A stretch of 64,000 nt of DNA from Microbacterium sp. MYb72 (lineage in GTDB: Bacteria; Actinomycetota; Actinomycetes; Actinomycetales; Microbacteriaceae), in contig NZ_PCOT01000009.1 of assembly GCF_002979415.1 (NCBI RefSeq), positions 1 to 64,000 on the forward strand, read 5' to 3'. Positions 1 through 64,000 of the stretch are shown here, in pieces. Every line of letters starts with the position of its first letter. The first letter of the stretch is position 1. The translations under genes and the position numbers were made by a program. The notes beneath the pieces were generated by a model. That model saw only the letters and a list, made by a program, of their open reading frames with translations. It searched no databases and had not been told where the DNA came from.

Positions 1-65
1 CACCCCTTCACGCTCTGTGGACAACTCCCTCACTCCCTACTCCTGTGGAGGACCAACGAAGCCCC

Positions 66-146
66 GTCGAGTGCATGTGAAGTCGACGAGTGCACGGCAT
101 CCTGACGTGAATCTCGTGTGCACTCGTCGAGTTCACGGGAAGTCGA
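66..146. repeat. short direct and inverted repeats upstream of the YqaJ-like gene
   Basis: A 21-bp segment starting GTCGAGTGCATG at 66-86 recurs at 126-146 with three mismatches. A perfect 13-bp inverted repeat, TCGACGAGTGCAC at 83-95 and its complement at 118-130, overlaps these copies with a 22-base spacer. No function is known to me. The arrangement could be a protein-binding region or the remnant of a small repeat element. The rest of 1-242 shows no gene that I can support. Confidence 0.6.
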
Positions 147-242
147 GGCCAGCGCGGCAGGACAGGCAGGGAACGAGAGAGGGATGCCGGGGTGCGGCGT
201 GTACGGGGACGGAGGGTCGGAAGTCGGGGTTAGGGTCGAAGG

Positions 243-923
243 GTGAATCCCGAACTCCAGGCACGCATCGTCGCGGACTCCCGCGACCGTGTCGCGTGGA
301 TGCGGGCCCGGTCGCGCGGGATCACCGCGACCGACGTCGCCGGACTGACCAGCGAGAGGTCGATCGCGCGCGCTGCGGACTCCAAACTCGGCGGAGGACC
401 CCGCTTCGGCGGCAACGCCTACACCGATCACGGACGTCGGCGCGAGCCCGAGATCGCCGCCTGGGTCGCGGCGACCCACGGCATCCTCCCCTCGTCCGCG
501 CTGTTCCGCGCCGAGGTCGAGCATCGCCACCTCGCGACCCCCGACGGCATCGCTGTGGACGGCGACGGGCGCATCCGCCTCGCCGAGATCAAGACCACGA
601 ACAAGCCGTTCCGCGGCATCCCGCGCACCTACCTGCGACAGATCTGGTGGCAGCAGCACGTGCTGGGCGCCGAGCGCACCCTGTTCGTGTGGGAGGAGCA
701 CGTCGACTTCTCGCCCGTGCACGACGAGCCGAAGTCCGTGTGGATCGACCGCGACGACCGCGAGATCGCGAAGCTCGTCGGACTCGCCACCGCCCTCATC
801 GACGAGCTGTACCGGCGCACCACCGGACAGCAGGTGCCGAGCAGGGAGATGGATGCCGCGGCCAGCCGTCGCGAGCAGCTCCGCGAGCGCGACGCGTTCC
901 GCGCGCTGGCCCTCGCCGACTGA
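243..923 (+). CDS. YqaJ-like viral recombinase/exonuclease family protein
   Basis: Probable PD-(D/E)XK-superfamily nuclease of the YqaJ/lambda-exonuclease type, 226 residues, GTG start. Family-like blocks appear in order: RSRGITATDVAGL near residue 23, GRRREPEIAAW near residue 63, the active-site-like segment ATPDGIAVDGDGRIRLAEIK around residues 99-119 (Asp, then Glu-X-Lys), and YLRQIWWQQHVLG just after. Such proteins usually work in phage recombination, but no other phage gene is near, so this looks like a solitary chromosomal copy. Actual nuclease activity and any partner are unknown. The repeats just upstream may be its control region. Confidence 0.72.
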   Translation: MNPELQARIVADSRDRVAWMRARSRGITATDVAGLTSERSIARAADSKLGGGPRFGGNAYTDHGRRREPEIAAWVAATHGILPSSALFRAEVEHRHLATPDGIAVDGDGRIRLAEIKTTNKPFRGIPRTYLRQIWWQQHVLGAERTLFVWEEHVDFSPVHDEPKSVWIDRDDREIAKLVGLATALIDELYRRTTGQQVPSREMDAAASRREQLRERDAFRALALAD

Positions 924-951
924 GCGGTCTCCGGCACTGATCCGCGCCGCC

Positions 952-1030
952 GGCGGCGTCACGCACAAGAGCATCCCCGACGCCGACCTGGCCCCAACGG
1001 CGGCGTCACGCACGAGAGCATCCCCCGACG
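952..1030. repeat. 31/32-bp imperfect direct repeat
   Basis: Two copies of a segment beginning GGCGGCGTCACGCAC lie at 952-982 and 999-1030. They differ by one substitution and one added C, and 16 bases separate them. They occupy the gap between the 3' ends of the convergent YqaJ-like gene and the minus-strand export operon. No stem-loop terminator is obvious here. The role is unknown. Confidence 0.6.
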
Positions 1031-1101
1031 AGGCCATGTGCGGACGTCGACGGGCAGCCTCTCCCCCGCCGCGCCGTCGCGACCGGACGATCGCTCGTCG
1101 C

Positions 1102-1590
1102 TCAGGTGCAGGTGTTGTTGCCGCCGAGCCCGAGGAGTCCGCCGACCGACAGCGTCCTGGTGGCCGCCCCGGGCGAGACCCATTGCGTGCCGGCGAACGT
1201 GTCGACCTTCACGGGGTTCGTGGCGCCGAGGAGGGACCCCAGGAGGGTGTTCAGCAGGCCGGAGGAGATGACAGAGGTGTAGGTGTACGGTCCGGTCCCG
1301 CTCTGCGTGATGTTCGCCTGGTCCACGACCACCGTCTTGATCATGAGGCGCTGGAAGACCTTGTCGTTCGGCGAGGTCCAGACGATCGTGACTCCGGTGA
1401 ACGTCCCCAGGAAGCTCGTGACCGTGCAGCTCGTGATGACGGGAGTCGCCAGGGTGATGCCGGTGAACGTCGCCGTCGCGTACTCCGAGTCTGTGAAGTA
1501 CGCCTCGGTCTGCTGCACCGGCGGCGCGATCGCCAGACCGATGAGCAGCGCGAGACCCGCGAGACCCGCGGTGAGCCGCCGGCCGTTCAC
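1102..1590 (-). CDS. alternate (SipW-type) signal peptide exported protein
   Basis: 162-residue predicted exported protein. A short Arg-containing N terminus and a hydrophobic core (about residues 7-24) lead into AYFTDSEYATATFTG at residues 30-44. This is the TasA/camelysin-like block that marks substrates of SipW-type signal peptidases. The mature part is Ser/Thr/Gly-rich with two cysteines, one of them near the C terminus. It is the last gene of the minus-strand operon, and its ATG overlaps the stop of the LAXTG protein by 4 bp, so translation is probably coupled. By analogy with TasA it may be a secreted fibre or surface component, but that function is inferred only. Confidence 0.75.
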   Translation of the reverse strand: MNGRRLTAGLAGLALLIGLAIAPPVQQTEAYFTDSEYATATFTGITLATPVITSCTVTSFLGTFTGVTIVWTSPNDKVFQRLMIKTVVVDQANITQSGTGPYTYTSVISSGLLNTLLGSLLGATNPVKVDTFAGTQWVSPGAATRTLSVGGLLGLGGNNTCT

Positions 1591-2219
1591 GAGTCCTCAT
1601 CCTCTCCGCGCGACCTCCGCCGACGCGCGACGAGGAGCACGGCGCCGACCACGACGAGCACGGCCCCTCCGCCGAGGATCCAGAGCACGACGGGCGACAT
1701 ACCCGTGGTGGCCAGCCCGCCGTCCGGTCCGATGACGGCCGACTCGCCGGCCCCGTGCGCATGGACACGGACCTCGGTGCGCCCGCCCTCGTCGTCCGCG
1801 GCGAGCGCGATGGAGAGCCTGAGGTGCCCGACCTCCGTGTCGGCCATCTGTGCGAGCGCGATCTCCGCTCCGTCGCGCGGGATGCTCCATCCGGTGCGCA
1901 GGATCGTCGAGCCACCGGGGCATCCGCTCGGGGTCCACGCGCTCATGCAGAGCGAGGCGTCGACCACCAGCGAGGCATCTCCGCTCGCGCTCACCCCGAT
2001 CGTGACGGTGCCGGGGTCGGGGGCATCCGCGCTGACGGCGACGTCCCACTGCACGGGCGCTCCGGGCAGCAGGGATGCCGCGGCGTCCCAGTCGGCGACG
2101 GACACCAGCCGCAGCACCTGCCCCTGCACGACCTGCGTCGACGGGGCCGCCCACGCCGGGCTCGCGCTGATCGAGCCGAGCACGACCAGCGCGGCGACGG
2201 CGACGACACGGCTCCTCAT
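1587..2219 (-). CDS. LAXTG-anchored cell-surface protein of the SipW locus
   Basis: 210-residue predicted surface protein. It has an ordinary N-terminal signal peptide (hydrophobic residues 5-24 ending AWAAP) and a beta-rich middle with a Cys pair. The C-terminal sorting signal is LATTG at residues 169-173, then a roughly 24-residue membrane segment, then RRRR and an acidic tail. LAXTG is the motif associated with class E sortases in actinobacteria. No sortase gene is in the window. The ATG at 2219 overlaps the signal peptidase stop by 4 bp. A paralogue with the same layout sits in the mirrored plus-strand operon (5661-6425). Its role is unknown; it could anchor or assemble the alternate-signal proteins. 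Confidence 0.72.
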   Translation of the reverse strand: MRSRVVAVAALVVLGSISASPAWAAPSTQVVQGQVLRLVSVADWDAAASLLPGAPVQWDVAVSADAPDPGTVTIGVSASGDASLVVDASLCMSAWTPSGCPGGSTILRTGWSIPRDGAEIALAQMADTEVGHLRLSIALAADDEGGRTEVRVHAHGAGESAVIGPDGGLATTGMSPVVLWILGGGAVLVVVGAVLLVARRRRSRGEDEDS

Positions 2220-2806
2220 GTCGGCATCCGCTCTCGCCGCCGTCCGTCGCGCGGCCAGAACGCCCATACGACGAGCACGGCCGCAGCCACGGTGATGCCG
2301 CCGAGCACGAAGGGGTTGCCCATCGCGACGATGACCGTGGCGATGCCCGGAACCGAGAACAGCACGGTCCGCACGGAGCTCACGGTGTACGGGAAGGGGT
2401 CTTCCGTGGCGTTCGCGTCGCCCTTCAGCGTGATCACGCGCTCGGCATCCGTCGCCCCAGGGACGATCGTCGTCACGCGGTGCGTGACCGGGAGCTCGCC
2501 CTCGCGGTCCACGGTCACGACGTCGCCCACCTCGACCTCGGCCGCGGGGATCCGCTGCACGACGGCGACGGATCCTGCCGGAATGGTCGGCGACATCGAT
2601 CCGGTCTTGAACATGATCAGTGTGATCCCGGCGGTGTAGGCGAGGATCACCAGCACGATGCAGACGACGCCGCCGATCGCGGCGATCCAGAGCAGCAGGT
2701 CGGCGAGCACCTTTGCAGGTCCGCGGCGGGGAGAGGATGCCGCAGCGGGCGCACCGGCGGGCGGCTCCTGCTCCCGCAGGCTCCGCCTCGTCACCGCCGT
2801 GCTCAT
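2216..2806 (-). CDS. sipW: signal peptidase I, ER/archaeal SipW type
   Basis: 196-residue membrane serine protease expected to cleave the alternate signal peptides of its neighbours. A membrane segment at about residues 33-58 precedes the catalytic-serine box TGSMSPT (Ser70). The VTHRV box gives His109 where bacterial enzymes of the LepB type have lysine, so this is a Ser-His dyad enzyme. LKGDAN at 127-132 is the conserved Asp box, and a second membrane segment ends the protein. I chose the ATG at 2806 because GAGAGGACGA lies just upstream. An in-frame ATG 36 bases earlier has weaker support. It lies between two alternate-signal genes and the LAXTG gene. Confidence 0.85.
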   Translation of the reverse strand: MSTAVTRRSLREQEPPAGAPAAASSPRRGPAKVLADLLLWIAAIGGVVCIVLVILAYTAGITLIMFKTGSMSPTIPAGSVAVVQRIPAAEVEVGDVVTVDREGELPVTHRVTTIVPGATDAERVITLKGDANATEDPFPYTVSSVRTVLFSVPGIATVIVAMGNPFVLGGITVAAAVLVVWAFWPRDGRRRERMPT

Positions 2807-2845
2807 CGTCTCGTCCTCTCGCCGCTCTCCCGTCGAAGGCATCCG

Positions 2846-3463
2846 CTATGTCGACGTCCCCAGCAGTATCCAGGTCTGGATGGCCGTGAGGCCCTGCGCC
2901 GTGTTCGGGGCGTCGGACTTCAGCGTCACCGCGAAGCAGTAGTTGATCTGGTTGCCGCCCGCCGCGAGCAGCGCCTGCGCCGACGCGGCGCCGGCCGTCA
3001 GCGCCGTGCCGTCGGCCACCACCACCGTGCCGCCCGCGTAGGCGCCGGAGTCGCACGTGGTGCCGGCGATGGTCTTGACCCCGTACGTCATGGAGGGCGC
3101 GAGACCCGTGCCTCCCGTGGTGCCGGCCGTGACCTGCACATTGCCCTTGACGGAGCTCGCTGACGTCTTGACGCTGAACAGCGCGTACACCGTGTTGCCC
3201 GGCGCCATCCCGCTGAACGGGGCGGTGAAGGACAGCGCGGCCTGCGAGCCGACGGGGTGGTTCGTGAACGTCCCCGTGCCCGTCGTCGAGCCGACGATGT
3301 CGAAGCTGCCCGACGTGAAGGTCGCCGCCCCGTACTCGGAGTCGTTCCATGCGGCCAGCGTCGCGGCTCCGCCCACGCCGAGCACGAGTCCACCCGCGAG
3401 GATGGCTCGGATTCGGCGGGAACGCAGCCGCTTCGCGTCCCGCATGTCCCTGCGGGTCACCAT
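2846..3463 (-). CDS. alternate (SipW-type) signal peptide exported protein
   Basis: 205-residue predicted secreted protein. A strongly basic N terminus (residues 4-19, many Arg/Lys) and hydrophobic core lead to LAAWNDSEY at 36-44, the block typical of SipW-dependent substrates, followed by GAATFTSGSF. The mature region is Thr/Ser/Gly/Ala-rich with two cysteines. It is clearly similar to the preceding operon gene at 3471-4088, with the same length and plan, so the pair looks like a tandem duplication. A second in-frame Met at residue 7 is a possible start. Probably a TasA-like surface protein; polymer formation is untested. Confidence 0.78.
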   Translation of the reverse strand: MVTRRDMRDAKRLRSRRIRAILAGGLVLGVGGAATLAAWNDSEYGAATFTSGSFDIVGSTTGTGTFTNHPVGSQAALSFTAPFSGMAPGNTVYALFSVKTSASSVKGNVQVTAGTTGGTGLAPSMTYGVKTIAGTTCDSGAYAGGTVVVADGTALTAGAASAQALLAAGGNQINYCFAVTLKSDAPNTAQGLTAIQTWILLGTST

Positions 3464-3470
3464 CAGACGC

Positions 3471-4088
3471 TCAGTTCGAGGTCGCCGTGAACTTCCAGGT
3501 GGCCGTCGTCGCGAGAGTCTGCTCCAGGTTCGCGTCGGCGGTGACCTTGAAGCACAGCTGCACCGCGGTGCCGGCCGTCGACACGTTCGGGCCCTGAGAG
3601 AGAGTGATCGGGGTCACGCCGGTCTGCACGTCGAGCGTCGCACCCGTCGCGACAGGAGTGCCCGTCGCGGAGGCCGCGTTGCAGGTCGCGCCCGGCGCCA
3701 GCTGGTACACCGAGTACGAGAGGTGGTCGCTGTTCGACGTCGCCGCGGCGTCTGCCGTGGTGCCGTTGGCCGAGAGGCTCGCGCCCGTCGTGGTGCCGGC
3801 GGCGAGGCGCACCCAGAAGCCCGAGTACACGATGTTTCCCGGAGCGAGGTTGCTCACGGGAACGGTGAACGCCAGTGTCGCGGCGGTGTCGCCCTTGTCG
3901 ACGTTGTGGTCGCTGTAGTTCGCGTCGCCGGTCGCCGATCCCTCAAGGTTGAACGCGCCGGCCGTGAAAGTGCCGTTCGCGAACTCGGAGTCGTTCCATG
4001 CCGCGAGCGTGACCGCGGTGCCGATGCCGAGCACGAGACCTCCTGCGAGCACCGCCAGGACCTTGCGCTGAGTTGCCGTTGTTGCCAT
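3471..4088 (-). CDS. alternate (SipW-type) signal peptide exported protein
   Basis: 205-residue predicted secreted protein, first gene of the minus-strand export operon. Residues 8-30 form the basic-hydrophobic leader, and LAAWNDSEF at 28-36 is the SipW-substrate block. Two cysteines lie in the C-terminal half, and the end is a beta-rich TWKF stretch. A good ribosome site, GAGGGG about eight bases upstream, supports the ATG at 4088. The preceding CCTGAGGGGGA is repeated almost exactly before the first gene of the divergent operon. It resembles the gene at 2846-3463 in length and layout. Confidence 0.8.
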   Translation of the reverse strand: MATTATQRKVLAVLAGGLVLGIGTAVTLAAWNDSEFANGTFTAGAFNLEGSATGDANYSDHNVDKGDTAATLAFTVPVSNLAPGNIVYSGFWVRLAAGTTTGASLSANGTTADAAATSNSDHLSYSVYQLAPGATCNAASATGTPVATGATLDVQTGVTPITLSQGPNVSTAGTAVQLCFKVTADANLEQTLATTATWKFTATSN

Positions 4089-4191
4089 GTCAGATTCCCC
4101 CTCAGGAATGCCGGGTGTACGACGGCGGAGTGCATCGTGGACGGCCGCCCCTCAGTGACCGGCATCCGCTCGTCCCCCACATCATCACCCA

Positions 4192-4264
4192 GTGGGAGCC
4201 CTCCCACAAGGGATGCAGGTCACGATTGCACACCGGAATATCTGTTTCTCACCAATATTCCGGT
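4192..4264. promoter_or_regulatory. two palindromes in the divergent SipW promoter region
   Basis: The 272-bp gap between the two divergent export operons holds two clear palindromes. GTGGGAG-CC-CTCCCAC lies at 4192-4207. A 10-bp perfect inverted repeat, ACCGGAATAT, lies at 4232-4241 with its complement at 4255-4264 and a 13-base spacer. The second is AT-rich against a very GC-rich background, as expected for an operator or promoter core. Both operons must start their transcripts in this gap, so either site could co-regulate them. No regulator gene is adjacent. Confidence 0.5.
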
Positions 4265-4360
4265 TTCGATGGACGACGGCGGTGACGGTGCACTAGAACT
4301 TAGGGGAAACGGAGGCCCCCACCCACGGTCTCCGCCCACATGAGTCCTGAGGGGGACGGT

Positions 4361-5080
4361 ATGGAACCGAGACGAGCGCGCCGCGCTGCCACGAACAACA
4401 GAACGCGGAAGGTCGTCGCGATCGTCGCCGCGGCCGCCGTCGCAGGGGTGGGAGCGTCCCTGAGCCTCGCGGCCTGGAACGACACCGAATGGCTCTTCGC
4501 CGGCGCCGGGACGGAGCCCGGCATCAGCACCTCCTCGTTCGAGCTCGAACAGCTCGCCCTTCCGGCATCCGGAGCAGCCCCCGGTTCGACCGCGTGGGCG
4601 GACTACGAGACGAACCCGGGCAACGGCGTGACCTTCACGCTGTCGGATCTCACGCCCGGCGACTCGACCTATGCCCTCATCGCCGTGCGCTCCTCGGCGG
4701 ACTCGCTGGGCGGCACTGCCACCCTTGCAGCCGCCACCGCCGCGGCCGGCGTGACCGTGGCGGATGCCGGCGGCCACCTGTGGAACGCCACCGACGTGCG
4801 CGTCTCCACCTGGAGCGGCGCCGACCTCGCCGCCACGAAGGCGTGCAACGCGGCGACCTTCGGCAACGTGGCGAACACCACGATCGCGACCGGCGATCTG
4901 GGTGCGAGCGGCGGCACGGCAGCGCAGACGTACGCGGCGGACTCCGGCAACGTCAACTTCTACTGCTTCGAACTGACCTTCACGGTTCCCGGAGTGCTGC
5001 CGTCCGGCATCACCACGGTCGACGACTACATGGGCCGCAGCATCGCGCCCGCGTGGAAGTTCGACGCCGCGTCCGCCTGA
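4361..5080 (+). CDS. alternate (SipW-type) signal peptide exported protein
   Basis: 239-residue predicted secreted protein, first gene of the plus-strand export operon. A basic N terminus (RRARRAATNNRTRK) and a hydrophobic core precede LAAWNDTEW at 36-44, the SipW-substrate block. Three cysteines and a Trp-Lys-Phe motif near the C terminus recall the minus-strand paralogue. I chose the ATG at 4361 rather than 4340 because GAGGGGGA sits correctly before it, matching the leader of the divergent gene. The signal peptidase gene follows 11 bases after the stop, which suggests a cognate substrate-peptidase pair. Confidence 0.78.
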   Translation: MEPRRARRAATNNRTRKVVAIVAAAAVAGVGASLSLAAWNDTEWLFAGAGTEPGISTSSFELEQLALPASGAAPGSTAWADYETNPGNGVTFTLSDLTPGDSTYALIAVRSSADSLGGTATLAAATAAAGVTVADAGGHLWNATDVRVSTWSGADLAATKACNAATFGNVANTTIATGDLGASGGTAAQTYAADSGNVNFYCFELTFTVPGVLPSGITTVDDYMGRSIAPAWKFDAASA

Positions 5081-5091
5081 CCCCTCGGACT

Positions 5092-5664
5092 ATGACCTCC
5101 ACCGCAGAGGACCTGCGAGACCGCGAGGTCGATCAGGGACTGCGCCGACGCGATCGTTCCAGACGGCCGCGTCGGCGCCGCTCCCTCCTCCCCGCGATCC
5201 AGAACGTGCTCGTGTGGCTGCTGGGCGCCGTCGGGGCGATCGCCATCGCCTGGCTCGTCACCTCGTGGGCGCTCGGCCTCCATCTGGTGATCCTCGCCAC
5301 CGGCTCGATGTCTCCGACCATGCCCGCGGGCACCGCGGTGATCGAGAGGACCGCGGATGCCGCAGACCTCGGCGTCGGCGACGTCGTCAGCGTGCCTCGC
5401 GCCCATGACGACCAGCTGGTGACCCACCGGATCGTGGCGATCGGAGACGAGGAGGCGGACCGCAGGACGCTCACGCTGCGCGGGGACGCCAACGACGCCG
5501 ATGACGCCGAGCAGTACGTCGTCACGCGTGCGGGGGTCGTGCTGTTCGCGATCCCCGGACTCGGGTTCGTGCTCTCGGCCGTGACCTCGCCGATCGGCCT
5601 CGCGGTGCTGGGCCTGGTGCTCGCCGGCGCCGTCCTCTGGGTGCTGTGGCCGAGCAGACGATGA
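5092..5664 (+). CDS. sipW: second signal peptidase I, ER/archaeal SipW type
   Basis: 190-residue membrane serine protease and paralogue of the enzyme at 2216-2806. A very basic cytosolic head (residues 18-30, mostly Arg) and a membrane segment at about 38-58 precede the catalytic box TGSMSPT (Ser72). VTHRI supplies His112 of the Ser-His dyad, LRGDAN at 129-134 is the conserved Asp box, and a C-terminal membrane helix closes the protein. The stop overlaps the next ATG by 4 bp. Two peptidases in one locus suggest each serves its own operon's substrates, but overlapping specificity cannot be excluded. Confidence 0.85.
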   Translation: MTSTAEDLRDREVDQGLRRRDRSRRPRRRRSLLPAIQNVLVWLLGAVGAIAIAWLVTSWALGLHLVILATGSMSPTMPAGTAVIERTADAADLGVGDVVSVPRAHDDQLVTHRIVAIGDEEADRRTLTLRGDANDADDAEQYVVTRAGVVLFAIPGLGFVLSAVTSPIGLAVLGLVLAGAVLWVLWPSRR

Positions 5665-6425
5665 CGGTCATGACACGTCGAGACCGGTTCCGCCGCATCG
5701 TCGGCGGGACCCTGATCGTCGTGTGCGCGGGTGCGGGGGCGGTGCTCGCCGGAACGGCCGCAGCCCAGGCGGCGCCGTTCTTCACCGACCCCGGCCAGTC
5801 ACCCGGACATCTCACGCTGGAGACATCGCCGTGGATCGTCCGCGACGCGCAGAGCGCCCACGCGCTCTCCCCGGGTGAGTCCCTCGTGCTGTCTCCGGGC
5901 GATCGGGGGTACTGGGAGATCCGCGCCGCCCACGACGACCCGTCCGGGCCCGCGACTCTGTCGGTCGTGCTGACGGCCGAGGGAGAGCTCGCCCGCGACC
6001 CGCAGGGTCTGCGGGTCGTGTTCCAGCAGTGCCTCACGGAGTGGACCGGGATGCCGTCCGGCACTCCGACGTGCGCCGCTCCCGGCGGTGCGACGACGCT
6101 GCCCCCGGCGACGGCATCCGCCTCCTCCCCGCGCACCTACCTCGTAGATCTCGCCGCCGGATCGGCGCAGCACATGCTCGTCACGGCGACGCTCGACGGA
6201 ATCCCTGCCGACGAGGAGGGCAAGGGCCTCGACGCGACCGTGGGCGTCGGCCTCACCGCCGCCCGCACGGACGCGGCCGCTCCGCCCGCCGGCGGACCGC
6301 TCGCCGCCACCGGCATCGACGGGGTCGCCCTGCTGCAGATGCTCGGGGTCGCGCTGGCCGCCGTGGGCGCGGGCATCGGAGTCCGGATGCTGCGCCGCAC
6401 CGAGCCGACGGAGGATGCGACGTGA
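5661..6425 (+). CDS. LAXTG-anchored cell-surface protein of the SipW locus
   Basis: 254-residue predicted surface protein, the counterpart of the gene at 1587-2219. An N-terminal signal segment ends near AQAAPFF, followed by a beta-rich region with a Cys pair. The sorting signal is LAATG at 214-218, then a hydrophobic helix and RMLRR. The start at 5661 uses an ATGA overlap with the peptidase gene; an in-frame GTG lies 15 bases earlier. The stop again overlaps the next start (GTGA at 6422), so peptidase, anchor protein and large substrate are translationally coupled. Function is inferred from position only. Confidence 0.72.
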   Translation: MTVMTRRDRFRRIVGGTLIVVCAGAGAVLAGTAAAQAAPFFTDPGQSPGHLTLETSPWIVRDAQSAHALSPGESLVLSPGDRGYWEIRAAHDDPSGPATLSVVLTAEGELARDPQGLRVVFQQCLTEWTGMPSGTPTCAAPGGATTLPPATASASSPRTYLVDLAAGSAQHMLVTATLDGIPADEEGKGLDATVGVGLTAARTDAAAPPAGGPLAATGIDGVALLQMLGVALAAVGAGIGVRMLRRTEPTEDAT

Positions 6426-8197
6426 ACCGCCTGCGCGCGTGGCTCGCCGTCGGTGCCGTCGCGATCCTCGCCGTGCCCGTGGCGACCTCCACCTCTCTGG
6501 CGAGCTGGCGGGACGCCGAGTGGGCGCACGCCGCGCCCGTCGGAACGTCCTCGCTGAGGTGCGGGACCGACACCGGCTTCTCGGCCACATCCGCCGGCCG
6601 CCAGGTCAGCGGCACTCTGCTCGGCACCGATCTCGACACCGTCGCCGCCGTCAACGGCGTCCGCGACGCGATCGACGGCGCGCTCACCGAGACCTACTCC
6701 CCCGCGCAGAACGCGCACGACCTCGACCCCGGTTCGACGACGACGTTCACCAGGGCGACCTCGCTCAACGTCGGCATCCTCCCCGCTCCCCTGGCGACGG
6801 TGTCGCTGCCGACCATCCAGGCAGCCGTGCCCGACTTCGCCGTCGGCACCCTGTCGCAGTACTCGCAGGTGACGCCGAAGGGCCTCGCGACCGGAGCGAC
6901 AGGAGCGGTGACCAACCAGTCCGGCATCGCGACGATCGGCGAGTACGGATCATCCACCCCGCCGCGCACGGGCTCGCTGACGCTGAACGGCGTGCTCGGC
7001 AGCGCGATCACGTCGAACCTGACGAACGCCGCGCTCGACATCGGCGCGGTGTCGGCCCTGTCCCGCGTCGACGGCTGCGATGTGCTGCGCGAGGCGACGT
7101 GGGACGTACCGGCCGCAACGACCGCCGTCGCCCGCGACTACGACATCGCGGGGCTCGACCTCACGCTGACGGCTCCCGTGCTCTCCGGGCTCGTCGGGCA
7201 GGTCGACACCTCGGTCACCCAGCTCCAGGCCAAGCTGAACGGACTGCAGGCCTCCCTCTCGTCCGGCATCACCGGAGTGCTCAATCAGCTCCATCTCGAC
7301 CTCGGCGTCCTCAGCGTGTCGACCGCGGGCTCCGGGGTGTCGGTCACGAACATCCCGCAGGTCGCGCCGGCGGTCTCCGCCCTCCTCGCAGGCTTCTCGG
7401 ATGCCGACGGCATCGTCACCCTCAGCCCCCGCGACGGTCTGATCAGGGTGAACCTCGCACGGCTGCTGAACGGCGCGAACGGGCTGAACGACCTGGCTCC
7501 GAACACGCAGTTCCTGCTGACGCCCGCGGTGCTGACGAACATCGGAACGCGCGTGACGAACCTGGTGACGGCCTGGCGGACCCAGGTCATCAGCGCTCTC
7601 ACCACGGTCGCCGGCCTGCCGAGGGTCAAGATCGACGTGAGCGCGGAGGTCAAGGCCACCGTCGCCGGGATCCCTCCGCTCATCCCCGACGTGGTGATCA
7701 AGGTCGCCGATGTGAAGATCAACCTCGACGCGAACCTCGGCGCGCTGCACACCTCCGGCACGTCACTGCTGAACGCCGGCGTGAGCGTCACGATCGTCGA
7801 CCTCGGCATCCTCACCCCCGTGCTCGGGGCTCTGCTCACTCCCGTTCTCGCGCTGCTCAATCCCCTCGTCGGCACGCTCCGCAACGTCATCAAGGCCGTC
7901 GTCGACGACGTCTTCTCCGTGGTCACCGCCCTCGACGGCGTGCTCGCCGCCGGCGTGCCCGTCGTCGCGAATGCCGTCGCCGCGGTCTTCGGCGCGCTCG
8001 CTCCGATCTTCTCGCTGTACGTGAACGTGCAGCCCGATCGCCCGAACGCGCCCCCTGTCTCGCCCTTCATCCCTGCCACGAGCACAGCGACAGCGGAGTA
8101 CAAGGTCACGGCGCTGCGCATCGGGCTGCTCGACGCGCTGCTGCCCACGAGCGTGAATCTGGGCACCGCGTCGGCCGGGCCGATCTCGCTGCCCTAG
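6422..8197 (+). CDS. large alternate-signal surface protein (choice-of-anchor G-like)
   Basis: 591-residue predicted secreted protein, GTG start overlapping the previous stop. The leader carries the SipW-substrate block SLASWRDAEW at residues 25-34. The mature chain is rich in Val, Leu, Thr and Ala with two cysteines and long beta/alpha repeats. A Leu/Val-rich stretch near residues 460-495 could be a membrane-associated or coiled segment. It resembles proteins called choice-of-anchor G in related actinobacteria, a family often next to SipW genes; that name is from memory. A large stem-loop repeat follows and probably ends the operon. Confidence 0.68.
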   Translation: MNRLRAWLAVGAVAILAVPVATSTSLASWRDAEWAHAAPVGTSSLRCGTDTGFSATSAGRQVSGTLLGTDLDTVAAVNGVRDAIDGALTETYSPAQNAHDLDPGSTTTFTRATSLNVGILPAPLATVSLPTIQAAVPDFAVGTLSQYSQVTPKGLATGATGAVTNQSGIATIGEYGSSTPPRTGSLTLNGVLGSAITSNLTNAALDIGAVSALSRVDGCDVLREATWDVPAATTAVARDYDIAGLDLTLTAPVLSGLVGQVDTSVTQLQAKLNGLQASLSSGITGVLNQLHLDLGVLSVSTAGSGVSVTNIPQVAPAVSALLAGFSDADGIVTLSPRDGLIRVNLARLLNGANGLNDLAPNTQFLLTPAVLTNIGTRVTNLVTAWRTQVISALTTVAGLPRVKIDVSAEVKATVAGIPPLIPDVVIKVADVKINLDANLGALHTSGTSLLNAGVSVTIVDLGILTPVLGALLTPVLALLNPLVGTLRNVIKAVVDDVFSVVTALDGVLAAGVPVVANAVAAVFGALAPIFSLYVNVQPDRPNAPPVSPFIPATSTATAEYKVTALRIGLLDALLPTSVNLGTASAGPISLP

Positions 8198-8216
8198 GTC
8201 CCGCGCCTCCGACGTG

Positions 8217-8298
8217 TCGTCTCGCCGCGCTCGCTCAACGACCGGCGGGGCGCGGGCCCTGCCCCGGTCGTTGAGCGAGGAGCGCAGCGACGAGACGA
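8217..8298. repeat. long imperfect palindrome (REP-like / terminator)
   Basis: The left arm at 8217-8245 (TCGTCTCGCCGCGCTCGCTC at its start) pairs with the right arm at 8264-8298 (ending GCGACGAGACGA), with a GC-rich loop of about 18 bases. The arm text reads as the GCTCAACGACC type that I associate with dispersed intergenic repeats in related genomes. It sits directly after the export operon and before the MFS promoter. It can serve as a transcription stop and is probably one of many genomic copies. Confidence 0.6.
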
Positions 8299-8318
8299 AA
8301 CGACGCCTCTCGCGTATG

Positions 8319-8367
8319 TAGTTGACCTATCTCAACCATTCGGCGTATAGTTGACGAAGTTCAACTA
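8319..8367 (+). promoter_or_regulatory. MFS promoter with two MarR-type operators
   Basis: A near-consensus promoter reads TTGACC (8322-8327), an 18-base spacer, then TATAGT (8346-8351). Two palindromes cover it. TAGTTGA-N6-TCAACCA at 8319-8338 is imperfect and overlaps the -35 box. TAGTTGA-N6-TCAACTA at 8348-8367 is perfect and overlaps the -10 box. Their centres are 29 bp apart. The co-transcribed MarR-family gene at 10121 is the obvious ligand-responsive repressor, so the unit probably controls itself. Confidence 0.75.
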
Positions 8368-8424
8368 TCTCGTGCGCGCCAGAGCTGTCGCAGCATCCCC
8401 CTCCGACTGCGAAAGGCCTTCTGC

Positions 8425-10134
8425 ATGACCACGGATTCTCCCGCCGGAATGACGCACCGCCAGGTGCTCGAAGCCCTCACCGGGCTCCTTCTCGGCATGT
8501 TCGTCTCGATGATCGCCGGCACGGTGGTCTCCACCTCGATGCCCGTCATCGTCCACGATCTCGGCGGCGACCAGGCCGCCTACACCTGGGTGATCACCTC
8601 CACGCTGCTCACCACGGCGATCTCGACCCCGATCTGGGGCAAGCTCGCCGACCTCTTCAACCGCAAGCTGCTGATCCAGATCGCGATCGTGATCTTCGTG
8701 CTCGCGACCGCCGCCGCGGGTTTCGCGCAGGACACCGGCATGCTCATCGCCTTCCGCGCCGTGCAGGGACTCGGCGCCGGCGGCCTCGCCGCCCTCAGCC
8801 AGGTCATCATGGCCGACATCATCAGCCCGCGCGAACGCGGCCGCTACATGGGCCTGTTCGGCGCGGTCATGGCCGTCGCCACCGTCGGCGGACCGCTGCT
8901 CGGCGGCTGGATCACCGACAGCATCAACTGGCGCTGGAACTTCTTCGTCGCACTGCCCTTCGCCGTCGCGGCCCTGATCATCCTGCAGAAGACCCTCCAC
9001 ATCAAGGCCGAGCGCACCCGCAAGGTCTCGGTCGACTACGTCGGCATCGTGCTGCTCTCCGCCGCCGTCTCGCTCCTGCTGATCTGGATCACCAACGCCG
9101 GCACGAACTTCGACTGGTGGGGCATCGAGACGATCCTCATGATCGGCGGGGTCCTCCTCGCGACGATCCTGTTCATCATCGTCGAGCTCAAGGTGCGCGA
9201 GCCGCTCATCCCGCTGACGCTGTTCCGCGGACGCACCTTCACCCTCTCCGTGCTCGCCTCGATCTCCATCGGCGTCGCGATGTTCGGCACCTCCGTCTAC
9301 CTCGCGCAGTACATGCAGCTCTCGCGCGGAGCCTCGCCCACCGAGGCCGGTCTCATGACGCTGCCGATGATGGCGGGACTCCTCATCTCGTCGATGGTCG
9401 TCGGTCAGCTCGTGACCCGCTACGGAAAGTGGAAGGGCTACCTGATCCTCGGCTCCGTGCTGCTGATCGCCGGCTCCTCCCTGCTCTCGACGCTGCACTA
9501 CGACACGAACTTCGCGCTCGTCTCCGTCTACATGTTCCTCACCGGCGCCGGCGTCGGCATGACGATGCAGAACCTCGTGCTCATCGTGCAGAACGTCGCC
9601 AAGCCCACGGAGATCGGCGTCGCCTCCTCCGGCGTCACCTTCTTCCGCAGCCTCGGCGGCACCATCGGCGTCTCGGTCATGGGCGCCTTCCTCGCGAACA
9701 AGATCACCGATCTGTTCACGAACGGCAAGGAAGACCTGATGGCCGCGATCGCCCAGACCGGCGACAAGGCGCAGGAGGTCGCCACCGCGCTCAGCAGCGG
9801 CACGGTTCCCGAAGTGCGTCTGCTCCCCGAGCCCGTGCGCTCCCTGGTCGAGGACTTCTACGCCCAGGCGATCTCGCACGCATTCCTCATCGGCATCCCT
9901 CTGGCCGTGCTGAGCCTGATCGCGATCCTGTTCCTCCCGAACAGGCCGCTGACCCGCATGACGACCAGCGAGCGCGCCAAGGCGGAGGCCGGCTCCGACG
10001 ACGAGCACCGTGTCGTGGAGGAGGCCGCCGACGTCGCGATCGCCGACGCCGAGGCTCTCGCGGGCGCTCCGACCGGTACAGTGCAGGTTGTGTCCCACCG
10101 CACCGGCGAAGCAGCATCCGATGGCAGAGTCTGA
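8425..10134 (+). CDS. MFS multidrug exporter, DHA2 (EmrB/QacA) family
   Basis: 569-residue inner-membrane proton-drug antiporter. Fourteen hydrophobic segments can be followed, and the length fits the 14-TM DHA2 family. Family features include LAD(L)FNRK in the loop after TM2, GLGAGGLAALSQV near residue 111, and the TM5 antiporter motif GPLLGGWITD near residue 155. The C-terminal tail of about 60 residues is charged and cytosolic. GAAAGG seven bases upstream supports the ATG. Its 3' end overlaps the MarR gene by 14 bp. It probably exports toxic compounds sensed by that regulator; the substrate is unknown. Confidence 0.9.
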   Translation: MTTDSPAGMTHRQVLEALTGLLLGMFVSMIAGTVVSTSMPVIVHDLGGDQAAYTWVITSTLLTTAISTPIWGKLADLFNRKLLIQIAIVIFVLATAAAGFAQDTGMLIAFRAVQGLGAGGLAALSQVIMADIISPRERGRYMGLFGAVMAVATVGGPLLGGWITDSINWRWNFFVALPFAVAALIILQKTLHIKAERTRKVSVDYVGIVLLSAAVSLLLIWITNAGTNFDWWGIETILMIGGVLLATILFIIVELKVREPLIPLTLFRGRTFTLSVLASISIGVAMFGTSVYLAQYMQLSRGASPTEAGLMTLPMMAGLLISSMVVGQLVTRYGKWKGYLILGSVLLIAGSSLLSTLHYDTNFALVSVYMFLTGAGVGMTMQNLVLIVQNVAKPTEIGVASSGVTFFRSLGGTIGVSVMGAFLANKITDLFTNGKEDLMAAIAQTGDKAQEVATALSSGTVPEVRLLPEPVRSLVEDFYAQAISHAFLIGIPLAVLSLIAILFLPNRPLTRMTTSERAKAEAGSDDEHRVVEEAADVAIADAEALAGAPTGTVQVVSHRTGEAASDGRV

Positions 10135-10585
10135 GTCCTCTGAGGCGCGGGCCGTCGCGGTCCGCGCCCTCGAGGCGGAGTTCAGCGAGCTCATCACGAA
10201 CTTCCGTCGGGTGCTCCTGGAGAACGCGAACCGGGTCAGTCCGGGCATGCTCCCCGGCGCGTACAAGACGCTGACCACGATCGCCCGGTGCGAGCAGGTC
10301 ACGGTGTCGACGCTCGCGGAGCGGATGCTGTCGGACAAGGGCCAGGTGAGCCGCACGGTGCGCGAGCTGGAGGGCCTCGGACTCGTCGAGCGCTCCGCCG
10401 ACCCGAGCGACGGCCGCTCCTTCCTGCTGCGGCTCACCCCGCACGGGGAGGAACGTCTCGCCCAGGCCCGGCTGCCGCAGGAGGGCCTGCTCATGACGAC
10501 GCTCACCGACTGGAGCGTCACGGACATCGACAACCTCACGCACCTGCTGCACGCTCTGGTCTCGGGCGCGACGCCGAACCGCTAG
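10121..10585 (+). CDS. MarR-family transcriptional regulator of the MFS exporter
   Basis: 154-residue winged-helix DNA-binding protein. The helix-turn-helix spans roughly residues 52-80 (STLAERMLSDKGQVSRTVRE), followed by the wing DPSDGRSFLLRLT, where the Asp-X-Arg pair typical of MarR wings is visible. The terminal helices would form the dimer. The ATG at 10121 lies inside the exporter's 3' end, so the pair is one operon. It probably binds the two TAGTTGA palindromes at 8319-8367 and represses both genes until a drug-like ligand binds. Its last four bases overlap the convergent lysG-like gene. Confidence 0.85.
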   Translation: MAESESSEARAVAVRALEAEFSELITNFRRVLLENANRVSPGMLPGAYKTLTTIARCEQVTVSTLAERMLSDKGQVSRTVRELEGLGLVERSADPSDGRSFLLRLTPHGEERLAQARLPQEGLLMTTLTDWSVTDIDNLTHLLHALVSGATPNR

Positions 10586-11451
10586 CCGAGCACCCGACCG
10601 GCCTCGGCGGCGATCTCGGCCGCGATCGTGTCGAGCAGCGTGCTGCGCAGGTTCCACTGCTGCCAGTACAGCCGCACGCGCAGCGTCGGGCCTCCGAGCG
10701 GGACCAGCCCGTGCGCGCCCTGCAGCAGCGGGAGCATCCCCCAGCCGAGGCCGAACTCCACCGCGAGGGCGTAGTCGTGCGAGGCGGGCACGTAGTGCCG
10801 CGGCACCGACTGATGCGAGACCTTCATCGCTCTGAGCCACTCGTGCTGCAGGGTGTCCCTGCGGTCGAAGTCCACGAACGGCGCCGCGCCGAGCGCGTCC
10901 CGGGTGACTCCCTCGGGGAACCAGCGGGCGGCGAAAGAGGGTTCGGCCATCGCCCGGTACTCGAGCACGCCGAGCGGCGACACCGAGCATCCGGCGACGG
11001 GGGCCTCCTCGCTCGTGACCGCAGCCATGACGGCGCCCGACTCCAGCAGGCGAGCGGTGAAGTTCTGATCGTCGCGATGCAGGTCGAAGTCGATCGCGTG
11101 CTCCGCCGACAGCCGGGCGAGCGGCGGCAGGAACCAGGTCGCCATCGAGTCGGCGTTCACGGCCAGCGGGATGCTGATGCGCGCGCCCTCCTCGTCGAGG
11201 CCGAGTCCCGAGAGCGCGTCGTGCTCCAGCAGCGCGACCTGGCGGGCGAGGCGCACGACCGCCTCACCGGCCTCGGTGAGCTGCACGGGCTTCGTGCGCA
11301 CCACGAGCACCCGCCCCAGCTGCTGCTCCAGCGTCTTCAGCCGCTGGCTCACGGCGGAGGGCGTGATCCGCAGTCGTCGGGATGCCGCATCGAGCGTGCC
11401 CTCGTCGGCCACCGCCGCGACGGTGGCCGCCAGTTCGGGATCGATTCGCAT
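10582..11451 (-). CDS. lysG: LysR-family regulator, LysG/ArgP type
   Basis: 289-residue LysR-type regulator. The N-terminal helix-turn-helix covers about residues 18-40 (TLDAASRRLRITPSAVSQRL), followed by the family linker TLEQQLGR and a two-lobed effector-binding domain. The partner gene, the LysE exporter, is divergent across a 71-bp gap, the classic lysG-lysE arrangement. In Corynebacterium LysG activates lysE when lysine, arginine or histidine accumulates. The same control is likely here, with the binding site in 11452-11522, where I see no strong palindrome. The 3' end overlaps the convergent MarR gene by 4 bp. Confidence 0.87.
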   Translation of the reverse strand: MRIDPELAATVAAVADEGTLDAASRRLRITPSAVSQRLKTLEQQLGRVLVVRTKPVQLTEAGEAVVRLARQVALLEHDALSGLGLDEEGARISIPLAVNADSMATWFLPPLARLSAEHAIDFDLHRDDQNFTARLLESGAVMAAVTSEEAPVAGCSVSPLGVLEYRAMAEPSFAARWFPEGVTRDALGAAPFVDFDRRDTLQHEWLRAMKVSHQSVPRHYVPASHDYALAVEFGLGWGMLPLLQGAHGLVPLGGPTLRVRLYWQQWNLRSTLLDTIAAEIAAEAGRVLG

Positions 11452-11522
11452 AGTAAGTGATGCTAATGGTTCACAAGGAATCTTCGCTGGTGCTTTCGCT
11501 TGCGCGTTCGTAGCGTGGAACC

Positions 11523-12176
11523 ATGCTCACCGTGCTCGCCGGTCTCGGACTCGGCCTCTCCCTCATCGTCGCCATCGGCGCCCAGAACGTGTTCGTGCTG
11601 CGTCAGGGCATCCGCCGAGAGCACGTGCTGGCGGTCGTCATCATCTGCGCCGCCTCCGACGCCGCCCTCATCGCCGCCGGCGTCGCGGGTCTCGGCTTCG
11701 TGATCTCGGCGGCGCCGTGGCTCGTCGTCGTCGCGCGGTGGGCCGGAGCCCTGTTCCTGCTGGCCTACGGTCTGCTCGCGGCCCGTCGAGCCTGGCGCGG
11801 CGGCGAGCACCTCACCGTGGACGAACCGGGCGCCGCGGCATCCGGCTCCGACGCCGGCCCCACCACGCTCACCCGGACCCGGCTCGCACCCGTGGCGCTC
11901 ACCACTCTGGCCCTCACCTGGCTGAACCCGCACGTCTACCTCGACACGGTGCTGATGCTCGGCTCGATCGCCGCCACGCACGGCGAGCAGCGGTGGCTGT
12001 TCGCGGCGGGGGCCATCGCGGCCAGCATCCTGTGGTTCACCGCCCTTGGCTTCGGCGCGCGCTATCTCGGACGCTGGCTGCGCACAGCGCGGTCCTGGCG
12101 CATCCTCGACGGCGTGATCGCGGTCGTGATGATCGCGCTGGCCGTCTCGCTCGTGCTGCCCGTCCTGGGCGGCTGA
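11523..12176 (+). CDS. lysE: L-lysine/L-arginine exporter LysE
   Basis: 217-residue inner-membrane exporter of basic amino acids, LysE/RhtB superfamily. The N-terminal signature GLGLSLIVAIGAQNVFVLRQG (residues 5-25) is characteristic of LysE proper. TWLNPHVYLDTV around residue 136 carries the conserved Asn-Pro of the superfamily. Five or six membrane segments fit the family. It prevents toxic build-up of lysine or arginine, for example from peptides. The divergent LysG-type regulator is the expected activator. Confidence 0.92.
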   Translation: MLTVLAGLGLGLSLIVAIGAQNVFVLRQGIRREHVLAVVIICAASDAALIAAGVAGLGFVISAAPWLVVVARWAGALFLLAYGLLAARRAWRGGEHLTVDEPGAAASGSDAGPTTLTRTRLAPVALTTLALTWLNPHVYLDTVLMLGSIAATHGEQRWLFAAGAIAASILWFTALGFGARYLGRWLRTARSWRILDGVIAVVMIALAVSLVLPVLGG

Positions 12177-12219
12177 CGCGCAGTCTCCACTTCGGATTCC
12201 ACCGGCCGCGCAGAAGGCT

Positions 12220-12303
12220 CCGGTCGCGAACTCGGCTCCGAAACCAGCCTCAGCTCGACCAGGTTTGCGACCGGAACGCGACGCGGTTTGCGACCGGAAC
12301 GCG
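12220..12303. repeat. 19-bp tandem-like repeat and stem-loop between convergent genes
   Basis: GGTTTGCGACCGGAACGCG occurs at 12262-12280 and exactly again at 12285-12303, four bases apart. CCGGTCGCGAA at 12220-12230 pairs with TTTGCGACCGG at 12264-12274 with one mismatch, giving a hairpin with a 33-base loop. The block lies between the 3' ends of lysE and the ABC ATPase gene and may stop transcription from both sides. Confidence 0.55.
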
Positions 12304-12304
12304 G

Positions 12305-13087
12305 TCAGGCGCCGTCGAGGGGGCGCAGGATGCGCGTCAGGAACCGCTGCGTGCGCTCCTCGCGGGGAGCCCCGAACACCTCGGCCGGCGGCCCCTCCTC
12401 CACGACGACGCCGCCGTCCATGAACAGCACGTGATCGGCGGCCTCGCGGGCGAAGCTCAGCTCGTGCGTGACGACGACCATGCTCCATCCCTCGTCGGCG
12501 AGCTCCTTGATGACCAGGAGCACCTCGCCGACCAGCTCCGGGTCGAGCGCGCTGGTCGGCTCGTCGAACAGCAGGAGATCGGGCTTGAGGGCGAGAGCGC
12601 GCACGATGCCGACGCGCTGCTGCTGCCCGCCGGAGAGCTGGTGCGGGCGGGCGTCCGCCTTGTCTTCGAGACCCACGCGAGCGAGCAGGACCCTGGCCTC
12701 GGCGATCGCCTCCGCCTTCGGGCGCCCCTGCACCCGCCACGGCCCCTCGATCACGTTCTCCAGCACCGTGAGGTGCGGGAAGAGGTTGTGGTGCTGGAAC
12801 ACCATCGCCGAGCGGTCCCGCAGTGCGAACCTCAGCTTCTGCGGAACCTTCGAGGAGAAGTCGACCTCTGGCCCGCCGTCGACGAGGATCGTGCCCCCGT
12901 CGGGCGTCTCGAGTCCGTTCAGCGAGCGAAGCACGGTCGTCTTGCCCGATCCGCTCGGACCGATCAGGACGACGACCTCGCCGCGGTGCAGCGTGAGGTC
13001 GATGCCCCGGAGCACCTCGTTGTCGCCGAACCGCTTGTACAGCTGCGATGCGGCGAGAAGGGGCGTGGATCCGCTAGTGCGCGACAC
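12305..13087 (-). CDS. amino-acid ABC transporter ATP-binding protein (GlnQ/TcyC-like)
   Basis: 260-residue cytosolic ATPase powering the importer encoded upstream. Walker A is [18 protein letters not shown] near residues 38-55. The Q-loop lies in [19 protein letters not shown], the ABC signature is [15 protein letters not shown], Walker B is [13 protein letters not shown], and the switch histidine is in VVVTHEL. This is the polar-amino-acid uptake subfamily. The GTG start overlaps the permease gene by 14 bp. Order on the minus strand is binding protein, permease, ATPase, a complete three-gene importer. Confidence 0.92.
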
Positions 13088-13748
13088 GACTGTCGAGCCT
13101 CCTCTCGAGGGCGCCCTGCCCGAAGGACAGGACGAGGCAGAACACCCAGTAGACGAGCGCGGCGGCGAGGTAGAGCGCCATGAACTCGTAGGTCGTCGAG
13201 GCGATCTGCTGCGCGACCTTGAACAGCTCGGTCACGAGGATGAGAGACGCCAGCGATGTGTCCTTCACCAGCGAGATGAAGGTGTTGGACAGCGGGGGCA
13301 CCGACACGCGCGCAGCCTGCGGGAGGATGATGCGGGTGAGCGCTCGCGAGCGGTTCATGCCGACCGTGTACGCGGCCTCCCACTGCCCCTTCGGCACCGA
13401 CAGGATCGCGGCCCGCACGATCTCCGCACCGTAGCCGCCGACGTTCAGCGACAGGGCGATGATCGCGCTGGGCCACGGGTCGATCGTGATCCCGATCGAC
13501 GGCATCCCGTAGAAGATGACGAACAGCTGCACGAGCAGCGGCGTCCCGCGGATGACCGAGATGTAGAACCGCGCGGCGTTCGACAGCACCGGATTGACCG
13601 AGATCCGCATCAGCGCGATCCCGACCGCGATCAGCAGTCCGATCGCGAACGAGATCAGCGCGAGCGGCACCGTCACCGTGAGCCCGGCGAGGGCGATCGG
13701 CCCCAGCGAACCCAGGAAGAGCTGCCAGACGCTGTCGGGAGAGTCCAT
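13074..13748 (-). CDS. amino-acid ABC transporter permease (HisMQ/TcyB-like)
   Basis: 224-residue inner-membrane permease of the polar-amino-acid family. About five hydrophobic segments are visible. The loop that contacts the ATPase reads [22 protein letters not shown] near residues 123-144, the conserved EAA motif. [15 protein letters not shown] is the family signature near residue 63. It starts 3 bp after the binding-protein stop on the same strand. With a lipoprotein and a single permease species it would act as a homodimer. Confidence 0.92.
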
Positions 13749-13751
13749 CGG

Positions 13752-14567
13752 CTACTCGGTGACGTCTTCGCCGAAGTACTTCTTGCTGATCTCCGCCAGC
13801 GTGCCGTCGGCGCGGAGCTCGTCGAGAGCCTTGTCCACGGCGGCGACGAGGGTCTTCTTGTCCTTGGTGAACGCGAAGGCCTGCTTGCCGGCCTCATCGG
13901 TCTCCGCGGCGATCTTCAGCCCGGTGGGACCGTCGGTGGTCTCGTAGTCGAGGAACGTGAGCTTGTCGTTGATGGTCGCGTCCACGCGGCCCTGGCGGAG
14001 CAGCGCGACGGCCTGCGCCCAGCCCTCGACGCCCTCGACCTTCGCCCCCGACTCCGTGGCGAGGTCGTTCCAGTTGCTGGTCAACGACTGAGCCGTGGTC
14101 TTGCCCTTGAGGTCGGCGAAGGAGCTGATCGAGTCGTCATCCTCCTTGACCACGATCACCCCGGGCGACACCGTGTACGGGGTGCTGAAGAGGTACTGCT
14201 TCTCGCGCTCGTCGTTGATGGTGACTTGGTTGGCGATCACGTCGAAGCGACCGGCATCCAGCCCCGCGAAGATCGCATCCCACTGCGTCTCCTGGAACTC
14301 GACCTTGAGACCGAGCTTGTCGCCGACGGCCTGGATGATCTCCACGTCGTAGCCGGTCAGGTCGCCCGTGCCGCCGTCGGCGTGGAAGCTGAACGGGCGG
14401 TAGGTGCCCTCCGTGGCCACCGTGAGGGTGCCGTCCTTCACGAGTCCGAAGTCGGCGCCGTCCGCGCTCGACGAGCTGCTCGACGCCGGTGCGGTGGAGC
14501 CGCTGCAGGCGGTGAGAGCGGATGCTGCGAGGACGAGTGCCGTGACGGCGATGAGGCGACGGGACAT
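13752..14567 (-). CDS. amino-acid ABC transporter substrate-binding lipoprotein, probably cystine
   Basis: 271-residue extracytoplasmic binding protein. The lipobox ALTACSG puts the lipidated cysteine at residue 21. The body is a family-3 periplasmic-binding fold: GTLTVATEGTYRPFSF, then YDVEIIQAVGDKLGLKVEF, then WDAIFAGLDAGRFDVIANQV. This wording is typical of cystine binders such as TcyA/TcyJ (FliY), so L-cystine is the best guess, with other polar amino acids possible. GGAGGGTAAGCAC before the ATG is a good ribosome site. It is the first gene of the importer operon. Confidence 0.85.
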   Translation of the reverse strand: MSRRLIAVTALVLAASALTACSGSTAPASSSSSSADGADFGLVKDGTLTVATEGTYRPFSFHADGGTGDLTGYDVEIIQAVGDKLGLKVEFQETQWDAIFAGLDAGRFDVIANQVTINDEREKQYLFSTPYTVSPGVIVVKEDDDSISSFADLKGKTTAQSLTSNWNDLATESGAKVEGVEGWAQAVALLRQGRVDATINDKLTFLDYETTDGPTGLKIAAETDEAGKQAFAFTKDKKTLVAAVDKALDELRADGTLAEISKKYFGEDVTE

Positions 14568-14702
14568 GTGCTTACCCTCCTGGGTGCGTGAGCGCGGATG
14601 CTGTGCGCGCGTTTTCGAGCGAATCTCACCCTATGCACGAGTCCGCGATATGTCGCATCTCGTGACGTTCCGTGTCGAGGTGCCAGCCTACTCCAGGACG
14701 CA

Positions 14703-14735
14703 GAAGAGCCCCCGCCGTGACGGCGGGGGCTCTTC
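14703..14735 (-). terminator. terminator after rplA
   Basis: A perfect 15-bp stem, GAAGAGCCCCCGCCG at 14703-14717 and its complement at 14721-14735, has a 3-base loop. It lies 16 bases after the rplA stop on the minus strand. There is no clear T-run. It should end the secE-nusG-rplKA transcript before the ABC importer promoter. Confidence 0.75.
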
Positions 14736-14750
14736 GAGAGCGAATCAGGC

Positions 14751-15440
14751 TCAGATGGCGTTGACGTCCAGCGGGATGCCGGGGCCGAACGTGGTCGACA
14801 CCGCACCCTTCTGGATGTAGCGGCCCTTGGAGCTGGACGGCTTGAGGCGGACGATCTCCTCGAGCGCTGCGCCGATGTTCTCGTTCAGCTGCTCAGCGGT
14901 GAAGGACGCCTTGCCGACGACGAAGTGCACGTTGGCGTGCTTGTCGACGCGGAACTCGATCTTTCCGCCCTTGATCTCCTCGACGGCCTTGGCCGTGTTC
15001 GGGGTCACGGTGCCGGTCTTCGGGTTCGGCATGAGTCCACGCGGACCCAGGACCTTTCCGAGACGACCGACCTGGCCCATGAGCTCCGGGGTGGAGACGG
15101 CCGCGTCGAACGCGGTCCAGCCGCCGGCGACCTTCTCGATGAGCTCGGCGCCGCCGACCTCGTCTGCACCAGCGGCGATCGCAGCCTCGGCAGCGGGGCC
15201 GGTGGCGAACACGATGACGCGGGCGGTCTTGCCGGTGCCGTGGGGCAGGATGACGGTGCCGCGCACCATCTGGTCTGCCTTGCGGGGGTCGACCGAGAGC
15301 TTCAGCGCGACCTCGACGGTCGAGTCGAACTTCGACGAGCCGGTCTCCTTCGCCAGGGCGACAGCCTCAGCGGGAGTGTAGAAACGGTCTGCCTCGATCT
15401 TCTCGGCGGCAGCCTTGTAAGCCTTGGACTTGGTAGCCAT
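14751..15440 (-). CDS. rplA: 50S ribosomal protein L1
   Basis: 229-residue primary 23S-rRNA-binding protein of the L1 stalk, also a translational autoregulator in many bacteria. The signature [20 protein letters not shown] (about residues 120-139) is unmistakable, and the length is normal. It follows rplK by 11 bases on the same strand, the usual order rplK-rplA. rplJ-rplL are not downstream here; an ABC importer follows the terminator instead. Confidence 0.97.
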
Positions 15441-15451
15441 GATTATTCTCC

Positions 15452-15883
15452 TCAGCCCTCGACCGTGATGCCCATGGAACGGGCGGTGCCGGCGATGATC
15501 TTCGAGGCGGCCTCGATGTCGTTCGCGTTCAGGTCGGCCTGCTTGGTCTCGGCGATCTGACGGACCTGGTCCTTGGTGATCTTCGCGACCTTGACGGTGT
15601 GCGGGGTGGCAGAGCCCTTCTGGACGCCTGCGGCCTTCTTGATGAGCTCCGCAGCCGGCGGGGTCTTCAGGATGAAGGTGAAGCTGCGGTCCTCGTAGAC
15701 GGTGATCTCCACGGGGATGACGTTGCCACGCTGCGACTCGGTCGCGGCGTTGTACGCCTTGCAGAACTCCATGATGTTGACGCCATGCTGACCGAGCGCG
15801 GGGCCGATCGGCGGCGCCGGGTTGGCTGCACCGGCGTTGATCTGAAGCTTGATCAGGCCGGTCACCTTCTTCTTCGGTGCCAT
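15452..15883 (-). CDS. rplK: 50S ribosomal protein L11
   Basis: 143-residue protein of the GTPase-associated centre of the 50S subunit, contacted by elongation factors and RelA. Typical blocks are [19 protein letters not shown], then [19 protein letters not shown], and [14 protein letters not shown] at the end. I start at the ATG at 15883 because AAAGGAAAG lies just upstream and the family begins with MAPKKK. Longer in-frame starts would add a non-homologous head. The 249-bp gap before it contains the nusG terminator and the rplK promoter. Confidence 0.97.
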
Positions 15884-16086
15884 TCTCTTTCCTTTCGTCG
15901 AATCGGATGCCGAGGCATCCGCTTCTCCCACGGATCCGGCCTCTCCGGATCGTGGTCGTCTGCGCGCACGCCGAAGCGGCACACAAACCACATGAGTCTA
16001 CCCGATGCCGACGCCCATCGCGACTCGACTGCTCCGCCCTCCCCTCGGCCGCGCGCGACCGTGCGGAGAGGATGCCGGCACACGCA

Positions 16087-16118
16087 CGAACGGCCGCCCC
16101 GGAAGGGACGGCCGTTCG
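16087..16118 (-). terminator. terminator after nusG
   Basis: CGAACGGCCG at 16087-16096 pairs perfectly with 16109-16118 across a 12-base loop, 14 bases after the nusG stop. It separates secE-nusG from rplKA, although read-through is common in this locus in other bacteria. Confidence 0.65.
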
Positions 16119-16132
16119 CAGCGAAGCGTATG

Positions 16133-17164
16133 TCAGATCATCTTGGTGACCTGGTCGAACGACAGCTCGACCGGGGTCTCGCGCTCGAAGAGGGAGACGA
16201 GCACCGTGAGCTTGCCGCTCTCGGGCTTGATCTCGCTGATCGAACCGGGAAGACCCGCGAACGAGCCCTCCTTGATCGTGATGGTCTCGCCGACCTCGAA
16301 GTCGACCTCGGCCTGCACGGGGCGTGCGACGGCGAGACCGCCCTTGGCCGCGATGTTCTTGGCGGTCGGGACGTCCTTGACCTCGACGAGCGCCTTCAGC
16401 ATGTTGAAGGCCTCCTCGAAGCGCAGCGGGGTCGGGTTGTGCGCGTTGCCGACGAAGCCGGTGACACCGGGCGTGTGGCGGACGACCGACCAGGTGTCCT
16501 CGTTGAGCTCCATGCGCACCAGCACGTAGCCGGGGATGCGCACGCGGTTGACCATCTTGCGCTGGCCGTTCTTGATCTCGACGACGTCCTCCATCGGGAC
16601 CTCGATCTGGTAGATCTCATCCTCGACCTCGAGCGTCGACTTGCGCTGCTCGATGTTCGCCTTGACCTTGCGCTCGAAGCCGGCGTAGGAGTGGATGACG
16701 TACCACTTGCCGGGGAGCATGCGGAGGTCCATGCGGAAGGCCTCGTACGGGTCCTCCTCGGCATCCTCGTCGGATGCCTCGTCCTCGTCGCCCTGCTCAT
16801 CGTCGGCACCGAGGTCGGGGCCGTCGTAGGGGGTGACCTCCTCGGCCGCAGCGGCCTCGAGGTCGGCGGCCTCCTCGGCCACGGAATCGTTGAGGACCTC
16901 AGCGGCAGCCTCAGACTCAGCCGCTTCGTCCAGGTTGAGAGCGTCGTTCACGATCGCGTCCGCCTCCGGGTCGTCGATGTCGATGTCGTCTGCAGCGCTG
17001 TCGTCGCTCTCGTCCTCATCTTCGATGTGGATGGCGACGTGCTCGGCCGAGGTGACCGAGAACTCCTCCGCTGCGAGGACGTTGCCCTCCTGGGCTTCGT
17101 CCTCCTCGCTGGACTGCTCTGCAGCGGTCGCCCAGTCGGCGTCGTCGGAATAGCGTTCAGACAC
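16133..17164 (-). CDS. nusG: transcription termination/antitermination factor NusG with long acidic N terminus
   Basis: 343-residue NusG, which binds RNA polymerase and couples it to Rho or the ribosome. The NGN domain begins near residue 152 with [17 protein letters not shown] and includes IPGYVLVRM and [10 protein letters not shown]. The KOW domain is at the C terminus ([20 protein letters not shown]). Ahead of it lies an acidic region of about 150 residues, mostly Asp, Glu and Ala, far longer than in E. coli (181 residues total). Such extensions occur in actinobacteria, but this is a long one. GTG start; secE is 40 bases upstream. Confidence 0.95.
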
Positions 17165-17204
17165 GTTGTTTCTTCTCCAAGTGTGCGGCCGAAGCCGCGG
17201 GGCA

Positions 17205-17480
17205 TCAGGTGCCGGGAACCCCGAACACCACGTGCGTCAGCCACGCGAACAAGGTGTCCAGTCCGTAGACGATGCCCATGACGATGAGAACGAAGACGAG
17301 CACCACCGCGGTGAACTTGATCAGCTCCTTGCGGGTCGGAGTGACGACCTTGCGGAGCTCAGCGATGACCTGGCGGAGGAACAGGGCGATGCCGCCGAAG
17401 AACCTGGCGAAGAAGCCGCGCTTCTTCTCACGGGTGGCACCGGCCGCGACGACTTCGCCGCGCGGTTCGTCCTGATCCAT
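17205..17480 (-). CDS. secE: preprotein translocase subunit SecE
   Basis: 91-residue membrane clamp of the SecYEG channel. A charged head of about 20 residues precedes the amphipathic helix [19 protein letters not shown] and the invariant block [11 protein letters not shown]. One membrane segment follows (about residues 57-78). This is the single-TM actinobacterial form. It lies between tRNA-Trp and nusG on the same strand, the conserved order. Confidence 0.95.
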
Positions 17481-17520
17481 CCTGAATGTACCTTTCGTGT
17501 GTCAGCGTTGCGCTGACGCG

Positions 17521-17593
<73 letters not shown>

Positions 17594-17786
17594 AGAGACC
17601 GGTTGGTCTCGGGGTCGTCATCCGCCGCCCTTCTCCGCGCACTGATCGGTGGATCGGGGCACAGCGAAAGATTGCAGACAACAACTGCTCCACCAGCATA
17701 CGGCATCCGCGCGGCGCTCTCGAACCGCTGCTCCGAATGCCGTTGTTGTTAGGCTCGGCAGGCGGGTGTATGCGGAGGGAGCCCAC

Positions 17787-19601
17787 GTGAGCGCAGAGGT
17801 GCAGCAGTTCCAGGTCGATCTGCGCGGCGTCGTCGACCTGCTCAGCAGGCACATCTACTCCAGCCCCCGCGTCTATCTGCGCGAGCTGCTCCAGAACGCA
17901 CGCGACGCGATCACGGCCCGCAGGGACGTCGACGGGGCGGGCGGACGCATCACGATCTCCCCTCTGACGGACGCAACGGGCGAGTTCGTCCTGCGCGACG
18001 ACGGGGTGGGATTGACCGCATCCGAGGTCGCCGATCTGCTCGCCACCGTGGGGCGCTCCTCCAAGCGCGACATCTTCGACATGCCCCGCAGCGACTACCT
18101 CGGCCAGTTCGGCATCGGCCTGCTGAGCTGCTTCATGGTGGCCGACACGATCGTGATCCGCTCCCGCAGCGCGCGAGGCGGCGCCTCCGTCGAGTGGACC
18201 GGCAGCGCAGACGGCACCTTCCAGGTCGTCGAGATCGATGAGGAGCTGCCGATCGGAACCAGCGTGCACCTCGTGCCGCGTTTCGACGCCGACGAGCTGC
18301 TCCGTCCCGCCGCCGTGCGCGAACTCGCGACGACGTTCGGCGAGTTCCTCCCGGTGCGGGTCACGGTCGACACCCCGTCCGGTGAGATCGACATCACCCG
18401 CCCTGCACCCTTCCTCGACGGAGCCCCCGAGGATGCGGTGCAGTACGGTCGCGACCTGCTCGGCGCCGGCCCCCTCGACGTCATCGAGCTCGCGGAGCCC
18501 GCGACCGGCACCCGCGGCCTCGCCTACGTCCTCCCCTTCGCCCCGCCGCCGGGCGCCAGGCAGGCGACGCGCATGTACCTGGGGCGCATGCTCCTCTCCG
18601 AGCGCGTCGACGACGTGCTGCCGGACTGGGCGTTCTTCGTGCGCGCGGTGGTGGATTCCACCGGCCTCGCCCCCACAGCGAGTCGTGAGTCGCTCGTGGA
18701 GGACGCGGCCCTCGAGCGCGTACGCGAGCAGCTCGGCGCCGGCATCCGCCGCTGGGTGCTCGAGCTCGGCCTCAGCGAGCCCCACCGTCTCGCGCAGTTC
18801 GTCGCGATCCACGAGGTCGGGCTCAAGTCCCTCGTGCGGCACGACGAGGAGCTCGCGAAGTTCATCACCCGCTGGCTCACGCTGGAGACCACGCACGGCA
18901 CCATGCGCATCGGCGACCTCGCCGAGAGGTATCCGCACGTGCGCTTCGCCGCCACGGTCGACGAGTTCCGCCAGGTCGCGGGCATCTCGCCGAGCTCCGA
19001 GATCCTGGTCAACGGCGGCTACCTCTTCGACGCCGACCTCGTCCGCCTGCTCCCGGAGCTCTATCCGGGGGTCACGATCGAGCAGGTGGACGTGACGGGC
19101 GAGCTCGACAGGCTCGACCCTCCCCCGCTCGACGACCGTGAGGCCGCGGTGGCGCTGGAGTCCCGCACCGGCTCCGTGCTCGCGGCATCCGGCTGCGCCG
19201 TCGTCGTCCGCTCGATCGATCGCACCGACCTCACCGGACTGTACGTCGCCGACCCCGAGGTGCTGCGCGCCATCGATCGCAAGCGCACCAAGGGCATCAC
19301 CGGGTCGCTGTGGGGCGGAGTGCTCGACCGCATCGACTCGACCGTGTCCTCCACCCGCGACGACGATCTCAGCGCGCGTCTGTGCTTGAACTGGTCGAAT
19401 CGCGTCGTGCGGGCGCTCGTGCGCGTGCACGACGACGCGGTCTTCGCCCGCACGGTGCAGCTGCTCTACATCCAGGCGCTGCTCGCCGGACACCATCCGC
19501 TGTCCGACGCGGACCGTGCACTGATGACCAGCGCACTCGCCGATCTCGTCTCGCTCTCGGCGGGCATCGAGGGCGACGCGATCCCCTTCGAGGGCTACTG
19601 A
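17787..19601 (+). CDS. HSP90-family (HtpG-like) ATPase, actinobacterial type
   Basis: 604-residue chaperone-like protein with a GHKL ATPase head. The N box is LRELLQNARDAI (Glu33, Asn37, Asp40), followed by RDDGVGLT and the glycine lid GQFGIGLLS near residue 112. The middle domain carries the SRESLVEDAAL block typical of HSP90. The C-terminal third is divergent, and there is no MEEVD tail, as expected for bacteria. The GTG at 17787 has GGAGGGAG six bases upstream. A 931-residue TPR protein follows 49 bases later and is likely its functional partner. Clients and role are unknown. Confidence 0.85.
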   Translation: MSAEVQQFQVDLRGVVDLLSRHIYSSPRVYLRELLQNARDAITARRDVDGAGGRITISPLTDATGEFVLRDDGVGLTASEVADLLATVGRSSKRDIFDMPRSDYLGQFGIGLLSCFMVADTIVIRSRSARGGASVEWTGSADGTFQVVEIDEELPIGTSVHLVPRFDADELLRPAAVRELATTFGEFLPVRVTVDTPSGEIDITRPAPFLDGAPEDAVQYGRDLLGAGPLDVIELAEPATGTRGLAYVLPFAPPPGARQATRMYLGRMLLSERVDDVLPDWAFFVRAVVDSTGLAPTASRESLVEDAALERVREQLGAGIRRWVLELGLSEPHRLAQFVAIHEVGLKSLVRHDEELAKFITRWLTLETTHGTMRIGDLAERYPHVRFAATVDEFRQVAGISPSSEILVNGGYLFDADLVRLLPELYPGVTIEQVDVTGELDRLDPPPLDDREAAVALESRTGSVLAASGCAVVVRSIDRTDLTGLYVADPEVLRAIDRKRTKGITGSLWGGVLDRIDSTVSSTRDDDLSARLCLNWSNRVVRALVRVHDDAVFARTVQLLYIQALLAGHHPLSDADRALMTSALADLVSLSAGIEGDAIPFEGY

Positions 19602-19650
19602 GCCCCTCCGCACCGCGCACACATCGAGAGAACCTCCGAAAGGCACCCTC

Positions 19651-22446
19651 ATGGCACGTCCCAAGAAGCGCTTCCAGCAGCTGCTCGAGGAGATCGACCG
19701 CACCCCCTGGGGTCCGGCCGAGCAGGCCCTCGTCTCGGATGCCGTCGCGCTCGCGCTCGAGATCGGCGACGAGCGGCTCGAGTACGAGGCGCGGATGCGG
19801 CAGACCGCGTCCGCGAACATGAACGGCGCCACCGACGTGATGCTGAACTCGTTCGCCTGGTGCCTCGCGCACCACGACGCCGACCCGCAGCGCTTCCCCG
19901 CCGACCTCGACTACGGCGGCGCCGACCTCATGTGGCAGTTCAAGTGGATGGCCTCGGCGCTGCGCTCCTCCCCCGCGTTCTCGGTGGAGCAGATCTCCGC
20001 GGTGCTCGACGACATGGAGGCGCACTACCGCACGGCCGGCCTCGGCCTCAGCGGCGTGCTCACCGCGCGCTTCGAGGACGCGTGGGACGCCGGCCGCATC
20101 GACGACGCCGAGACCCTCAGAGTGCAGCTGGAGGCCACCCCGCGCGACGAGCACAGCCACTGCGACGCGTGCGGGCGCAGCCAGTTCGCCGGGTTCTTCG
20201 CCGACACCGACCGTGACGACGAGGCCATCCGGCTCGTCGAGGAGATGATCGAGGGCGGATTCTCCTGCGGCGAGGAGCCCGAGCACGCTCTGTCGCGCGC
20301 ACTGCTGCCGTATCTCCGCGCCGGACGACCCGATGACGCGAAGACCGCCCACCTGCGCAGCTACCGCCTCGCCAAGGACAACCCCGACAACCTCCGCATC
20401 GTCGCGAACAACATCGTCTTCGCCGCGATCACCGGCAACGAGGCCCGTGCGCTCACCATGGTCGAGCGGCACATCGCGTGGCTCGCCCACGACGGCCTCA
20501 ACGTCGATGCGCACTTCGCCGCGCTGGCCGCGTTCGCCCTCGCCCTCGACCGCGTCACCGCGGCCGGCCACGGACAGACCCCCGTGCGGGGAGCGGATTC
20601 CGCCGCCCTGGTGCCGCTGTTCGGCGAGCGCGAGGGCGTCTGGAGCGCCGCCGAGCTCGCCGCTGCGTCCTGGGCCGCCGCCGAGCGCATCGGGAACGCC
20701 TTCGACGAGCGCGACGGCACCGACGGCCACGCCCGCAGTCTCGCGCGCATGCGAGCCCTCGGTTCCGTGCAGTACGACGTGCCGATCCGCTCCGACGCGT
20801 TCGTGGAGACGGCGCCCGCCTCGACCCCGCTCGACGCCGACGGCTGGTTCGAGCGCGCCATGAACCTCGGGCAGTACGGGGCGGAGAAGGAGACGCTCGA
20901 CGCACTCGGCCGCGCGCTGGAGAGCGAAGACCCCGCCAAACGCGCCCAGCTGCTCTCGATGCGCATCGGCATCCTCGTCGCCCTCGATCACGCCGAGAAG
21001 GCCGCAGAGGTGCTCCCCTCCCGGCTGGAGGCTCTGCGTGCAGCGGGTCTGAGTGCGCAGGCCGACCTGGAGGAGCGCCTCGGCCTCGCCACCTTCGGCC
21101 TGAACACCCCGGAGAGCGCGGAGGGCCTGGAGCGCGAGCTCGGCGCCGATGACGGCCTCCCCGCCTGGTCGCGCGGAGACCTCGCGCTCAGCCGCGCGTC
21201 TCTGCACCTCATGGCCGACGAGACGGATGCCGCGCTCGACCTCGCCGAGCGCGCCGCGCGGCACTTCGCCACGGCCGACGACGCGCGCCTGTCGAACACG
21301 ACCACGCTGGTCGCGCTGTCCGCCGTGCTGGGCAAGGGCGACCTGGAGGCCGCGTCCGTGCTGCTCGAGCGGTTCCTCGCGCAGGACGACCTCAGCATCG
21401 GCCACCGCGCCCGTGCCCTGCAGACGCGGGCGAGGCTGCGCGGAGGCAACGAGGAGTACGCGCTGGGTGCGGCGGACGCCGACGAGGCCTGCCGACTGCT
21501 CGCCGGACTCGGCGCGACGTCGGCCCTCGGTTCGGCGCACCTGCTCGCGGGAGCGCTCTGGGAGGACGCAGGAGACCCCGAGAAGGCGCTGGCTCGCTAC
21601 CGCGTGACCTCGCGGATCGCGGAACAGGAGGACGGCGACCGCGCGGGGGCGGACTTCCGCCTCGCGCGCGCCATGCTCGCGGTCGGCGACGCGGAGGAAG
21701 CCGCCGAGCTCTTCGGCACGGTGCTGGAGCGCGAGGAGCAGGGCGAGGTCCCTGCGGGTTCGCGCGCGATGACCGCCTCCATGCTCGCGCGGGCGCTCGC
21801 TGCAGCGGGTGAATTCGGGCAGTCCGTCGGCGCGTACGGATACGCCGCCGAGCTCTACGGCGAGGCCGAGCAGCACGCAGACCAGGCGCTGTCGCTGCTG
21901 GAGCGGGCGAAGATCCTGGCCCGGTTCGACGAGCACGACGATGCGATCGAGCTGCTCGAATCGGCATCCGAGATCGTCCGGAAGGATCCCGAGGCCATCG
22001 GCACGCTCGCCGACGTGCTCCACAACCTCGGCCAGGCCTACGGCGGACGTCAGGACGAGCGCGCCTTCGCGCTGTTCGACGAGGTGGCGGCGCTCGCCCA
22101 GGAGCACGACGCCGGATGGCTGCTCGCCGACGTGACCGACTCGCGCGGCCGGGCTCTCGGCAGCCTCGGGCGCATCGACGAGGCCGTCGCGGCGGCGCTG
22201 ACGGCATCCGATGGCTTCGCAGGGCTCGGAGACGTCGGGTCCGCAGGCGGTTCCGAGCTGTTCGCCGCCCGGCTGCTCGCCGGCAACGAGCGCGGCGCCG
22301 ATGCCGTGCCGCTGTACCGGGCCGCGCTCGATCACGGTGCGGAGTTCCCGCAGCTGCGCGAGGTCGCGGCTCTGGAGCTGGGCACCCTGCTGGAGTCCCT
22401 GGGTCGTACGTCCGAGGCCGCCGAGGTCCGCGCTCTCCTCGACTGA
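19651..22446 (+). CDS. large tetratricopeptide-repeat protein
   Basis: 931-residue, almost wholly helical and soluble protein with no signal peptide. Repeated pairs of amphipathic helices rich in Ala, Leu, Glu and Asp at roughly 34-40 residue spacing indicate TPR or TPR-like solenoid folding from about residue 30 to the end. One odd spot is SHCDACGRSQF near residue 169 with another Cys about 40 residues on, which might be a small zinc site. A ribosome site (AAAGG) precedes the ATG. Its place behind an HSP90-type gene suggests a co-chaperone or scaffold, by analogy with eukaryotic HSP90-TPR partners only. Confidence 0.75.
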   Translation: MARPKKRFQQLLEEIDRTPWGPAEQALVSDAVALALEIGDERLEYEARMRQTASANMNGATDVMLNSFAWCLAHHDADPQRFPADLDYGGADLMWQFKWMASALRSSPAFSVEQISAVLDDMEAHYRTAGLGLSGVLTARFEDAWDAGRIDDAETLRVQLEATPRDEHSHCDACGRSQFAGFFADTDRDDEAIRLVEEMIEGGFSCGEEPEHALSRALLPYLRAGRPDDAKTAHLRSYRLAKDNPDNLRIVANNIVFAAITGNEARALTMVERHIAWLAHDGLNVDAHFAALAAFALALDRVTAAGHGQTPVRGADSAALVPLFGEREGVWSAAELAAASWAAAERIGNAFDERDGTDGHARSLARMRALGSVQYDVPIRSDAFVETAPASTPLDADGWFERAMNLGQYGAEKETLDALGRALESEDPAKRAQLLSMRIGILVALDHAEKAAEVLPSRLEALRAAGLSAQADLEERLGLATFGLNTPESAEGLERELGADDGLPAWSRGDLALSRASLHLMADETDAALDLAERAARHFATADDARLSNTTTLVALSAVLGKGDLEAASVLLERFLAQDDLSIGHRARALQTRARLRGGNEEYALGAADADEACRLLAGLGATSALGSAHLLAGALWEDAGDPEKALARYRVTSRIAEQEDGDRAGADFRLARAMLAVGDAEEAAELFGTVLEREEQGEVPAGSRAMTASMLARALAAAGEFGQSVGAYGYAAELYGEAEQHADQALSLLERAKILARFDEHDDAIELLESASEIVRKDPEAIGTLADVLHNLGQAYGGRQDERAFALFDEVAALAQEHDAGWLLADVTDSRGRALGSLGRIDEAVAAALTASDGFAGLGDVGSAGGSELFAARLLAGNERGADAVPLYRAALDHGAEFPQLREVAALELGTLLESLGRTSEAAEVRALLD

Positions 22447-22545
22447 CGCACACGCCCCGGCTCGGTACGGGCGCGCATGCCAGGGCGTGCGCGCTCGTCG
22501 CGTCGCGCGCTCTCATACCGTCGCGCGCCCTCGTTCAGGGACGCA

Positions 22546-22581
22546 GAGAAGGGGGTGGATGCCGGCATCCACCCCCTTCTC
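22546..22581. terminator. bidirectional terminator
   Basis: A perfect 36-base palindrome: GAGAAGGGGGTGGATGCC at 22546-22563 and its complement at 22564-22581, with no unpaired loop in the alignment. It lies between the convergent TPR and aldehyde dehydrogenase genes and can stop both. Confidence 0.8.
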
Positions 22582-22588
22582 GCACCGG

Positions 22589-23953
22589 TCAGGCGACGCG
22601 GATGAGCTTCTTGTTGACGAACTCGTCCGCGGCGAGGTGGCCCAGCTCGCGGGCGGTGCCGCTGCGCTTGACTCCGCCGAAGGGCAGCTCTGGACTGTCG
22701 GCGAGGACGAGGTTGACATAGACCATGCCCGCCTCGATCTTGTCGGCCACGCGCTCCGCCTGCTCGGCATCCGTCGTGAAGACGTACGAGCCGAGGCCGA
22801 ACGTGGTGTCGTTCGCGAGCGCCACGGCGGCGTCCTCGTCCGCGACGCGGTAGACGACGGCCGCCGGGCCGAAGAGCTCCTCGCGGTAGACGTTCATCTC
22901 GGGCGTGACGTCGGCCAGCACGGTCGGCGCGAAGAACGCCCCATCGCGGGTGCCTCCGGTGAGCAGGGTCGCGCCCTGCTCCACGGCCTGATCGACCTGC
23001 TTCTGCAGGTTCTCGGCCGCGACCTCGGAGGCGACGGGGCCGAGCACCGTGTCGTCGAGCGTCGGATCGGTCGCCTCGACCGCGGCCATCGCCGCCGTGA
23101 ACTTCTCCACGAAGGCGTCGTACAGGCCGTCGACGATGATGAAGCGCTTGGCGCCGTTGCAGGCCTGACCGTTGTTGTCCAGACGCGCGGCGACGCCGGC
23201 CTCGACGGTCGCGTCGAGGTCGTCCGTCGACAGCACGATGAACGGGTCGGACCCGCCGAGCTCCAGCGCCACCTTCTTCAGGTTGCGTCCGGCGATCTCT
23301 GCGACCGCCGCGCCGGCGCGCTCCGAACCCGTCAGTGACACGCCCTGCACGCGCGGGTCGGCGATCATCGTCGCGATCTGCTCGTTCGTGGCGAGCACGC
23401 TCTGGTACGCGCCCTTCGGGAAGCCCGCGTCGTGGTAGATCGCCTCGAGAGCGGCCGAGGACTCCGGGCACTGCGGCGCCGGCTTCAGCAGGATCGTGTT
23501 GCCCACGATCAGGTTCGGCGCCGCGAAGCGCACGATCTGGTACGCCGGGAAGTTCCACGGCATGATCCCGATGAGCGGACCGAGGGAGGAACGGCGGATG
23601 AGCGCCGACCCGTCGCCGAGGATCGCGATCGGCTGGTCGGCCATGATCGCCTCGGCCTGGTCGGCGTAGTACTCGGCGATGTCGGCGGCGAAGTCGACCT
23701 CTCCGAGCGCGGCCTCGCGGGGCTTGCCCATCTCGCGCACGAAGATGTCGGCCAGCTCCTCCCGACGCTCGCGGTGCAGCTCGGCGGCGCGACGGAGCAG
23801 AGCAGCGCGCTCCGCGACCGAGGTGCCGCGCGACCACTCCCGGTGCGCGCTGTCGGCGGCGGCGAGCGCCTCCTCGACCTGTGCGTCCGTCAGCGTCGGG
23901 AACGACGCCAGCGTCTCTCCGGTAGCGGGGTTGATGACTGCGTAGTCGACCAT
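22589..23953 (-). CDS. NAD(P)-dependent aldehyde dehydrogenase, succinate-semialdehyde dehydrogenase type
   Basis: 454-residue cytosolic aldehyde dehydrogenase. PWNFPAYQIVRF binds the cofactor, the general base is in LELGGSDPF, and the catalytic cysteine is in NNGQACNGAKRF. The length matches the Sad/GabD-like subgroup of about 455 residues. GAGGAGAGAA before the ATG is a strong ribosome site. It follows a second aldehyde dehydrogenase gene by 25 bases at the end of the polyamine/GABA cluster. The two enzymes may take the two successive aldehydes, 4-aminobutanal and succinate semialdehyde. Which does which cannot be told from sequence alone. Confidence 0.85.
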   Translation of the reverse strand: MVDYAVINPATGETLASFPTLTDAQVEEALAAADSAHREWSRGTSVAERAALLRRAAELHRERREELADIFVREMGKPREAALGEVDFAADIAEYYADQAEAIMADQPIAILGDGSALIRRSSLGPLIGIMPWNFPAYQIVRFAAPNLIVGNTILLKPAPQCPESSAALEAIYHDAGFPKGAYQSVLATNEQIATMIADPRVQGVSLTGSERAGAAVAEIAGRNLKKVALELGGSDPFIVLSTDDLDATVEAGVAARLDNNGQACNGAKRFIIVDGLYDAFVEKFTAAMAAVEATDPTLDDTVLGPVASEVAAENLQKQVDQAVEQGATLLTGGTRDGAFFAPTVLADVTPEMNVYREELFGPAAVVYRVADEDAAVALANDTTFGLGSYVFTTDAEQAERVADKIEAGMVYVNLVLADSPELPFGGVKRSGTARELGHLAADEFVNKKLIRVA

Positions 23954-23978
23954 TTCTCTCCTCGTCTGAGCCGTCCGG

Positions 23979-25445
23979 TCAGGAGACCGGGATCAGCGTG
24001 TACTTGGTGGACAGGTACTCGTGGATGCCCTCGAGGCCGCCCTCGCGGCCGACGCCGGACTGCTTGACGCCGCCGAAGGGTGCGGCCGCGTTGGAGACCA
24101 CGCCGACGTTGAGCCCCATCATGCCCGTCTCCAGGTCGGCGATCATCCGCTGACCGCGCTGCAGGTTCTCGGTGAACACGTACGACACCAGGCCGTACTC
24201 GGTGTCGTTGGCGAGGCGGACGGCCTCCTCCTCGGTCTCGAAGGTCGCGATCGCGAGGACCGGGCCGAAGATCTCCTCACGGAGGATCGCGCTGCCGGCG
24301 ACGACGTCGGTGAGCACGGTGGGCTCGTAGAAGCTGCCGGCGCCGTCGAGCGCCTTGCCTCCAGCGAGCAGCGTCGCGCCGCGGTCGACGGCGTCGCCCA
24401 CGAGCTCGGCGGCCTTGGCGACGGCATCCGCATCGATGAGCGGGCCGATCGCGACGCCCTCCTCGGTGCCCCGGCCGATCTTCATCGCGTTGACGCGCTC
24501 GGTGACCCGGCGGCCGAACTCGGCGGCGACGTCCTTGTGCACGATGAAGCGGTTGGCCGCCGTGCACGCCTGACCGATGTTGCGGAACTTCGCCGCGAGG
24601 GCGCCCTCGACGGCCTTGTCCAGATCCGCGTCATCGAAGACGACGAACGGGGCGTTGCCGCCGAGCTCCATCGAGACGCGCAGCACACCCTCGGCGGCCT
24701 GGGCGATGAGCTTGCGGCCCACCTCGGTAGACCCGGTGAACGACAGCTTGCGCAGGCGCGGGTCGGCGATGATCGGTGCCGACAGCGCGCTCGAGCGCGA
24801 GGTCTGCACGACGTTCACGACGCCGGCCGGGAGACCGGCCTTCTCGAGCAGCGAGGTGAAGAACATCGTGGTGAGCGGCGTGAGTGCCGGGGGCTTGATG
24901 ACGACCGTGCAGCCGGCGGCGAGAGCCGGTGCGATCTTGCGCGTCGCCATCGCGAACGGGAAGTTCCACGGCGTCACGAAGAACGAGGGCCCGACCGGGC
25001 GCTGCGAGACGACCATGTTCCCGGTGCCCTCGGGGTTGATGCCGTAGCGACCGCTGATGCGCACGGCCTCCTCGCTGAACCAGCGCAGGAACTCGCCGCC
25101 GTAGGCGACCTCTCCCCTGGCCTCGGCGAGCGGCTTGCCCATCTCGAGCGTCATCAGCAGCGCCAGGTCCTCCTTGTGCTCCTGCACGAGGTCGAAGGCG
25201 CGGCGCAGGATGTCGCTGCGGGTGCGGGGCGCGGTCGCAGCCCACGAGTCCTGAGCCGCCACGGCGGCGTCGAGCGCGCGGATGCCGTCGCCGGGCGTCG
25301 CGTCGGCGATGGTGCGGATGACCGCTCCGGTGGCCGGGTCCTGCACGTCGAAGGTGGCTCCGGTCTCGCCGTCGATCCACTGACCGCCGATGAAGAGGCC
25401 GGTGGGGATACTGTCGAGCAGCGCCTGCTCTGTCTGAGTGCTCAT
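23979..25445 (-). CDS. gabD: succinate-semialdehyde dehydrogenase GabD-like
   Basis: 488-residue aldehyde dehydrogenase of GabD length. Blocks seen are GLFIGGQWIDGETGATFDV at the N terminus, TPWNFPFAMATRKIAPAL for cofactor binding, LSFTGSTEVGRKL, the general base in MELGGNAPFVVF, and the catalytic Cys in IGQACTAANRF. This fits NAD(P)-dependent oxidation of succinate semialdehyde to succinate, the last step after GabT. The minus-strand order is gabT, amine oxidase, Usp, permease, then this gene. The ATG at 25445 follows AAAGAGAA. Confidence 0.87.
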   Translation of the reverse strand: MSTQTEQALLDSIPTGLFIGGQWIDGETGATFDVQDPATGAVIRTIADATPGDGIRALDAAVAAQDSWAATAPRTRSDILRRAFDLVQEHKEDLALLMTLEMGKPLAEARGEVAYGGEFLRWFSEEAVRISGRYGINPEGTGNMVVSQRPVGPSFFVTPWNFPFAMATRKIAPALAAGCTVVIKPPALTPLTTMFFTSLLEKAGLPAGVVNVVQTSRSSALSAPIIADPRLRKLSFTGSTEVGRKLIAQAAEGVLRVSMELGGNAPFVVFDDADLDKAVEGALAAKFRNIGQACTAANRFIVHKDVAAEFGRRVTERVNAMKIGRGTEEGVAIGPLIDADAVAKAAELVGDAVDRGATLLAGGKALDGAGSFYEPTVLTDVVAGSAILREEIFGPVLAIATFETEEEAVRLANDTEYGLVSYVFTENLQRGQRMIADLETGMMGLNVGVVSNAAAPFGGVKQSGVGREGGLEGIHEYLSTKYTLIPVS

Positions 25446-25480
25446 GGGTTCTCTTTCTGTGGGGTGCGGGCAGAGGGGTG

Positions 25481-27091
25481 TCAGCGGCGACGGGCGCTCG
25501 GCGGGGCGTCCACGCTCAGCGTCTTGCCGCGGAAGAAGTCGGGATTGACGATCCGCTGGACGATCATCAGCACGGCGCCGAAGACGAGCAGGCCGACGCC
25601 GATGAAGAACACGATGCCGATGCCGCCCTCGCCGTCCGCATCGGCGCCGATGGCGATCGATCCGAAGTCGGGCGCGAGGCTGTCGATCGCGGTGACCACG
25701 AAGAGCACCAGCAGGATGACTCCGCCGACGAGGGGGCTCGCGAGCTTGAAGAAGAAGTCCTTGCCCGAGTCGAACCACTGGTGACGGAAGTACCACACGC
25801 ACGACAGCGCGGTGATGCCGTAGTAGAAGCAGATCATCATGCCCAGCGCGAGGATCGTGTCCCACAGCGCATCCTCGCTGAGGAAGCGCATCACGGCGTA
25901 GAACCCGCCCGCGACGATGGCGGACGCGATCGTCGCGAATCCCGGCGTGAAGAACCGCGGGTTGACCCCGGCGAATCGCTGGGGCACCGCCCCGTAGTGA
26001 CCCATCGCCAGCAGGGTCCTGGCCGGCGAGATGAACGTCGACTGCAGCGACGACGCCGAGGAGGTGAGCACGGCCAGCGAGAGCAGGAACGCGAGGCCGC
26101 CCATCACCGGACCCGACAGCGCGAAGAACACGTTGCCGCCGATCTCCTCGTTCATGAGCCCGAGGCCCTTGTCGCCGATGCCGGAGTACATCAGGCTGCT
26201 GACCGTGAGCAGCAGGTAGATCGCGATGATCGAGAGCACCGTGAGCATGGCCGCGCGTCCGGGCGTGCGCTCGGGATCCTTGGCCTCCTCGTTCATCGTG
26301 AGGGTGACGTCCCACCCCCAGAACATGAAGACGGATGCGGAGAGCCCCATCACGATCACCGACAGGCCGCCCTGGATCGCGAAGGGGTTGAACCAGGAGA
26401 GCTCGGGCATGTGCGGCTCGAAGGCACCGCCCTGGACGGTCTGGACGATCGCCATCACGGCGAACACCACGAGGATCACGATCTGGAACGCCACGAGGCC
26501 GTACTGCAGCTTCTGCGAGGTCGAGACGTCCCGATAGGACACCCAGGCGGCGAGAGCGACGAAGATGAGGCACACGGCCACGTTCACGAACGGGTTGCGG
26601 GTGATCTCGGCGATGGCCTCGTTGCCCGAGATCTGCGAGATCAGCAGGAAGAGGAAGTCGACGGCGATGCCGGCGAGATTGGACAGCACCAGGATCGTCG
26701 CGACGATCAGACCCCACCCGGCCATCCAGCCGACGTACGGGCCGAAGGCCCTGGTCGCCCAGGTGAAGCTCGTGCCGGAGTCGGGCATGGCGTTGTTGAG
26801 CTCTCGGTACCCGAAGGCGACGAGCAGCATCGGGATGAATCCGAGCAGCAGGATCGCCGGAACCTGGAATCCGACGGCGCCCACTGCGCCGCCGATGCCG
26901 GCGGTGTACGTGTACGCCGGGGCGATGCACGAGATGCCCATCACCAGGGCGCCCATCACACCCACGGTTCCGACGCTCAGGCCCTTGCGCGAGATCCCGC
27001 CGGTCACCGGATGCTCGGCGTCGGGCGCCGCCTCACCGGATGCGGAGGATCCGTTGCCGGTGGGGAGCAGAGGCTTCGTCGACTCGCTCAT
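25481..27091 (-). CDS. APC-family amino acid/polyamine permease
   Basis: 536-residue inner-membrane permease with about 12-13 hydrophobic segments. The cytosolic head carries Ser/Gly-rich residues, and TM1 begins at GLSVGTVGVMGALVMGISC. The family feature TSFTWATRAFGPYVGWMAGW appears near residue 110. The context is an amine oxidase, gabT and two aldehyde dehydrogenases, so the substrate is probably putrescine or GABA, although the family also carries other amino acids. It starts 3 bases after the Usp gene's stop. Confidence 0.87.
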   Translation of the reverse strand: MSESTKPLLPTGNGSSASGEAAPDAEHPVTGGISRKGLSVGTVGVMGALVMGISCIAPAYTYTAGIGGAVGAVGFQVPAILLLGFIPMLLVAFGYRELNNAMPDSGTSFTWATRAFGPYVGWMAGWGLIVATILVLSNLAGIAVDFLFLLISQISGNEAIAEITRNPFVNVAVCLIFVALAAWVSYRDVSTSQKLQYGLVAFQIVILVVFAVMAIVQTVQGGAFEPHMPELSWFNPFAIQGGLSVIVMGLSASVFMFWGWDVTLTMNEEAKDPERTPGRAAMLTVLSIIAIYLLLTVSSLMYSGIGDKGLGLMNEEIGGNVFFALSGPVMGGLAFLLSLAVLTSSASSLQSTFISPARTLLAMGHYGAVPQRFAGVNPRFFTPGFATIASAIVAGGFYAVMRFLSEDALWDTILALGMMICFYYGITALSCVWYFRHQWFDSGKDFFFKLASPLVGGVILLVLFVVTAIDSLAPDFGSIAIGADADGEGGIGIVFFIGVGLLVFGAVLMIVQRIVNPDFFRGKTLSVDAPPSARRR

Positions 27092-27094
27092 GGG

Positions 27095-27973
27095 TCACAC
27101 TCCTTCCGCGCGGGTGCGCGGGACGACGATCATGGGAACGGGCAGCACGTGCAGCATCTTCGCCGCCGTGGAGCCGAGGAACAGGCGTCGCGGCTGCGCG
27201 AGTCGCGAGGATCCGACGAGGATGACCTCGCCGGGCAGCCAGGACAGGTTCGCGACCGCATCCTCGACGCTGTCGCCGGGGGCCTCTTCGATCACGGCGC
27301 CGAGGTCGTCGGGCAGGATCTCCTTCGCGACCGCGAGCACGTCGTGCGCGTGGGCGTTGCCGACCAGGCGGATCGCGCCCGTGTCGAGCCCCGGGGGCAC
27401 GTCGAAGGGCACCAGGGAGACGAGGCGGAGGTCGGTGCCGGTGTCGGCGGCGATGGACGTCGCCTCGTCGAGCAGCACCTCGGCGCCCGGCCGGGTGCCG
27501 ACGGCCACCGTCACGCGCGGGACGACGTGGTCGTCCTCCTGTGCGGCGCCGGCGGGGGCCAGCGCCACCGGGATGGTGGACGAGTGCAGCAGCTCGGAGG
27601 CGACGCTGCCGAGACGATGACGCCCGAAGAGGCCTCCGCCCGCAGCTCCGACGACGATCAGTCGAGCGCCGAACTCCTCGCCGGCGGCGATGAGCCCCTC
27701 GGCGAACGACTCGCCGAACCGCACGTGCCCCGAGCGGGTGAGGTTCTGCGGCAGCGCCATGATGGCCTCCGACAGCCACTGCTTCGCCTGCGCGCGGATG
27801 TGGTCCTCGTAGGCGCGCTCCGGCGGCACGATGGGACTGCGCGTGCCCTCGGAGGGCAGCACGATCACCAGGTGCAGGGAGGCGCCGAGGCTGCGCGCCA
27901 GGCGCGCACCCAGAGCCGCGGCATCCGCTCCCGCGTCCGTCGCCGTGTAGCCGACGACGATGGTTCCGGCCAT
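27095..27973 (-). CDS. tandem-domain universal stress protein
   Basis: 292-residue cytosolic protein made of two UspA domains. The first runs from TIVVGYTATDAGADAA to about residue 140 and has the ATP-loop GxxGxG(9x)GS-like pattern VGAAGGGLFGRHRLGSVA. The second starts near RVTVAVGTRPGAEV and ends with VGSSRLAQPRRLFLGSTA and VPMIVVP. It is embedded between the permease and amine oxidase genes, overlapping the oxidase stop by one base. It may modulate transport or respond to polyamine stress, but no specific role is shown. Confidence 0.85.
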   Translation of the reverse strand: MAGTIVVGYTATDAGADAAALGARLARSLGASLHLVIVLPSEGTRSPIVPPERAYEDHIRAQAKQWLSEAIMALPQNLTRSGHVRFGESFAEGLIAAGEEFGARLIVVGAAGGGLFGRHRLGSVASELLHSSTIPVALAPAGAAQEDDHVVPRVTVAVGTRPGAEVLLDEATSIAADTGTDLRLVSLVPFDVPPGLDTGAIRLVGNAHAHDVLAVAKEILPDDLGAVIEEAPGDSVEDAVANLSWLPGEVILVGSSRLAQPRRLFLGSTAAKMLHVLPVPMIVVPRTRAEGV

Positions 27974-29337
27974 CAGCCGGCGTCGCGGCTCGCGGCCACG
28001 ATGTTCGACGCGGCGAGGTGGCCCATGCGGATCGCCCCGTCGACGTGCTGGTAGCCGGCGCCGGCCATGTCGCTGCACGCGAAGTGCAGGGGGCCGACGG
28101 CCGCGCGGAGGTCGGCGCCGTAGCGGTGCAGGCCGCCCATGTCGAAGCTGGCGGCGTAGGCGCCGCGGGTCCACTCCTCGGTGCCCCAGTCGCTCTCGTA
28201 GTAGACGACCGGGTTCTTGGCCTCGGGGCCGTAGTAGTGCGACAGCGACTCGAGGATGCGCTCCTTGCGCTCCTCAGCCGAGAGCGTGAAGAGGTCGTCG
28301 GCGTTCTGGTCGCTGACGAAGCCGACCAGGGTGCCGCGCTCGTCGCCGTGGTTGGTGTTGTCGTACGCCTCGTGCGACAGCTCGTAGGGGCTGAAGGCCG
28401 TGCCGCTCAGGCCCTGCTCGCGCCAGAACGGACGGTCGTAGACCGCGTGCACCTTGATGACGAAGCCCATGGAGATGTGCTGGTGCATCTGGTGCTGGCG
28501 GCGCGGAAGCGCCGGCACGAAGGAGATGCGGTTGTAGAGCACCGGCGCGAACGCGAGGATCGCATAGCGGGCCTTGACGGTGAGCTCGTCGGTGGTCGCG
28601 ACGACGCCGGAGTCGCTCCACTCGAGGGTGCGCACCGGCTGGTTCAGGAAGACGTCGTCGCCGAGACGCTCTGCCAGCAGCAGCGGAACCTGCTGGAGAC
28701 CGCCCACGACGCGCTTGTCGAGGATGAAGTCGGCGTCGACGAGGTTCGAGTACGAGCCGGCGGAGGACGCCATCAGCAGCGACTGCAGCAGCGAGAACGA
28801 GTGCGTCGGCTTGGTGAGCATCGCGGACCCGGTGGCGAAGGCGAGGTTGCGCACGGCTTCGTCATCGTCGGTCTGCTGGCGCAGCCACGCGTCCCACGTG
28901 ACCGAGTCCCACTCCTTGGCACGGGGGTGCGCCCAGGGCTGGTCGGGGTCGATCTCGGCGACCATGGCGTCGAGACGCTCGGTGATCTCGGCGATGACCT
29001 TCTCGGTCTCGGCCGACACGGGGAACATCTCCCCCGTGAAGCGGTGCACCTGGCCGTCGGGGCCGACGTACACGCTGTCACCCTCGCGATAGCGGCTGTA
29101 GGTCTCGAGGCCCAGCTCCTCGATCGTGTCCTTCAGCGCATCCTGGTCGGGAGAGACCCACTGTCCGCCGATCTCGAGCATGGCGCCGTCGATGACGTCG
29201 GTCCAGAGACGGCCGCCGATGCGGTCGCGCGCCTCGAGCACGGCCACAGAGAGGCCGGCCTTGCGCAGGTCGTTCGCGGCGGTGGTGCCGGCGGCTCCTG
29301 CTCCGATGATCAGTACGTCACGGGTGATCTCAGCCAT
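27973..29337 (-). CDS. flavin monoamine oxidase, probably putrescine oxidase
   Basis: 454-residue FAD-dependent amine oxidase. The dinucleotide-binding motif is VLIIGAGAAGTTAANDLRKAG at residues 8-28, followed by LEARDRIGGRLWT and GGQWVSPDQ. The C-terminal FAD contact is in AGAGYQHVDGAIRMG. No signal peptide, so it is cytosolic. The whole reads like the actinobacterial putrescine oxidase (Puo) group, which turns putrescine into 4-aminobutanal, ammonia and H2O2. Flanking gabT, two aldehyde dehydrogenases and an APC permease support that substrate. Other monoamines remain possible. Confidence 0.83.
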   Translation of the reverse strand: MAEITRDVLIIGAGAAGTTAANDLRKAGLSVAVLEARDRIGGRLWTDVIDGAMLEIGGQWVSPDQDALKDTIEELGLETYSRYREGDSVYVGPDGQVHRFTGEMFPVSAETEKVIAEITERLDAMVAEIDPDQPWAHPRAKEWDSVTWDAWLRQQTDDDEAVRNLAFATGSAMLTKPTHSFSLLQSLLMASSAGSYSNLVDADFILDKRVVGGLQQVPLLLAERLGDDVFLNQPVRTLEWSDSGVVATTDELTVKARYAILAFAPVLYNRISFVPALPRRQHQMHQHISMGFVIKVHAVYDRPFWREQGLSGTAFSPYELSHEAYDNTNHGDERGTLVGFVSDQNADDLFTLSAEERKERILESLSHYYGPEAKNPVVYYESDWGTEEWTRGAYAASFDMGGLHRYGADLRAAVGPLHFACSDMAGAGYQHVDGAIRMGHLAASNIVAASRDAG

Positions 29338-29413
29338 GGTGCAACTCCTTCGTTGGAACGGTTATGCCGGCCGCGACTCGAAATCCCCCGACACGAGTCG
29401 CGACCGGACGTCT

Positions 29414-29479
29414 GTTGTGCGCCTGGGCCGCGCGAGAGCGCGACCCGTTGTGCGCCTGGGCCGCGCGAGAGCGCGACCC
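29414..29479. repeat. exact 33-bp tandem duplication
   Basis: GTTGTGCGCCTGGGCCGCGC begins an exact 33-bp unit present twice in tandem, at 29414-29446 and 29447-29479. Each copy contains the small palindrome GCGCGAGAGCGC. It ends 3 bases before the gabT stop codon, in the gap before the amine oxidase gene. It may affect transcript stability between the two genes, and copy number could vary between strains. Confidence 0.75.
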
Positions 29480-29482
29480 GTC

Positions 29483-30850
29483 TCACGCAGGGTGGGCCGC
29501 GAGCGCCGCTGCGACGACGTCGATGCCCTCGTTCAGAAGGTCATCGCCGATGGACAGCGGCGGGAGGAAGCGGATGACGTTGCCGTAGGTGCCGCAGGTC
29601 AGGACGATGACGCCCTGTGCGATGCAGGCCTTGGCGACGGCCGCGGTGAGCGCGGCATCCGGAGCCTTGGTCTCGGGGTTCACGAACTCCGCCGCGATCA
29701 TCGCGCCGTGTCCGCGGATGTCGCCGACACGGGCGTCGCCCTGCTGGATCTCCGCGAGGCGGGCCTTCAGGATGTCGCCGATCTCGCGAGCGCGCTCGAT
29801 CATGCCGTCGTTCTCGAACACGTCGATCGCGGCCAGCGCCGCGGCGCACGCGATCGGGTTGCCTCCGTAGGTGCCGCCGAGGCCACCCGAGTGCGAGGCG
29901 TCCATGATCTCGGCCCGGCCGGTGACCGCGGCGAGCGGAAGTCCGCCGGCGATGCCCTTGGCCGTGGTGATGAGGTCGGGCTCGATGCCGAAGATCTCGC
30001 TGGCGAACATGGCCCCGGTGCGGGCGAAGCCGGTCTGCACCTCGTCGGCGATGAAGACGACGCCGTTGGCACGGCACCAGTCGACGATCGCGGGGAGGAA
30101 CCCGTCTGCGGGGACGATGAAGCCGCCCTCGCCCTGGATCGGCTCGATGATGACGGCGGCGAGGTTCTCTGCGCCGATCTGCTTCTCGAGCTGGAGGATC
30201 GCGCGGGCCGCAGCCTCTGCGCCGCTGAGTCCGTCGCGGAAGGGGTACGACGCGGTGGCGCGGTACACCTCGGGCGCGAACGGTCCGAAGCCGCTCTTGT
30301 AGGGCATCGACTTGGCGGTCAGCGCCATGGTCAGGTTGGTGCGGCCGTGGTAGCCGTGGTCGAAGGCCACGACGGCCTGGCGGCCGGTGTGCTTGCGGGC
30401 GATCTTGATCGCGTTCTCGACGGCCTCCGCGCCCGAGTTGAACAGCGCGCTCTTCTTGGCGAAGTCACCGGGGGTGATGCGGTTGAGCGCCTCGGCGACG
30501 CCGATGTACGACTCGTAGGGCGAGACCATGAAGCAGGTGTGGGTGAACTGCGCCGCCTGGGCGGCGACGGCTGCGGCCACCTTCGGGTGCGCGTTGCCCA
30601 CGGTGGTCACGGCGATGCCGGAGCCGAGGTCGATGAGCGAGTTGCCGTCGGCGTCGACGACGACGCCTCCGCCTGCGGCGACGGCCGCGACTGGAACGGT
30701 GTGTCCGACGCCCGCTGCCACGGCATCCGCCTTGCGGGCGAGGATCTCGGCGGAGCGGGGGCCGGGGAGCTCGGTGACGAGGCGACGCTCCTGGGGGAGC
30801 TCGGGTCCGCCGAGGGGAACTGCTACAGCTGCGGTGTCGAGGAGTGCCAT
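29483..30850 (-). CDS. gabT: 4-aminobutyrate aminotransferase GabT
   Basis: 455-residue PLP enzyme, class III aminotransferase, converting GABA and 2-oxoglutarate to succinate semialdehyde and glutamate. Typical pieces are NSGAEAVENAIKIARKHTGR, the PLP-site block VFIADEVQTGFARTG, and the PLP lysine in TTAKGIAGGLPL. The length is normal. First gene of the minus-strand catabolic set, divergent from a PucR-like regulator. The ATG at 30850 is close to a shared 94-bp control region with visible palindromes. Confidence 0.92.
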   Translation of the reverse strand: MALLDTAAVAVPLGGPELPQERRLVTELPGPRSAEILARKADAVAAGVGHTVPVAAVAAGGGVVVDADGNSLIDLGSGIAVTTVGNAHPKVAAAVAAQAAQFTHTCFMVSPYESYIGVAEALNRITPGDFAKKSALFNSGAEAVENAIKIARKHTGRQAVVAFDHGYHGRTNLTMALTAKSMPYKSGFGPFAPEVYRATASYPFRDGLSGAEAAARAILQLEKQIGAENLAAVIIEPIQGEGGFIVPADGFLPAIVDWCRANGVVFIADEVQTGFARTGAMFASEIFGIEPDLITTAKGIAGGLPLAAVTGRAEIMDASHSGGLGGTYGGNPIACAAALAAIDVFENDGMIERAREIGDILKARLAEIQQGDARVGDIRGHGAMIAAEFVNPETKAPDAALTAAVAKACIAQGVIVLTCGTYGNVIRFLPPLSIGDDLLNEGIDVVAAALAAHPA

Positions 30851-30893
30851 GCCGCGAGCGTATTCCGGGTCCGGATGCCGCTGCATTCGCCGA

Positions 30894-30931
30894 ACTGTAC
30901 AATCTGTGGAGAAGATTCTCCGGACTGTACA
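30894..30931. promoter_or_regulatory. gabT / PucR-like divergent control region
   Basis: ACTGTACA occurs twice, at 30894-30901 and 30924-30931, exactly 30 bp apart (about three helical turns). Between them is the palindrome GGAGAA-GA-TTCTCC at 30908-30921. The symmetric arrangement across the short divergent gap suggests a binding array for the PucR-like activator encoded just to the right. Confidence 0.6.
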
Positions 30932-30944
30932 TCGAAGGAGCGCC

Positions 30945-32453
30945 GTGCCCACCACGGAGCACCCCGCGCTGCGCGCGCTGCTCGCCCGCCGTGACCTGGG
31001 GCTGGCCCTGGTGTCCGCCGAGGAGGCCCTGCCGGAGGGCGCGCTCGACCGTCCGCTGCGCTGGGTCCACAGCTCGGATCTCGCCGATCCCACGCCGTTC
31101 CTCTCCGAGGACCTGGCGCTCCTGACCACGGGGACGCAGTTCGACGACGAGGCGAGCATCGACACCTATGTGGGCCGACTCTCCGACCGCGGCGTGCTCG
31201 GCCTCGGCTTCGGCACCGAGGTGCACAGGGCCGGCATCCCCGAGGAGCTGATCGCGGCGTGCGCCGCACGAGGGATGCCGCTGTTCGAGGTCCCGTACCG
31301 CACCCCGTTCATCGCGGTCGCGCGGGCGCACTCGGAGGCGATCGCCGCCCAGGCGTACGCACGCCGCTCGTGGGCCCTCGACACGCAGCGGGCGCTGGCC
31401 CTGGCCGCGCTGCGTCCGCACGGACTCGACGCGACGATCGCCGAGCTCGGCCGCCGGCTCGACGCGTGGGTCGGCATGTACGACGCCGCAGGCGCGCTCA
31501 CCCTGTCGCATCCGCGCGAGGGCATCTCACCCGACGTTCTCTCCGGGCTCGGCGGGCAGGTCGTCGAGGTGCTCACGCGCGGCCTCGAGGCCGGGCAGTC
31601 GCTGAGCATCGACGGACAGACGTTCATGCTGTTCACCGTGGGGCGGGGCGGACAGCTCCGCGGGGTGATCGCCCTCGCCGTCGATGCGATCGACTCCGAG
31701 GCGCGCACCGTCGTGACGTCGGTGATCGCCATGGCCGGCCTCGCGATGGAGCAGAGCGAGCAGCTCGCCCGCAGCCGCAGACGCCTGCACACGCAGCTCC
31801 TCGGCTCGCTCCTGACCGACGACCCGGCCCTCGCCAGGAGGGTGCTCGGCGGCGTCCCGCAGGCGCCGATGGTCGTCGCCGTGGCCTCCGACGCCCCCGC
31901 GGGGCCTCTCGTCGACTGGTGGGAGCGCCGCCGCGCAGACCACGGCACGGCGTCTTTCGTCGCCGAGTCCGTCGAGGGGGTCGTGATGTGCGTCTCCGCC
32001 GGAGACGAGCACCTGTTCGACGACGTGGCCTCGCGGTTCGGCATCCGCCTCGGGGTCTCCGAGCCGGAGTCGTACGATGCTTTCACCCGTGCGCACGCGC
32101 AGGCCCTGACCTCGCTGCGCCAGCAGGGCGACGTCGGCGCCTTCCGCTACGCGGACACGGTGGGGTCGAGCATCCTCAGCGCCCTCGCGACCGACGAGGC
32201 ACGGCTGGTCGCCGAGTCCCGGCTCGCACCGCTGCGCGACCACGACGCGGCGACGGGCGGCGACCTGGAGCACGCGCTGCGGACGTGGCTCGAGCACGAC
32301 GCCCGCGCCGAGCCGGCGGCGCTCGCGCTGGGCGTGCACCGCCACACGCTGCGTTCGCGGATCTCGCAGGCCGGCGTCCTGCTCGGAATCGACCTGGGAT
32401 CCTTCCCCGCCCGCGCGGAGGCGTGGACGCTGCTGCAGACCGCGCGGGACTGA
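30945..32453 (+). CDS. PucR-family transcriptional regulator of GABA/polyamine catabolism
   Basis: 502-residue regulator. The N-terminal PucR domain covers about residues 8-130, with the block LRWVHSSDLADPTPFLSEDLALL reading as in PurC/PucR proteins. A middle GGDEF-like/linker region follows. The C terminus has the PucR helix-turn-helix ALALGVHRHTLRSRISQAG, a CdaR-type motif. GAAGGAG five bases before the GTG at 30945 fixes the start. Divergent from gabT across 94 bp. Close relatives (GabR/PucR in corynebacteria-like species) activate gabT-gabD with GABA-related effectors; here that is inferred. Confidence 0.83.
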   Translation: MPTTEHPALRALLARRDLGLALVSAEEALPEGALDRPLRWVHSSDLADPTPFLSEDLALLTTGTQFDDEASIDTYVGRLSDRGVLGLGFGTEVHRAGIPEELIAACAARGMPLFEVPYRTPFIAVARAHSEAIAAQAYARRSWALDTQRALALAALRPHGLDATIAELGRRLDAWVGMYDAAGALTLSHPREGISPDVLSGLGGQVVEVLTRGLEAGQSLSIDGQTFMLFTVGRGGQLRGVIALAVDAIDSEARTVVTSVIAMAGLAMEQSEQLARSRRRLHTQLLGSLLTDDPALARRVLGGVPQAPMVVAVASDAPAGPLVDWWERRRADHGTASFVAESVEGVVMCVSAGDEHLFDDVASRFGIRLGVSEPESYDAFTRAHAQALTSLRQQGDVGAFRYADTVGSSILSALATDEARLVAESRLAPLRDHDAATGGDLEHALRTWLEHDARAEPAALALGVHRHTLRSRISQAGVLLGIDLGSFPARAEAWTLLQTARD

Positions 32454-32455
32454 GG

Positions 32456-33160
32456 TCAGCCGCGCGCGTCGAGGGCGTCGAGCAGCGCCGCTGCCGTGCC
32501 GGTGAACTCGGGGCCGTGGCCGGGGAAGATGCGGGTCTCGGGGAGGCCCCTGAGCCTCTCCAGACTGCGGCGGGTCTCGGCGGTGTCCTCGCTGAAGGGG
32601 GCGAGCCGTGCCCCTCCCTCCCCCGTGAGCACGTGGCGGGTGGTGATGGCGTCGCCGAGGAAGAGCGCGTCGACGACCGGCACGCGGATCGCGGCCGACC
32701 CCCGCGTGTGACCGGGGGTCGCGATGAACTCGGGGCGCCCGGGGAGGTCGAGCACGTCGCCGTCGGAGACGGCGTGGAGTTCGAGCGGACGCACGGTGCG
32801 CAGTCCCCCTCGGCGCAGCGTGTTCCAGAGGAACCGCAGCACCGGACCGAGGCGCCACTCCCCGGCCTTGACCTTCTTGGTCGTGCGACCCGTGGCGAGG
32901 TCCTCGTCGAGACCGAGGATGTGGATGGGGATGCCGTGCTCTGCGCGCAGCTGCTCGGCGATGCCGATGTGGTCGACGTCGCCGTGGGTCAGCACGATGC
33001 CGCGGATGTCGGAGAGCGAGCGCCCTGCGTCGCGGAGTGCGGCGCGGAGGATGCCGAGGTCGCCGGAGAGCCCGGCGTCGATGAGCGTCACACCCTCGTC
33101 GGTCACGACGGCGTGGATGGCGATGATGTCGTCGCCGATGCGGAGCAGCTGTGCGGTCAT
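32456..33160 (-). CDS. MBL-fold metallo-hydrolase
   Basis: 234-residue metallo-beta-lactamase-fold hydrolase. The metal-site motif is LTHGDVDHIG near residue 59, with Gly in place of the second His of the usual HXHXDH. Further ligands are in ATPGHTRGSAA, LFLGDAI and FPGHGPE. Glyoxalase II-like or quorum-lactonase-like roles are possible, and the substrate is unknown. It is convergent with the PucR-like gene (3-bp gap) and divergent from a TetR gene. The TetR operators lie right at its start, so it is probably the regulator's target. Confidence 0.83.
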   Translation of the reverse strand: MTAQLLRIGDDIIAIHAVVTDEGVTLIDAGLSGDLGILRAALRDAGRSLSDIRGIVLTHGDVDHIGIAEQLRAEHGIPIHILGLDEDLATGRTTKKVKAGEWRLGPVLRFLWNTLRRGGLRTVRPLELHAVSDGDVLDLPGRPEFIATPGHTRGSAAIRVPVVDALFLGDAITTRHVLTGEGGARLAPFSEDTAETRRSLERLRGLPETRIFPGHGPEFTGTAAALLDALDARG

Positions 33161-33163
33161 GTT

Positions 33164-33204
33164 GGCTACGATACATAGCCTTGATGGCTACAGTCAATAG
33201 CCAT
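33164..33204. promoter_or_regulatory. paired TetR-type operators
   Basis: ATGGCTA-N7-TAGCCAT at 33184-33204 is a perfect palindrome. A related site, GGCTA-N7-TAGCC, lies at 33164-33180, 22 bp away centre to centre. They fill the gap between the MBL hydrolase and TetR genes and would cover both promoters. Confidence 0.7.
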
Positions 33205-33215
33205 ATGCTGGAGGC

Positions 33216-33773
33216 ATGCCCGCACCGCAGAGAGTGAGCACTCCCGAGCTCGTCGCCGCCATCCGATCCATCGCCGAGCGCGACGGACTGGATGCCGTCA
33301 CCATGAGCACGGTCGCGGCATCCGTCGGCGTCCGCGCGCCGAGCCTGTACAAGCGCGCGGCGAACCGGCACGAGCTGCTGCGCCTCGCCGCCGATGACGC
33401 GGCGACCGAACTGGGCGAGGAGATCTCGGCCATCGCGGCGGCGTCGGACGAGCCGCGGGACGTGCTGGCCGGAGCCGCCCGCGCGCTGCGGGCACTGGCC
33501 GCGCGCTCCCCGAACATCACCACGCTGCTGTTCTGCGCCCCCGCACCGCTCGCGACCCCCTCGCCCGAGACGATCGCTCCGCTCATGACCATGCTGCTCG
33601 ACACGGTGCGCCGCATCTCCCCCGACGATCCGCTGTCGTCCGCGCGCACCCTCACGGCGTGGGCCTACGGCTTCAGCACGATGGAGCAGAACGGCGGCTT
33701 CCGCCAGGGCGGCGACGTCGACACCGCATTCGAGCACGGCCTCGAGATCGTGCTGCGCGGCATCGGGGCGTGA
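33216..33773 (+). CDS. TetR-family transcriptional regulator
   Basis: 185-residue repressor. The helix-turn-helix is at about residues 28-48 (VTMSTVAASVGVRAPSLYKR), the standard TetR recognition pattern. The ligand domain resembles the WHG/TetR_C group, with AWAYGFSTMEQNGGFR near residue 148. GGAGG ends just one base before the ATG at 33216, an unusually tight spacing. It probably binds the two GGCTA palindromes just upstream and controls itself and the MBL hydrolase. The inducer is unknown. Confidence 0.83.
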   Translation: MPAPQRVSTPELVAAIRSIAERDGLDAVTMSTVAASVGVRAPSLYKRAANRHELLRLAADDAATELGEEISAIAAASDEPRDVLAGAARALRALAARSPNITTLLFCAPAPLATPSPETIAPLMTMLLDTVRRISPDDPLSSARTLTAWAYGFSTMEQNGGFRQGGDVDTAFEHGLEIVLRGIGA

Positions 33774-33794
33774 CCCCGGGCAGGACGGATCCGC

Positions 33795-34190
33795 TCAGTC
33801 CTGCGCGGCGAGCACCCGCCGACATCCGGCGATGTCGCGCTCCGACTGCGCGACGAGCTCGGCCACGTCGGCGAAGCGCAGGGTCGGCCGCAGGAAGGCG
33901 ATCAGCACGACGTCGAGGCGCCGCCCGTAGAGGTCGAGGTCGACGTCGTGCACGTGCACCTCGACCCTGCGGGGCCGCTCCCCCGCGAACGTGGGGTTCG
34001 TGCCGACGCTGACCGTGGCCGGCATCCGCGGATCGGCGCCGTCGATCCCCACCCTGGCCGCGTAGATGCCGTCGTCTGGCAGGTCGGCGCCGTCGCAGGA
34101 GAGGTTCGCCGTGGGGATGCCGAGCCCCCTCCCCCTGCCGTCTCCGGGGACCACCTCGCCTGCGATCGACCGGGGGTGCGGCGGGTTCAC
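33795..34190 (-). CDS. rcaA: stand-alone riboflavin kinase (RcaA-like)
   Basis: 131-residue flavokinase, ATP-dependent phosphorylation of riboflavin to FMN. GDGRGRGLGIPTANL at about residues 17-31 is the flavokinase signature, and DDGIYAARV is the next block. It lacks the FAD-synthetase domain found in the bifunctional housekeeping RibF, so it is a specialised copy. The GTG start overlaps the flavin reductase stop by 4 bp. Position and type match RcaA, shown to be a riboflavin kinase in the Microbacterium maritypicum riboflavin catabolic cluster. It likely supplies FMN for the riboflavin lyase. Confidence 0.87.
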   Translation of the reverse strand: MNPPHPRSIAGEVVPGDGRGRGLGIPTANLSCDGADLPDDGIYAARVGIDGADPRMPATVSVGTNPTFAGERPRRVEVHVHDVDLDLYGRRLDVVLIAFLRPTLRFADVAELVAQSERDIAGCRRVLAAQD

Positions 34191-34699
34191 TCCCCGGTCT
34201 CGGAGGTCGCGATCGTGCGGTAGCGGCTCTGGTGGAACACGAGCGGCTCGACCTCGCCGAACACGCTGATGTCGGCGATCTCGTACAGAGCGATCTCGTG
34301 GTCTCCGCCGTCGAAGGTGCTGTGCAGGCGGCAGGTCAACCAGAGCGCCGCGTCCTCGATGAGGATCGCGCCGCCGTCGGTCGCGCGCCACCCGTGCTGG
34401 CCGAAGCGGTCACCCTCGCGGGAGGAGAGCATGCGGCTCAGCGGCTCGTGGTGGGCGGCGAGGACGCTCATGCCGAGCTCGGGCACGGCCCGCAGCACCG
34501 GCCAGGTCTTCGACGTGCGCGCGGCGCTGATCGCCACGAGCGCGGGCTCCAGCGAGATCGACGTGAACGAGTTGACCGCCATGCCGACGGCACGCCCTTC
34601 CACCTCCGCGGCCAGCGCCACGACGCCGGTCGGGTAGATCGAGAAGGCCCGACGCAGGGCGATATCGCGGGGAAGGACTTCGGGCGCCGCAGTCGTCAT
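34187..34699 (-). CDS. rcaB: NAD(P)H:flavin reductase family protein (RcaB-like)
   Basis: 170-residue small flavin reductase of the FMN-binding split-barrel group. FSIYPTGVVALAAEVEGRAVGMAVNSFTSISLEPAL (residues 19-54) is the family signature, and the C terminus has LHSTFDGGDHEIALYEI with the conserved GDH. It supplies reduced FMN to a partner monooxygenase, here the LLM-family lyase in the neighbouring operon. A 16-bp palindrome sits 18 bases before its start. It matches RcaB of the M. maritypicum cluster by type and order. Confidence 0.87.
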   Translation of the reverse strand: MTTAAPEVLPRDIALRRAFSIYPTGVVALAAEVEGRAVGMAVNSFTSISLEPALVAISAARTSKTWPVLRAVPELGMSVLAAHHEPLSRMLSSREGDRFGQHGWRATDGGAILIEDAALWLTCRLHSTFDGGDHEIALYEIADISVFGEVEPLVFHQSRYRTIATSETGE

Positions 34700-34716
34700 T
34701 TCGGGTTCCTTTCATT

Positions 34717-34756
34717 TAGTCAACTTTGACTAGTTCAGATTGTACGTAACTTTGAC
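34717..34756. promoter_or_regulatory. rca operator, copy 1 (rcaA-rcaB / padR)
   Basis: TAGTCAA-CT-TTGACTA at 34717-34732 is a perfect palindrome. AACTTTGAC at 34748-34756 is a half-site starting 31 bases from the palindrome's start. The same two elements at the same spacing precede the ABC binding-protein gene (40578-40617). The site lies between the flavin reductase and PadR genes, so the PadR protein is the likely binder. Confidence 0.75.
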
Positions 34757-34803
34757 CATGCAAACAAGCCGATTCTCGACGATCGAGCCGTTAGCATGAG
34801 GGC

Positions 34804-35415
34804 ATGTCGACCACCCGCCTCGTCGTCCTCGGCGCCGTGAAGCAGTTCCAACCCGTGCACGGCTACTTCCTCCGACGCGAGCTGATGACCTGGCACGTCG
34901 ACGAGTGGGCGCACATCCAGCCCGGCTCGATCTACAACGCCCTGCGCGCCCTCGAGGTCGACGGCTACGTCGCCGAGAGCGGCACCGAGACCGAGGGCAA
35001 GCGCCCCGCTCGCACCACCTACCGCATCACCCCGGCCGGGGAGGTGGAGCTGCAGCGGATGCTGCGAGAGAACCTCTGGAACGTCGCTCCGTTCGACACC
35101 CAGGCGATCATGACGATCGCCTCGTTCATGTTCGTGCTGAGCCGCCAGGAGGTCATCGCGGGCCTCGAGCACCGCCTCATCAAGAGCGACGCGATCATCA
35201 CCGCCAACGGCTTCGACGTGCAGGACACGCTCCGCTCGGAGACGACGCCGAAGTACGTCCGCGAGATCTTCGACCTCTCCACCGCCCGGCTCACCGCCGA
35301 GAAGCAGTGGCTGCTCGAGCTCCTCGACCGCCTCAGGCAGGGCGAGTACGTGTTCGCCGGTGAGGAGCCCGCGGCGGCCGCCGCTGCGGCCCCGGCCGAG
35401 GCTGCAGCGGAATAG
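34804..35415 (+). CDS. PadR-family transcriptional regulator of the rca cluster
   Basis: 203-residue winged-helix repressor. The N-terminal domain has LGAVKQFQPVHGYFLRRELMTW, SIYNALRALEVDGYVAE and RTTYRITPAGEVEL, the usual PadR core. The C-terminal helical domain ends in an Ala/Glu-rich tail. It occupies the third position among rca-type genes, where rcaC would fall, but I cannot confirm that name. It is divergent from the flavin reductase. The shared TAGTCAA palindromes make it the obvious riboflavin- or flavin-responsive repressor. Confidence 0.83.
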   Translation: MSTTRLVVLGAVKQFQPVHGYFLRRELMTWHVDEWAHIQPGSIYNALRALEVDGYVAESGTETEGKRPARTTYRITPAGEVELQRMLRENLWNVAPFDTQAIMTIASFMFVLSRQEVIAGLEHRLIKSDAIITANGFDVQDTLRSETTPKYVREIFDLSTARLTAEKQWLLELLDRLRQGEYVFAGEEPAAAAAAAPAEAAAE

Positions 35416-35426
35416 CCCGCGCCTCA

Positions 35427-35451
35427 GCGCTGAGCGCGCGGCGCTCAGCGC
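35427..35451. terminator. bidirectional stem-loop between padR and ribokinase
   Basis: GCGCTGAGCGC at 35427-35437 pairs with GCGCTCAGCGC at 35441-35451 with a 3-base loop. It lies between the convergent PadR and ribokinase genes and runs into the ribokinase stop codon. Confidence 0.6.
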
Positions 35452-36329
35452 GTCGCGACGAGAGCGGCCAGAGCCGCCGGAGCGAGCGCGGCGGTGTTCG
35501 CCCCGCGGTGCAGCGCCACGATCGCCCCGGCAGCGGATGCCGTGACCAGGGCGTCCTCGATGGCGACGCCGGCGGCGAGCGCCGCGGCGAGCGCTCCGCA
35601 GAACGCGTCACCGGCTCCGGTCGTGTCGACGGGGTCGATGGGGAACGCCGGGATGCGCAGCACGGGCTCCCCCGCTCTGTGCAGCTCGACCCCGTCGCCG
35701 CCGCGCGTGAGCACGATGGTCTCGGCGCCCGCGGCGTGCAGTCGATCCGCGCCGCCGAGCTCCGCGCATTCGGTCTCGTTGACGATGAGGACGTCGACGT
35801 GGGCCAGGAGAGCCAGTGCGGACTCCGCCGCCGGGGCCGCGTTCAGGAGCGTCCGCGCGCCGGCGTGACGCCCGGCCCGCAGCGCCGCGTCGACGGTCTC
35901 CGCCGGCACCTCGAGCTGGGCGAGCACCACGGCGGCCCCGGCGACGCCGGACACGGCATCCTCGGCGGTGAGCTCCTCGTTCGCGCCGGCGGCGACCACG
36001 ATGCTGTTGTCGCCGTCAGGCAGGGCCAGGATGTGCGCGACGCCGGTGGGGGCGGCATCCGTCCTCCGGAGGCCCGCTGCCACTCCCGCATCCACGAGCG
36101 TCCGTCGCAGCAGGTCTCCCGCCTCGTCGGCGCCGACCGACCCGCAGAAGCGGACGTCCGCGCCGCTGCGGGCCGCGGCGACCGCCTGGTTGAGGCCCTT
36201 GCCTCCGGAGAAGCGGCCGCCCGCGCGTCCGAGCAGCGTCTCGCCGACGAGCGGGGGGCGCGCCACCTCGACCACGAGGTCGACGTTCGCGCTCCCCACC
36301 ACGGCGACGCCGGAGAGGCTCTCAGACAC
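35445..36329 (-). CDS. rcaD: ribokinase, PfkB family (RcaD-like)
   Basis: 294-residue sugar kinase. The substrate-side motif is SGGKGLNQAVAAARSG near residue 41 (Leu for the usual Ala in GGKGANQA). The ATP/anion-hole motif DTTGAGDAFCGALAAALA near residue 235 holds the catalytic Asp. Start codon GTG at 36329 overlaps the lyase gene by 8 bp. In the riboflavin pathway it would phosphorylate the ribose released by riboflavin cleavage, as shown for RcaD. A general ribokinase would normally sit with ribose transport genes, which are absent here. Confidence 0.87.
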   Translation of the reverse strand: MSESLSGVAVVGSANVDLVVEVARPPLVGETLLGRAGGRFSGGKGLNQAVAAARSGADVRFCGSVGADEAGDLLRRTLVDAGVAAGLRRTDAAPTGVAHILALPDGDNSIVVAAGANEELTAEDAVSGVAGAAVVLAQLEVPAETVDAALRAGRHAGARTLLNAAPAAESALALLAHVDVLIVNETECAELGGADRLHAAGAETIVLTRGGDGVELHRAGEPVLRIPAFPIDPVDTTGAGDAFCGALAAALAAGVAIEDALVTASAAGAIVALHRGANTAALAPAALAALVATR

Positions 36330-37689
36330 GCGAGAGGGACCCCCGGTACGACGATCCGGTGTGCGACTCCGCCAGAGCGGGGCTCGACGTGCCCATCAGC
36401 CGCTCGCGCAGCGACTGCGGCTCGCTCGAGGGCTCCGCGATCGCGCCGCGCTCCTTGAGGATCGGCAGCACGTGCTCGATGAAGTCCGCGGTGGAGGCGG
36501 GCGGGATCACCGGCGAGAAGAGGAAGCCGTCGAGATCGGCCCCTTCGGCGAGCTCGATCATGCGGTCGGCGATCTGTTCGGGCGTGCCCACGATCGGCCG
36601 CGCTCCGACGCCGTGCGCGTGCCAGTCGCCCAGCACGTCTCCGACGGTCTTGTCGGCGAAGCGCGCGACCTGGGTCTGCGACAGCTCGGTGCTCAGCTCC
36701 GCCATCGGCGTCTCCGGCGCGTACGACGACAGGTCGAGGCCCGTGAACCACGCGTAGGAGGCGACCGTGACCTCGGGGTTCTGCGCGTCGGCGACCTCGG
36801 CGTACGTGCGCCGCGCCTCCTCCTCGGTGCTTCCGACGACGGCGGCGAACGCCGACATGATCTTCACCTCGCGCGCCGCGCGGCCGTTCTTCACGGCCTC
36901 CTCGCGGATCGCGACGGAGTGGGCGCGGAGCTGCTCGACGCTGCCGGCGCCGACGAAGATCGCCTCGCCGTGCTTGCCGCCGAACTCGCGACCGGCGGGC
37001 GACGCCCCGGCCTGGAACAGCACGGGAGTACCCTGCGGCGAGCGCGAGGTGTTGCCGTAGCCGTGCGAGCGGAAGTACGGGCCGTCGTGCGCGATGCGGT
37101 GCACCTTCGACGGATCGGCGAAGCGGCCGGACTTGTCGCGCTCCAGCGCGCCCTCCTCCCAGGCCTGCTCCCACAGCTTGTAGACGACCTGCATGAAGTC
37201 GTCCGCCATGAGGTAGCGCTCGTCGTGCCCGACCATCGGCACACCGAACCCCTGCACGGCCGTGTCGGCGGTGCCGGTGGTCACGACGTTCCAGCCGATG
37301 CGCCCGCCGGACAGGATGTCGAGGGTCGCCATCCTGCGCGCGAACGAGTACGGCGGCTCCAGCAGCGTCGAACCGGTGGCGACGAGCCCGAGCCGGGTGG
37401 TCTCGGGGATCAGCGCCCCGAGGATGATCGCCGGATCCAGGCGAGGCAGGTCGAGTCCCTCCACCGAGCAGATGTCGGGGCGCTCCCCCGCGACGTCGGC
37501 CCACCCCCACGCATCGGCGAGGAAGAGGAAGTCGAAGCCGGCGTCCTCCGCCATGCGCGCGGTGTCGCGCCAGTACTCGAGCGTGTCGAAGAGATAGCGC
37601 CCGTTGGCGGGGTGACGCCAGGTCGCGGTTCCGGAGTCGTTCGCCTGGGCGTTCTCGAAGAGGCCGAGGCGCAGCTGCTTGACGGTCAT
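36322..37689 (-). CDS. rcaE: LLM-class flavin-dependent riboflavin lyase (RcaE-like)
   Basis: 455-residue luciferase-like TIM-barrel flavoenzyme of the NtaA/SnaA/DszA group. Landmarks are WRDTARMAEDAGFDFLFLADAWGWAD, LEPPYSFARRMATLDILSGGRIGWNVVT, and GNTSRSPQGTPVLFQAGASPAGREF. Such enzymes use FMNH2 from a separate reductase plus O2. Neighbouring riboflavin kinase, flavin reductase and ribokinase match the set in which RcaE cleaves riboflavin to lumichrome and ribose. I therefore call it the lyase, by synteny and family. It is cytosolic and the fourth gene of the importer operon. Confidence 0.83.
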   Translation of the reverse strand: MTVKQLRLGLFENAQANDSGTATWRHPANGRYLFDTLEYWRDTARMAEDAGFDFLFLADAWGWADVAGERPDICSVEGLDLPRLDPAIILGALIPETTRLGLVATGSTLLEPPYSFARRMATLDILSGGRIGWNVVTTGTADTAVQGFGVPMVGHDERYLMADDFMQVVYKLWEQAWEEGALERDKSGRFADPSKVHRIAHDGPYFRSHGYGNTSRSPQGTPVLFQAGASPAGREFGGKHGEAIFVGAGSVEQLRAHSVAIREEAVKNGRAAREVKIMSAFAAVVGSTEEEARRTYAEVADAQNPEVTVASYAWFTGLDLSSYAPETPMAELSTELSQTQVARFADKTVGDVLGDWHAHGVGARPIVGTPEQIADRMIELAEGADLDGFLFSPVIPPASTADFIEHVLPILKERGAIAEPSSEPQSLRERLMGTSSPALAESHTGSSYRGSLSRV

Positions 37690-37783
37690 GTGCGTGCCTT
37701 CCTTGTGGGTGATGAGGGGTCTCCGGGCATGCCGGAGGAACCCGGGAGCGGAGCATCCGCCCCCGGATCGGAGTTCGCGGGCG

Positions 37784-38632
37784 TCAGCCCTTCGCGGTGA
37801 CCTCGCCGTCGCTCCACCACAGGACGCGCTTGCGCACGACCGCGAGGAGCACGATCAGGAGGACGCCGAGGAGGCAGAGCAGGGCGATGCTGGCCCAGGT
37901 CACCGGCAGGTTGGCCTGCGCGGCCGACGTCGTGACGAGCGAGCCGAGACCGGCCTGCTGACCGGCGGCGACGAACTCCGCGACCGCGGCGCCGACGACG
38001 GCGAGCGGGAGCGCGATGCGGAGCCCCGCGAACATGTACGGCATGCTCCCCGGGAGGCGCAGCTCGCGGAAGATCTCCCACCGCGAGGCGTGCAGCGTCG
38101 TGAACACGTCGAGCGCGCGCTGGTCGACGTCGCGGAGGCCGGCGAGCGAGTTCACCAGCATCGGGAAGAACACCACGAGCCCGGTGACGATGAACTTCGG
38201 CACCATGCCGAAGCCGAACGCCACCACCAGGGCGGGGGCGATGGCGACGATCGGGGTCACCATCACGATGATCACGAGCGGCATCACCGCCTTCTCGATG
38301 ATCTGGAACTCCGCCATCACCACGGCCAGCAGGAATCCGGCGAGGATGCCGGCGGATGCGCCGACCACGACCTCGAGCAGCGTGACGAGGAAGTTCGACC
38401 AGTACATGCCCGCGTCCCCGGCGAGGCTGGCGCCGATGTCCTGCAGCGCGGGGAGGACGTAGGGGTTCGTCCACGCGACGAGCTGCCACAGCGTGGCCGC
38501 GATCGCGAAGGTGATGAGGGTGGGCAGCCACGCTCCCCACCGCAGCCAGGAGGGGATGCCGCGGCGCGGCGTCTCCCTCAGGCGGGCGGTGGCGAGGGTC
38601 GCCGTGGTGTCGCGGATCGTCATCTCAGACAT
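37784..38632 (-). CDS. ABC transporter permease (SsuC/RibX-like), probable riboflavin importer
   Basis: 282-residue inner-membrane permease of the nitrate/sulfonate/taurine-type family with about six hydrophobic segments. The ATPase-contact loop reads ALDVFTTLHASRWEIFRELRLPGSMPYMFAGL. I start at the ATG at 38632, which overlaps the ATPase gene by 8 bp. The same transporter family includes RibXY-type riboflavin importers. Being in one operon with the riboflavin lyase and ribokinase, riboflavin is the best substrate guess. Confidence 0.85.
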   Translation of the reverse strand: MSEMTIRDTTATLATARLRETPRRGIPSWLRWGAWLPTLITFAIAATLWQLVAWTNPYVLPALQDIGASLAGDAGMYWSNFLVTLLEVVVGASAGILAGFLLAVVMAEFQIIEKAVMPLVIIVMVTPIVAIAPALVVAFGFGMVPKFIVTGLVVFFPMLVNSLAGLRDVDQRALDVFTTLHASRWEIFRELRLPGSMPYMFAGLRIALPLAVVGAAVAEFVAAGQQAGLGSLVTTSAAQANLPVTWASIALLCLLGVLLIVLLAVVRKRVLWWSDGEVTAKG

Positions 38633-39425
38633 GGGCCTTCTCCGTCTGCGCGCGCAGCGCACCGCGCACGATGCCTTCCAGTTCGCGGAACTCGTCCGTC
38701 GCGTACGCCTCCTCGGTGCGGGGGCGCGGCAGGTTCACGTCGATCACCTGCGCGATGCGGCCGGGGTGGGCGGCCATCACCACGATGCGGTCCGAGAGCA
38801 TGATCGCCTCCGGCACCGAGTGGGTCACGAACATGACGGCCTTGCGGTTCGACTGCCAGAACTCCAGCAGGGCGATCCGCTGCAGGTCGCGGTTCATCTC
38901 GTCGAGGGCCGAGAACGGCTCGTCCATCAGCATGATGGCCGGGTCGAACACGAAGGCCCTGGCGATGGCGGCGCGCTGCTGCATGCCTCCGGAGAGCTGA
39001 CCGGGGTACTTCGACATCGCCTTTCCGAGACCGAACGTCGACAGCAGCTCCTCGGGGTCGCGCAGCGCGCGCCCTCCGTTGGCGCCGCGGTTGATCCGCA
39101 GCGGCAGCTCGACGTTCTCGCGCACGGTCTTCCACGGCAGCAGGGCGGGAGACTGCGGCACCAGCCCGATCTTCTTGTCGCGGGATGCCGAACTCACGCT
39201 CTCCCCGTCGATCGTGACGGTTCCGGAGTCCGCGTCGATGAGACCGGCGACCACCTTGAGGAGCGTCGACTTGCCGCATCCGCTCGGTCCGATCACGGAG
39301 ACGAACTCGCCCATGCCGATGGTGAGGCTGACGTCGTCGAGCACGGTCACCCGCGCCCCGTCCACTCCGAAGGTCTTGGTGACGCCGGTGACCTCGACGC
39401 CCGCTCCCTGCGAGGCGGCCATCAC
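38625..39425 (-). CDS. ABC transporter ATP-binding protein, probable riboflavin importer
   Basis: 266-residue ATPase of the SsuB/TauB type. Walker A is GPSGCGKSTLLKVVAGL near residue 43, the Q-loop is in LVPQSPALLPW, the signature is LSGGMQQRAAIARAF, Walker B is IMLMDEPFSALDE, and the switch is in FVTHSVPEA. It overlaps the binding-protein gene by 4 bp (ATGA) and the permease gene by 8 bp, so the three are coupled. Confidence 0.9.
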   Translation of the reverse strand: MMAASQGAGVEVTGVTKTFGVDGARVTVLDDVSLTIGMGEFVSVIGPSGCGKSTLLKVVAGLIDADSGTVTIDGESVSSASRDKKIGLVPQSPALLPWKTVRENVELPLRINRGANGGRALRDPEELLSTFGLGKAMSKYPGQLSGGMQQRAAIARAFVFDPAIMLMDEPFSALDEMNRDLQRIALLEFWQSNRKAVMFVTHSVPEAIMLSDRIVVMAAHPGRIAQVIDVNLPRPRTEEAYATDEFRELEGIVRGALRAQTEKAHV

Positions 39426-40528
39426 TTCGCCGGCCAGATCAGCTCGTCGCCGTCGTAGAGGTCGGCCACCAGGTCGACGTCCATCATCTCGGCGATCTTC
39501 GGCAGGCCCTTGACGTCACCGTACTTCTCGACGAGCGCGTACTCGGGCTTCCACATGGCCTCGGTCTGCACGCCGGGGTGACCGCCGGTGCTGGTGCGCA
39601 CCCACTCCGACTCGACGGCCCAGGTGCGGGCGAGCTGGTCGCGCGGGAACGCGGCGCCCTGGTTGTTGTCCTCGGCGAGCTTCGCGAGGGTGTCGATGCA
39701 CGCGTCCGACTCGTCGAGGCAGTACTGCAGGGCCTTGAGGCTGGCGCGCATGAAGTCGGCGGCGACCTCGCGGTGCTCGGAGAGGAAGCGCGAGTTGACC
39801 TCCATCACGTTGTAGGTGCCCTCGACGCCCTCGTCGGCGGGGAGGAACTCGCTGAACGGGAGGTCCTGCGCCTTGAGCGACTCCGGCTGGTTGGAGGCGT
39901 AGCCGACGATCGCGTCGACCTGCTCCCGCACGACGACGGTGGGGTCGTAGTTGGTCATCTTGACCATCTCGACCTTCGAGACGTCGACGCCGGCGTTGTC
40001 GAGCATGGCGGAGGCGATCGGGGTGAGGTTGATGAAGTAGCCCAGCGACCCGCCCTCCAGATCCTTCAGGCTCGTGAGCTTCTCGTTGCCGAAGATCGAG
40101 AAGGGCGAGGTGGTTCCGTAGGTGGCCACCGCCGTGAGGTTCTTGCTGTTGGCGGCGGCGAGCATGACGTCGGATGCCGAGCCGAGCGCGGTGAACTGCG
40201 CCTGCCCCGATGCCACGAGTTGCTGCCCGTTCGCTCCGGAGGCGTTGATCTCGACGTCGAGGCAGAGGTCGTCGAAGTAGCCGAGCTCCTTCGCGAGGAA
40301 CACGTCGAGCTGACCGGCGCTGGCCGAGTAGCCGTAGCCGGAGATGTAGGTGATGGTGCCGGCATCCTGATTCCGCTGGCAGCTGTCGGCGTCGACAGCT
40401 GCGTCTGCGGGGGCGGTTCCGCTGCCGGGGCTCTGTGCGGAGCATGCTCCGAGGGTGAGCGTGGCAGCGAGAACGCACGTCAGGGTGGCAGCGATGCGGA
40501 TTCGGGTTTCCGCGGGGGAAGTAGCCAT
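39422..40528 (-). CDS. ABC transporter substrate-binding lipoprotein, probable riboflavin binder
   Basis: 368-residue NMT1/THI5-like (SsuA/RibY-type) binding protein. The lipobox LTLGACSAQ puts the lipidated Cys at residue 29. The mature domain begins ITYISGYGYSASAGQLDVFLAKELGYFDD, the standard opening of this group, with NASGANGQQLVASGQAQF soon after. AAGGGACCC before the ATG is the ribosome site. First gene of the importer-lyase-ribokinase operon. The rca palindrome lies 50 bases upstream, the best evidence that uptake is co-regulated with the flavin genes. Confidence 0.85.
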   Translation of the reverse strand: MATSPAETRIRIAATLTCVLAATLTLGACSAQSPGSGTAPADAAVDADSCQRNQDAGTITYISGYGYSASAGQLDVFLAKELGYFDDLCLDVEINASGANGQQLVASGQAQFTALGSASDVMLAAANSKNLTAVATYGTTSPFSIFGNEKLTSLKDLEGGSLGYFINLTPIASAMLDNAGVDVSKVEMVKMTNYDPTVVVREQVDAIVGYASNQPESLKAQDLPFSEFLPADEGVEGTYNVMEVNSRFLSEHREVAADFMRASLKALQYCLDESDACIDTLAKLAEDNNQGAAFPRDQLARTWAVESEWVRTSTGGHPGVQTEAMWKPEYALVEKYGDVKGLPKIAEMMDVDLVADLYDGDELIWPAK

Positions 40529-40577
40529 GAGGGTCCCTTCTCGGCCGTTCGTCGTTGATGGCTCGTCGAAAGTAACA

Positions 40578-40617
40578 TAGTCAAGATTGACTAAGCAAGA
40601 TCAAACTAAACTTTGAC
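40578..40617 (-). promoter_or_regulatory. rca operator, copy 2 (importer-lyase operon)
   Basis: TAGTCAA-GA-TTGACTA at 40578-40593, with the half-site AACTTTGAC at 40609-40617. Palindrome arms, half-site and their 15-base separation are the same as at 34717-34756, while the intervening bases differ. It lies in the leader of the minus-strand importer operon. Confidence 0.78.
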
Positions 40618-40629
40618 GAAGCGATGACG

Positions 40630-40690
40630 CCTCCCGTCGCGAAAGATCCCGGTATCAGACGTCGATACCGGGATCTTTCGAGACGGGAGG
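40630..40690 (-). terminator. long stem-loop terminator after the RamB-like gene
   Basis: The left arm 40630-40656 (CCTCCCGTCGCGAAAGATCC at its start) pairs with 40664-40690 with one internal mismatch and a 7-base loop. It sits 16 bases after the minus-strand RamB-like gene and just upstream of the rca operator, insulating that operon. Confidence 0.75.
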
Positions 40691-40705
40691 GATGCCGCGA
40701 GCGGG

Positions 40706-42157
40706 TCAGCGCGGAGCGTGCGCCTCCAGGAACTCGTACACGTCGGTCGTGTCGACGCCGGGGAACGCACCCGTGGGCAGCGTCGCGAGCAGGGTGCGGG
40801 GGGTCTTGACGTTCGGCCAGGCGTTCTCGCGCCAGCGCTCCTCGAGCTCGGCGGGAGCGCGACGGCAGCACACCTCGACCGAGTGCTTCGAGACGCCGCG
40901 GTGCGGGGTGTCCCGCCCGACGAACCACTTGGTGTCGTCGAAGCGCACGCCGACGCTCACGGAGTGCAGCCCCTCGCTCGACGCCTCGACGCGGGCGGTG
41001 CACCAGTACGTCCCGTTGCCGGTGTCGGTGTACTGGTAGTACGGGTTGAACCGGTCGTCCTCGTCGAACACCACGCGGCTGGTCCACTTCCGGCAGCACA
41101 TCTGCCCCTCGATCGCGCCGAACCGGTCGGTCGGGAAGTTCACGTCGTCGTTCTCGTAGGCCTTGGTGATGGTGCCCGACTCGTGCACCTTGAGGAAGTG
41201 CACGGGGATGTCGAGGTGGCGCGTCGCGAGGTTCGTGAAGCGGTGCGCCGCCGTCTCGTACGACACCGAGTAGGCGTCGCGCAGGTCCTCGATCGAGATC
41301 GCCTTGCGCGACTTCGCCTCCGTCAGCATCGGGACGACGTGCCCCTCTGGCATGAGCAGGGCGCCGGTGAGGTAGTTCGTCTCCACGCGCTGGCGGAGGA
41401 ACTCCGCGTAGCTGCGCGGCTCTGCGTGCCCCAGCATCCGGCTCGACAGCGCCTGCAGCACGGCCGTGCGGGCATCGCCCTTCGCCTGCGCGCGGCTCGA
41501 GAGGTACAGCCTGCCGTTGGCGAGGTCGGCGACGCTGCGCGTGGTCTGCGGGAGGTCGGGGGCGTAGTGCAGGGTGAAGCCGAGGTAGGCGGCGATCTCG
41601 GATGCCGTGCGCTGAGTGAGCGGACCGCCGGAGTGGCCGACGGCGGTGAGGATCTCGGACGCTTTGGCCTCGAGGTCGGCGAAGTGGTTGTCCTGCCGTC
41701 GCATGAGGTGGCGCAGCTCGACGTTCGCACGCCTGGCCTCCTCGGGCGTCGCCGCCCTCTCGTCCTTGAGGCGGTCGATCTCGCCATGCAGAGCCAGCAG
41801 CGCTTTGAGGGCATCCGTCGGCATGCTCTTGGCGATGCGGAAGGGCTCGATGCCCAGCGCCTGGAAAGTCTGCCCCTTCATCGCGCGCTCCAGCGCGATC
41901 TCGATCGCACTGCGCTCGTCGAGCGGCTCCCCCTCCAGCAGCGCGTCGATCGTGACGCCCAGTGCGCGCGCGATCGCCTGCAGCTGCGTGAGCTTGGGTT
42001 CGCGCTTGCCCGTCTCGATCATCGACATCTGGCTCGGCGCGCGATCGACCGCCGCGGCGAGGTCGTCGAGGGTCATCCCGCGCGCGGTACGGAGCTGGCG
42101 GATGCGGCGGCCGATCGTGAGGGCGTCGGCGTCTTCTTCGACGGCTGAGGTGGTCAT
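40706..42157 (-). CDS. ramB: RamB/short-chain fatty acyl family transcriptional regulator
   Basis: 483-residue regulator. A Cro/C1-type helix-turn-helix at about residues 16-70 (RRIRQLRTARGMTLDDLAAA) is followed by an IrrE-like middle region and a C-terminal DUF2083-type domain with Cys pairs in GQMCCRKW and SVEVCCRRAP. In Corynebacterium RamB controls the glyoxylate genes aceA and aceB during growth on acetate. Here the gene is divergent from aceB-aceA across 140 bp, with a palindrome in between, which strongly supports the same role. I take the ATG at 42157, the first residue before the domain. Confidence 0.87.
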   Translation of the reverse strand: MTTSAVEEDADALTIGRRIRQLRTARGMTLDDLAAAVDRAPSQMSMIETGKREPKLTQLQAIARALGVTIDALLEGEPLDERSAIEIALERAMKGQTFQALGIEPFRIAKSMPTDALKALLALHGEIDRLKDERAATPEEARRANVELRHLMRRQDNHFADLEAKASEILTAVGHSGGPLTQRTASEIAAYLGFTLHYAPDLPQTTRSVADLANGRLYLSSRAQAKGDARTAVLQALSSRMLGHAEPRSYAEFLRQRVETNYLTGALLMPEGHVVPMLTEAKSRKAISIEDLRDAYSVSYETAAHRFTNLATRHLDIPVHFLKVHESGTITKAYENDDVNFPTDRFGAIEGQMCCRKWTSRVVFDEDDRFNPYYQYTDTGNGTYWCTARVEASSEGLHSVSVGVRFDDTKWFVGRDTPHRGVSKHSVEVCCRRAPAELEERWRENAWPNVKTPRTLLATLPTGAFPGVDTTDVYEFLEAHAPR

Positions 42158-42164
42158 GTCGGCG

Positions 42165-42185
42165 ATTCTGTCACAGAAACAGAAT
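42165..42185. promoter_or_regulatory. palindrome at the ramB / aceB divergent promoter
   Basis: ATTCTGT-N7-ACAGAAT at 42165-42185 is a perfect 7-bp inverted repeat 7 bases upstream of the ramB-like start. The position suggests autoregulation, and it may also affect aceB. I did not try to match it to the published RamB motif. Confidence 0.6.
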
Positions 42186-42297
42186 TTCCGGCGATCTTCA
42201 CTACGGATTTGGCGAGTTCGGGTCATGAACTTCACACAGAGTGGTCTCAAGCCAGACGGCATCGCAGCCGGATCGTTCGAAGAAAGGACTTCTGATC

Positions 42298-43944
42298 ATG
42301 AGCACTCCCACCGTCACCGCGCCGATCCAGACGGCGCAGCAGGGTCCGGCGATCACGGTCGCGGGTCCCATCCGCGATCGCTACGACGAGATCCTCACTC
42401 CGGATGCGCTCGCCTTCCTCACCGAGCTGCACCACCGCTTCGGCGGCCGTCGCCACGACCGGCTCGCCGACCGGATGCGCCGCCGCTTCGAGATCGGCAA
42501 CGGCCACGACCCGCGGTTCCGCGAGGAGACCGCGCACATCCGCGAGGACGCCGACTGGCGCGTCGCCGGCCCCGGACCCGGCCTCGAGGACCGCCGCGTC
42601 GAGATCACCGGCCCCACCGACCCGAAGATGACCATCAACGCCCTGAACTCGGGCGCCCGGGTCTGGCTGGCCGACCAGGAGGACGCCACGAGCCCCACCT
42701 GGAAGAACGTCATCGAGGGCCAGCTGTCCCTGCGCGACGCGATCCGCGGCGAGCTCTCCTTCACCTCCCCCGAGGGCAAGGAGTACCGCGTGACCGCCGA
42801 GCGGACGCCCACGATCGTGATGCGCCCTCGGGGCTGGCACCTCACCGAGAAGCACATCGAGTTCACCGACCGCGCAGGTCGGCGGATGTCGGCATCCGGC
42901 TCGTTGGTCGACTTCGGCCTCTACTTCGTGCACAACGCGCTGGCTCTGATCGAGTCGGGCCGCGGCCCGTACTTCTACATCGCCAAGCTCGAGTCGAGCG
43001 AGGAGGCGAAGCTGTGGGACGACATCTTCAGCTTCAGCGAGGAGTACATCGGGATCCCGCACGGCACGATCCGCGCGACCGTGCTCATCGAGACGCTGCC
43101 CGCGGCGTTCGAGATGGACGAGATCCTGTACGAGCTGCGCGACCACTGCGCCGGCCTCAACGCCGGTCGCTGGGACTACATCTTCTCCATCATCAAGAAC
43201 TACCGCGGCCGCGGCGCCCGGTTCGTGCTCCCCGACCGCAGCGAGGTCACCATGACGGTGCCCTTCATGCGGGCCTACACCGAACTGCTCGTGCAGACGT
43301 GCCACAAGCGCGGCGCATACGCGATCGGCGGCATGAGCGCCTTCATCCCCAACCGTCGCGACCCCGAGGTCACCGCACGGGCGATCGAGAAGGTGTCGGC
43401 CGACAAGAAGCGCGAGGCCGCGGACGGCTTCGACGGCACCTGGGTGGCGCACCCCGACCTGATCGCCACCGCGCAGGCCGAGTTCGACGCCGTGCTCGGC
43501 GACCGGCCGAACCAGGTCGACCGTCTCCGCGAGGACGTGTCGGTCTCGGCATCCGACCTGCTCGACCTGCACATCGGGCGCCCGATCACGGCGCAGGGCG
43601 TGCGCGACAACGTCTCGGTGGCCATCCGCTACCTCGAGGCCTGGCTCCGCGGGCAGGGCGCCGTCGCCATCGACAACCTGATGGAGGACGCGGCGACCGC
43701 CGAGATCAGCCGCTCGCAGGTGTGGCAGTGGATCCACCAGGACCGCACCACCGAGGACGGCACCGCGATCACCGCGGAGTACGTCGAGGGCCTGATCCGG
43801 GAGATCCTCGCCCAGGCCACGCGGTCGGCGGGAGACCGCTTCGACGACGCCGCCGACGTCTTCCGGGAGGTCGCGCTGCACGAGGAGTTCCCCACCTTCC
43901 TCACCCTGGGCGCCTACTCGCGCTACCTCATCGAGAACAACTGA
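42298..43944 (+). CDS. aceB: malate synthase A
   Basis: 548-residue cytosolic enzyme condensing glyoxylate and acetyl-CoA to malate. Characteristic stretches are GPTDPKMTINALNSGARVWLADQEDATSPTW, RPRGWHLTEKHI, ETLPAAFEMDEILYELRDHCAGLNAGRWDY and GAYAIGGMSAFIPNRRDPEV. The length is that of isoform A rather than the larger G type. AAAGGAC eight bases before the ATG at 42298 sets the start. Followed by aceA 30 bases later, so the glyoxylate shunt is one operon. Confidence 0.95.
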   Translation: MSTPTVTAPIQTAQQGPAITVAGPIRDRYDEILTPDALAFLTELHHRFGGRRHDRLADRMRRRFEIGNGHDPRFREETAHIREDADWRVAGPGPGLEDRRVEITGPTDPKMTINALNSGARVWLADQEDATSPTWKNVIEGQLSLRDAIRGELSFTSPEGKEYRVTAERTPTIVMRPRGWHLTEKHIEFTDRAGRRMSASGSLVDFGLYFVHNALALIESGRGPYFYIAKLESSEEAKLWDDIFSFSEEYIGIPHGTIRATVLIETLPAAFEMDEILYELRDHCAGLNAGRWDYIFSIIKNYRGRGARFVLPDRSEVTMTVPFMRAYTELLVQTCHKRGAYAIGGMSAFIPNRRDPEVTARAIEKVSADKKREAADGFDGTWVAHPDLIATAQAEFDAVLGDRPNQVDRLREDVSVSASDLLDLHIGRPITAQGVRDNVSVAIRYLEAWLRGQGAVAIDNLMEDAATAEISRSQVWQWIHQDRTTEDGTAITAEYVEGLIREILAQATRSAGDRFDDAADVFREVALHEEFPTFLTLGAYSRYLIENN

Positions 43945-43974
43945 CCCGCTCATCACCACCACGAAGGACTTGAC

Positions 43975-45570
43975 ATGACTCAGTACCAGGACGACATCGA
44001 CGCCATCCGGGCGCTGAAGGAGGAGCACGGCTCCCCCTGGAACGCCATCGACCCGGAGTCCGCCGCACGGATGCGCGCGCAGAACAGGTTCCGCACCGGG
44101 CTCGAGATCGCGCAGTACACCGCCGACATCATGCGCCGCGACATGGACGAGTACGACGCGGACTCCTCGGTGTACACGCAGTCGCTCGGCGTGTGGCACG
44201 GGTTCATCGGGCAGCAGAAGCTCATCTCGATCAAGAAGCACCTGAAGTCGACGAACAAGCGCTACCTCTACCTCTCCGGATGGATGGTCGCCGCGCTCCG
44301 CTCCGAGTTCGGGCCGCTGCCCGACCAGTCGATGCACGAGAAGACCGCGGTGCCCGCTCTGATCGAGGAGCTGTACACGTTCCTCCGCCAGGCCGACGCC
44401 CGCGAGCTCGACCTGCTCTTCACCCAGCTCGACGCCGCCCGTGCCGCCGGCGACGAGACCGCGGCGGAGTTCATCCAGTCGCAGATCGACGACTACGAGA
44501 CCCACGTCGTCCCGATCATCGCCGACATCGACGCCGGCTTCGGCAACCCCGAGGCGACGTACCTGCTCGCGAAGAAGATGATCGAGGCGGGCGCGTGCGC
44601 CATCCAGATCGAGAATCAGGTCTCCGACGAGAAGCAGTGCGGCCACCAGGACGGCAAGGTCACCGTGCCGCACGAGGACTTCCTCGCGAAGATCAACGCG
44701 GTCCGCTACGCGTTCCTCGAGCTCGGCATCGACAACGGCATCATCGTCGCCCGCACCGACTCGCTCGGCGCGGGGCTCACCCAGAAGCTCGCTGTCTCGC
44801 AGGAGCCCGGCGACCTCGGCGATCAGTACAACTCCTTCCTCGACGTCGAGGAGATCTCCGAGGCCGATCTGGGCAACGGCGACGTGGTCATCAAGCGCGG
44901 CGACGCGCTGCTGCGCCCGAAGCGTCTCGCGAGCAACCTGTACCAGTTCCGCACCGGCACCGGCGAGGAGCGCGTCGTGCTCGACTGCATCACGTCGCTG
45001 CAGAACGGCGCCGACCTGCTGTGGATCGAGACGGAGAAGCCGCACGTCGAGCAGATCGCGGGCATGGTCGACGCGATCCGCGAGGTCATCCCGAACGCGA
45101 AGCTCGTCTACAACAACAGCCCGTCGTTCAACTGGACGCTGAGCTTCCGCCAGCAGGCGTACGACCTGCTCGCGGAGCAGGGCGGCGACGTGTCGGCGTA
45201 CGATCGCGACAAGCTCATGAGCGTCGAGTACGACGACACCGAGCTCGCGCGGCTGGCCGACGAGAAGATCCGTTCGTTCCAGCGCGACGGCTCCGCCCGC
45301 GCGGGGATCTTCCACCACCTCATCACGCTCCCGACGTACCACACGGCCGCGCTGTCGACCGATGACCTCGCGAAGGGCTACTTCGGCGACGAGGGGATGC
45401 TCGCCTACGTCAAGGGCGTGCAGCGCCGCGAGATCCGCGGCGGGATCGCCACGGTCAAGCACCAGAACATGGCGGGCTCCGACCTCGGCGACAACCACAA
45501 GGAGTACTTCGCCGGGGACGCCGCGCTCAAGGCCGGCGGTCAGCACAACACGATGAACCAGTTCAACTGA
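43975..45570 (+). CDS. aceA: isocitrate lyase (531-residue type)
   Basis: Splits isocitrate to succinate and glyoxylate. 531 residues, nearly 100 longer than the E. coli enzyme. The catalytic motif is EKQCGHQDGKVTVPHEDF, where KQCGH replaces the commoner KKCGH. This wording and length fit the long form known from Pseudomonas and Acinetobacter. It begins GVWHGFIGQQKLISIKKHLK in the N-terminal part and ends in AGGQHNTMNQF. Cotranscribed with aceB; a strong terminator follows. Confidence 0.95.
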   Translation: MTQYQDDIDAIRALKEEHGSPWNAIDPESAARMRAQNRFRTGLEIAQYTADIMRRDMDEYDADSSVYTQSLGVWHGFIGQQKLISIKKHLKSTNKRYLYLSGWMVAALRSEFGPLPDQSMHEKTAVPALIEELYTFLRQADARELDLLFTQLDAARAAGDETAAEFIQSQIDDYETHVVPIIADIDAGFGNPEATYLLAKKMIEAGACAIQIENQVSDEKQCGHQDGKVTVPHEDFLAKINAVRYAFLELGIDNGIIVARTDSLGAGLTQKLAVSQEPGDLGDQYNSFLDVEEISEADLGNGDVVIKRGDALLRPKRLASNLYQFRTGTGEERVVLDCITSLQNGADLLWIETEKPHVEQIAGMVDAIREVIPNAKLVYNNSPSFNWTLSFRQQAYDLLAEQGGDVSAYDRDKLMSVEYDDTELARLADEKIRSFQRDGSARAGIFHHLITLPTYHTAALSTDDLAKGYFGDEGMLAYVKGVQRREIRGGIATVKHQNMAGSDLGDNHKEYFAGDAALKAGGQHNTMNQFN

Positions 45571-45607
45571 CGACCAGTCCGGACGACAGATCCGGATGCC
45601 CCGAGGA

Positions 45608-45642
45608 CGATGCCCCTCACCGCGATCCGGTGAGGGGCATCG
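45608..45642 (+). terminator. terminator after aceA
   Basis: CGATGCCCCTCACCG at 45608-45622 pairs perfectly with 45628-45642 around a 5-base loop, 38 bases after the aceA stop. Confidence 0.8.
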
Positions 45643-45676
45643 CCGTGCCGGGGGCGGGCGGGCGTAGCCTGGAGCG

Positions 45677-46108
45677 ATGAGCGACGTGTGGACCGGCATC
45701 GCCGGCGAGTTCCTGCACCTCTACCCCCGCGGCACGCGCCTGCTCGCGGTGGCGGGAGCGGATGCCGAGCGCTCGCGAGCCGCGGCGGACGAGCTCGCCG
45801 ATGCGCTGCGCGCGGCCGGCCAGGATGTCGTGCGCACCCACTTCGACGAGGTGGACCCTGCGCAGCTCCGCGCGGACGTCGTCGCCCCGTTCCGCGCCGA
45901 GCGGTCTCCGCGGGTGCTGATCGTGTCGGGCCCCGGCGCTCTGCTGAGCGAGGCGGCACGCGGCATGTGGAACTACGCGCTCTGGCAGCTCGCCGGAGAC
46001 GAGCCCCCGCACACGGTGGCGGACGCCCTCGTCGAGGTGACCGATCCGCGGCATCCGTTCCGCCGCTTCGCCGACTACTGCGCGGCGCCCGCCTCCTACG
46101 GCGCCTGA
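45677..46108 (+). CDS. small P-loop-kinase-like protein lacking Walker A
   Basis: 143-residue cytosolic protein. Its opening, TRLLAVAGADAERSRAAADELADALRAAGQDVVRTHFDEVDP, follows the plan of uridine-kinase-like P-loop proteins (strand, loop, helix, strand, Asp). However, the loop that should read GxxGxGKS/T is GADAERSRA, with no Lys. The rest reads VAPFRAERSPRVLIVSGPGALL and ends in a loose tail, shorter than real kinases. It may be a degenerate or regulatory relative of these kinases. I do not recognise a specific family. GGAGCG sits just before the ATG. Confidence 0.55.
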   Translation: MSDVWTGIAGEFLHLYPRGTRLLAVAGADAERSRAAADELADALRAAGQDVVRTHFDEVDPAQLRADVVAPFRAERSPRVLIVSGPGALLSEAARGMWNYALWQLAGDEPPHTVADALVEVTDPRHPFRRFADYCAAPASYGA

Positions 46109-46125
46109 CGCCCGCGGGCTCCGCC

Positions 46126-46635
46126 TCAGCGGAACGAGGCGGCGACCGAGTTGCGGTGGTAGTCGAACACGATGCTCGTCCGCGTGGAGGCGACGCTGGA
46201 CTGCGCCGAGAGATGCTCCAGCACGAACTCGCGCATCTCCGAGGAGTCCGCGACCGCGATGTGCAGGAGGAAGTCGTCGTCGCCGCCGAGGAAGAACAGC
46301 TGGATCACCTGGGGCAGCACGCGCACCCTCTCGGCGAACTCCACGATGCTCTCCCGCCGCCCGCTCGGGCGCAGCGTCACGCCGATGATCGCCTGGAGAC
46401 CAGCGCCCAGCATCCGCTCGTCCACGCTCGCATGGAAGCCGGTGATCACCCCTCTGTCGAGCAGGGATCGCAGTCTGGCGTGCGCGGTCGACGGGGCGAC
46501 TCCCAGCTTGACGGCGAGCTCGGCGTTGGTCATGCGCCCGTCGGCCGCCAGCAGCCGGACGATCTGCGTGTCGACGGGGTCGAGGGCGGGGGCTCGCAGA
46601 GTGTTCGGCTGCGGGGCCGCGGAAGAGGTCTCCAT
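46126..46635 (-). CDS. Lrp/AsnC-family regulator, AldR-like
   Basis: 169-residue feast/famine regulator. After a 15-residue lead comes the helix-turn-helix LLAADGRMTNAELAVKLGVAPSTAHARLRSLL (about residues 28-59), then the RAM effector domain with IIGVTLRPSG and FFLGGDDDFLLHIAVAD. Divergent from alanine dehydrogenase across 121 bp with visible palindromes, the layout of AldR in mycobacteria, which activates ald in response to alanine. GTP- or alanine-binding residues were not assessed. Confidence 0.85.
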   Translation of the reverse strand: METSSAAPQPNTLRAPALDPVDTQIVRLLAADGRMTNAELAVKLGVAPSTAHARLRSLLDRGVITGFHASVDERMLGAGLQAIIGVTLRPSGRRESIVEFAERVRVLPQVIQLFFLGGDDDFLLHIAVADSSEMREFVLEHLSAQSSVASTRTSIVFDYHRNSVAASFR

Positions 46636-46675
46636 CCGAATGATTATTCAGGATCGGGGCACCTGTCGAATAGTC

Positions 46676-46730
46676 TTCAGGAAATCTTTCTGAACGCCGA
46701 TGTTTCTGCGATTCTGGTGGACGCAGAAAC
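46676..46730 (+). promoter_or_regulatory. Lrp-type operators upstream of ald
   Basis: GTTTCTGCG at 46702-46710 and its complement CGCAGAAAC at 46722-46730 form a 9-bp perfect inverted repeat with an 11-base spacer. A second, looser site, TTCAG-N9-CTGAA, lies at 46676-46694. Both lie between the Lrp-type regulator and ald and are the likely binding sites. Confidence 0.65.
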
Positions 46731-46756
46731 AGCCGCCACCCGGAAGGATCCGATCG

Positions 46757-47848
46757 ATGAAGATCGCCGTGCCCACTGAGGTCAAGAACAACGAGAGCCG
46801 CGTCGCGCTCACCCCGGCCGGCGCCGACCGCCTGGTCCGCGAGGGGCACCGCGTCATCGTGCAGTCCGGTGCGGGCCTCGGCTCGCGCATCTCCGACGAG
46901 GCGTACCGCCTCGCCGGTGCCGAGATCGTCGCGACCGCGGAGGAGGCCTGGACCCAGGCCGATCTGCTCATCAAGGTCAAGGAGCCCATCGCCCAGGAGT
47001 ACGGCTTCCTGCGCCCCGACCTCACCCTCTTCACGTACCTGCACCTGGCCGCCGACCGCGCGCTCACCACGGCGCTCGTCGATGCCGGCACCACCGCGGT
47101 CGCCTACGAGACGGTGCAGCTGCCCGATCGCAGCCTGCCGCTGCTCGTGCCCATGAGCGAGATCGCCGGTCGGCTCTCCGTCACCATGGGGTCGTACTCC
47201 CTGCTGCGCTCGAACGGCGGCCGCGGCATGCTGCTCGGCGGCATCGCCGGCACGCCGCGTGCGAAGACGGTCGTGATCGGCGGCGGCGTCGCCGGTGAGC
47301 ACGCCGCGGCCAACGCCCTCGGCCTCGGCTCGAAGGTCACCGTGATCGACATCTCCCTGCCGCGTCTGCGGGAGCTGGAGCACCGCTACGGCGGGGCTCT
47401 GGAGACCCGGGCCTCGAACCGCTACGACATCGCGGAGGAGCTCGCCACGGCCGACCTCGTGATCGGCTCGGTGCTGATCCCCGGCGCCGCGGCACCCAAG
47501 CTCGTCACCGACGACATGGTCGCCGCCATGAAGCCCGGCTCCGTGCTCGTGGACATCGCGATCGACCAGGGCGGATGCTTCGAGGGCTCGCGCCCGACGA
47601 CGCACGACGACCCGACCTTCGCGGTGCACGACTCGATCTACTACTGCGTCGCGAACATGCCGGGCGCCGTGCCCGAGACCGCGACGCGCGCCCTCACCAA
47701 CGCGACCCTCCCCTACGTGTCGGCGATCGCCGGCAAGGGCTGGGACCGCGCGGCATCCGACGACGCCGCCCTCGCCAAGGGGCTGAACGTCCAGGGCGGG
47801 CGCATCGCGCTCGACGCGGTCGCCCAGGCGCACGGCCTCCCGGCCTGA
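46757..47848 (+). CDS. ald: alanine dehydrogenase
   Basis: 363-residue NAD-dependent enzyme interconverting alanine and pyruvate plus ammonia. The start [22 protein letters not shown], the catalytic-lysine/His regions (VKEPIAQEY and [11 protein letters not shown]), [18 protein letters not shown], and the Rossmann motif [21 protein letters not shown] are all as in known Ald. I start at the ATG at 46757 with GGAAGGAT upstream; the family starts with MKI. The divergent Lrp-type gene is its probable regulator. Confidence 0.95.
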
Positions 47849-47867
47849 GACCGTCGCACAGCACCAC

Positions 47868-47905
47868 GAGAAAGGGCCGGGGAGCAGACTCCCCGGCCCT
47901 TTCTC
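47868..47905. terminator. bidirectional terminator after ald
   Basis: GAGAAAGGGCCGGGGAG at 47868-47884 pairs with 47889-47905 over 17 bp with a 4-base loop. It lies between the convergent ald and FAH-family genes, with a T-run (TTTCTC) ending the plus-strand stem. Confidence 0.8.
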
Positions 47906-47939
47906 GTCGCCCGCACGACCCCGCGCTCCCGACCTGGCG

Positions 47940-48767
47940 CTATTCGAATCGCACCGTGTTGCGAAGAGCGCCGATGCCCTCGACTGACGTCGTCACCAGA
48001 TCGCCGTCGCGCAGCCATCTGGGTTCAGCCATGCCCAGTGCCACACCTCCCGGCGTGCCGGTGAGAATGATGTCACCGGGGCGGAGCACGGTGAGCTGCG
48101 ACACGTAGGCCACGAGGTCAGCCGCGTCGAACACGAGTTCGGCGGTGTCTCCGTCCTGCACCACCTCGTCATTCACAGTGCACGTGATGCGCAGCCCCTC
48201 GCGGGGCTCCAGTTCGTCGGCCGTGACGATCCACGGCCCGATCGGCGTCGTGGCATCGAAGGCCTTGCCCTGCAGCCACTGCAGGGTGCGCTGCTGCCAG
48301 TCCCTCATCGAGATGTCATTCGACACCGTGTACCCCAAGATGGCGAGGCGCGCATGCTCCCGGTCCACCCGGCGCACCTCGGCGCCGACTACGACGGCCA
48401 GCTCCGCCTCCCAGTCGAGCTTCACCGTGTCGTGCACGAGGATCTCATCGGCGGGCCCCGTGAGGGTGTCGGCGAACTTCGCGAAGATCGTCGGGAACTC
48501 GGGCACGTCCCGCCCGGTCTCGAGGATGTGGTCGCGGTAGTTGAGTCCGCAGCAGAAGATCTTCGCCGGGCGAGGCACGGGATTCGCGAAGACCTCATCG
48601 CCAAGGGCGGTGCGGGCCGGATGCCGGAGCACCGCTTCCGCCCGCTCGCGCCAGTCGGGCGCGGCGATGAGGTTCTGCACGTCGTCCTCCTCCAACACCA
48701 CCCAGCCGGCGTCGTCTCCGACCGCAGCTCGCGTGCGGCCGCCGCGGCGCACGGTGGCGAGCCGCAT
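47940..48767 (-). CDS. fumarylacetoacetate hydrolase family protein
   Basis: 275-residue FAH-fold hydrolase. Landmarks are KIFCCGLNYRDHILETG, then PTIFAKFADTLTGPADEILV, LDWEAELAVVVG with the metal-binding Glu residues, YTVSNDISMRDWQ, and GDIILTGTPGGVALGM. This is the FahA/ureidoglycolate-lyase/2-hydroxyhepta-dienedioate-isomerase superfamily. In this cluster it could be fumarylpyruvate or acylpyruvate hydrolase acting on ring-cleavage products; the exact reaction is not readable. The ATG at 48767 shares a base with the RidA stop; a GTG one codon earlier is also possible. Confidence 0.83.
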   Translation of the reverse strand: MRLATVRRGGRTRAAVGDDAGWVVLEEDDVQNLIAAPDWRERAEAVLRHPARTALGDEVFANPVPRPAKIFCCGLNYRDHILETGRDVPEFPTIFAKFADTLTGPADEILVHDTVKLDWEAELAVVVGAEVRRVDREHARLAILGYTVSNDISMRDWQQRTLQWLQGKAFDATTPIGPWIVTADELEPREGLRITCTVNDEVVQDGDTAELVFDAADLVAYVSQLTVLRPGDIILTGTPGGVALGMAEPRWLRDGDLVTTSVEGIGALRNTVRFE

Positions 48768-49171
48768 CACTCCTCCTCGGCTGCGAGGTGGGCGACGCCC
48801 TGGATCTCGATGAGCGCCTCGGGCTGCCAGAGCCTGGTGACCCCGATCCCCGCCATCGCGGGGTACTCGGTGCCGGCCATCTCCCGCCAGAGCCGTCCGA
48901 TCTCACGGCCGTTGCGCTGGTAGTCGTCGACGTCCACGAGGTAGATGGTGGCGTCGACGAGGTCGCTCGGACGTCCGCCTGCGGCCTCGAGCGTCGTCAG
49001 CACGTTCGAGAACGCCTGTACGAACTGCTCGACGATGCCGCCGGGTACGATCCGCCCCTCGGCATCCATGGCGGTCTGCCCGCCGAGAAAGACGAAGTCC
49101 CCGGCGCGGACGCCGTGCGCGAAGCCACTCGGCTTCACCAGCGAGTCAGGGTTGATGATCTGCCGCGGCAT
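48767..49171 (-). CDS. RidA/YjgF-family imine-enamine deaminase
   Basis: 134-residue small protein of the RidA superfamily. GDFVFLGGQTAMDAEGRIV, EQFVQAFSNVLTTLEAAGG, and VDATIYLVDVDDY are the usual blocks. RidA proteins hydrolyse enamine and imine intermediates to the keto form. Next to an aminobenzoyl-CoA-type monooxygenase, whose family can yield a 2-amino ene product, such a deaminase makes biochemical sense. It overlaps the FAH gene by one base and is in the same operon. Confidence 0.83.
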   Translation of the reverse strand: MPRQIINPDSLVKPSGFAHGVRAGDFVFLGGQTAMDAEGRIVPGGIVEQFVQAFSNVLTTLEAAGGRPSDLVDATIYLVDVDDYQRNGREIGRLWREMAGTEYPAMAGIGVTRLWQPEALIEIQGVAHLAAEEE

Positions 49172-49261
49172 GTGCGGCCTCCTTATGGTCGGTGCGGATC
49201 GTGTCGTGTCGGTGCGGATGCAGGTTGATGGATGCCGAGGAGTCCGCGGCGTGCGGCACGG

Positions 49262-51652
49262 TCAGCGGGCGAGGGCCGGCGCATCCGCCTGCCGGGGTGT
49301 CCAGCGACGATGTGCGACAGCCTCGTCGGCGCTCGACGTGTCGCGCACGAACGAGAGACGCGGGCGCACGGCGTCGGTCCGCGCGGTCGGGGGCTTGCGC
49401 GCCCCGGCACGGTACGGGGCGACCCAGTCGGCGCCCTCGCCGCGGTACCCCTGGTCGGCTGCGGCATGCAGAGTCCACTGCGGGTCCCACAGGTGCGTGC
49501 GGCCGAGCGCGACGAGATCGGCTCGTCCCGCGAGCAGGATCGAGTTGACGTCATCGTGACTCGACACCGCGCCGACCGCGATGACGGAGACACCCGCTCC
49601 GGCCGCCACACGGTTGCGGATCGCATCGGCGAACGGGGTCTGGTAGCTGCGGCCGAACTGCGGGCGCTCGTGAGCGGCGATCTGGCCCGACGACACATCG
49701 ATCGCGTGAGCGCCGTGTGCGATGAACGCGCGCGCGATCTCGACCGCGTCGTCGACCGTGTTCCCGCCGTCGATCCAGTCCTCCGCGGAGAGCCGGACAG
49801 CGAGGGGGCGCTCGGCGGGCCACGCCGCTCGCATCGCGTCGAAGATCTCGAGCGGGTAGCGGAGCCGGTTCTCCAGCGAGCCCCCGTACTCGTCGTCCCT
49901 CGTATTGGAGACGGGAGAGAGAAAGGACGAGATGAGGTAGCCGTGCGCCGCGTGCAGCTCGGCGAGATCGAAGCCGGCGTCGGCTGCCCGACGGGTCGCG
50001 GCGACGAACTCCTCCCGCACGAGCGTCATGGTCGCACGGTCGATCTGCTCCGGTACCTGGTTCACCGGCCCGTAGGCGAGAGCCGACGGGGCCATAGTCG
50101 TCCAGTTGCCCTCGTCGAGAGGCTGATCGATGCCCTCCCACATGAGCTTGGTCGAGCCCTTACGTCCGGCATGGCCGATCTGCACGCCGATCTTCGCGGT
50201 CGACCGAGCGTGCACGTACGACACGATCCGGCGCCAGGCATCCGTCTGCTCGTCGGCGTAGAGTCCCGCGCAACCGGGCGTGATGCGTCCCTCCGAGGAG
50301 ACGCACACCATCTCGGTCATCACGAGACCCGCGCCTCCCATGGCCTTGCCACCGAGGTGCACGAGGTGGAAGTCGCCCGGCACACCTTCGACCGAGGAGT
50401 ACATGTCCATCGGCGACACGATCACGCGATTCTTCAGTTCCAGCCGGCCGATGCGGTGAGGCCGGAACATCGCCGGCTCGTCGGCGTCGCGCGAGACGAG
50501 CGGAGCCCCGCGCACGATGTCACGCGCGAACTCCGGATCGCGTACGGCGAGGTTGTCGAGCGTGATGCGGCGGCTGCGCGTCAGAAGGTTGAACGAGAAC
50601 TGCAGCGGCTCCTGATCCGCGTACTGTCCGATGCGCTCGAACCACTCGAGCGAGGCCTGCGCCGCCCGCTGCGTGGAGGCGACGACGGGGCGCCGCTCGG
50701 TCTCGTAGGCGGTGAGCGCCGCCTCGATCGACGGCTGCTCGTGCAGGCACGCGGCGAGCGCGAGCGCGTCCTCCATCGCGAGCTTCGTTCCGGAGCCGAT
50801 GGAGAAATGCGCGGTGTGGGCGGCATCCCCGAGGATGACGAGGTTTTCATGGTGCCAGTGCTCATTGCGCACCGTCGTGAAGTTCAGCCACTTCGAGTTG
50901 TTGGTGAGCACCTCGTGGCCGTCCAGCACGTCGGCGAAGAGGCCGCGGATCTTCTCCACCGCGTACTCGTCGCTCACGCCGGGCGGGAACAGCTCCTGCT
51001 CGGTGGCGTCGAATCCTGCCTCGCGCCATACGTCCTCGTGCATCTCGATGAGGAAGGTGCTGCCCTGATCGGAGTACGGGTAACCGTGCAGTTGCATGAT
51101 GCCGTGCGGAGTGTGCAGCACGGCGAAGGTGAACGCCTCGAACACGCGATCGGTGCCCAGCCACATGTACTTCGACACCCTCCTGTCGAGGTCGGGGCCG
51201 AAGCGATCGGCGAACTGCGCGCGCACGCGGGAGTTCACCCCGTCCGCGGCGAGCACGAGGTCGTACTCCGCCATGAGCTCGGATGCATCCGGAGCCTCGG
51301 TGCGGAACAGGATCTGGACGCCGAGTTCCAGGCAGCGCTGCTGCAGCAGCTGCAGCAGCTCCTTGCGCCCCATCGCGGCGAAGCCCTGTCCGCCGATCGT
51401 GTGCGTCGTCCCGCGGAAAAGGATGTCGATATCGGTCCAGCGGGCGAACTGCGCACCCATACGCGCGGCGATCACAGGGTCGGCGTTCTCGATCCCCCCG
51501 AGGGTCTCATCGCTGAACACGACGCCGAACCCGAAGGTGTCGTCCGGGGCGTTGCGCTCCCACACGGTGACCTCGTGCGCGGGATCCAGCTGCTTCATGA
51601 GTGCGGCGAAGTAGAGGCCTCCGGGACCTCCGCCGATGACGGCGACGCGCAT
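49262..51652 (-). CDS. fused aryl-CoA monooxygenase/oxidoreductase (2-aminobenzoyl-CoA or salicylyl-CoA 5-hydroxylase type)
   Basis: 796-residue two-domain flavoprotein. Residues 1-about 390 form an FAD aromatic hydroxylase: VAVIGGGPGGLYFAALMKQ at 3-21, the FVVFSDETL region, and the DG-type block LVILGDAAHTAHFSIGSGTKLAMEDALALA near residue 268. Residues about 400-770 are an old-yellow-enzyme reductase: IGRLELKNRVIVSPMDMYS, then GVQIGHAGRKGS, AGFDLAELHAAHGYLISSFLSP, and SNTRDDEYGGSLENRLRYPLEI. This fusion is known from 2-aminobenzoyl-CoA monooxygenase/reductase of Azoarcus. It is also annotated as salicylyl-CoA 5-hydroxylase/oxidoreductase. The start at 51652 overlaps nothing; the ligase gene is 1 base upstream. 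Confidence 0.87.
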   Translation of the reverse strand: MRVAVIGGGPGGLYFAALMKQLDPAHEVTVWERNAPDDTFGFGVVFSDETLGGIENADPVIAARMGAQFARWTDIDILFRGTTHTIGGQGFAAMGRKELLQLLQQRCLELGVQILFRTEAPDASELMAEYDLVLAADGVNSRVRAQFADRFGPDLDRRVSKYMWLGTDRVFEAFTFAVLHTPHGIMQLHGYPYSDQGSTFLIEMHEDVWREAGFDATEQELFPPGVSDEYAVEKIRGLFADVLDGHEVLTNNSKWLNFTTVRNEHWHHENLVILGDAAHTAHFSIGSGTKLAMEDALALAACLHEQPSIEAALTAYETERRPVVASTQRAAQASLEWFERIGQYADQEPLQFSFNLLTRSRRITLDNLAVRDPEFARDIVRGAPLVSRDADEPAMFRPHRIGRLELKNRVIVSPMDMYSSVEGVPGDFHLVHLGGKAMGGAGLVMTEMVCVSSEGRITPGCAGLYADEQTDAWRRIVSYVHARSTAKIGVQIGHAGRKGSTKLMWEGIDQPLDEGNWTTMAPSALAYGPVNQVPEQIDRATMTLVREEFVAATRRAADAGFDLAELHAAHGYLISSFLSPVSNTRDDEYGGSLENRLRYPLEIFDAMRAAWPAERPLAVRLSAEDWIDGGNTVDDAVEIARAFIAHGAHAIDVSSGQIAAHERPQFGRSYQTPFADAIRNRVAAGAGVSVIAVGAVSSHDDVNSILLAGRADLVALGRTHLWDPQWTLHAAADQGYRGEGADWVAPYRAGARKPPTARTDAVRPRLSFVRDTSSADEAVAHRRWTPRQADAPALAR

Positions 51653-51653
51653 A

Positions 51654-53315
51654 TCAGGCTCCTTGGGTGAGAGGTTGCGCGATGGCGGCATCGAGAGCCG
51701 CCCTCTCGCGCAGGACGAAATGCTGCACCTTGCCGCTGGGGTTGCGGGGCAGCTCGGTGAGGTAGTCGACGCGGCGGGGGCACTTGTAGATCGCCAGTCG
51801 CGCTCTGACGTGTTCGAGGATGCTCGCGGTGAGGGCATCCGAACCTGCGAGGCCCTCACGGGGGACGACGAACGCTGCGACGATCATGCCTCGGTCGACG
51901 TCCGGCCGACCGACCACGGCGCACTCCAGCACGTCCGGGTGGGCGAGCACGGCCTCCTCGACCTCTGGGGCGCCCACGTTGTACCCGGCCGTCACGATCA
52001 TCGAGTCGTTGCGCGCCTGGTAGGTGAAGTACCCGTCCTCGTCCCTGACGAAGGTGTCTCCGGTGATGTTCCACCCATCGTGCACGTACACGCTCTGGCG
52101 CTCATCGTCGAGGTAGCGGCATCCGGTGGGGCCGATCACGCCGAGGCGTCCCGACTCGCCTGTGCCGAGCTCGCGCCCGTTCTCATCGAAGATCGCTGCG
52201 CGGTAGCCGGGAACGACCCGGCCGGTGGCACCGGGACGGATATCGTCGCCGGACGCCGAGATGAACACGTGCAGCATCTCCGTGGCGCCGATGCCGTTGA
52301 CGAGACGCAGACCACTCGCCTGCTCCACGGCCTCGAACGTCGAACGTGTGAGATGCTCTCCCGCCGCGACGCCGATGCGGAGGCGGCCGAGCTCGTCGGC
52401 GAGACCCGCCTTGATGATGCCGCGATACCCGGTGGGCGCCGTGTACAGCACGGTGATGCCGAGCGGACGGATGAGCTTCGCGAGTTCCAGCGGGGTCGCG
52501 CGCTCGACGAGAACCATGGCACCTCCGGTGCGGAGCGGGAAGATGACATTGCCGCCGAGGCCGAAGGTGAACGCGAGGGGAGCCGTGCTCGCGCTCACGT
52601 CGTCGGCGCCGAGGTGCAGCACGTGGCGGGCGAAGGTATCGGCGTTGGCGAGGATGTCGCGATGGAAGTGCATCGTGACCTTCGGCACACCGGTGGTGCC
52701 GCTGGTCGCGCCGAGCAGCGCGACGTCGTCGGCGGCGGTGTCGACCGCCGCGAACTCTCCTCTCTTGGCATCGCACGCCGCAGCGAGCTCGTCGTGCTCC
52801 CCGCCCGCGACGAGCACGGTCGGCGGCGCGCCCAGAGCGGCGAAGGCCTCCTCCGCGTCGGCGAGGCCGCGGTGGTCGACGATCGCGATCCGCGGCGAGA
52901 CGCGCTCCGCGACGTTGCCGACCTCCTGTGCCCGCCACGCCACCATCGTGGTGACGACGACCATACCGGCCTTGAGAGCGCCCAGCCAGCAGGCGACCGT
53001 CCAGGGGCCGTTGAGCATGCGCAGCATCACCCTGTTGCCCGGCACGAGGCCGTGGTCCTCGGTGAGCACCTGGGCGAACTGATTCGCTCGGAGCTGCAGC
53101 TCCCCGTAGCTCCACGAGGCGCCGTCTGCGAGGAGGATCGCCGGCCTCCGCGCGCCGTGCTGCGCGACCGCCCGGTCGATCAGCTCGGCGGCGGCGTTGA
53201 GACGTTTCGGATACTGGACATCGGGGATGGTGAACTCGAGAATCGGCCACAGTTCGGCCGCAGGCAGCGAGTCGCGGGTGAAGGTGTCGACGTGCGCTGA
53301 GGGGGAGAGCTCCAT
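51654..53315 (-). CDS. AMP-forming aryl-CoA ligase (benzoate-CoA ligase-like)
   Basis: 553-residue adenylate-forming enzyme activating an aromatic acid to its CoA thioester. Motifs in order are the ATP loop LLGATSGTTGVPKVTMHFH (P-loop near residue 184), the A5-type NGIGATEM, GWNITGDTFVRDEDGYFTY with the hinge Asp, YNVGAPEVEEAV, and the catalytic Lys near PRNPSGKVQHF. The length suits benzoate or 2-aminobenzoate-CoA ligases. Stop and next start are almost contiguous with the fused monooxygenase gene, so it probably makes that enzyme's substrate. Confidence 0.87.
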   Translation of the reverse strand: MELSPSAHVDTFTRDSLPAAELWPILEFTIPDVQYPKRLNAAAELIDRAVAQHGARRPAILLADGASWSYGELQLRANQFAQVLTEDHGLVPGNRVMLRMLNGPWTVACWLGALKAGMVVVTTMVAWRAQEVGNVAERVSPRIAIVDHRGLADAEEAFAALGAPPTVLVAGGEHDELAAACDAKRGEFAAVDTAADDVALLGATSGTTGVPKVTMHFHRDILANADTFARHVLHLGADDVSASTAPLAFTFGLGGNVIFPLRTGGAMVLVERATPLELAKLIRPLGITVLYTAPTGYRGIIKAGLADELGRLRIGVAAGEHLTRSTFEAVEQASGLRLVNGIGATEMLHVFISASGDDIRPGATGRVVPGYRAAIFDENGRELGTGESGRLGVIGPTGCRYLDDERQSVYVHDGWNITGDTFVRDEDGYFTYQARNDSMIVTAGYNVGAPEVEEAVLAHPDVLECAVVGRPDVDRGMIVAAFVVPREGLAGSDALTASILEHVRARLAIYKCPRRVDYLTELPRNPSGKVQHFVLRERAALDAAIAQPLTQGA

Positions 53316-53350
53316 TGCTGGTCCCTTCGGTGGTTGAGAGGTCTGAGGAT

Positions 53351-54217
53351 TCAGAGCGGACGACCCGGACGGATCATCCCCTCCTGGGCGACGGTGGCCA
53401 CGAGCCGTCCGTCCACGGTGTGGAACCGGCCGAGGCCGAGACCGCGCCCGTCGGCGATGCCGGCGCTCTCCTGCACGTAGAGCAGCCACTCGTCTGCGCG
53501 GGCGGGGGCGTGGAACCACATGGCGTGGTCGAGGCTCGCGGTGACGAGGCCTTCCGCGCGCCACGGCAGCCCGAGCACTCGCAGCACCGGTTCGAGGATC
53601 GTGTAGTCGCACACGTAGGCGATCGCGAGCTGGTGCGTGCGGGGGTCGTCCTCGAGCTTCTCGAAGGAGCGCACCCAGACGACCTGGTGGGGGACCCGTT
53701 CACCCTCGATCTCGACGTACACCGGTCCGGGCACGTGCCTGATGTCGAAGCTCCGTCCGTGCGACCAGTACTCGATGTCAGGACCGTCGAGACCCGCGAG
53801 CGCCTCTTCCGAAGAGCGCAGCTCCTCGGGCGACGGCACCTCGGGCAGTGCGGGACCGTGTTCGGGGAACTCCTCCGGCACGTGGAACGAGGCGGTGGAC
53901 AGGAAGGCGAGCTTGCCGTGCTGATGGCCGCGGACGTGCCGAGTCGAGAATCCGCGGCCGTCGCGGATGAGCTCCACCTCGTACCGCACCGGCTCCGAGA
54001 CATCGACGCCGCGGAGGAAGGAACTGTGCACCGAGTGCAGCAGACGGTCGTCGTCCACGGTGCGGAGTGCCGCCGCCACGCTCTGCGCGACAGTGTCGCC
54101 TCCATAGGCCTTGGGCCAGGGCACCGGCTGCGGCTGCGCCTCGAACGCGCGATCGGCGTGCTCGGGTGCCGTCTCGGTGAGGGCGATCGCGCGGTGGAAC
54201 GCGGCGGAGGAGTTCAT
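53351..54217 (-). CDS. acyl-CoA thioesterase II (TesB-like)
   Basis: 288-residue double-hotdog thioesterase. YGGDTVAQSVAAA near residue 38 and the C-terminal SLDHAMWFHAPARADEWLLY, in which the catalytic Asp lies, are the TesB signature. TVAQEGMIRPG ends the protein. In this operon it may release a free acid, for example gentisate or a hydroxylated ring product, from CoA. Overlaps the cupin stop by 4 bp (ATGA). Confidence 0.85.
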   Translation of the reverse strand: MNSSAAFHRAIALTETAPEHADRAFEAQPQPVPWPKAYGGDTVAQSVAAALRTVDDDRLLHSVHSSFLRGVDVSEPVRYEVELIRDGRGFSTRHVRGHQHGKLAFLSTASFHVPEEFPEHGPALPEVPSPEELRSSEEALAGLDGPDIEYWSHGRSFDIRHVPGPVYVEIEGERVPHQVVWVRSFEKLEDDPRTHQLAIAYVCDYTILEPVLRVLGLPWRAEGLVTASLDHAMWFHAPARADEWLLYVQESAGIADGRGLGLGRFHTVDGRLVATVAQEGMIRPGRPL

Positions 54218-54654
54218 GCGCGGCGGAACCCCTCGAGCGTCGAGTCGTCGACCTCGTCGAGGTTGACGACGATGTTGTCGGGCGTTCGAGTGGTGAGCCA
54301 GACGAGCTCCTCCGTGATGGACATGTTCGCCTCGACGTGGGGCATGTAAGGAGGCACGAAGACCCAGTCCCCCGCCGTCATGTCGAGGTACTCGCGGTAG
54401 CCATCGCCGAAGTAGATCCTTGCAGTGCCCCGCAGCACGTACCCGCCGGTCTCGGCTTCGCCGTGATGATGCGGGAGGGAGCGGTAGCCGGGCTCGTTGG
54501 AGACCTGGCCGAACCAGATCTTCGTGGCCTCGGTGTGCTGGGGGCCCACCCCGGAGACGCGGACGCATCCGCCAGACGACATGGTGTGCGTGTCCTCCTC
54601 GCCGCTTCGGGTGACCTGCGGCACGCGGTCCCAGCGCAGTTCGTTCTCACTCAT
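54214..54654 (-). CDS. cupin-domain protein of the aryl-CoA cluster
   Basis: 146-residue single-cupin protein. The metal-binding first motif is LPHHHGEAETGGYVLRGTARIYFGDG (His residues and Glu), and the second is VPPYMPHVEANMS. Much too short for a gentisate 1,2-dioxygenase of about 340 residues, so a regulatory, isomerase or small dioxygenase role is more likely. I start at the ATG at 54654 with GAAGGAG upstream. First gene of the minus-strand cluster, behind a palindromic promoter region. Confidence 0.75.
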   Translation of the reverse strand: MSENELRWDRVPQVTRSGEEDTHTMSSGGCVRVSGVGPQHTEATKIWFGQVSNEPGYRSLPHHHGEAETGGYVLRGTARIYFGDGYREYLDMTAGDWVFVPPYMPHVEANMSITEELVWLTTRTPDNIVVNLDEVDDSTLEGFRRA

Positions 54655-54730
54655 GAAAGCTCCTTCGCTCGTGTCTGAGGGGCGCGGCATCCGCGCCGCG
54701 AACGGGCCCGAAGAACCCGATGGAAGAAGT

Positions 54731-54770
54731 GTCACATACGTGACTATCGTCACACAAGTGCAATATGTGA
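54731..54770 (-). promoter_or_regulatory. operator-like palindromes before the aryl-CoA operon
   Basis: GTCAC-ATAC-GTGAC at 54731-54744 is a palindrome. TCACATA at 54732-54738 also pairs with TATGTGA at 54764-54770. The AT-rich block lies 77 to 116 bases upstream of the cupin start. The PaaX-like regulator encoded next to it is the likely binder. Confidence 0.6.
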
Positions 54771-54796
54771 GGGTTTCGAGGTGACAGCGAACGAAG

Positions 54797-54832
54797 AGGA
54801 CCCCGGATGCCGTGATCGGCGTCCGGGGTCCT
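54797..54832 (-). terminator. terminator after the PaaX-like gene
   Basis: AGGACCCCGGA at 54797-54807 pairs with 54822-54832 across a 14-base loop, 12 bases downstream of the PaaX-like stop on the minus strand. Confidence 0.65.
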
Positions 54833-54844
54833 CCCGAGGTTCGT

Positions 54845-55699
54845 TCAGCTCATCACAGCGGTGACGAAGCGCTCCGCTGCGGGCTCCAGGCGGTGATGCA
54901 GCTCAGCGAAGAGCCGTTCGGCCTCGACACCGGCCCACCCGTCGGGAAGCAGTTCGAGGGGAATGCCGGGATCGAGATAGGTGAGCCGTCGCCAGCGGGT
55001 GATCGCGCCCACGTGGCCCGCGAAGGCTTCGCCGTCGGTGAGCTTCTCGTCGAGCACATCGCTGAAGCCCTCGACGAAGTCGCGATACAACGGCTCGAGC
55101 GCGGGGAGGTCCCACCACCGTCGCACGGCGAGCACGAGGTCGTCTTCGGACAGGCGGTCGCCGAGGAACAGCTCCACGAAACCGTCCAGTCCCGCCCTGC
55201 GCAGCGCCATGCGGGTCTCGTCGGCGATGAGCCCAGGGGCGATCCAGAGCCCGCCGTTCACCTGCCCGAATCCGAGCCGCTGCAGCAGACGGCGCAACTG
55301 ATGCCGCAGCGGCCGCTCCCGCTCCGGCACGCTGAACGACGCGAGAAGCCACGGATCGGACGGCTGCGCCCTGCGCTCCTCGAAGATGCGGCGGTCTCCG
55401 GCCGAGAACACACCTTCGAGCGAGTCGGCCAACCGGTAGGCGGCTCCGCCGCCCGAGCGCATGCTCACGAGGACGCCGCGCTGCTTGAGTCTCGAGACCG
55501 CCGAGCGCACTGCGGAGGAATCAGCCCCCAGCGCGGCCATCATCTCGATGAGGTCGGCGATCTGGATGACGCCGCCATGTGCACGCACGTACCGCCCGAA
55601 GACGGTGACGATGAGGTGCTGAGGCCTGACGGCCGCGCCGGGGATGCCGGCGGCGTCATCCGCATCGTCGGCGCGGACGGCCGGGAGATCTGCGCTCAT
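54845..55699 (-). CDS. PaaX-family transcriptional regulator
   Basis: 284-residue regulator. After a 25-residue lead comes the N-terminal winged helix: PQHLIVTVFGRYVRAHGGVIQIADLIEMMAALG, then SSAVRSAVSRLKQRGVLVS. The PaaX effector and C-terminal domains follow, with WLLASFSVPERERPLRHQLRRLLQRLGF and the GLWIAPGLI block. PaaX represses phenylacetate genes in response to phenylacetyl-CoA. Here a CoA-ester of an aromatic acid made by the neighbouring ligase is the likely inducer. No clear ribosome site precedes the ATG at 55699. Confidence 0.85.
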   Translation of the reverse strand: MSADLPAVRADDADDAAGIPGAAVRPQHLIVTVFGRYVRAHGGVIQIADLIEMMAALGADSSAVRSAVSRLKQRGVLVSMRSGGGAAYRLADSLEGVFSAGDRRIFEERRAQPSDPWLLASFSVPERERPLRHQLRRLLQRLGFGQVNGGLWIAPGLIADETRMALRRAGLDGFVELFLGDRLSEDDLVLAVRRWWDLPALEPLYRDFVEGFSDVLDEKLTDGEAFAGHVGAITRWRRLTYLDPGIPLELLPDGWAGVEAERLFAELHHRLEPAAERFVTAVMS

Positions 55700-55828
55700 G
55701 TCGAAGGAGCCTAGCGGCTCCGCGTCTCCGGACTCGTCGCCCGTTCGGGATAGCTGCAGCGAAAGAACTGCGGTTCTTGGTGCGATCCGACCGCTCATCC
55801 CCCACGCTCGCACGGGTACGCTTTTACC

Positions 55829-57028
55829 GTGACCGAACGCGCACCTCTCTCTCGCAAGCTGTCCGCCATCGCCGAGTCCGCGACCCTCAAGGTCGACGCC
55901 AAGGCCAAGGCTCTGAAGGCCGAGGGCAAGCCCGTCATCTCGTATGCCGCCGGCGAGCCCGACTTCGCGACGCCGCAGTTCATCGTGGATGCCGCGGCCG
56001 AGGCCCTGGCCGACCCCGCGAGCTACCGCTACACGCCGGCGGCCGGCCTTCCGGCGCTGCGCGAGGCGATCGCCGCGAAGACGCTGCGCGACTCCGGGCT
56101 CGAGGTCTCGCCCAGTCAGATCATCGTGACCAACGGCGGCAAGCAGTCGGTCTATCAGGCGTTCCAGGCCGTCGTGAACCCCGGCGACGAGGTGCTGCTG
56201 CCCGCGCCGTACTGGACCACGTACCCCGAGGCGATCCGCCTCGCCGACGGCACGCCCGTCGAGGTCTTCGCCGGCGCCGACCAGGACTACAAGGTCACGG
56301 TCGAGCAGCTCGAGGCCGCGCGCACCGAGCGCACCACCGCGCTCGTGTTCGTCTCCCCGTCGAACCCCACCGGGTCCGTCTACACCGCGGAGGAGACGAA
56401 GGCGATCGGCGAATGGGCCGTCGAGCACGGCATCTGGATCGTCTCCGACGAGATCTACCAGAACCTCACGTACGAGGGCGTCAAGGCCACCTCGATCGTC
56501 GAGGCCGTGCCCGAGGCCGCGAACCAGACCATCCTCGTCAACGGCGTGGCCAAGACCTACGCCATGACCGGCTGGCGCGTGGGCTGGATGGTCGGCCCCG
56601 CCGACGCCATCAAGATCGCGGGCAACCTGCAGTCGCACCTGTCGAGCAACGTGAACAACGTCGCCCAGAAGGCCGCGATCGCCGCCCTCAACGGCCCGCA
56701 GACCGAGGCCGAGAAGATGCGCGAGGCGTTCGACCGCCGCCGTCAGCTCATCGTCTCGGAGCTGTCGAAGATCGACGGTCTCATCGTGCCGAACCCCCTC
56801 GGCGCGTTCTACGTGTACCCCGACGTGCAGGGCCTCCTCGGCCGCACGTGGGGCGGCGTGACGCCGACCACCTCCCTCGAGCTCGCCGACCTCATCCTCG
56901 AGCAGGCCGAGGTCGCCGTCGTCCCCGGCGAGGCGTTCGGCCCGTCGGGCTACATCCGCATGTCGTACGCCCTGGGCGACGACCAGCTCCTCGAGGGCGT
57001 GCAGCGCCTCCAGCGCCTGTTCTCCTGA
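55829..57028 (+). CDS. aspC: aspartate aminotransferase-like PLP enzyme
   Basis: 399-residue class I aminotransferase. Landmarks are [18 protein letters not shown], the [15 protein letters not shown] block, [14 protein letters not shown], and the PLP lysine in [16 protein letters not shown] near residue 240, followed by [16 protein letters not shown]. This is the aspartate/prephenate aminotransferase 1-beta group. GTG start with a very short leader. Followed by a strong terminator, so it is a single-gene unit. Confidence 0.9.
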
Positions 57029-57054
57029 GCCGGCGGGGTCTTCCCCGGCAACGC

Positions 57055-57090
57055 GACGCCCCTCCGGTCCACGTGGACCGGAGGGGCGTC
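57055..57090. terminator. bidirectional terminator
   Basis: A perfect 36-base palindrome: GACGCCCCTCCGGTCCAC at 57055-57072 and its complement at 57073-57090. Lies between the aminotransferase gene and the convergent VOC-family gene. Confidence 0.8.
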
Positions 57091-57120
57091 GTCGTTCAGC
57101 GGGTCGGGATGCCGGGCCGC

Positions 57121-57522
57121 TCAGTCCTCGGGGTGGTATCCGATGAGCCAGCGGATGCCGTAGCGGTCGACGAGCGTGCCGTCCCAGTCGCCCCACGGGC
57201 GCTTCTGCAGCGCATCGATGACGCGTCCGCCGGCGGCGAGCTCGTCGTACCAGCGCGTCAGCGTGACGGCATCCGCGGTGCCGAGCAGCGACAGGAACAT
57301 GCCGCCCATCTGCACCGCGTCGTCATCGGCCCCCGCGTCGGCTCCGGCCAGTTCGACGAGACCGGAGAGCTGACCGTGAGCGACGGCGTCGGGCGGGCCG
57401 TCGTGGCGCCCCGCCGTCGCGTAGTCGAACATCTGCAGCTCGCCGCCGAATACCGCCTGATAGTGGGCCAGCGCCTCCGCCGCGTTGCCGGGGAACAGGA
57501 GGTAGGGAATCAGTCCGCTCAT
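57121..57522 (-). CDS. PhnB-like VOC-superfamily protein
   Basis: 133-residue small glyoxalase/bleomycin-resistance-fold protein. It opens SGLIPYLLFPGNAAEALAHYQAVFGG, the usual PhnB beginning, and ends VDRYGIRWLIGY. No catalytic function is known for most PhnB-like proteins. Monocistronic between the terminator and murB. Confidence 0.85.
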   Translation of the reverse strand: MSGLIPYLLFPGNAAEALAHYQAVFGGELQMFDYATAGRHDGPPDAVAHGQLSGLVELAGADAGADDDAVQMGGMFLSLLGTADAVTLTRWYDELAAGGRVIDALQKRPWGDWDGTLVDRYGIRWLIGYHPED

Positions 57523-57554
57523 CCCGCGAGTGTACGTCGACGCACCGACGCTCG

Positions 57555-58685
57555 TCAGAGCTCGACGCCGACGAGCACCGGCTCAGGCTGCAGCACGAGA
57601 CCGAACTCGGAGTGCACGCGGCTCTGGATGAAGCGGGCGAGCTCCGAGACCTCAGCGGCGGTCGCCCCACCGCGGTTGGTGAGGGCGAGGGCGTGCTTGG
57701 TCGACACGGACGCCCGCGACCGCGGCAGCTTGAATCCCTTGCGGATGCCGGCCTGCTCGATCAGCCACGCGGCGCTCACCTTGACCTCCGCGCGCTCCGG
57801 CTTCGACGGCGGGACCAGCCCGTCGTAGGAGGCCAGCGGGATCACGGTCACGGCGTCGAGGTCGGGCGAGACGGGCCAGCGAGGGCACTCCGGCGGGAGC
57901 GCACGGGCGACGCTCTCCGGCACGATCGCGTTCTGGAAGAAGGAGCCGACTCCGTGCGTGTCGGGGTCGTCCTCGTCGAGCAGCATGCCCTTCGAGGCGC
58001 GGGTCGCGAGGATGCGCTCGCGCACCCAGCGCAACGGCACCGGCTCGTCGCCCTCGAGCGCGAGCGCCCGACGCAGCTGCTCGCCCCGCACGACGCGCTC
58101 CCCCGCCAGGAGCAGGTCGACCGTGATCGAGAGGATGACCGCCCTGCGGTGGGGTTCGCTGCCGTAGTGGTGCTTGAACACCGAGGTGCGGAATCCGAGG
58201 CCGAGCTCGGAGGCCGGGACCGTGAGGATCTCGTCGGCGTGCTCGTCGAGCAGCTCCACCTCGACCAGCGTCTCCTGCACCTCCTGGCCGTACGCCCCGA
58301 TGTTCTGCACGGGGGCGGCGCCGACGGTGCCGGGGATGCCGCTCATGGCCTCCAGCCCCGCGTAGCCGCGCTCGACCGCGTAGGCGACGAGGTCGTCCCA
58401 CGCATGACCGGCCTGGGCGCGGAGGCGGATGCGCCCGGCGTGCGGCGACGGGAGCTCCTCGATGCCCTGCGTGAGGATGCGGATGACCGTGCCCTCGAAC
58501 GGCGCGTCTCCGACGAAGAGGTTCGACCCGCCTCCGAGGACGAACCAGTCGTCTCCTCGGGACCATACGTCGCGGAGCGCCTCGACGAGTTCGTCGGCTG
58601 TCGACGCCTCCAGCATCCGCTCCGGGGCGGCGCCCGTGTGCAGCGTGGTGAGGGCGGACAGGCGGATCGGCTCGACCTCGCGCAT
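57555..58685 (-). CDS. murB: UDP-N-acetylenolpyruvoylglucosamine reductase MurB
   Basis: 376-residue cytosolic flavoenzyme reducing UDP-GlcNAc-enolpyruvate to UDP-MurNAc in peptidoglycan synthesis. The FAD-binding stretch LGGGSNLFVGDAPFEG sits near residue 50, AMSGIPGTVGAAPVQNIGAYGQEV near 114, and the catalytic Ser-containing GVGSFFQNAIV near 245. It overlaps the upstream dehydratase gene by 1 base. The murB next to hydroxyacyl-thioester dehydratases is a conserved actinobacterial order. Confidence 0.95.
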   Translation of the reverse strand: MREVEPIRLSALTTLHTGAAPERMLEASTADELVEALRDVWSRGDDWFVLGGGSNLFVGDAPFEGTVIRILTQGIEELPSPHAGRIRLRAQAGHAWDDLVAYAVERGYAGLEAMSGIPGTVGAAPVQNIGAYGQEVQETLVEVELLDEHADEILTVPASELGLGFRTSVFKHHYGSEPHRRAVILSITVDLLLAGERVVRGEQLRRALALEGDEPVPLRWVRERILATRASKGMLLDEDDPDTHGVGSFFQNAIVPESVARALPPECPRWPVSPDLDAVTVIPLASYDGLVPPSKPERAEVKVSAAWLIEQAGIRKGFKLPRSRASVSTKHALALTNRGGATAAEVSELARFIQSRVHSEFGLVLQPEPVLVGVEL

Positions 58686-59083
58686 CAGATCGCGACGCGC
58701 AGCTGCGCCTTGACCAGCACGGTCGTCTCGCCGAACGTGACCTTCAGGTCGATGCGCGCGGCCTCGTCGTCGACAGCGCCGACCGTGGCCAGCACGTGCA
58801 CATCGGCGCCGTCCTGCGGGTCGACGACGACGGGCTTCGTGAAGCGCACGCCGTAGTCGAGGATGCGCGCAGCGGGGTCGAGGGCGGCGACCACGACGGA
58901 GGAGGCCACACCCATCGTGAGCATGCCGTGCGCGAGCACTCCGGGGAGGCCGACGGCCGCGGCGACGTCGTCGCGGTAGTGGATGGGGTTGAAGTCCCCT
59001 GACGCTCCGGCGTACCGCACGAGCGACTCGCGGGTCAGGTGCACGGTGCGCTCGGCGATCACGTCTCCGACGGTGAACGACAT
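58685..59083 (-). CDS. MaoC-family (3R)-hydroxyacyl-thioester dehydratase subunit (HadB-like)
   Basis: 132-residue hotdog-fold dehydratase. The catalytic block is YAGASGDFNPIHYRDDVAAAVG (Asp and His of the hydratase motif), followed by GVLAHGMLTMGV. The partner gene upstream has a related hotdog domain that overlaps this gene by one base, so they likely form the heterodimer that dehydrates 3-hydroxyacyl-ACP in fatty-acid synthesis. I take the ATG at 59083; a GTG one codon earlier is possible. Confidence 0.85.
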   Translation of the reverse strand: MSFTVGDVIAERTVHLTRESLVRYAGASGDFNPIHYRDDVAAAVGLPGVLAHGMLTMGVASSVVVAALDPAARILDYGVRFTKPVVVDPQDGADVHVLATVGAVDDEAARIDLKVTFGETTVLVKAQLRVAI

Positions 59084-59532
59084 CACTCGGCTCCTTCTTC
59101 CGACCCCACGAGCAGCATGCTGGTGGCGGTCACGACGTGGGCGCCATCGGCATCCGTGATCTCGGCCTCGCTCGTGATCATGGCGTTGCCGCCCATCATG
59201 CGGATGCCGGTCACGCGCAGCTGGCCCGTGAGCTCGTCTCCGGCCACGATCGGACGCGAGTAGGTGAAGCGCTGCTCGGCGTGGATCGTGCGGGCGAGCA
59301 CGATGCCGGAGTCGGTCTGGTTCAGCAGCTGCTGCAGCGTGTGATCCTGCACGACCATCGCGAAGGTCGGCGGCGCGACGACGTCGGCGAAGCCCGCGGC
59401 GCGCGCGGCCTCGACATCGGTGTGCTGCGGAGCATCCGCGAAGACGGCGCGCGCGAACTCGCGGATCTTCTCACGGCCGACGAGGTACGGGGTGGTCGGC
59501 GGGAAGTCCCGTCCGACGAGTTCTTGATTCAC
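59083..59532 (-). CDS. FAS1-like dehydratase-domain protein (HadA-like)
   Basis: 149-residue hotdog protein beginning VNQELVGRDFPPTTPYLVGREKIREFARAV. The partner lacks this head, and here the catalytic Asp/His pair is not evident, as in the structural HadA-type subunit of the mycobacterial dehydratase. I chose the GTG at 59532 because GAAGG lies seven bases before it; a GTG two codons earlier is the longer alternative. Divides its stop with the next gene's start. Confidence 0.8.
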   Translation of the reverse strand: MNQELVGRDFPPTTPYLVGREKIREFARAVFADAPQHTDVEAARAAGFADVVAPPTFAMVVQDHTLQQLLNQTDSGIVLARTIHAEQRFTYSRPIVAGDELTGQLRVTGIRMMGGNAMITSEAEITDADGAHVVTATSMLLVGSEEGAE

Positions 59533-59564
59533 TGCCACCCTTCGATCCTACTTCTCGGGGGTGC

Positions 59565-60362
59565 TCAGCTCTTCTTGCGACCCCGGATCGCCTTGAGCGC
59601 CATCTGCGCTGCGATGACGACGAGGTAGGCGGCGAACAGGATGTTGGCCGTCAGCGGGTCGATCAGGGTCGCCAGCCAGGCGCCGAGCGCGGTCGTCGTG
59701 CAGGCCGAGACGCCGACCAGGCCCGCCGCGACGAGGTCGACGTTGCGGTTGCGGAGATTGCCGATCGTCCCGGAGATCGCGGTGGGGATCATCATCAGCA
59801 GCGAGGTGCCCTTGGCCACGAGGTCGCTGGTGCCGAAGGCGATCATCATCGCCGGCACCACGATCACCCCGCCGCCGACGCCGATGAGGCCGGCGATGAT
59901 GCCGGTCGCGACGCCGAGGGCGACGAGCGAGACGCCGCTGAGCCAGTTCAGGTCGAAGACGGCATCCCTGGAGGGGATCACGAGGAACAGCGTCACGATC
60001 ACGACGATGAGGAAGGAGACGAAGGCCCACCGCAGCACCGTCTGCGAGATCTTCGGGAGCAGCCTCGTGCCGATCTGCGCGCCGACGACGGATCCGGCCG
60101 CGAGGATGATCGCGGGGATCCAGGCCACCGAGTCGTGCACGGCATAGGAGATGACGCCGACGGTCGCTGTCGGGATGATGGCGGCCAGGGACGTCCCCGC
60201 GGCGAGCCGCTGGTTGAAGTGCAGCAGCAGCACGAGCAGGGGCACGATCACGGTGCCGCCGCCGACGCCGAAGAGGCCGGAGAGGAGCCCGGCGACGAGG
60301 CCGATGCCGATGAAGGATGCGTAGGCGCGAGGCCCTCGGTTCGGGGCCAGGACGTCGTTCAC
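59565..60362 (-). CDS. TauE/SafE-family membrane permease
   Basis: 265-residue inner-membrane protein with about eight hydrophobic segments. The repeated family signature appears as GLVAGLLSGLFGVGGGTVIVPLLV near residue 17 and GIIAGLIGVGGGVIVVPAMM near 151. The family exports or imports sulfur-containing or other small anions, such as sulfite, taurine derivatives or sulfonates. No sulfur gene is adjacent, so the substrate is unknown. GTG start; a weak hairpin lies in the 116-bp gap upstream. Confidence 0.87.
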   Translation of the reverse strand: MNDVLAPNRGPRAYASFIGIGLVAGLLSGLFGVGGGTVIVPLLVLLLHFNQRLAAGTSLAAIIPTATVGVISYAVHDSVAWIPAIILAAGSVVGAQIGTRLLPKISQTVLRWAFVSFLIVVIVTLFLVIPSRDAVFDLNWLSGVSLVALGVATGIIAGLIGVGGGVIVVPAMMIAFGTSDLVAKGTSLLMMIPTAISGTIGNLRNRNVDLVAAGLVGVSACTTTALGAWLATLIDPLTANILFAAYLVVIAAQMALKAIRGRKKS

Positions 60363-60478
60363 CGTTCCAGCCTACTCTCGGGCCCTGCTCCGTCCGACGC
60401 CGTCCCTGCGGCGGACGGACGCCGCGCCCCTCACTCGCATCGCGCATCGACGAGGGAGGGACGCGGCATCCTGAGCGG

Positions 60479-62026
60479 TCAGATCTCCGAATCCGCTCTG
60501 ACCGGCACGGCGATCGACTCCGTGAGCGCCTGCTCATAGCGCTGCTGCCGACGCCGCAGCCACAGCCCGCCGATGATCAGCAGCGCCAGCACGCCGTACG
60601 CGATCGCCGCGAAGGGCTGCGCGACGAGCGTCGTGAGATCGCCCTGGCTCAGCTGCAGCGCCTTGCGCAGCTGCTCCTCTCCCATCGGACCCAGGATCAT
60701 GCCGACGACGAGCGGGGCGACCGGGTAGCCGAAGCGCCGCATGAAGTAGCCGAGCACGCCCACCACGAGCAGGATGAGGATGTCGACGGGCGAGTAGTGC
60801 AGCGCGTACGCCCCGAACACGGCGAACAGCAGGATGCCGGCGTAGAGGTACGGCCGCGGGATCTGCAGCAGCTTCACCCACATGCCCACGAGCGGCAGGT
60901 TCAGCACGATCAGGATCACGTTGCCGATGTACAGGCTCGCGATCAGCGCCCACACCAGGCTCGACTGGCTCTGGAACAGCAGCGGACCCGGCTGGAGCCC
61001 GTAGGACTGGAAGGCGGTGAGGATGATGGCCGCGGTCGCCGTCGTCGGCAGCCCCAGCGTCAGCAGCGGCACGAGCACACCCGCGGCCGCCGCGTTGTTC
61101 GCCGACTCCGGTCCCGCGACGCCCTCGATCGCACCCCGGCCGAATTCGTTCCTGTGCCGCGAGAGCTTGCGCTCGGTCGCGTACGACAGGAAGGTCGCGA
61201 CGTCCGCGCCGCCGGCGGGGATCGTGCCGATCGGGAACCCGATGGCCGTGCCGCGCAGCCACGGCTTCCACGACCGGCGCCAGTCCTCCTTGGTCATCCA
61301 GCTGCGCCATCCTCTGGCGACGGGGATGACCTCCACGCCGCCGTGCCGCAGCCGCGCCGCGATGTACAGCGTCTCCCCCACCGCGAACAGCCCGACCGCG
61401 ACGAGCACGATGTCGACGCCGTCCGACAGCGGCAGCAGCCCCAGCGTGTAGCGCTGCTGTCCGGAGAGCAGATCGGTGCCGACGAGTCCGAGGAACAGGC
61501 CGACGCCGAGCGACAGCATCCCGCGCGAGATCGAGCTGCCGATCAGCGCGCCGACCGTCACGAACGCGATCACGATGAGCGCGACGTAGTCGGACGGCCC
61601 GAGGTTCACGGCGAACTGCGCGAGCACCGGGGCCAGCAGGGTGAGCCCGACCGTCGCCAGCGTGCCGGCGACGAAGGACCCGAGTGCGGCCGTGGCGAGC
61701 GCGGCAGCCCCTCGCCCGAGCTTGGCCATCTTGTTGCCCTCGATCGCCGTGACGATCGAGGCCGACTCCCCCGGGGTGTTGAGCAGGATGCTCGTCGTCG
61801 ACCCTCCGTACATGCCGCCGTAGTAGATGCCGGCGAACGTGATCAGCGCGGCGGCGGGGTCGAGGGTGTACGTGAGCGGCAGCAGCAGCGCGACCGTCAT
61901 GGCCGGACCGATGCCGGGCAGGACGCCGACGGCGGTGCCGATGAACACGCCGAAGAAGGCGAAGACGAGGTACTGGGGCTGCAACGCGGTCGCGAACCCC
62001 TCCATGAGCAGGGACCAGCTGTCCAT
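60479..62026 (-). CDS. tctA: tripartite tricarboxylate transporter large membrane subunit TctA
   Basis: 515-residue inner-membrane subunit with roughly 12 membrane segments. [20 protein letters not shown] near residue 38, [22 protein letters not shown] and the second-half copy [23 protein letters not shown] with [13 protein letters not shown] are the family landmarks. It forms the channel of a secondary transporter with TctB and the binding protein TctC, usually for citrate or other carboxylates. Shares one base with the tctB stop. Confidence 0.93.
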
Positions 62027-62592
62027 CAGAACATCCTTCCGAGCCAGCCGAGCGCGGGGCCCCACGGCAGCGAGAGCCCGAGGAGTCCGCCGAACACGAT
62101 CTGCACGACGAGCGCGAGGAGGATGCCGACGAGGAACGCCATCCACCACTTCTTCGCCCCGAGAGACCACGCGACGCCGCCGAACAGGACGGCGGCGGCC
62201 GGAGCCCAGCCCAGCGGTTCGATCAGCAGCAGGTGTGCCACGATCAGGCCGGCGAGCTTCGCGAGGGTGAGCCAGTCGGTCGGGAGGCTGGTGTCGATGT
62301 CCTCGCCCTCCTCGGCGGCGCCCCGCTTGCCGCGGAGCACGCCGACGAGCACCGCGACGGCCGAGGCCAGCAGGATCGCCGACACGAAGATCGGGAAGAC
62401 CCTCGGGCCCACGGTCGCACCGAGGGGCACGTGGATGGCGAAGACGCCGGCGACGGCGAACACGCCGAGTCCGACCATGAGCACGGCGAACACCAGCTCG
62501 CCGACGGGGAGCGACGACGACGACCGTGCGGACGGGCTCTCGCCCGCCCGCACGGCGTCCCCTCCCGTCCCCAGAGAACCGGAGGGGGTCAT
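62026..62592 (-). CDS. tctB: tripartite tricarboxylate transporter small membrane subunit TctB
   Basis: 188-residue membrane protein with four hydrophobic segments, the TctB pattern ([20 protein letters not shown] near residue 32). A Ser-rich cytosolic head of about 25 residues is unusual but common in actinobacterial copies. Lies between tctC (1-base gap) and tctA (1-base overlap). Confidence 0.9.
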
Positions 62593-62593
62593 G

Positions 62594-63622
62594 TCACTGC
62601 ACCAGCCCGATGTTCTTCAGCGTCGCGGTGACCTCCGTGATGTTGCCGGTGAGGAAGTCGTCGAACTCGGCGCCAGTGAGGAAGGCGTCGGCCCAGCCCC
62701 TCGTCTCCAGCTCATCCGTCCACGCCTGCGAGTCGTGCAGCTCGGTGACGATGCGCACGAGCTCGTCCCTGTCGCCGTCGGAGATGCCTCCGGGGGCGAT
62801 CACGCCGCGCCAGTTCGTGAGCACGACGTCGTAGCCGGCATCCGTGACGGTCGGCACGTCGGGAAGCTGCTCGACCGGCTCCTCCGACGACACGGCGAGC
62901 GCCTTCATGGTGCCTGCGTCGATGTGCTGCAGGAACTCGCCGACACCGGAGATGCCCGCGGAGACCTTGCCGCCGAGGATCAGCGAGGTCGCCTCGCCGC
63001 CGCCGGAGTTGGGCGTGTAGTTGAGCTTCTGCGCGATCTCGGAGCCGTCGAGCCCCGCTTCTTCGAGCATGAGCCCCGCGAGGATGTGGTCCGCGCCGCC
63101 GGCCGAGCCGCCGGTGATGGTCACGGCCTGCCCGTTGTCGACGACGTCCTCCACGAGGTCCTCGAGGGTGTCGTACTTCGAGTCCGCCGGCACGACGACG
63201 ACCAGCGGCTCGTCGGTGAGGCGGGCGATCGGGGTCATGTCCTCGATGCGGACTGCGGAGGAGTTGGTCTCCACCGCGCCGACCATGACGAGCCCCATGA
63301 CCATCAGGGTGTTCGCGTCCTTCTCGTTCGCGAGCTGGGCGAGACCGACCGTGCCGCCGGCGCCGCCGACGTTGGTGACGGGCGCGGAGCTCACGACCTT
63401 CTCCTCCGTGAGCAGCTGCGACAGGGCGCGTCCTGTCTGGTCCCACCCTCCGCCGGGGTCGGCGGGGACGACGATGTTCAGGTCGCTGATCGTCGAGGCC
63501 TCGTCTGCTCCGGCGTCGTCCGATCCGGTTCCCGTCGAGCCGCCACCTCCGGCGCACGAGGTGAGGGCCAGGGTGGCTGCGGCGGCCAGGGCCGTCAGGG
63601 TGCCGATACGGGTCTTCTTCAT
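62594..63622 (-). CDS. tctC: tripartite tricarboxylate transporter substrate-binding lipoprotein TctC
   Basis: 342-residue extracytoplasmic binding protein of the Bug/TctC family. Lipobox ALTSCAGG gives the lipidated Cys at residue 23, then a Gly/Ser/Asp-rich linker. The ligand region starts LNIVVPADPGGGWDQTGRALS, then VTNVGGAGGTVGLAQLANEKD, both family signatures. First gene of tctCBA. The likely ligand is a di- or tricarboxylate; the divergent CitA-like sensor is its regulator. Confidence 0.92.
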   Translation of the reverse strand: MKKTRIGTLTALAAAATLALTSCAGGGGSTGTGSDDAGADEASTISDLNIVVPADPGGGWDQTGRALSQLLTEEKVVSSAPVTNVGGAGGTVGLAQLANEKDANTLMVMGLVMVGAVETNSSAVRIEDMTPIARLTDEPLVVVVPADSKYDTLEDLVEDVVDNGQAVTITGGSAGGADHILAGLMLEEAGLDGSEIAQKLNYTPNSGGGEATSLILGGKVSAGISGVGEFLQHIDAGTMKALAVSSEEPVEQLPDVPTVTDAGYDVVLTNWRGVIAPGGISDGDRDELVRIVTELHDSQAWTDELETRGWADAFLTGAEFDDFLTGNITEVTATLKNIGLVQ

Positions 63623-63693
63623 CTTCGCTCCTCCTTGAGCGTCGGGTGCTGTCCGTCCACCTTCGAAGGACGGATGCCGCCGCTCAAGCTTCG

Positions 63694-63730
63694 GAAACCA
63701 TTGGTCGCGGTTCTGAAACTATTGGTCGCG
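63694..63730. promoter_or_regulatory. direct-repeat box upstream of tctC
   Basis: GAAACCATTGGTCGCG at 63694-63709 recurs as GAAACTATTGGTCGCG at 63715-63730, 15 of 16 identical and 21 bp apart (two helical turns). The gap between tctC and the sensor kinase gene is the expected place for a response-regulator box; the regulator gene itself would lie beyond the window. Confidence 0.65.
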
Positions 63731-63783
63731 AGCGGCGCCTCCCCCGTGTCGCCCCGCACGCGGGCAGCGAGGAGAATGGTCCG

Positions 63784-64000
63784 GTGGCCTCGAAGATGAC
63801 GCTCCGGATGCAGCTGCTCGCGCTGCAGGCGCTGATCGTGTTCCTGGTGACCCTTGCCACGGGCATCATCGCGGGGGCGTTCCAGGAGAACGCGCTGCGG
63901 GAGTCGTACAAGGACAGGATGCAGGCCGTCGCCCAGTCCGTCGCGCAGCTGCCCACCGTGCTCGACGCCTTCGACGACGAGGACCCGTCGGCGACCATCC
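63784..64000 (+). CDS. sensor histidine kinase, CitA/DcuS-like (partial)
   Basis: N-terminal 72 residues only, cut by the window edge. GTG start at 63784 with GAGGAGA nine bases upstream. A short cytosolic head is followed by a membrane segment, LLALQALIVFLVTLATGIIAG. A periplasmic stretch then starts with the helix ENALRESYKDRMQAVAQSVAQLPTVLDAF, which is how CitA/DcuS carboxylate sensors begin. Divergent from tctCBA, so it probably senses citrate or a similar acid and drives that operon through a CitB-like regulator. Confidence 0.75.
   Translation, partial: MASKMTLRMQLLALQALIVFLVTLATGIIAGAFQENALRESYKDRMQAVAQSVAQLPTVLDAFDDEDPSATI

Follow-up and report, generated by a model that had tools for sequence, protein, structure and literature searches.

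Within the 64-kb window (the whole stretch of DNA that was analysed), positions 1102-8197 hold nine genes in two divergent operons, M on the minus strand and P on the plus strand. Both follow one plan: one or more alternate-signal subunits come first, then a SipW/SEC11-type signal peptidase, an anchor protein with a LAXTG motif and finally another alternate-signal protein. Gene order and family matches agree on this arrangement across 1102-8197, in line with the original prediction of two divergent operons built alike. The features are as follows.

3471-4088, minus strand: M1, candidate fibre subunit with a SipW-type signal peptide and a TasA-like beta-sandwich; predicted mature start AWNDSEF
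2846-3463, minus strand: M2, second subunit and M1 homologue; predicted mature start AWNDSEY
2216-2842, minus strand: M3, ER/SipW-type signal peptidase; Ser82, His121, Asp142
1587-2219, minus strand: M4, surface protein with LATTG (169-173), TM segment and basic tail; ordinary signal peptide by eye
1102-1590, minus strand: M5, small alternate-signal protein; GTG start; predicted mature start near YFTDSEY
4361-5080, plus strand: P1, candidate fibre subunit with a TasA-like fold; predicted mature start AWNDTEW
5092-5664, plus strand: P2, ER/SipW-type signal peptidase; Ser72, His112, Asp132
5661-6425, plus strand: P3, surface protein and M4 homologue with LAATG (214-218), TM segment and basic tail
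6422-8197, plus strand: P4, choice-of-anchor G family protein with an alternate signal (assigned by eye); GTG start; predicted mature start SWRDAEW
4089-4360: divergent intergenic region of 272 bp between M1 and P1
4096-4107, minus strand: leader block TCCTGAGGGGGA with the Shine-Dalgarno sequence of M1
4345-4356, plus strand: leader block TCCTGAGGGGGA with the Shine-Dalgarno sequence of P1

Neighbouring genes overlap by 4 bp (ATGA or GTGA) at M3/M4, M4/M5, P2/P3 and P3/P4. The coupled overlaps ascribed earlier to each operon hold at these four junctions and not at M1/M2, M2/M3 and P1/P2, where gaps of 7, 3 and 11 bp separate the genes.

M3 (61.1 bits) and P2 (56.5 bits) are the only two matches to TIGR02228 (cut-off 51.85) in the genome; against the Bacillus SipW equivalog NF046067 they scored 40.8 and 51.5 bits, below its cut-off of 190 bits. 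A search of the PDB with the peptidase profile returned SEC11C (E 4.4e-9) and also SEC11A, and the Ser, His and Asp motifs of the peptidases line up in the SEC11C alignment. Both M3 and P2 retain these motifs, indicating a dedicated ER-type peptidase in each operon; that one of the two might be inactive, a possibility raised beforehand, is not suggested by their sequences.

The SipW-dependent signal peptide model TIGR04088 (cut-off 19) called M1 (36.1 bits) and M2 (27.9 bits). It did not call P1, P4 or M5, whose alternate signals were assigned by eye and, for P1, also by profile comparison; 19 of the 23 members of the P1 alignment are called by the model (E up to 1), the P1 of the window not being one of them. 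M1, M2 and P1 are mutually homologous, with hhalign values of 100% for M1 and M2 and 99.9% (E 1.4e-34) for M1 and P1. None of the subunits has a Pfam match above cut-off, their best score against the TasA equivalog NF046066 (cut-off 450 bits) is 13.2 bits, for M2, and searching the PDB sequences with a profile of M1 gave no matches up to E 10.

The TasA fibre 8aur was the first Foldseek match, and the only one under E 0.001, for the predicted model of M1 (pLDDT 85.4), and it ranked first in both Foldseek and VIA-align 2 for that of P1 (pLDDT 74.5); the Foldseek matches are weak (E 6.4e-4 for M1 and 1.3e-3 for P1, TM about 0.4, rmsd 9-10 A). In VIA-align 2 the first match of M1 was 7ueg, the Pyrobaculum calidifontis bundling pilus, at Z 8.4, a score that several donor-strand pilins approach to within 1, and for P1 8aur was tied with the enzyme domain 8k2h (Z 7.5); models that lack a clear relative commonly score a VIA Z of 7 to 8, and unrelated enzyme domains equal it for P1. 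The Pyrobaculum pilus is archaeal and so is not known to have class E sortase anchoring. The donor segment was modelled poorly (pLDDT under 55). On these weak scores the models of both M1 and P1 have a putative TasA-like fold and, because the TasA fibre is the best, though weak, Foldseek match for each, two donor-strand fibres appear to be the likeliest reading. The two surface fibres that had been suggested are likewise what the modelled folds best fit.

Camelysin is named as an enzyme, and in a Pfam search up to E 0.1 neither M1, M2 nor P1 matched Peptidase_M73, the camelysin family. That the proteins are associated with the wall or membrane and form no fibre, for example as coat-like or enzymatic proteins, seems unlikely to us. 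The polymer is something that we infer, the structural matches are weak and some enzyme domains fit P1 equally well; however, a fibre subunit is the best Foldseek match for both models, and the SipW clients TasA and BsaA form filaments, as far as the accessible text of their sources goes.

M4 and P3 are homologous (hhalign 98.9%), and each has the LAXTG motif, TM segment and basic tail of a class E sortase substrate. The original prediction noted no sortase gene in the window; indeed, the three PF04203 matches of the genome are on contigs C28 and C66, and the window is on C67. This does not leave the system incomplete, as the genome encodes elsewhere a class E sortase (220.6 bits, cut-off 160), the class reported to recognise LAXTG in the accessible part of its source (PMC5148588). 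The same text describes the Streptomyces chaplins as class E sortase substrates; M4 and P3 share with them the LAXTG signal and an actinobacterial host, but match no chaplin model and no curated NCBIfam or Pfam family above cut-off. Among relatives, the M4 rows (n=24) comprise 16 with LAXTG, 5 with LPXTG and 3 with neither, and the P3 rows (n=15) 3 with a C-terminal LAXTG, 9 with LPXTG and 3 with neither; M-type loci from Gordonia, Rhodococcus, Williamsia, Kitasatospora and Brachybacterium yielded no match to M4.

The LAXTG proteins in each operon, the LPXTG signals in the M4 and P3 of some relatives and the two class C sortases that the genome encodes could also point to sortase-polymerised pili. 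However, the class C genes lie on contigs other than that of the window, and the sequences of M1, M2 and P1 contain no sorting signal; neither a sorting signal on the major subunit nor a class C sortase in the cluster was thus found, and we regard such pili as very improbable. P4 matches the choice-of-anchor G family (NF033766, 156.2 bits, cut-off 45), and no C-terminal anchor was seen in its sequence.

The window has two copies of the sequence CCTGAGGGGGA where 0.05 would be expected, with two copies in none of 100 shuffles. Of the 12-mer TCCTGAGGGGGA the genome of 3.94 Mb has three copies, the third in antisense orientation at the leader of a different ORF. CCTGAGGGGG ends 8 nt ahead of the start codon of M1 and 5 nt ahead of that of P1, and the leader block therefore holds the Shine-Dalgarno sequence; consequently, P1 translation most likely starts at 4361 rather than at the upstream ATG at 4340. 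The shared block that had been noticed ahead of the first gene of each operon is thus present before both M1 and P1, and is an extended ribosome-binding site. It is common ahead of M1, and P1 has the same block only in the window genome and in strain SA35 (Microbacterium hydrocarbonoxydans). As a genus-wide marker the 12-mer, found in 110 of 295 genomes, is unreliable on its own, because the matches listed include sites far from the M locus and the control, the pattern reversed, occurs too. The intergenic CGGNATA repeat proved too patchy in relatives to be regarded as an operator. RNAalifold on 18 M1 leaders gave just a 5-bp hairpin spanning the leader block (-4.4 kcal/mol, covariation term -0.08), so we claim no riboswitch; Rfam returned nothing at gathering score in positions 1-9000, and its sub-threshold matches, two to mir-8515 at a palindrome and one to sR45, were taken as chance.

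At residue +7 of the predicted mature chains, P1 and most P4 proteins have W, and M1, M2 and M5 mostly F or Y, as counted by regular expression, the P4 rows including a gene entered two times (L149) and a fragment of 94 aa (L172). The pattern breaks at two Cellulomonas loci of the P clade, where the subunit has W and P4 has Y; W also appears in a few subunits of M type that lie outside that clade. These operon-specific predicted N-termini suggest that the two peptidases have separate substrate sets, as had been proposed. M5 and P4 also follow the operon-wise pattern around +7, despite having no homology beyond the signal region. A further-reaching idea, against which these exceptions speak and which we put forward tentatively and think rather doubtful, is that one cell builds two insulated donor-strand fibres, with +7 (W versus F/Y) setting orthogonality for both peptidase and groove. 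Cognate peptidase and cognate groove would both recognise these residues, so that each peptidase-subunit-tip set would form a closed circuit; the shared leader block would co-express both systems in the two species having both, and the M1 gene would be swapped among species like a surface antigen while the peptidase stays.

The mirrored gene order, the homology of subunit, peptidase and anchor across the operons and the common leader block upstream of M1 and P1 speak for the inverted duplication proposed earlier, in which a single operon of this lineage would have given two homologous operons that now make one two-component fibre. However, M3 and P2 share 35% identity, and each has relatives at 56-80% among the matches listed. 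In a tree of 84 distinct peptidases of at least 140 aa, taken from 40 fetched and 55 further loci (bootstrap unsettled, long-branch rows retained), P2 groups with Cellulomonas and Cryobacterium in a well-defined clade (support 99/91) that excludes M3. A clade uniting both copies of the window and of strain SA35 was rejected (p-AU 0.0004), and M3 of SA35 is closer to M3 of G186 and G187 than to that of the window. The two types also occur separately: in the 40 fetched loci, which span 13.5-20 kb each and were chosen from the best peptidase matches among the matches listed, so that counts do not give genus frequencies, both operons are found only in SA35, as in the window, P stands alone in the same neighbourhood in three, and 39 of the 40 (all but SA35) have the M or P type without the other alongside. 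The P type is found also in Cellulomonas and Cryobacterium; for the M type, subunits and peptidases occur in additional families. M3 and P2 are thus not each other's nearest kin, as a local inverted duplication would have left them, and M5 and P4, as noted above, have no homology beyond the signal region; as a recent event the duplication is already refuted for the peptidases, and overall we find it hardly credible. Phylogeny was the test named in advance as able to refute the proposal, and it speaks against a duplication; the operons are nevertheless no unrelated acquisitions, the subunits and anchors being homologous between them by hhalign. Judged by sequence, the operons are ancient paralogues, old and distinct, neither recent copies nor unrelated genes.

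How the operons came to lie together is a further point. The P (or M) operon may have arrived by homologous recombination via conserved flanks rather than by descent with later losses, a possibility that we take seriously while leaning against it. P is patchy at the locus, being present only in the window, L099 and L112-L114 among the fetched loci, and G186 and G187 lack it there even though the M3 of SA35 is nearer to theirs than to that of the window. Exchange of M1 between species is, moreover, demonstrable: the M1 tree conflicts with that of its peptidase, indicating that subunit genes have been exchanged (35 rows with M1, M3 and YqaJ; the four-row clade tested was named from the M3 tree with M1 identities already known). 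By contrast, the identity of P2 to L112-L114 (57-60%) is close to that of the flanking MFS (57-59%) and LysR (59-60%, two loci) proteins, and that of M3 to L127 and L130 (62%) to that of their MFS (59%), as descent would give; conservation is higher for YqaJ (69-77%), and L126 agrees less well (M3 57%, MFS 66%).

Together, the computations on the order, families and homology of the genes, on their catalytic motifs and sorting signals, on the TasA-like folds and on distribution and phylogeny lead us to consider it probable that the locus encodes two ancient paralogous fibre-export systems, head to head, each combining SipW-type export, a donor-strand fibre and sortase anchoring. Beyond these data we infer the cleavage sites, donor-strand exchange, wall attachment, the roles of M5 and P4 and the separateness of the fibres. 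M1, M2 and M5 would pass the membrane via Sec with their alternate leaders, and M3, an ER-type Ser/His/Asp peptidase, would cleave ahead of AWNDSEF or a similar sequence, releasing the N-terminal segment. This freed segment could serve as the donor strand for the incomplete beta-sandwich of the next subunit, so that M1 (with M2) would polymerise without a sortase. M4, after a cut by ordinary signal peptidase, would be fixed to the wall through LATTG by the class E sortase, as anchor or base. The P operon would work likewise, with P1 as subunit, P2 as peptidase and P3 as LAATG anchor; the large P4 may be the tip or adhesive part, and M5 its small counterpart, a starter or tip.

Related systems are described in the accessible portions of several papers. 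TasA, a client of SipW, polymerises through a donor strand at its N-terminus (PMC9674648), and its homologues are reported in various bacteria and archaea (PMC10151520). Like tapA-sipW-tasA of Bacillus subtilis (PMC9674648, PMC10151520), the operons here combine a fibre subunit, a dedicated SipW peptidase and an accessory protein, and the M1 and P1 models have a TasA-like fold (by weak matches); unlike it, they have a LAXTG protein and no TapA model among the NCBIfam and Pfam matches of the nine proteins, and these proteins fall below the NCBIfam TasA and SipW equivalog cut-offs. The sipW-calY1-bc_1280-calY2 locus of Bacillus cereus (PMC10151520) pairs one peptidase with two related subunits, as M3 with M1 and M2, but its quoted gene order has no LAXTG protein, and the window subunits have no Pfam match above cut-off. 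BsaA polymers of Clostridium perfringens require SipW and not the adjacent sortase (PMC7395162), as proposed here; sipW-bsaABCRSD differs in including a two-component regulator, with no operon pair described in the accessible text, and the window operons have the LAXTG protein. Among the papers listed by our literature searches none studied such fibres in actinobacteria; in the accessible text of a matrix proteomics study with Microbacterium oxydans (PMC11985002), TasA is mentioned once, as the Bacillus protein, and no M. oxydans fibre is named.

The genes at this locus look built to export, cut and wall-anchor fibres like those of Bacillus biofilms. Work on TasA-type fibres has mostly concerned Bacillaceae. 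In Microbacterium and related actinobacteria, a form that comes with its own SEC11-like peptidase and a wall-anchor protein is found repeatedly, and it exists in two old types. The exchange of subunit genes suggests selection acting on a fibre exposed at the surface, and a genome in which both operons adjoin offers a natural test of partner recognition by a SipW-type peptidase and a donor-strand fibre.

Nine genes occupy positions 1102-8197, and the original prediction of two operons built on one shared plan proved correct, because gene order, family matches, anchor signals and gene overlaps agree. The minus-strand operon runs M1 and M2 (candidate fibre subunits), M3 (peptidase), M4 (LAXTG anchor) and M5 (small alternate-signal protein), and the plus-strand operon P1 (candidate fibre subunit), P2 (peptidase), P3 (LAXTG anchor) and P4 (choice-of-anchor G protein). 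M3 and P2 score over the cut-off of TIGR02228, the archaeal/ER-type signal peptidase model, which no other protein of the genome matches; TIGR04088, the SipW-type signal model, was found on M1 and M2. M4 ends C-terminally in LATTG and P3 in LAATG, each with a transmembrane stretch and basic tail, and 4-bp overlaps occur at four gene junctions. The leader proposed to precede the first gene of each operon was also recovered: CCTGAGGGGGA occurs twice in the window versus 0.05 copies expected, and the 12-mer TCCTGAGGGGGA three times genome-wide, the third copy lying antisense at the leader of another ORF. The block contains the ribosome-binding site, and the conserved stretch is longer than that site. 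Of 51 distinct M1 rows, 28 have CCTGAGGGGG no more than 30 nt from the start, at a spacing of 6-10 nt upstream, and so do 2 of 23 P1 rows (window and locus L099), at 5 nt upstream; thus, among the rows examined, an M1-type leader precedes P1 only where P1 adjoins M1. The divergent intergenic region also holds a perfect 10-bp inverted repeat at 4232-4264 (arms 4232-4241 and 4255-4264), and related CGG[AG]ATA[CT]CGG sites precede M1 by 149-157 nt in L100, L101, L104 and L128 (4/51 rows).

Inactivity of one peptidase, which would have spoken against the original prediction, was checked on the motifs GSM, [TVI]HR and GDxN, and both window copies, M3 and P2, look active. All three motifs were found in 82 of 84 peptidases; those of L176 and L178 lack the [TVI]HR string as written. 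The peptidase profile matched SEC11C (E 4.4e-9) and also SEC11A, with the motifs aligned. The window, as had been noted, contains no sortase; the genome encodes two of class C and one of class E, and since class E sortases are reported to use LAXTG (PMC5148588), the gap is answered for the window proteins. In relatives, M4 rows (n=24) carry LAXTG in 16, LPXTG in 5 and neither in 3, and P3 rows (n=15) a C-terminal LAXTG in 3, LPXTG in 9 and neither in 3. In Gordonia, Rhodococcus, Williamsia, Kitasatospora and Brachybacterium, tblastn of the M-type loci turned up no M4.

The M1 model is a beta-sandwich (pLDDT 85.4, pTM 0.75) for which Foldseek returned the TasA fibre 8aur first and as sole match below 0.001 (E 6.4e-4); the top VIA-align 2 match was 7ueg, a bundling pilus of Pyrobaculum (Z 8.4), tied within 1 by donor-strand pilins, Csu and Fim among them, and 8aur reached Z 7.3. 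For the P1 model (pLDDT 74.5), 8aur came first in both Foldseek (E 1.3e-3) and VIA-align 2 (Z 7.5, tied with the enzyme domain 8k2h), and the latter ranked monomeric TasA (5of1) fifth and 7ueg sixth. Aligned separately, the two predicted folds agree on TasA, at modest scores. In TasA, N-terminal residues 28-38 are described as the donor strand, with contacts by F29, I32 and F39 (PMC9674648). The corresponding M1/P1 segment ranks with the best-conserved regions: W31 and F41 do not vary across 42 M1-type rows, nor do W39, D41, E43 and W44 across 23 P1-type rows. We infer fibre formation by both systems.

By profile comparison, the operons are related, anciently: M1-P1 reached 99.9% (E 1.4e-34), M1-M2 100% (E 3.7e-49) and M4-P3 98.9% (E 3.2e-17), and M5-P4 aligned over 20 residues, in the signal region only. 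The proposed origin by local inverted duplication did not hold. In a midpoint-rooted tree of 84 distinct peptidases, window P2 falls within a 25-row clade (support 99/91) of Cellulomonas, Cryobacterium and Microbacterium, where its closest neighbour is M. hydrocarbonoxydans SA35, followed by genomes G143, G180 and G120; M3 lies outside it with SA35, G186 and G187 (100/99), among rows that include Gordonia, Rhodococcus, Williamsia and Nakamurella. Forcing M3 and P2 of the window and SA35 into one clade was 126.7 log units worse (p-AU 0.0004), and local inverted duplication is therefore rejected. The deepest split is weak (61/93), and M-type as a single clade is unsupported because nine rows of that type (L160, L178 and a group of seven that includes Agromyces) sit on the P side. 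Separately, the peptidases of L179 (recorded as Kitasatospora arboriphila) and L180 (Williamsia muralis) are nearly identical in the tree, which may point to a wrong name or contamination in one of the two records.

Of 40 fetched loci, which are best matches and no random sample, 26 carry M-type genes and 15 P-type, and a single locus carries both: L099, whose stretch is also that of L139 (M. hydrocarbonoxydans SA35); two genomes carry both types unlinked (G206, L120 and L136; G253, L119 and L138). The window operons are flanked by a YqaJ-like gene, an MFS-MarR pair, LysR and LysE, and YqaJ lies within the stretch in 24/26 M-type and 4/15 P-type loci (L099, L112-L114). L112-L114 carry P without M in the window's neighbourhood, with identities to the window of 57-60% for P2, 57-59% for MFS and 59-60% for LysR (L112 and L114); L127 and L130 show 62% for M3 and 59% for MFS. 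Such similar divergence of operon and flanking genes fits descent from a locus that once held both operons, followed by losses. Transfer of an operon through its flanks is possible and would accord with the lack of P at the locus in G186 and G187. The neighbourhood around 8425-10585 is indel-prone: the MFS-MarR pair there, between the operons and LysR, is absent at the same locus in, for example, L099 and L104 and present elsewhere. Behind P4, a long palindromic element (8216-8299) resembles a REP-type element or a terminator; Rfam mir-8515 matches it on both strands under the gathering cut-off. Another genome of the genus has two SipW-type matches on the same strand about 2.5 kb apart (G104:C1:38783-39142 and 41592-41855), a double arrangement unlike the window's.

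In the M3 tree the window forms a clade with L099, L104 and L128 (100/99), which M1 rejects (p-AU 2.7e-5). Window M1 shares 80% identity with L105 and L107 and 53% with L099, despite YqaJ identities of 90% and 96% in the same comparison; most likely, therefore, the subunit gene passed from species to species separately from its peptidase, like surface antigens. At the M locus of L184 and L185, the YqaJ and LysR flanks match the window at 83-90% and M1 and M2 at 48% and 40%, so that the subunits are strongly diverged in place.

Residue +7 of the predicted mature proteins is F, Y and Y in the window's M operon versus W and W in its P operon. With rows named by best BLAST label (Cellulomonas L168 and L169 thus counted within the M2 and M1 rows), it is W in 23/23 P1 and 24/27 P4 rows (2 Y, 1 not parsed), and F/Y in 46/51 M1 (2 W, 1 S, 2 not parsed), 31/54 M2 (4 W, 17 other, 2 not parsed) and 22/36 M5 rows (0 W, 14 other); the M2 pattern is loose. 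Since P4 and M5 lack homology outside the signal/+7 region yet follow operon type, the match suggests a shared reader, the peptidase or a subunit groove. A strict rule would be contradicted by L168 and L169, whose peptidases fall in the P clade and which have W in the subunits and Y in P4; M-type subunits of L164, L177, L179 and L182 likewise carry W. The signature is largely one inherited between-clade difference, and putative as a specificity mark.

Among the titles and abstract openings listed by literature searches, with few subscription papers covered, no study dealt with fibres of the SipW or TasA type in Microbacterium or in any other actinobacterium. The window's genome and one named relative thus each carry, back to back, two old TasA-like systems that include wall-anchor proteins, and systems of both types are conserved singly elsewhere. 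They are putative fibre formers, and such a pair of old systems is more interesting than a duplication would be.
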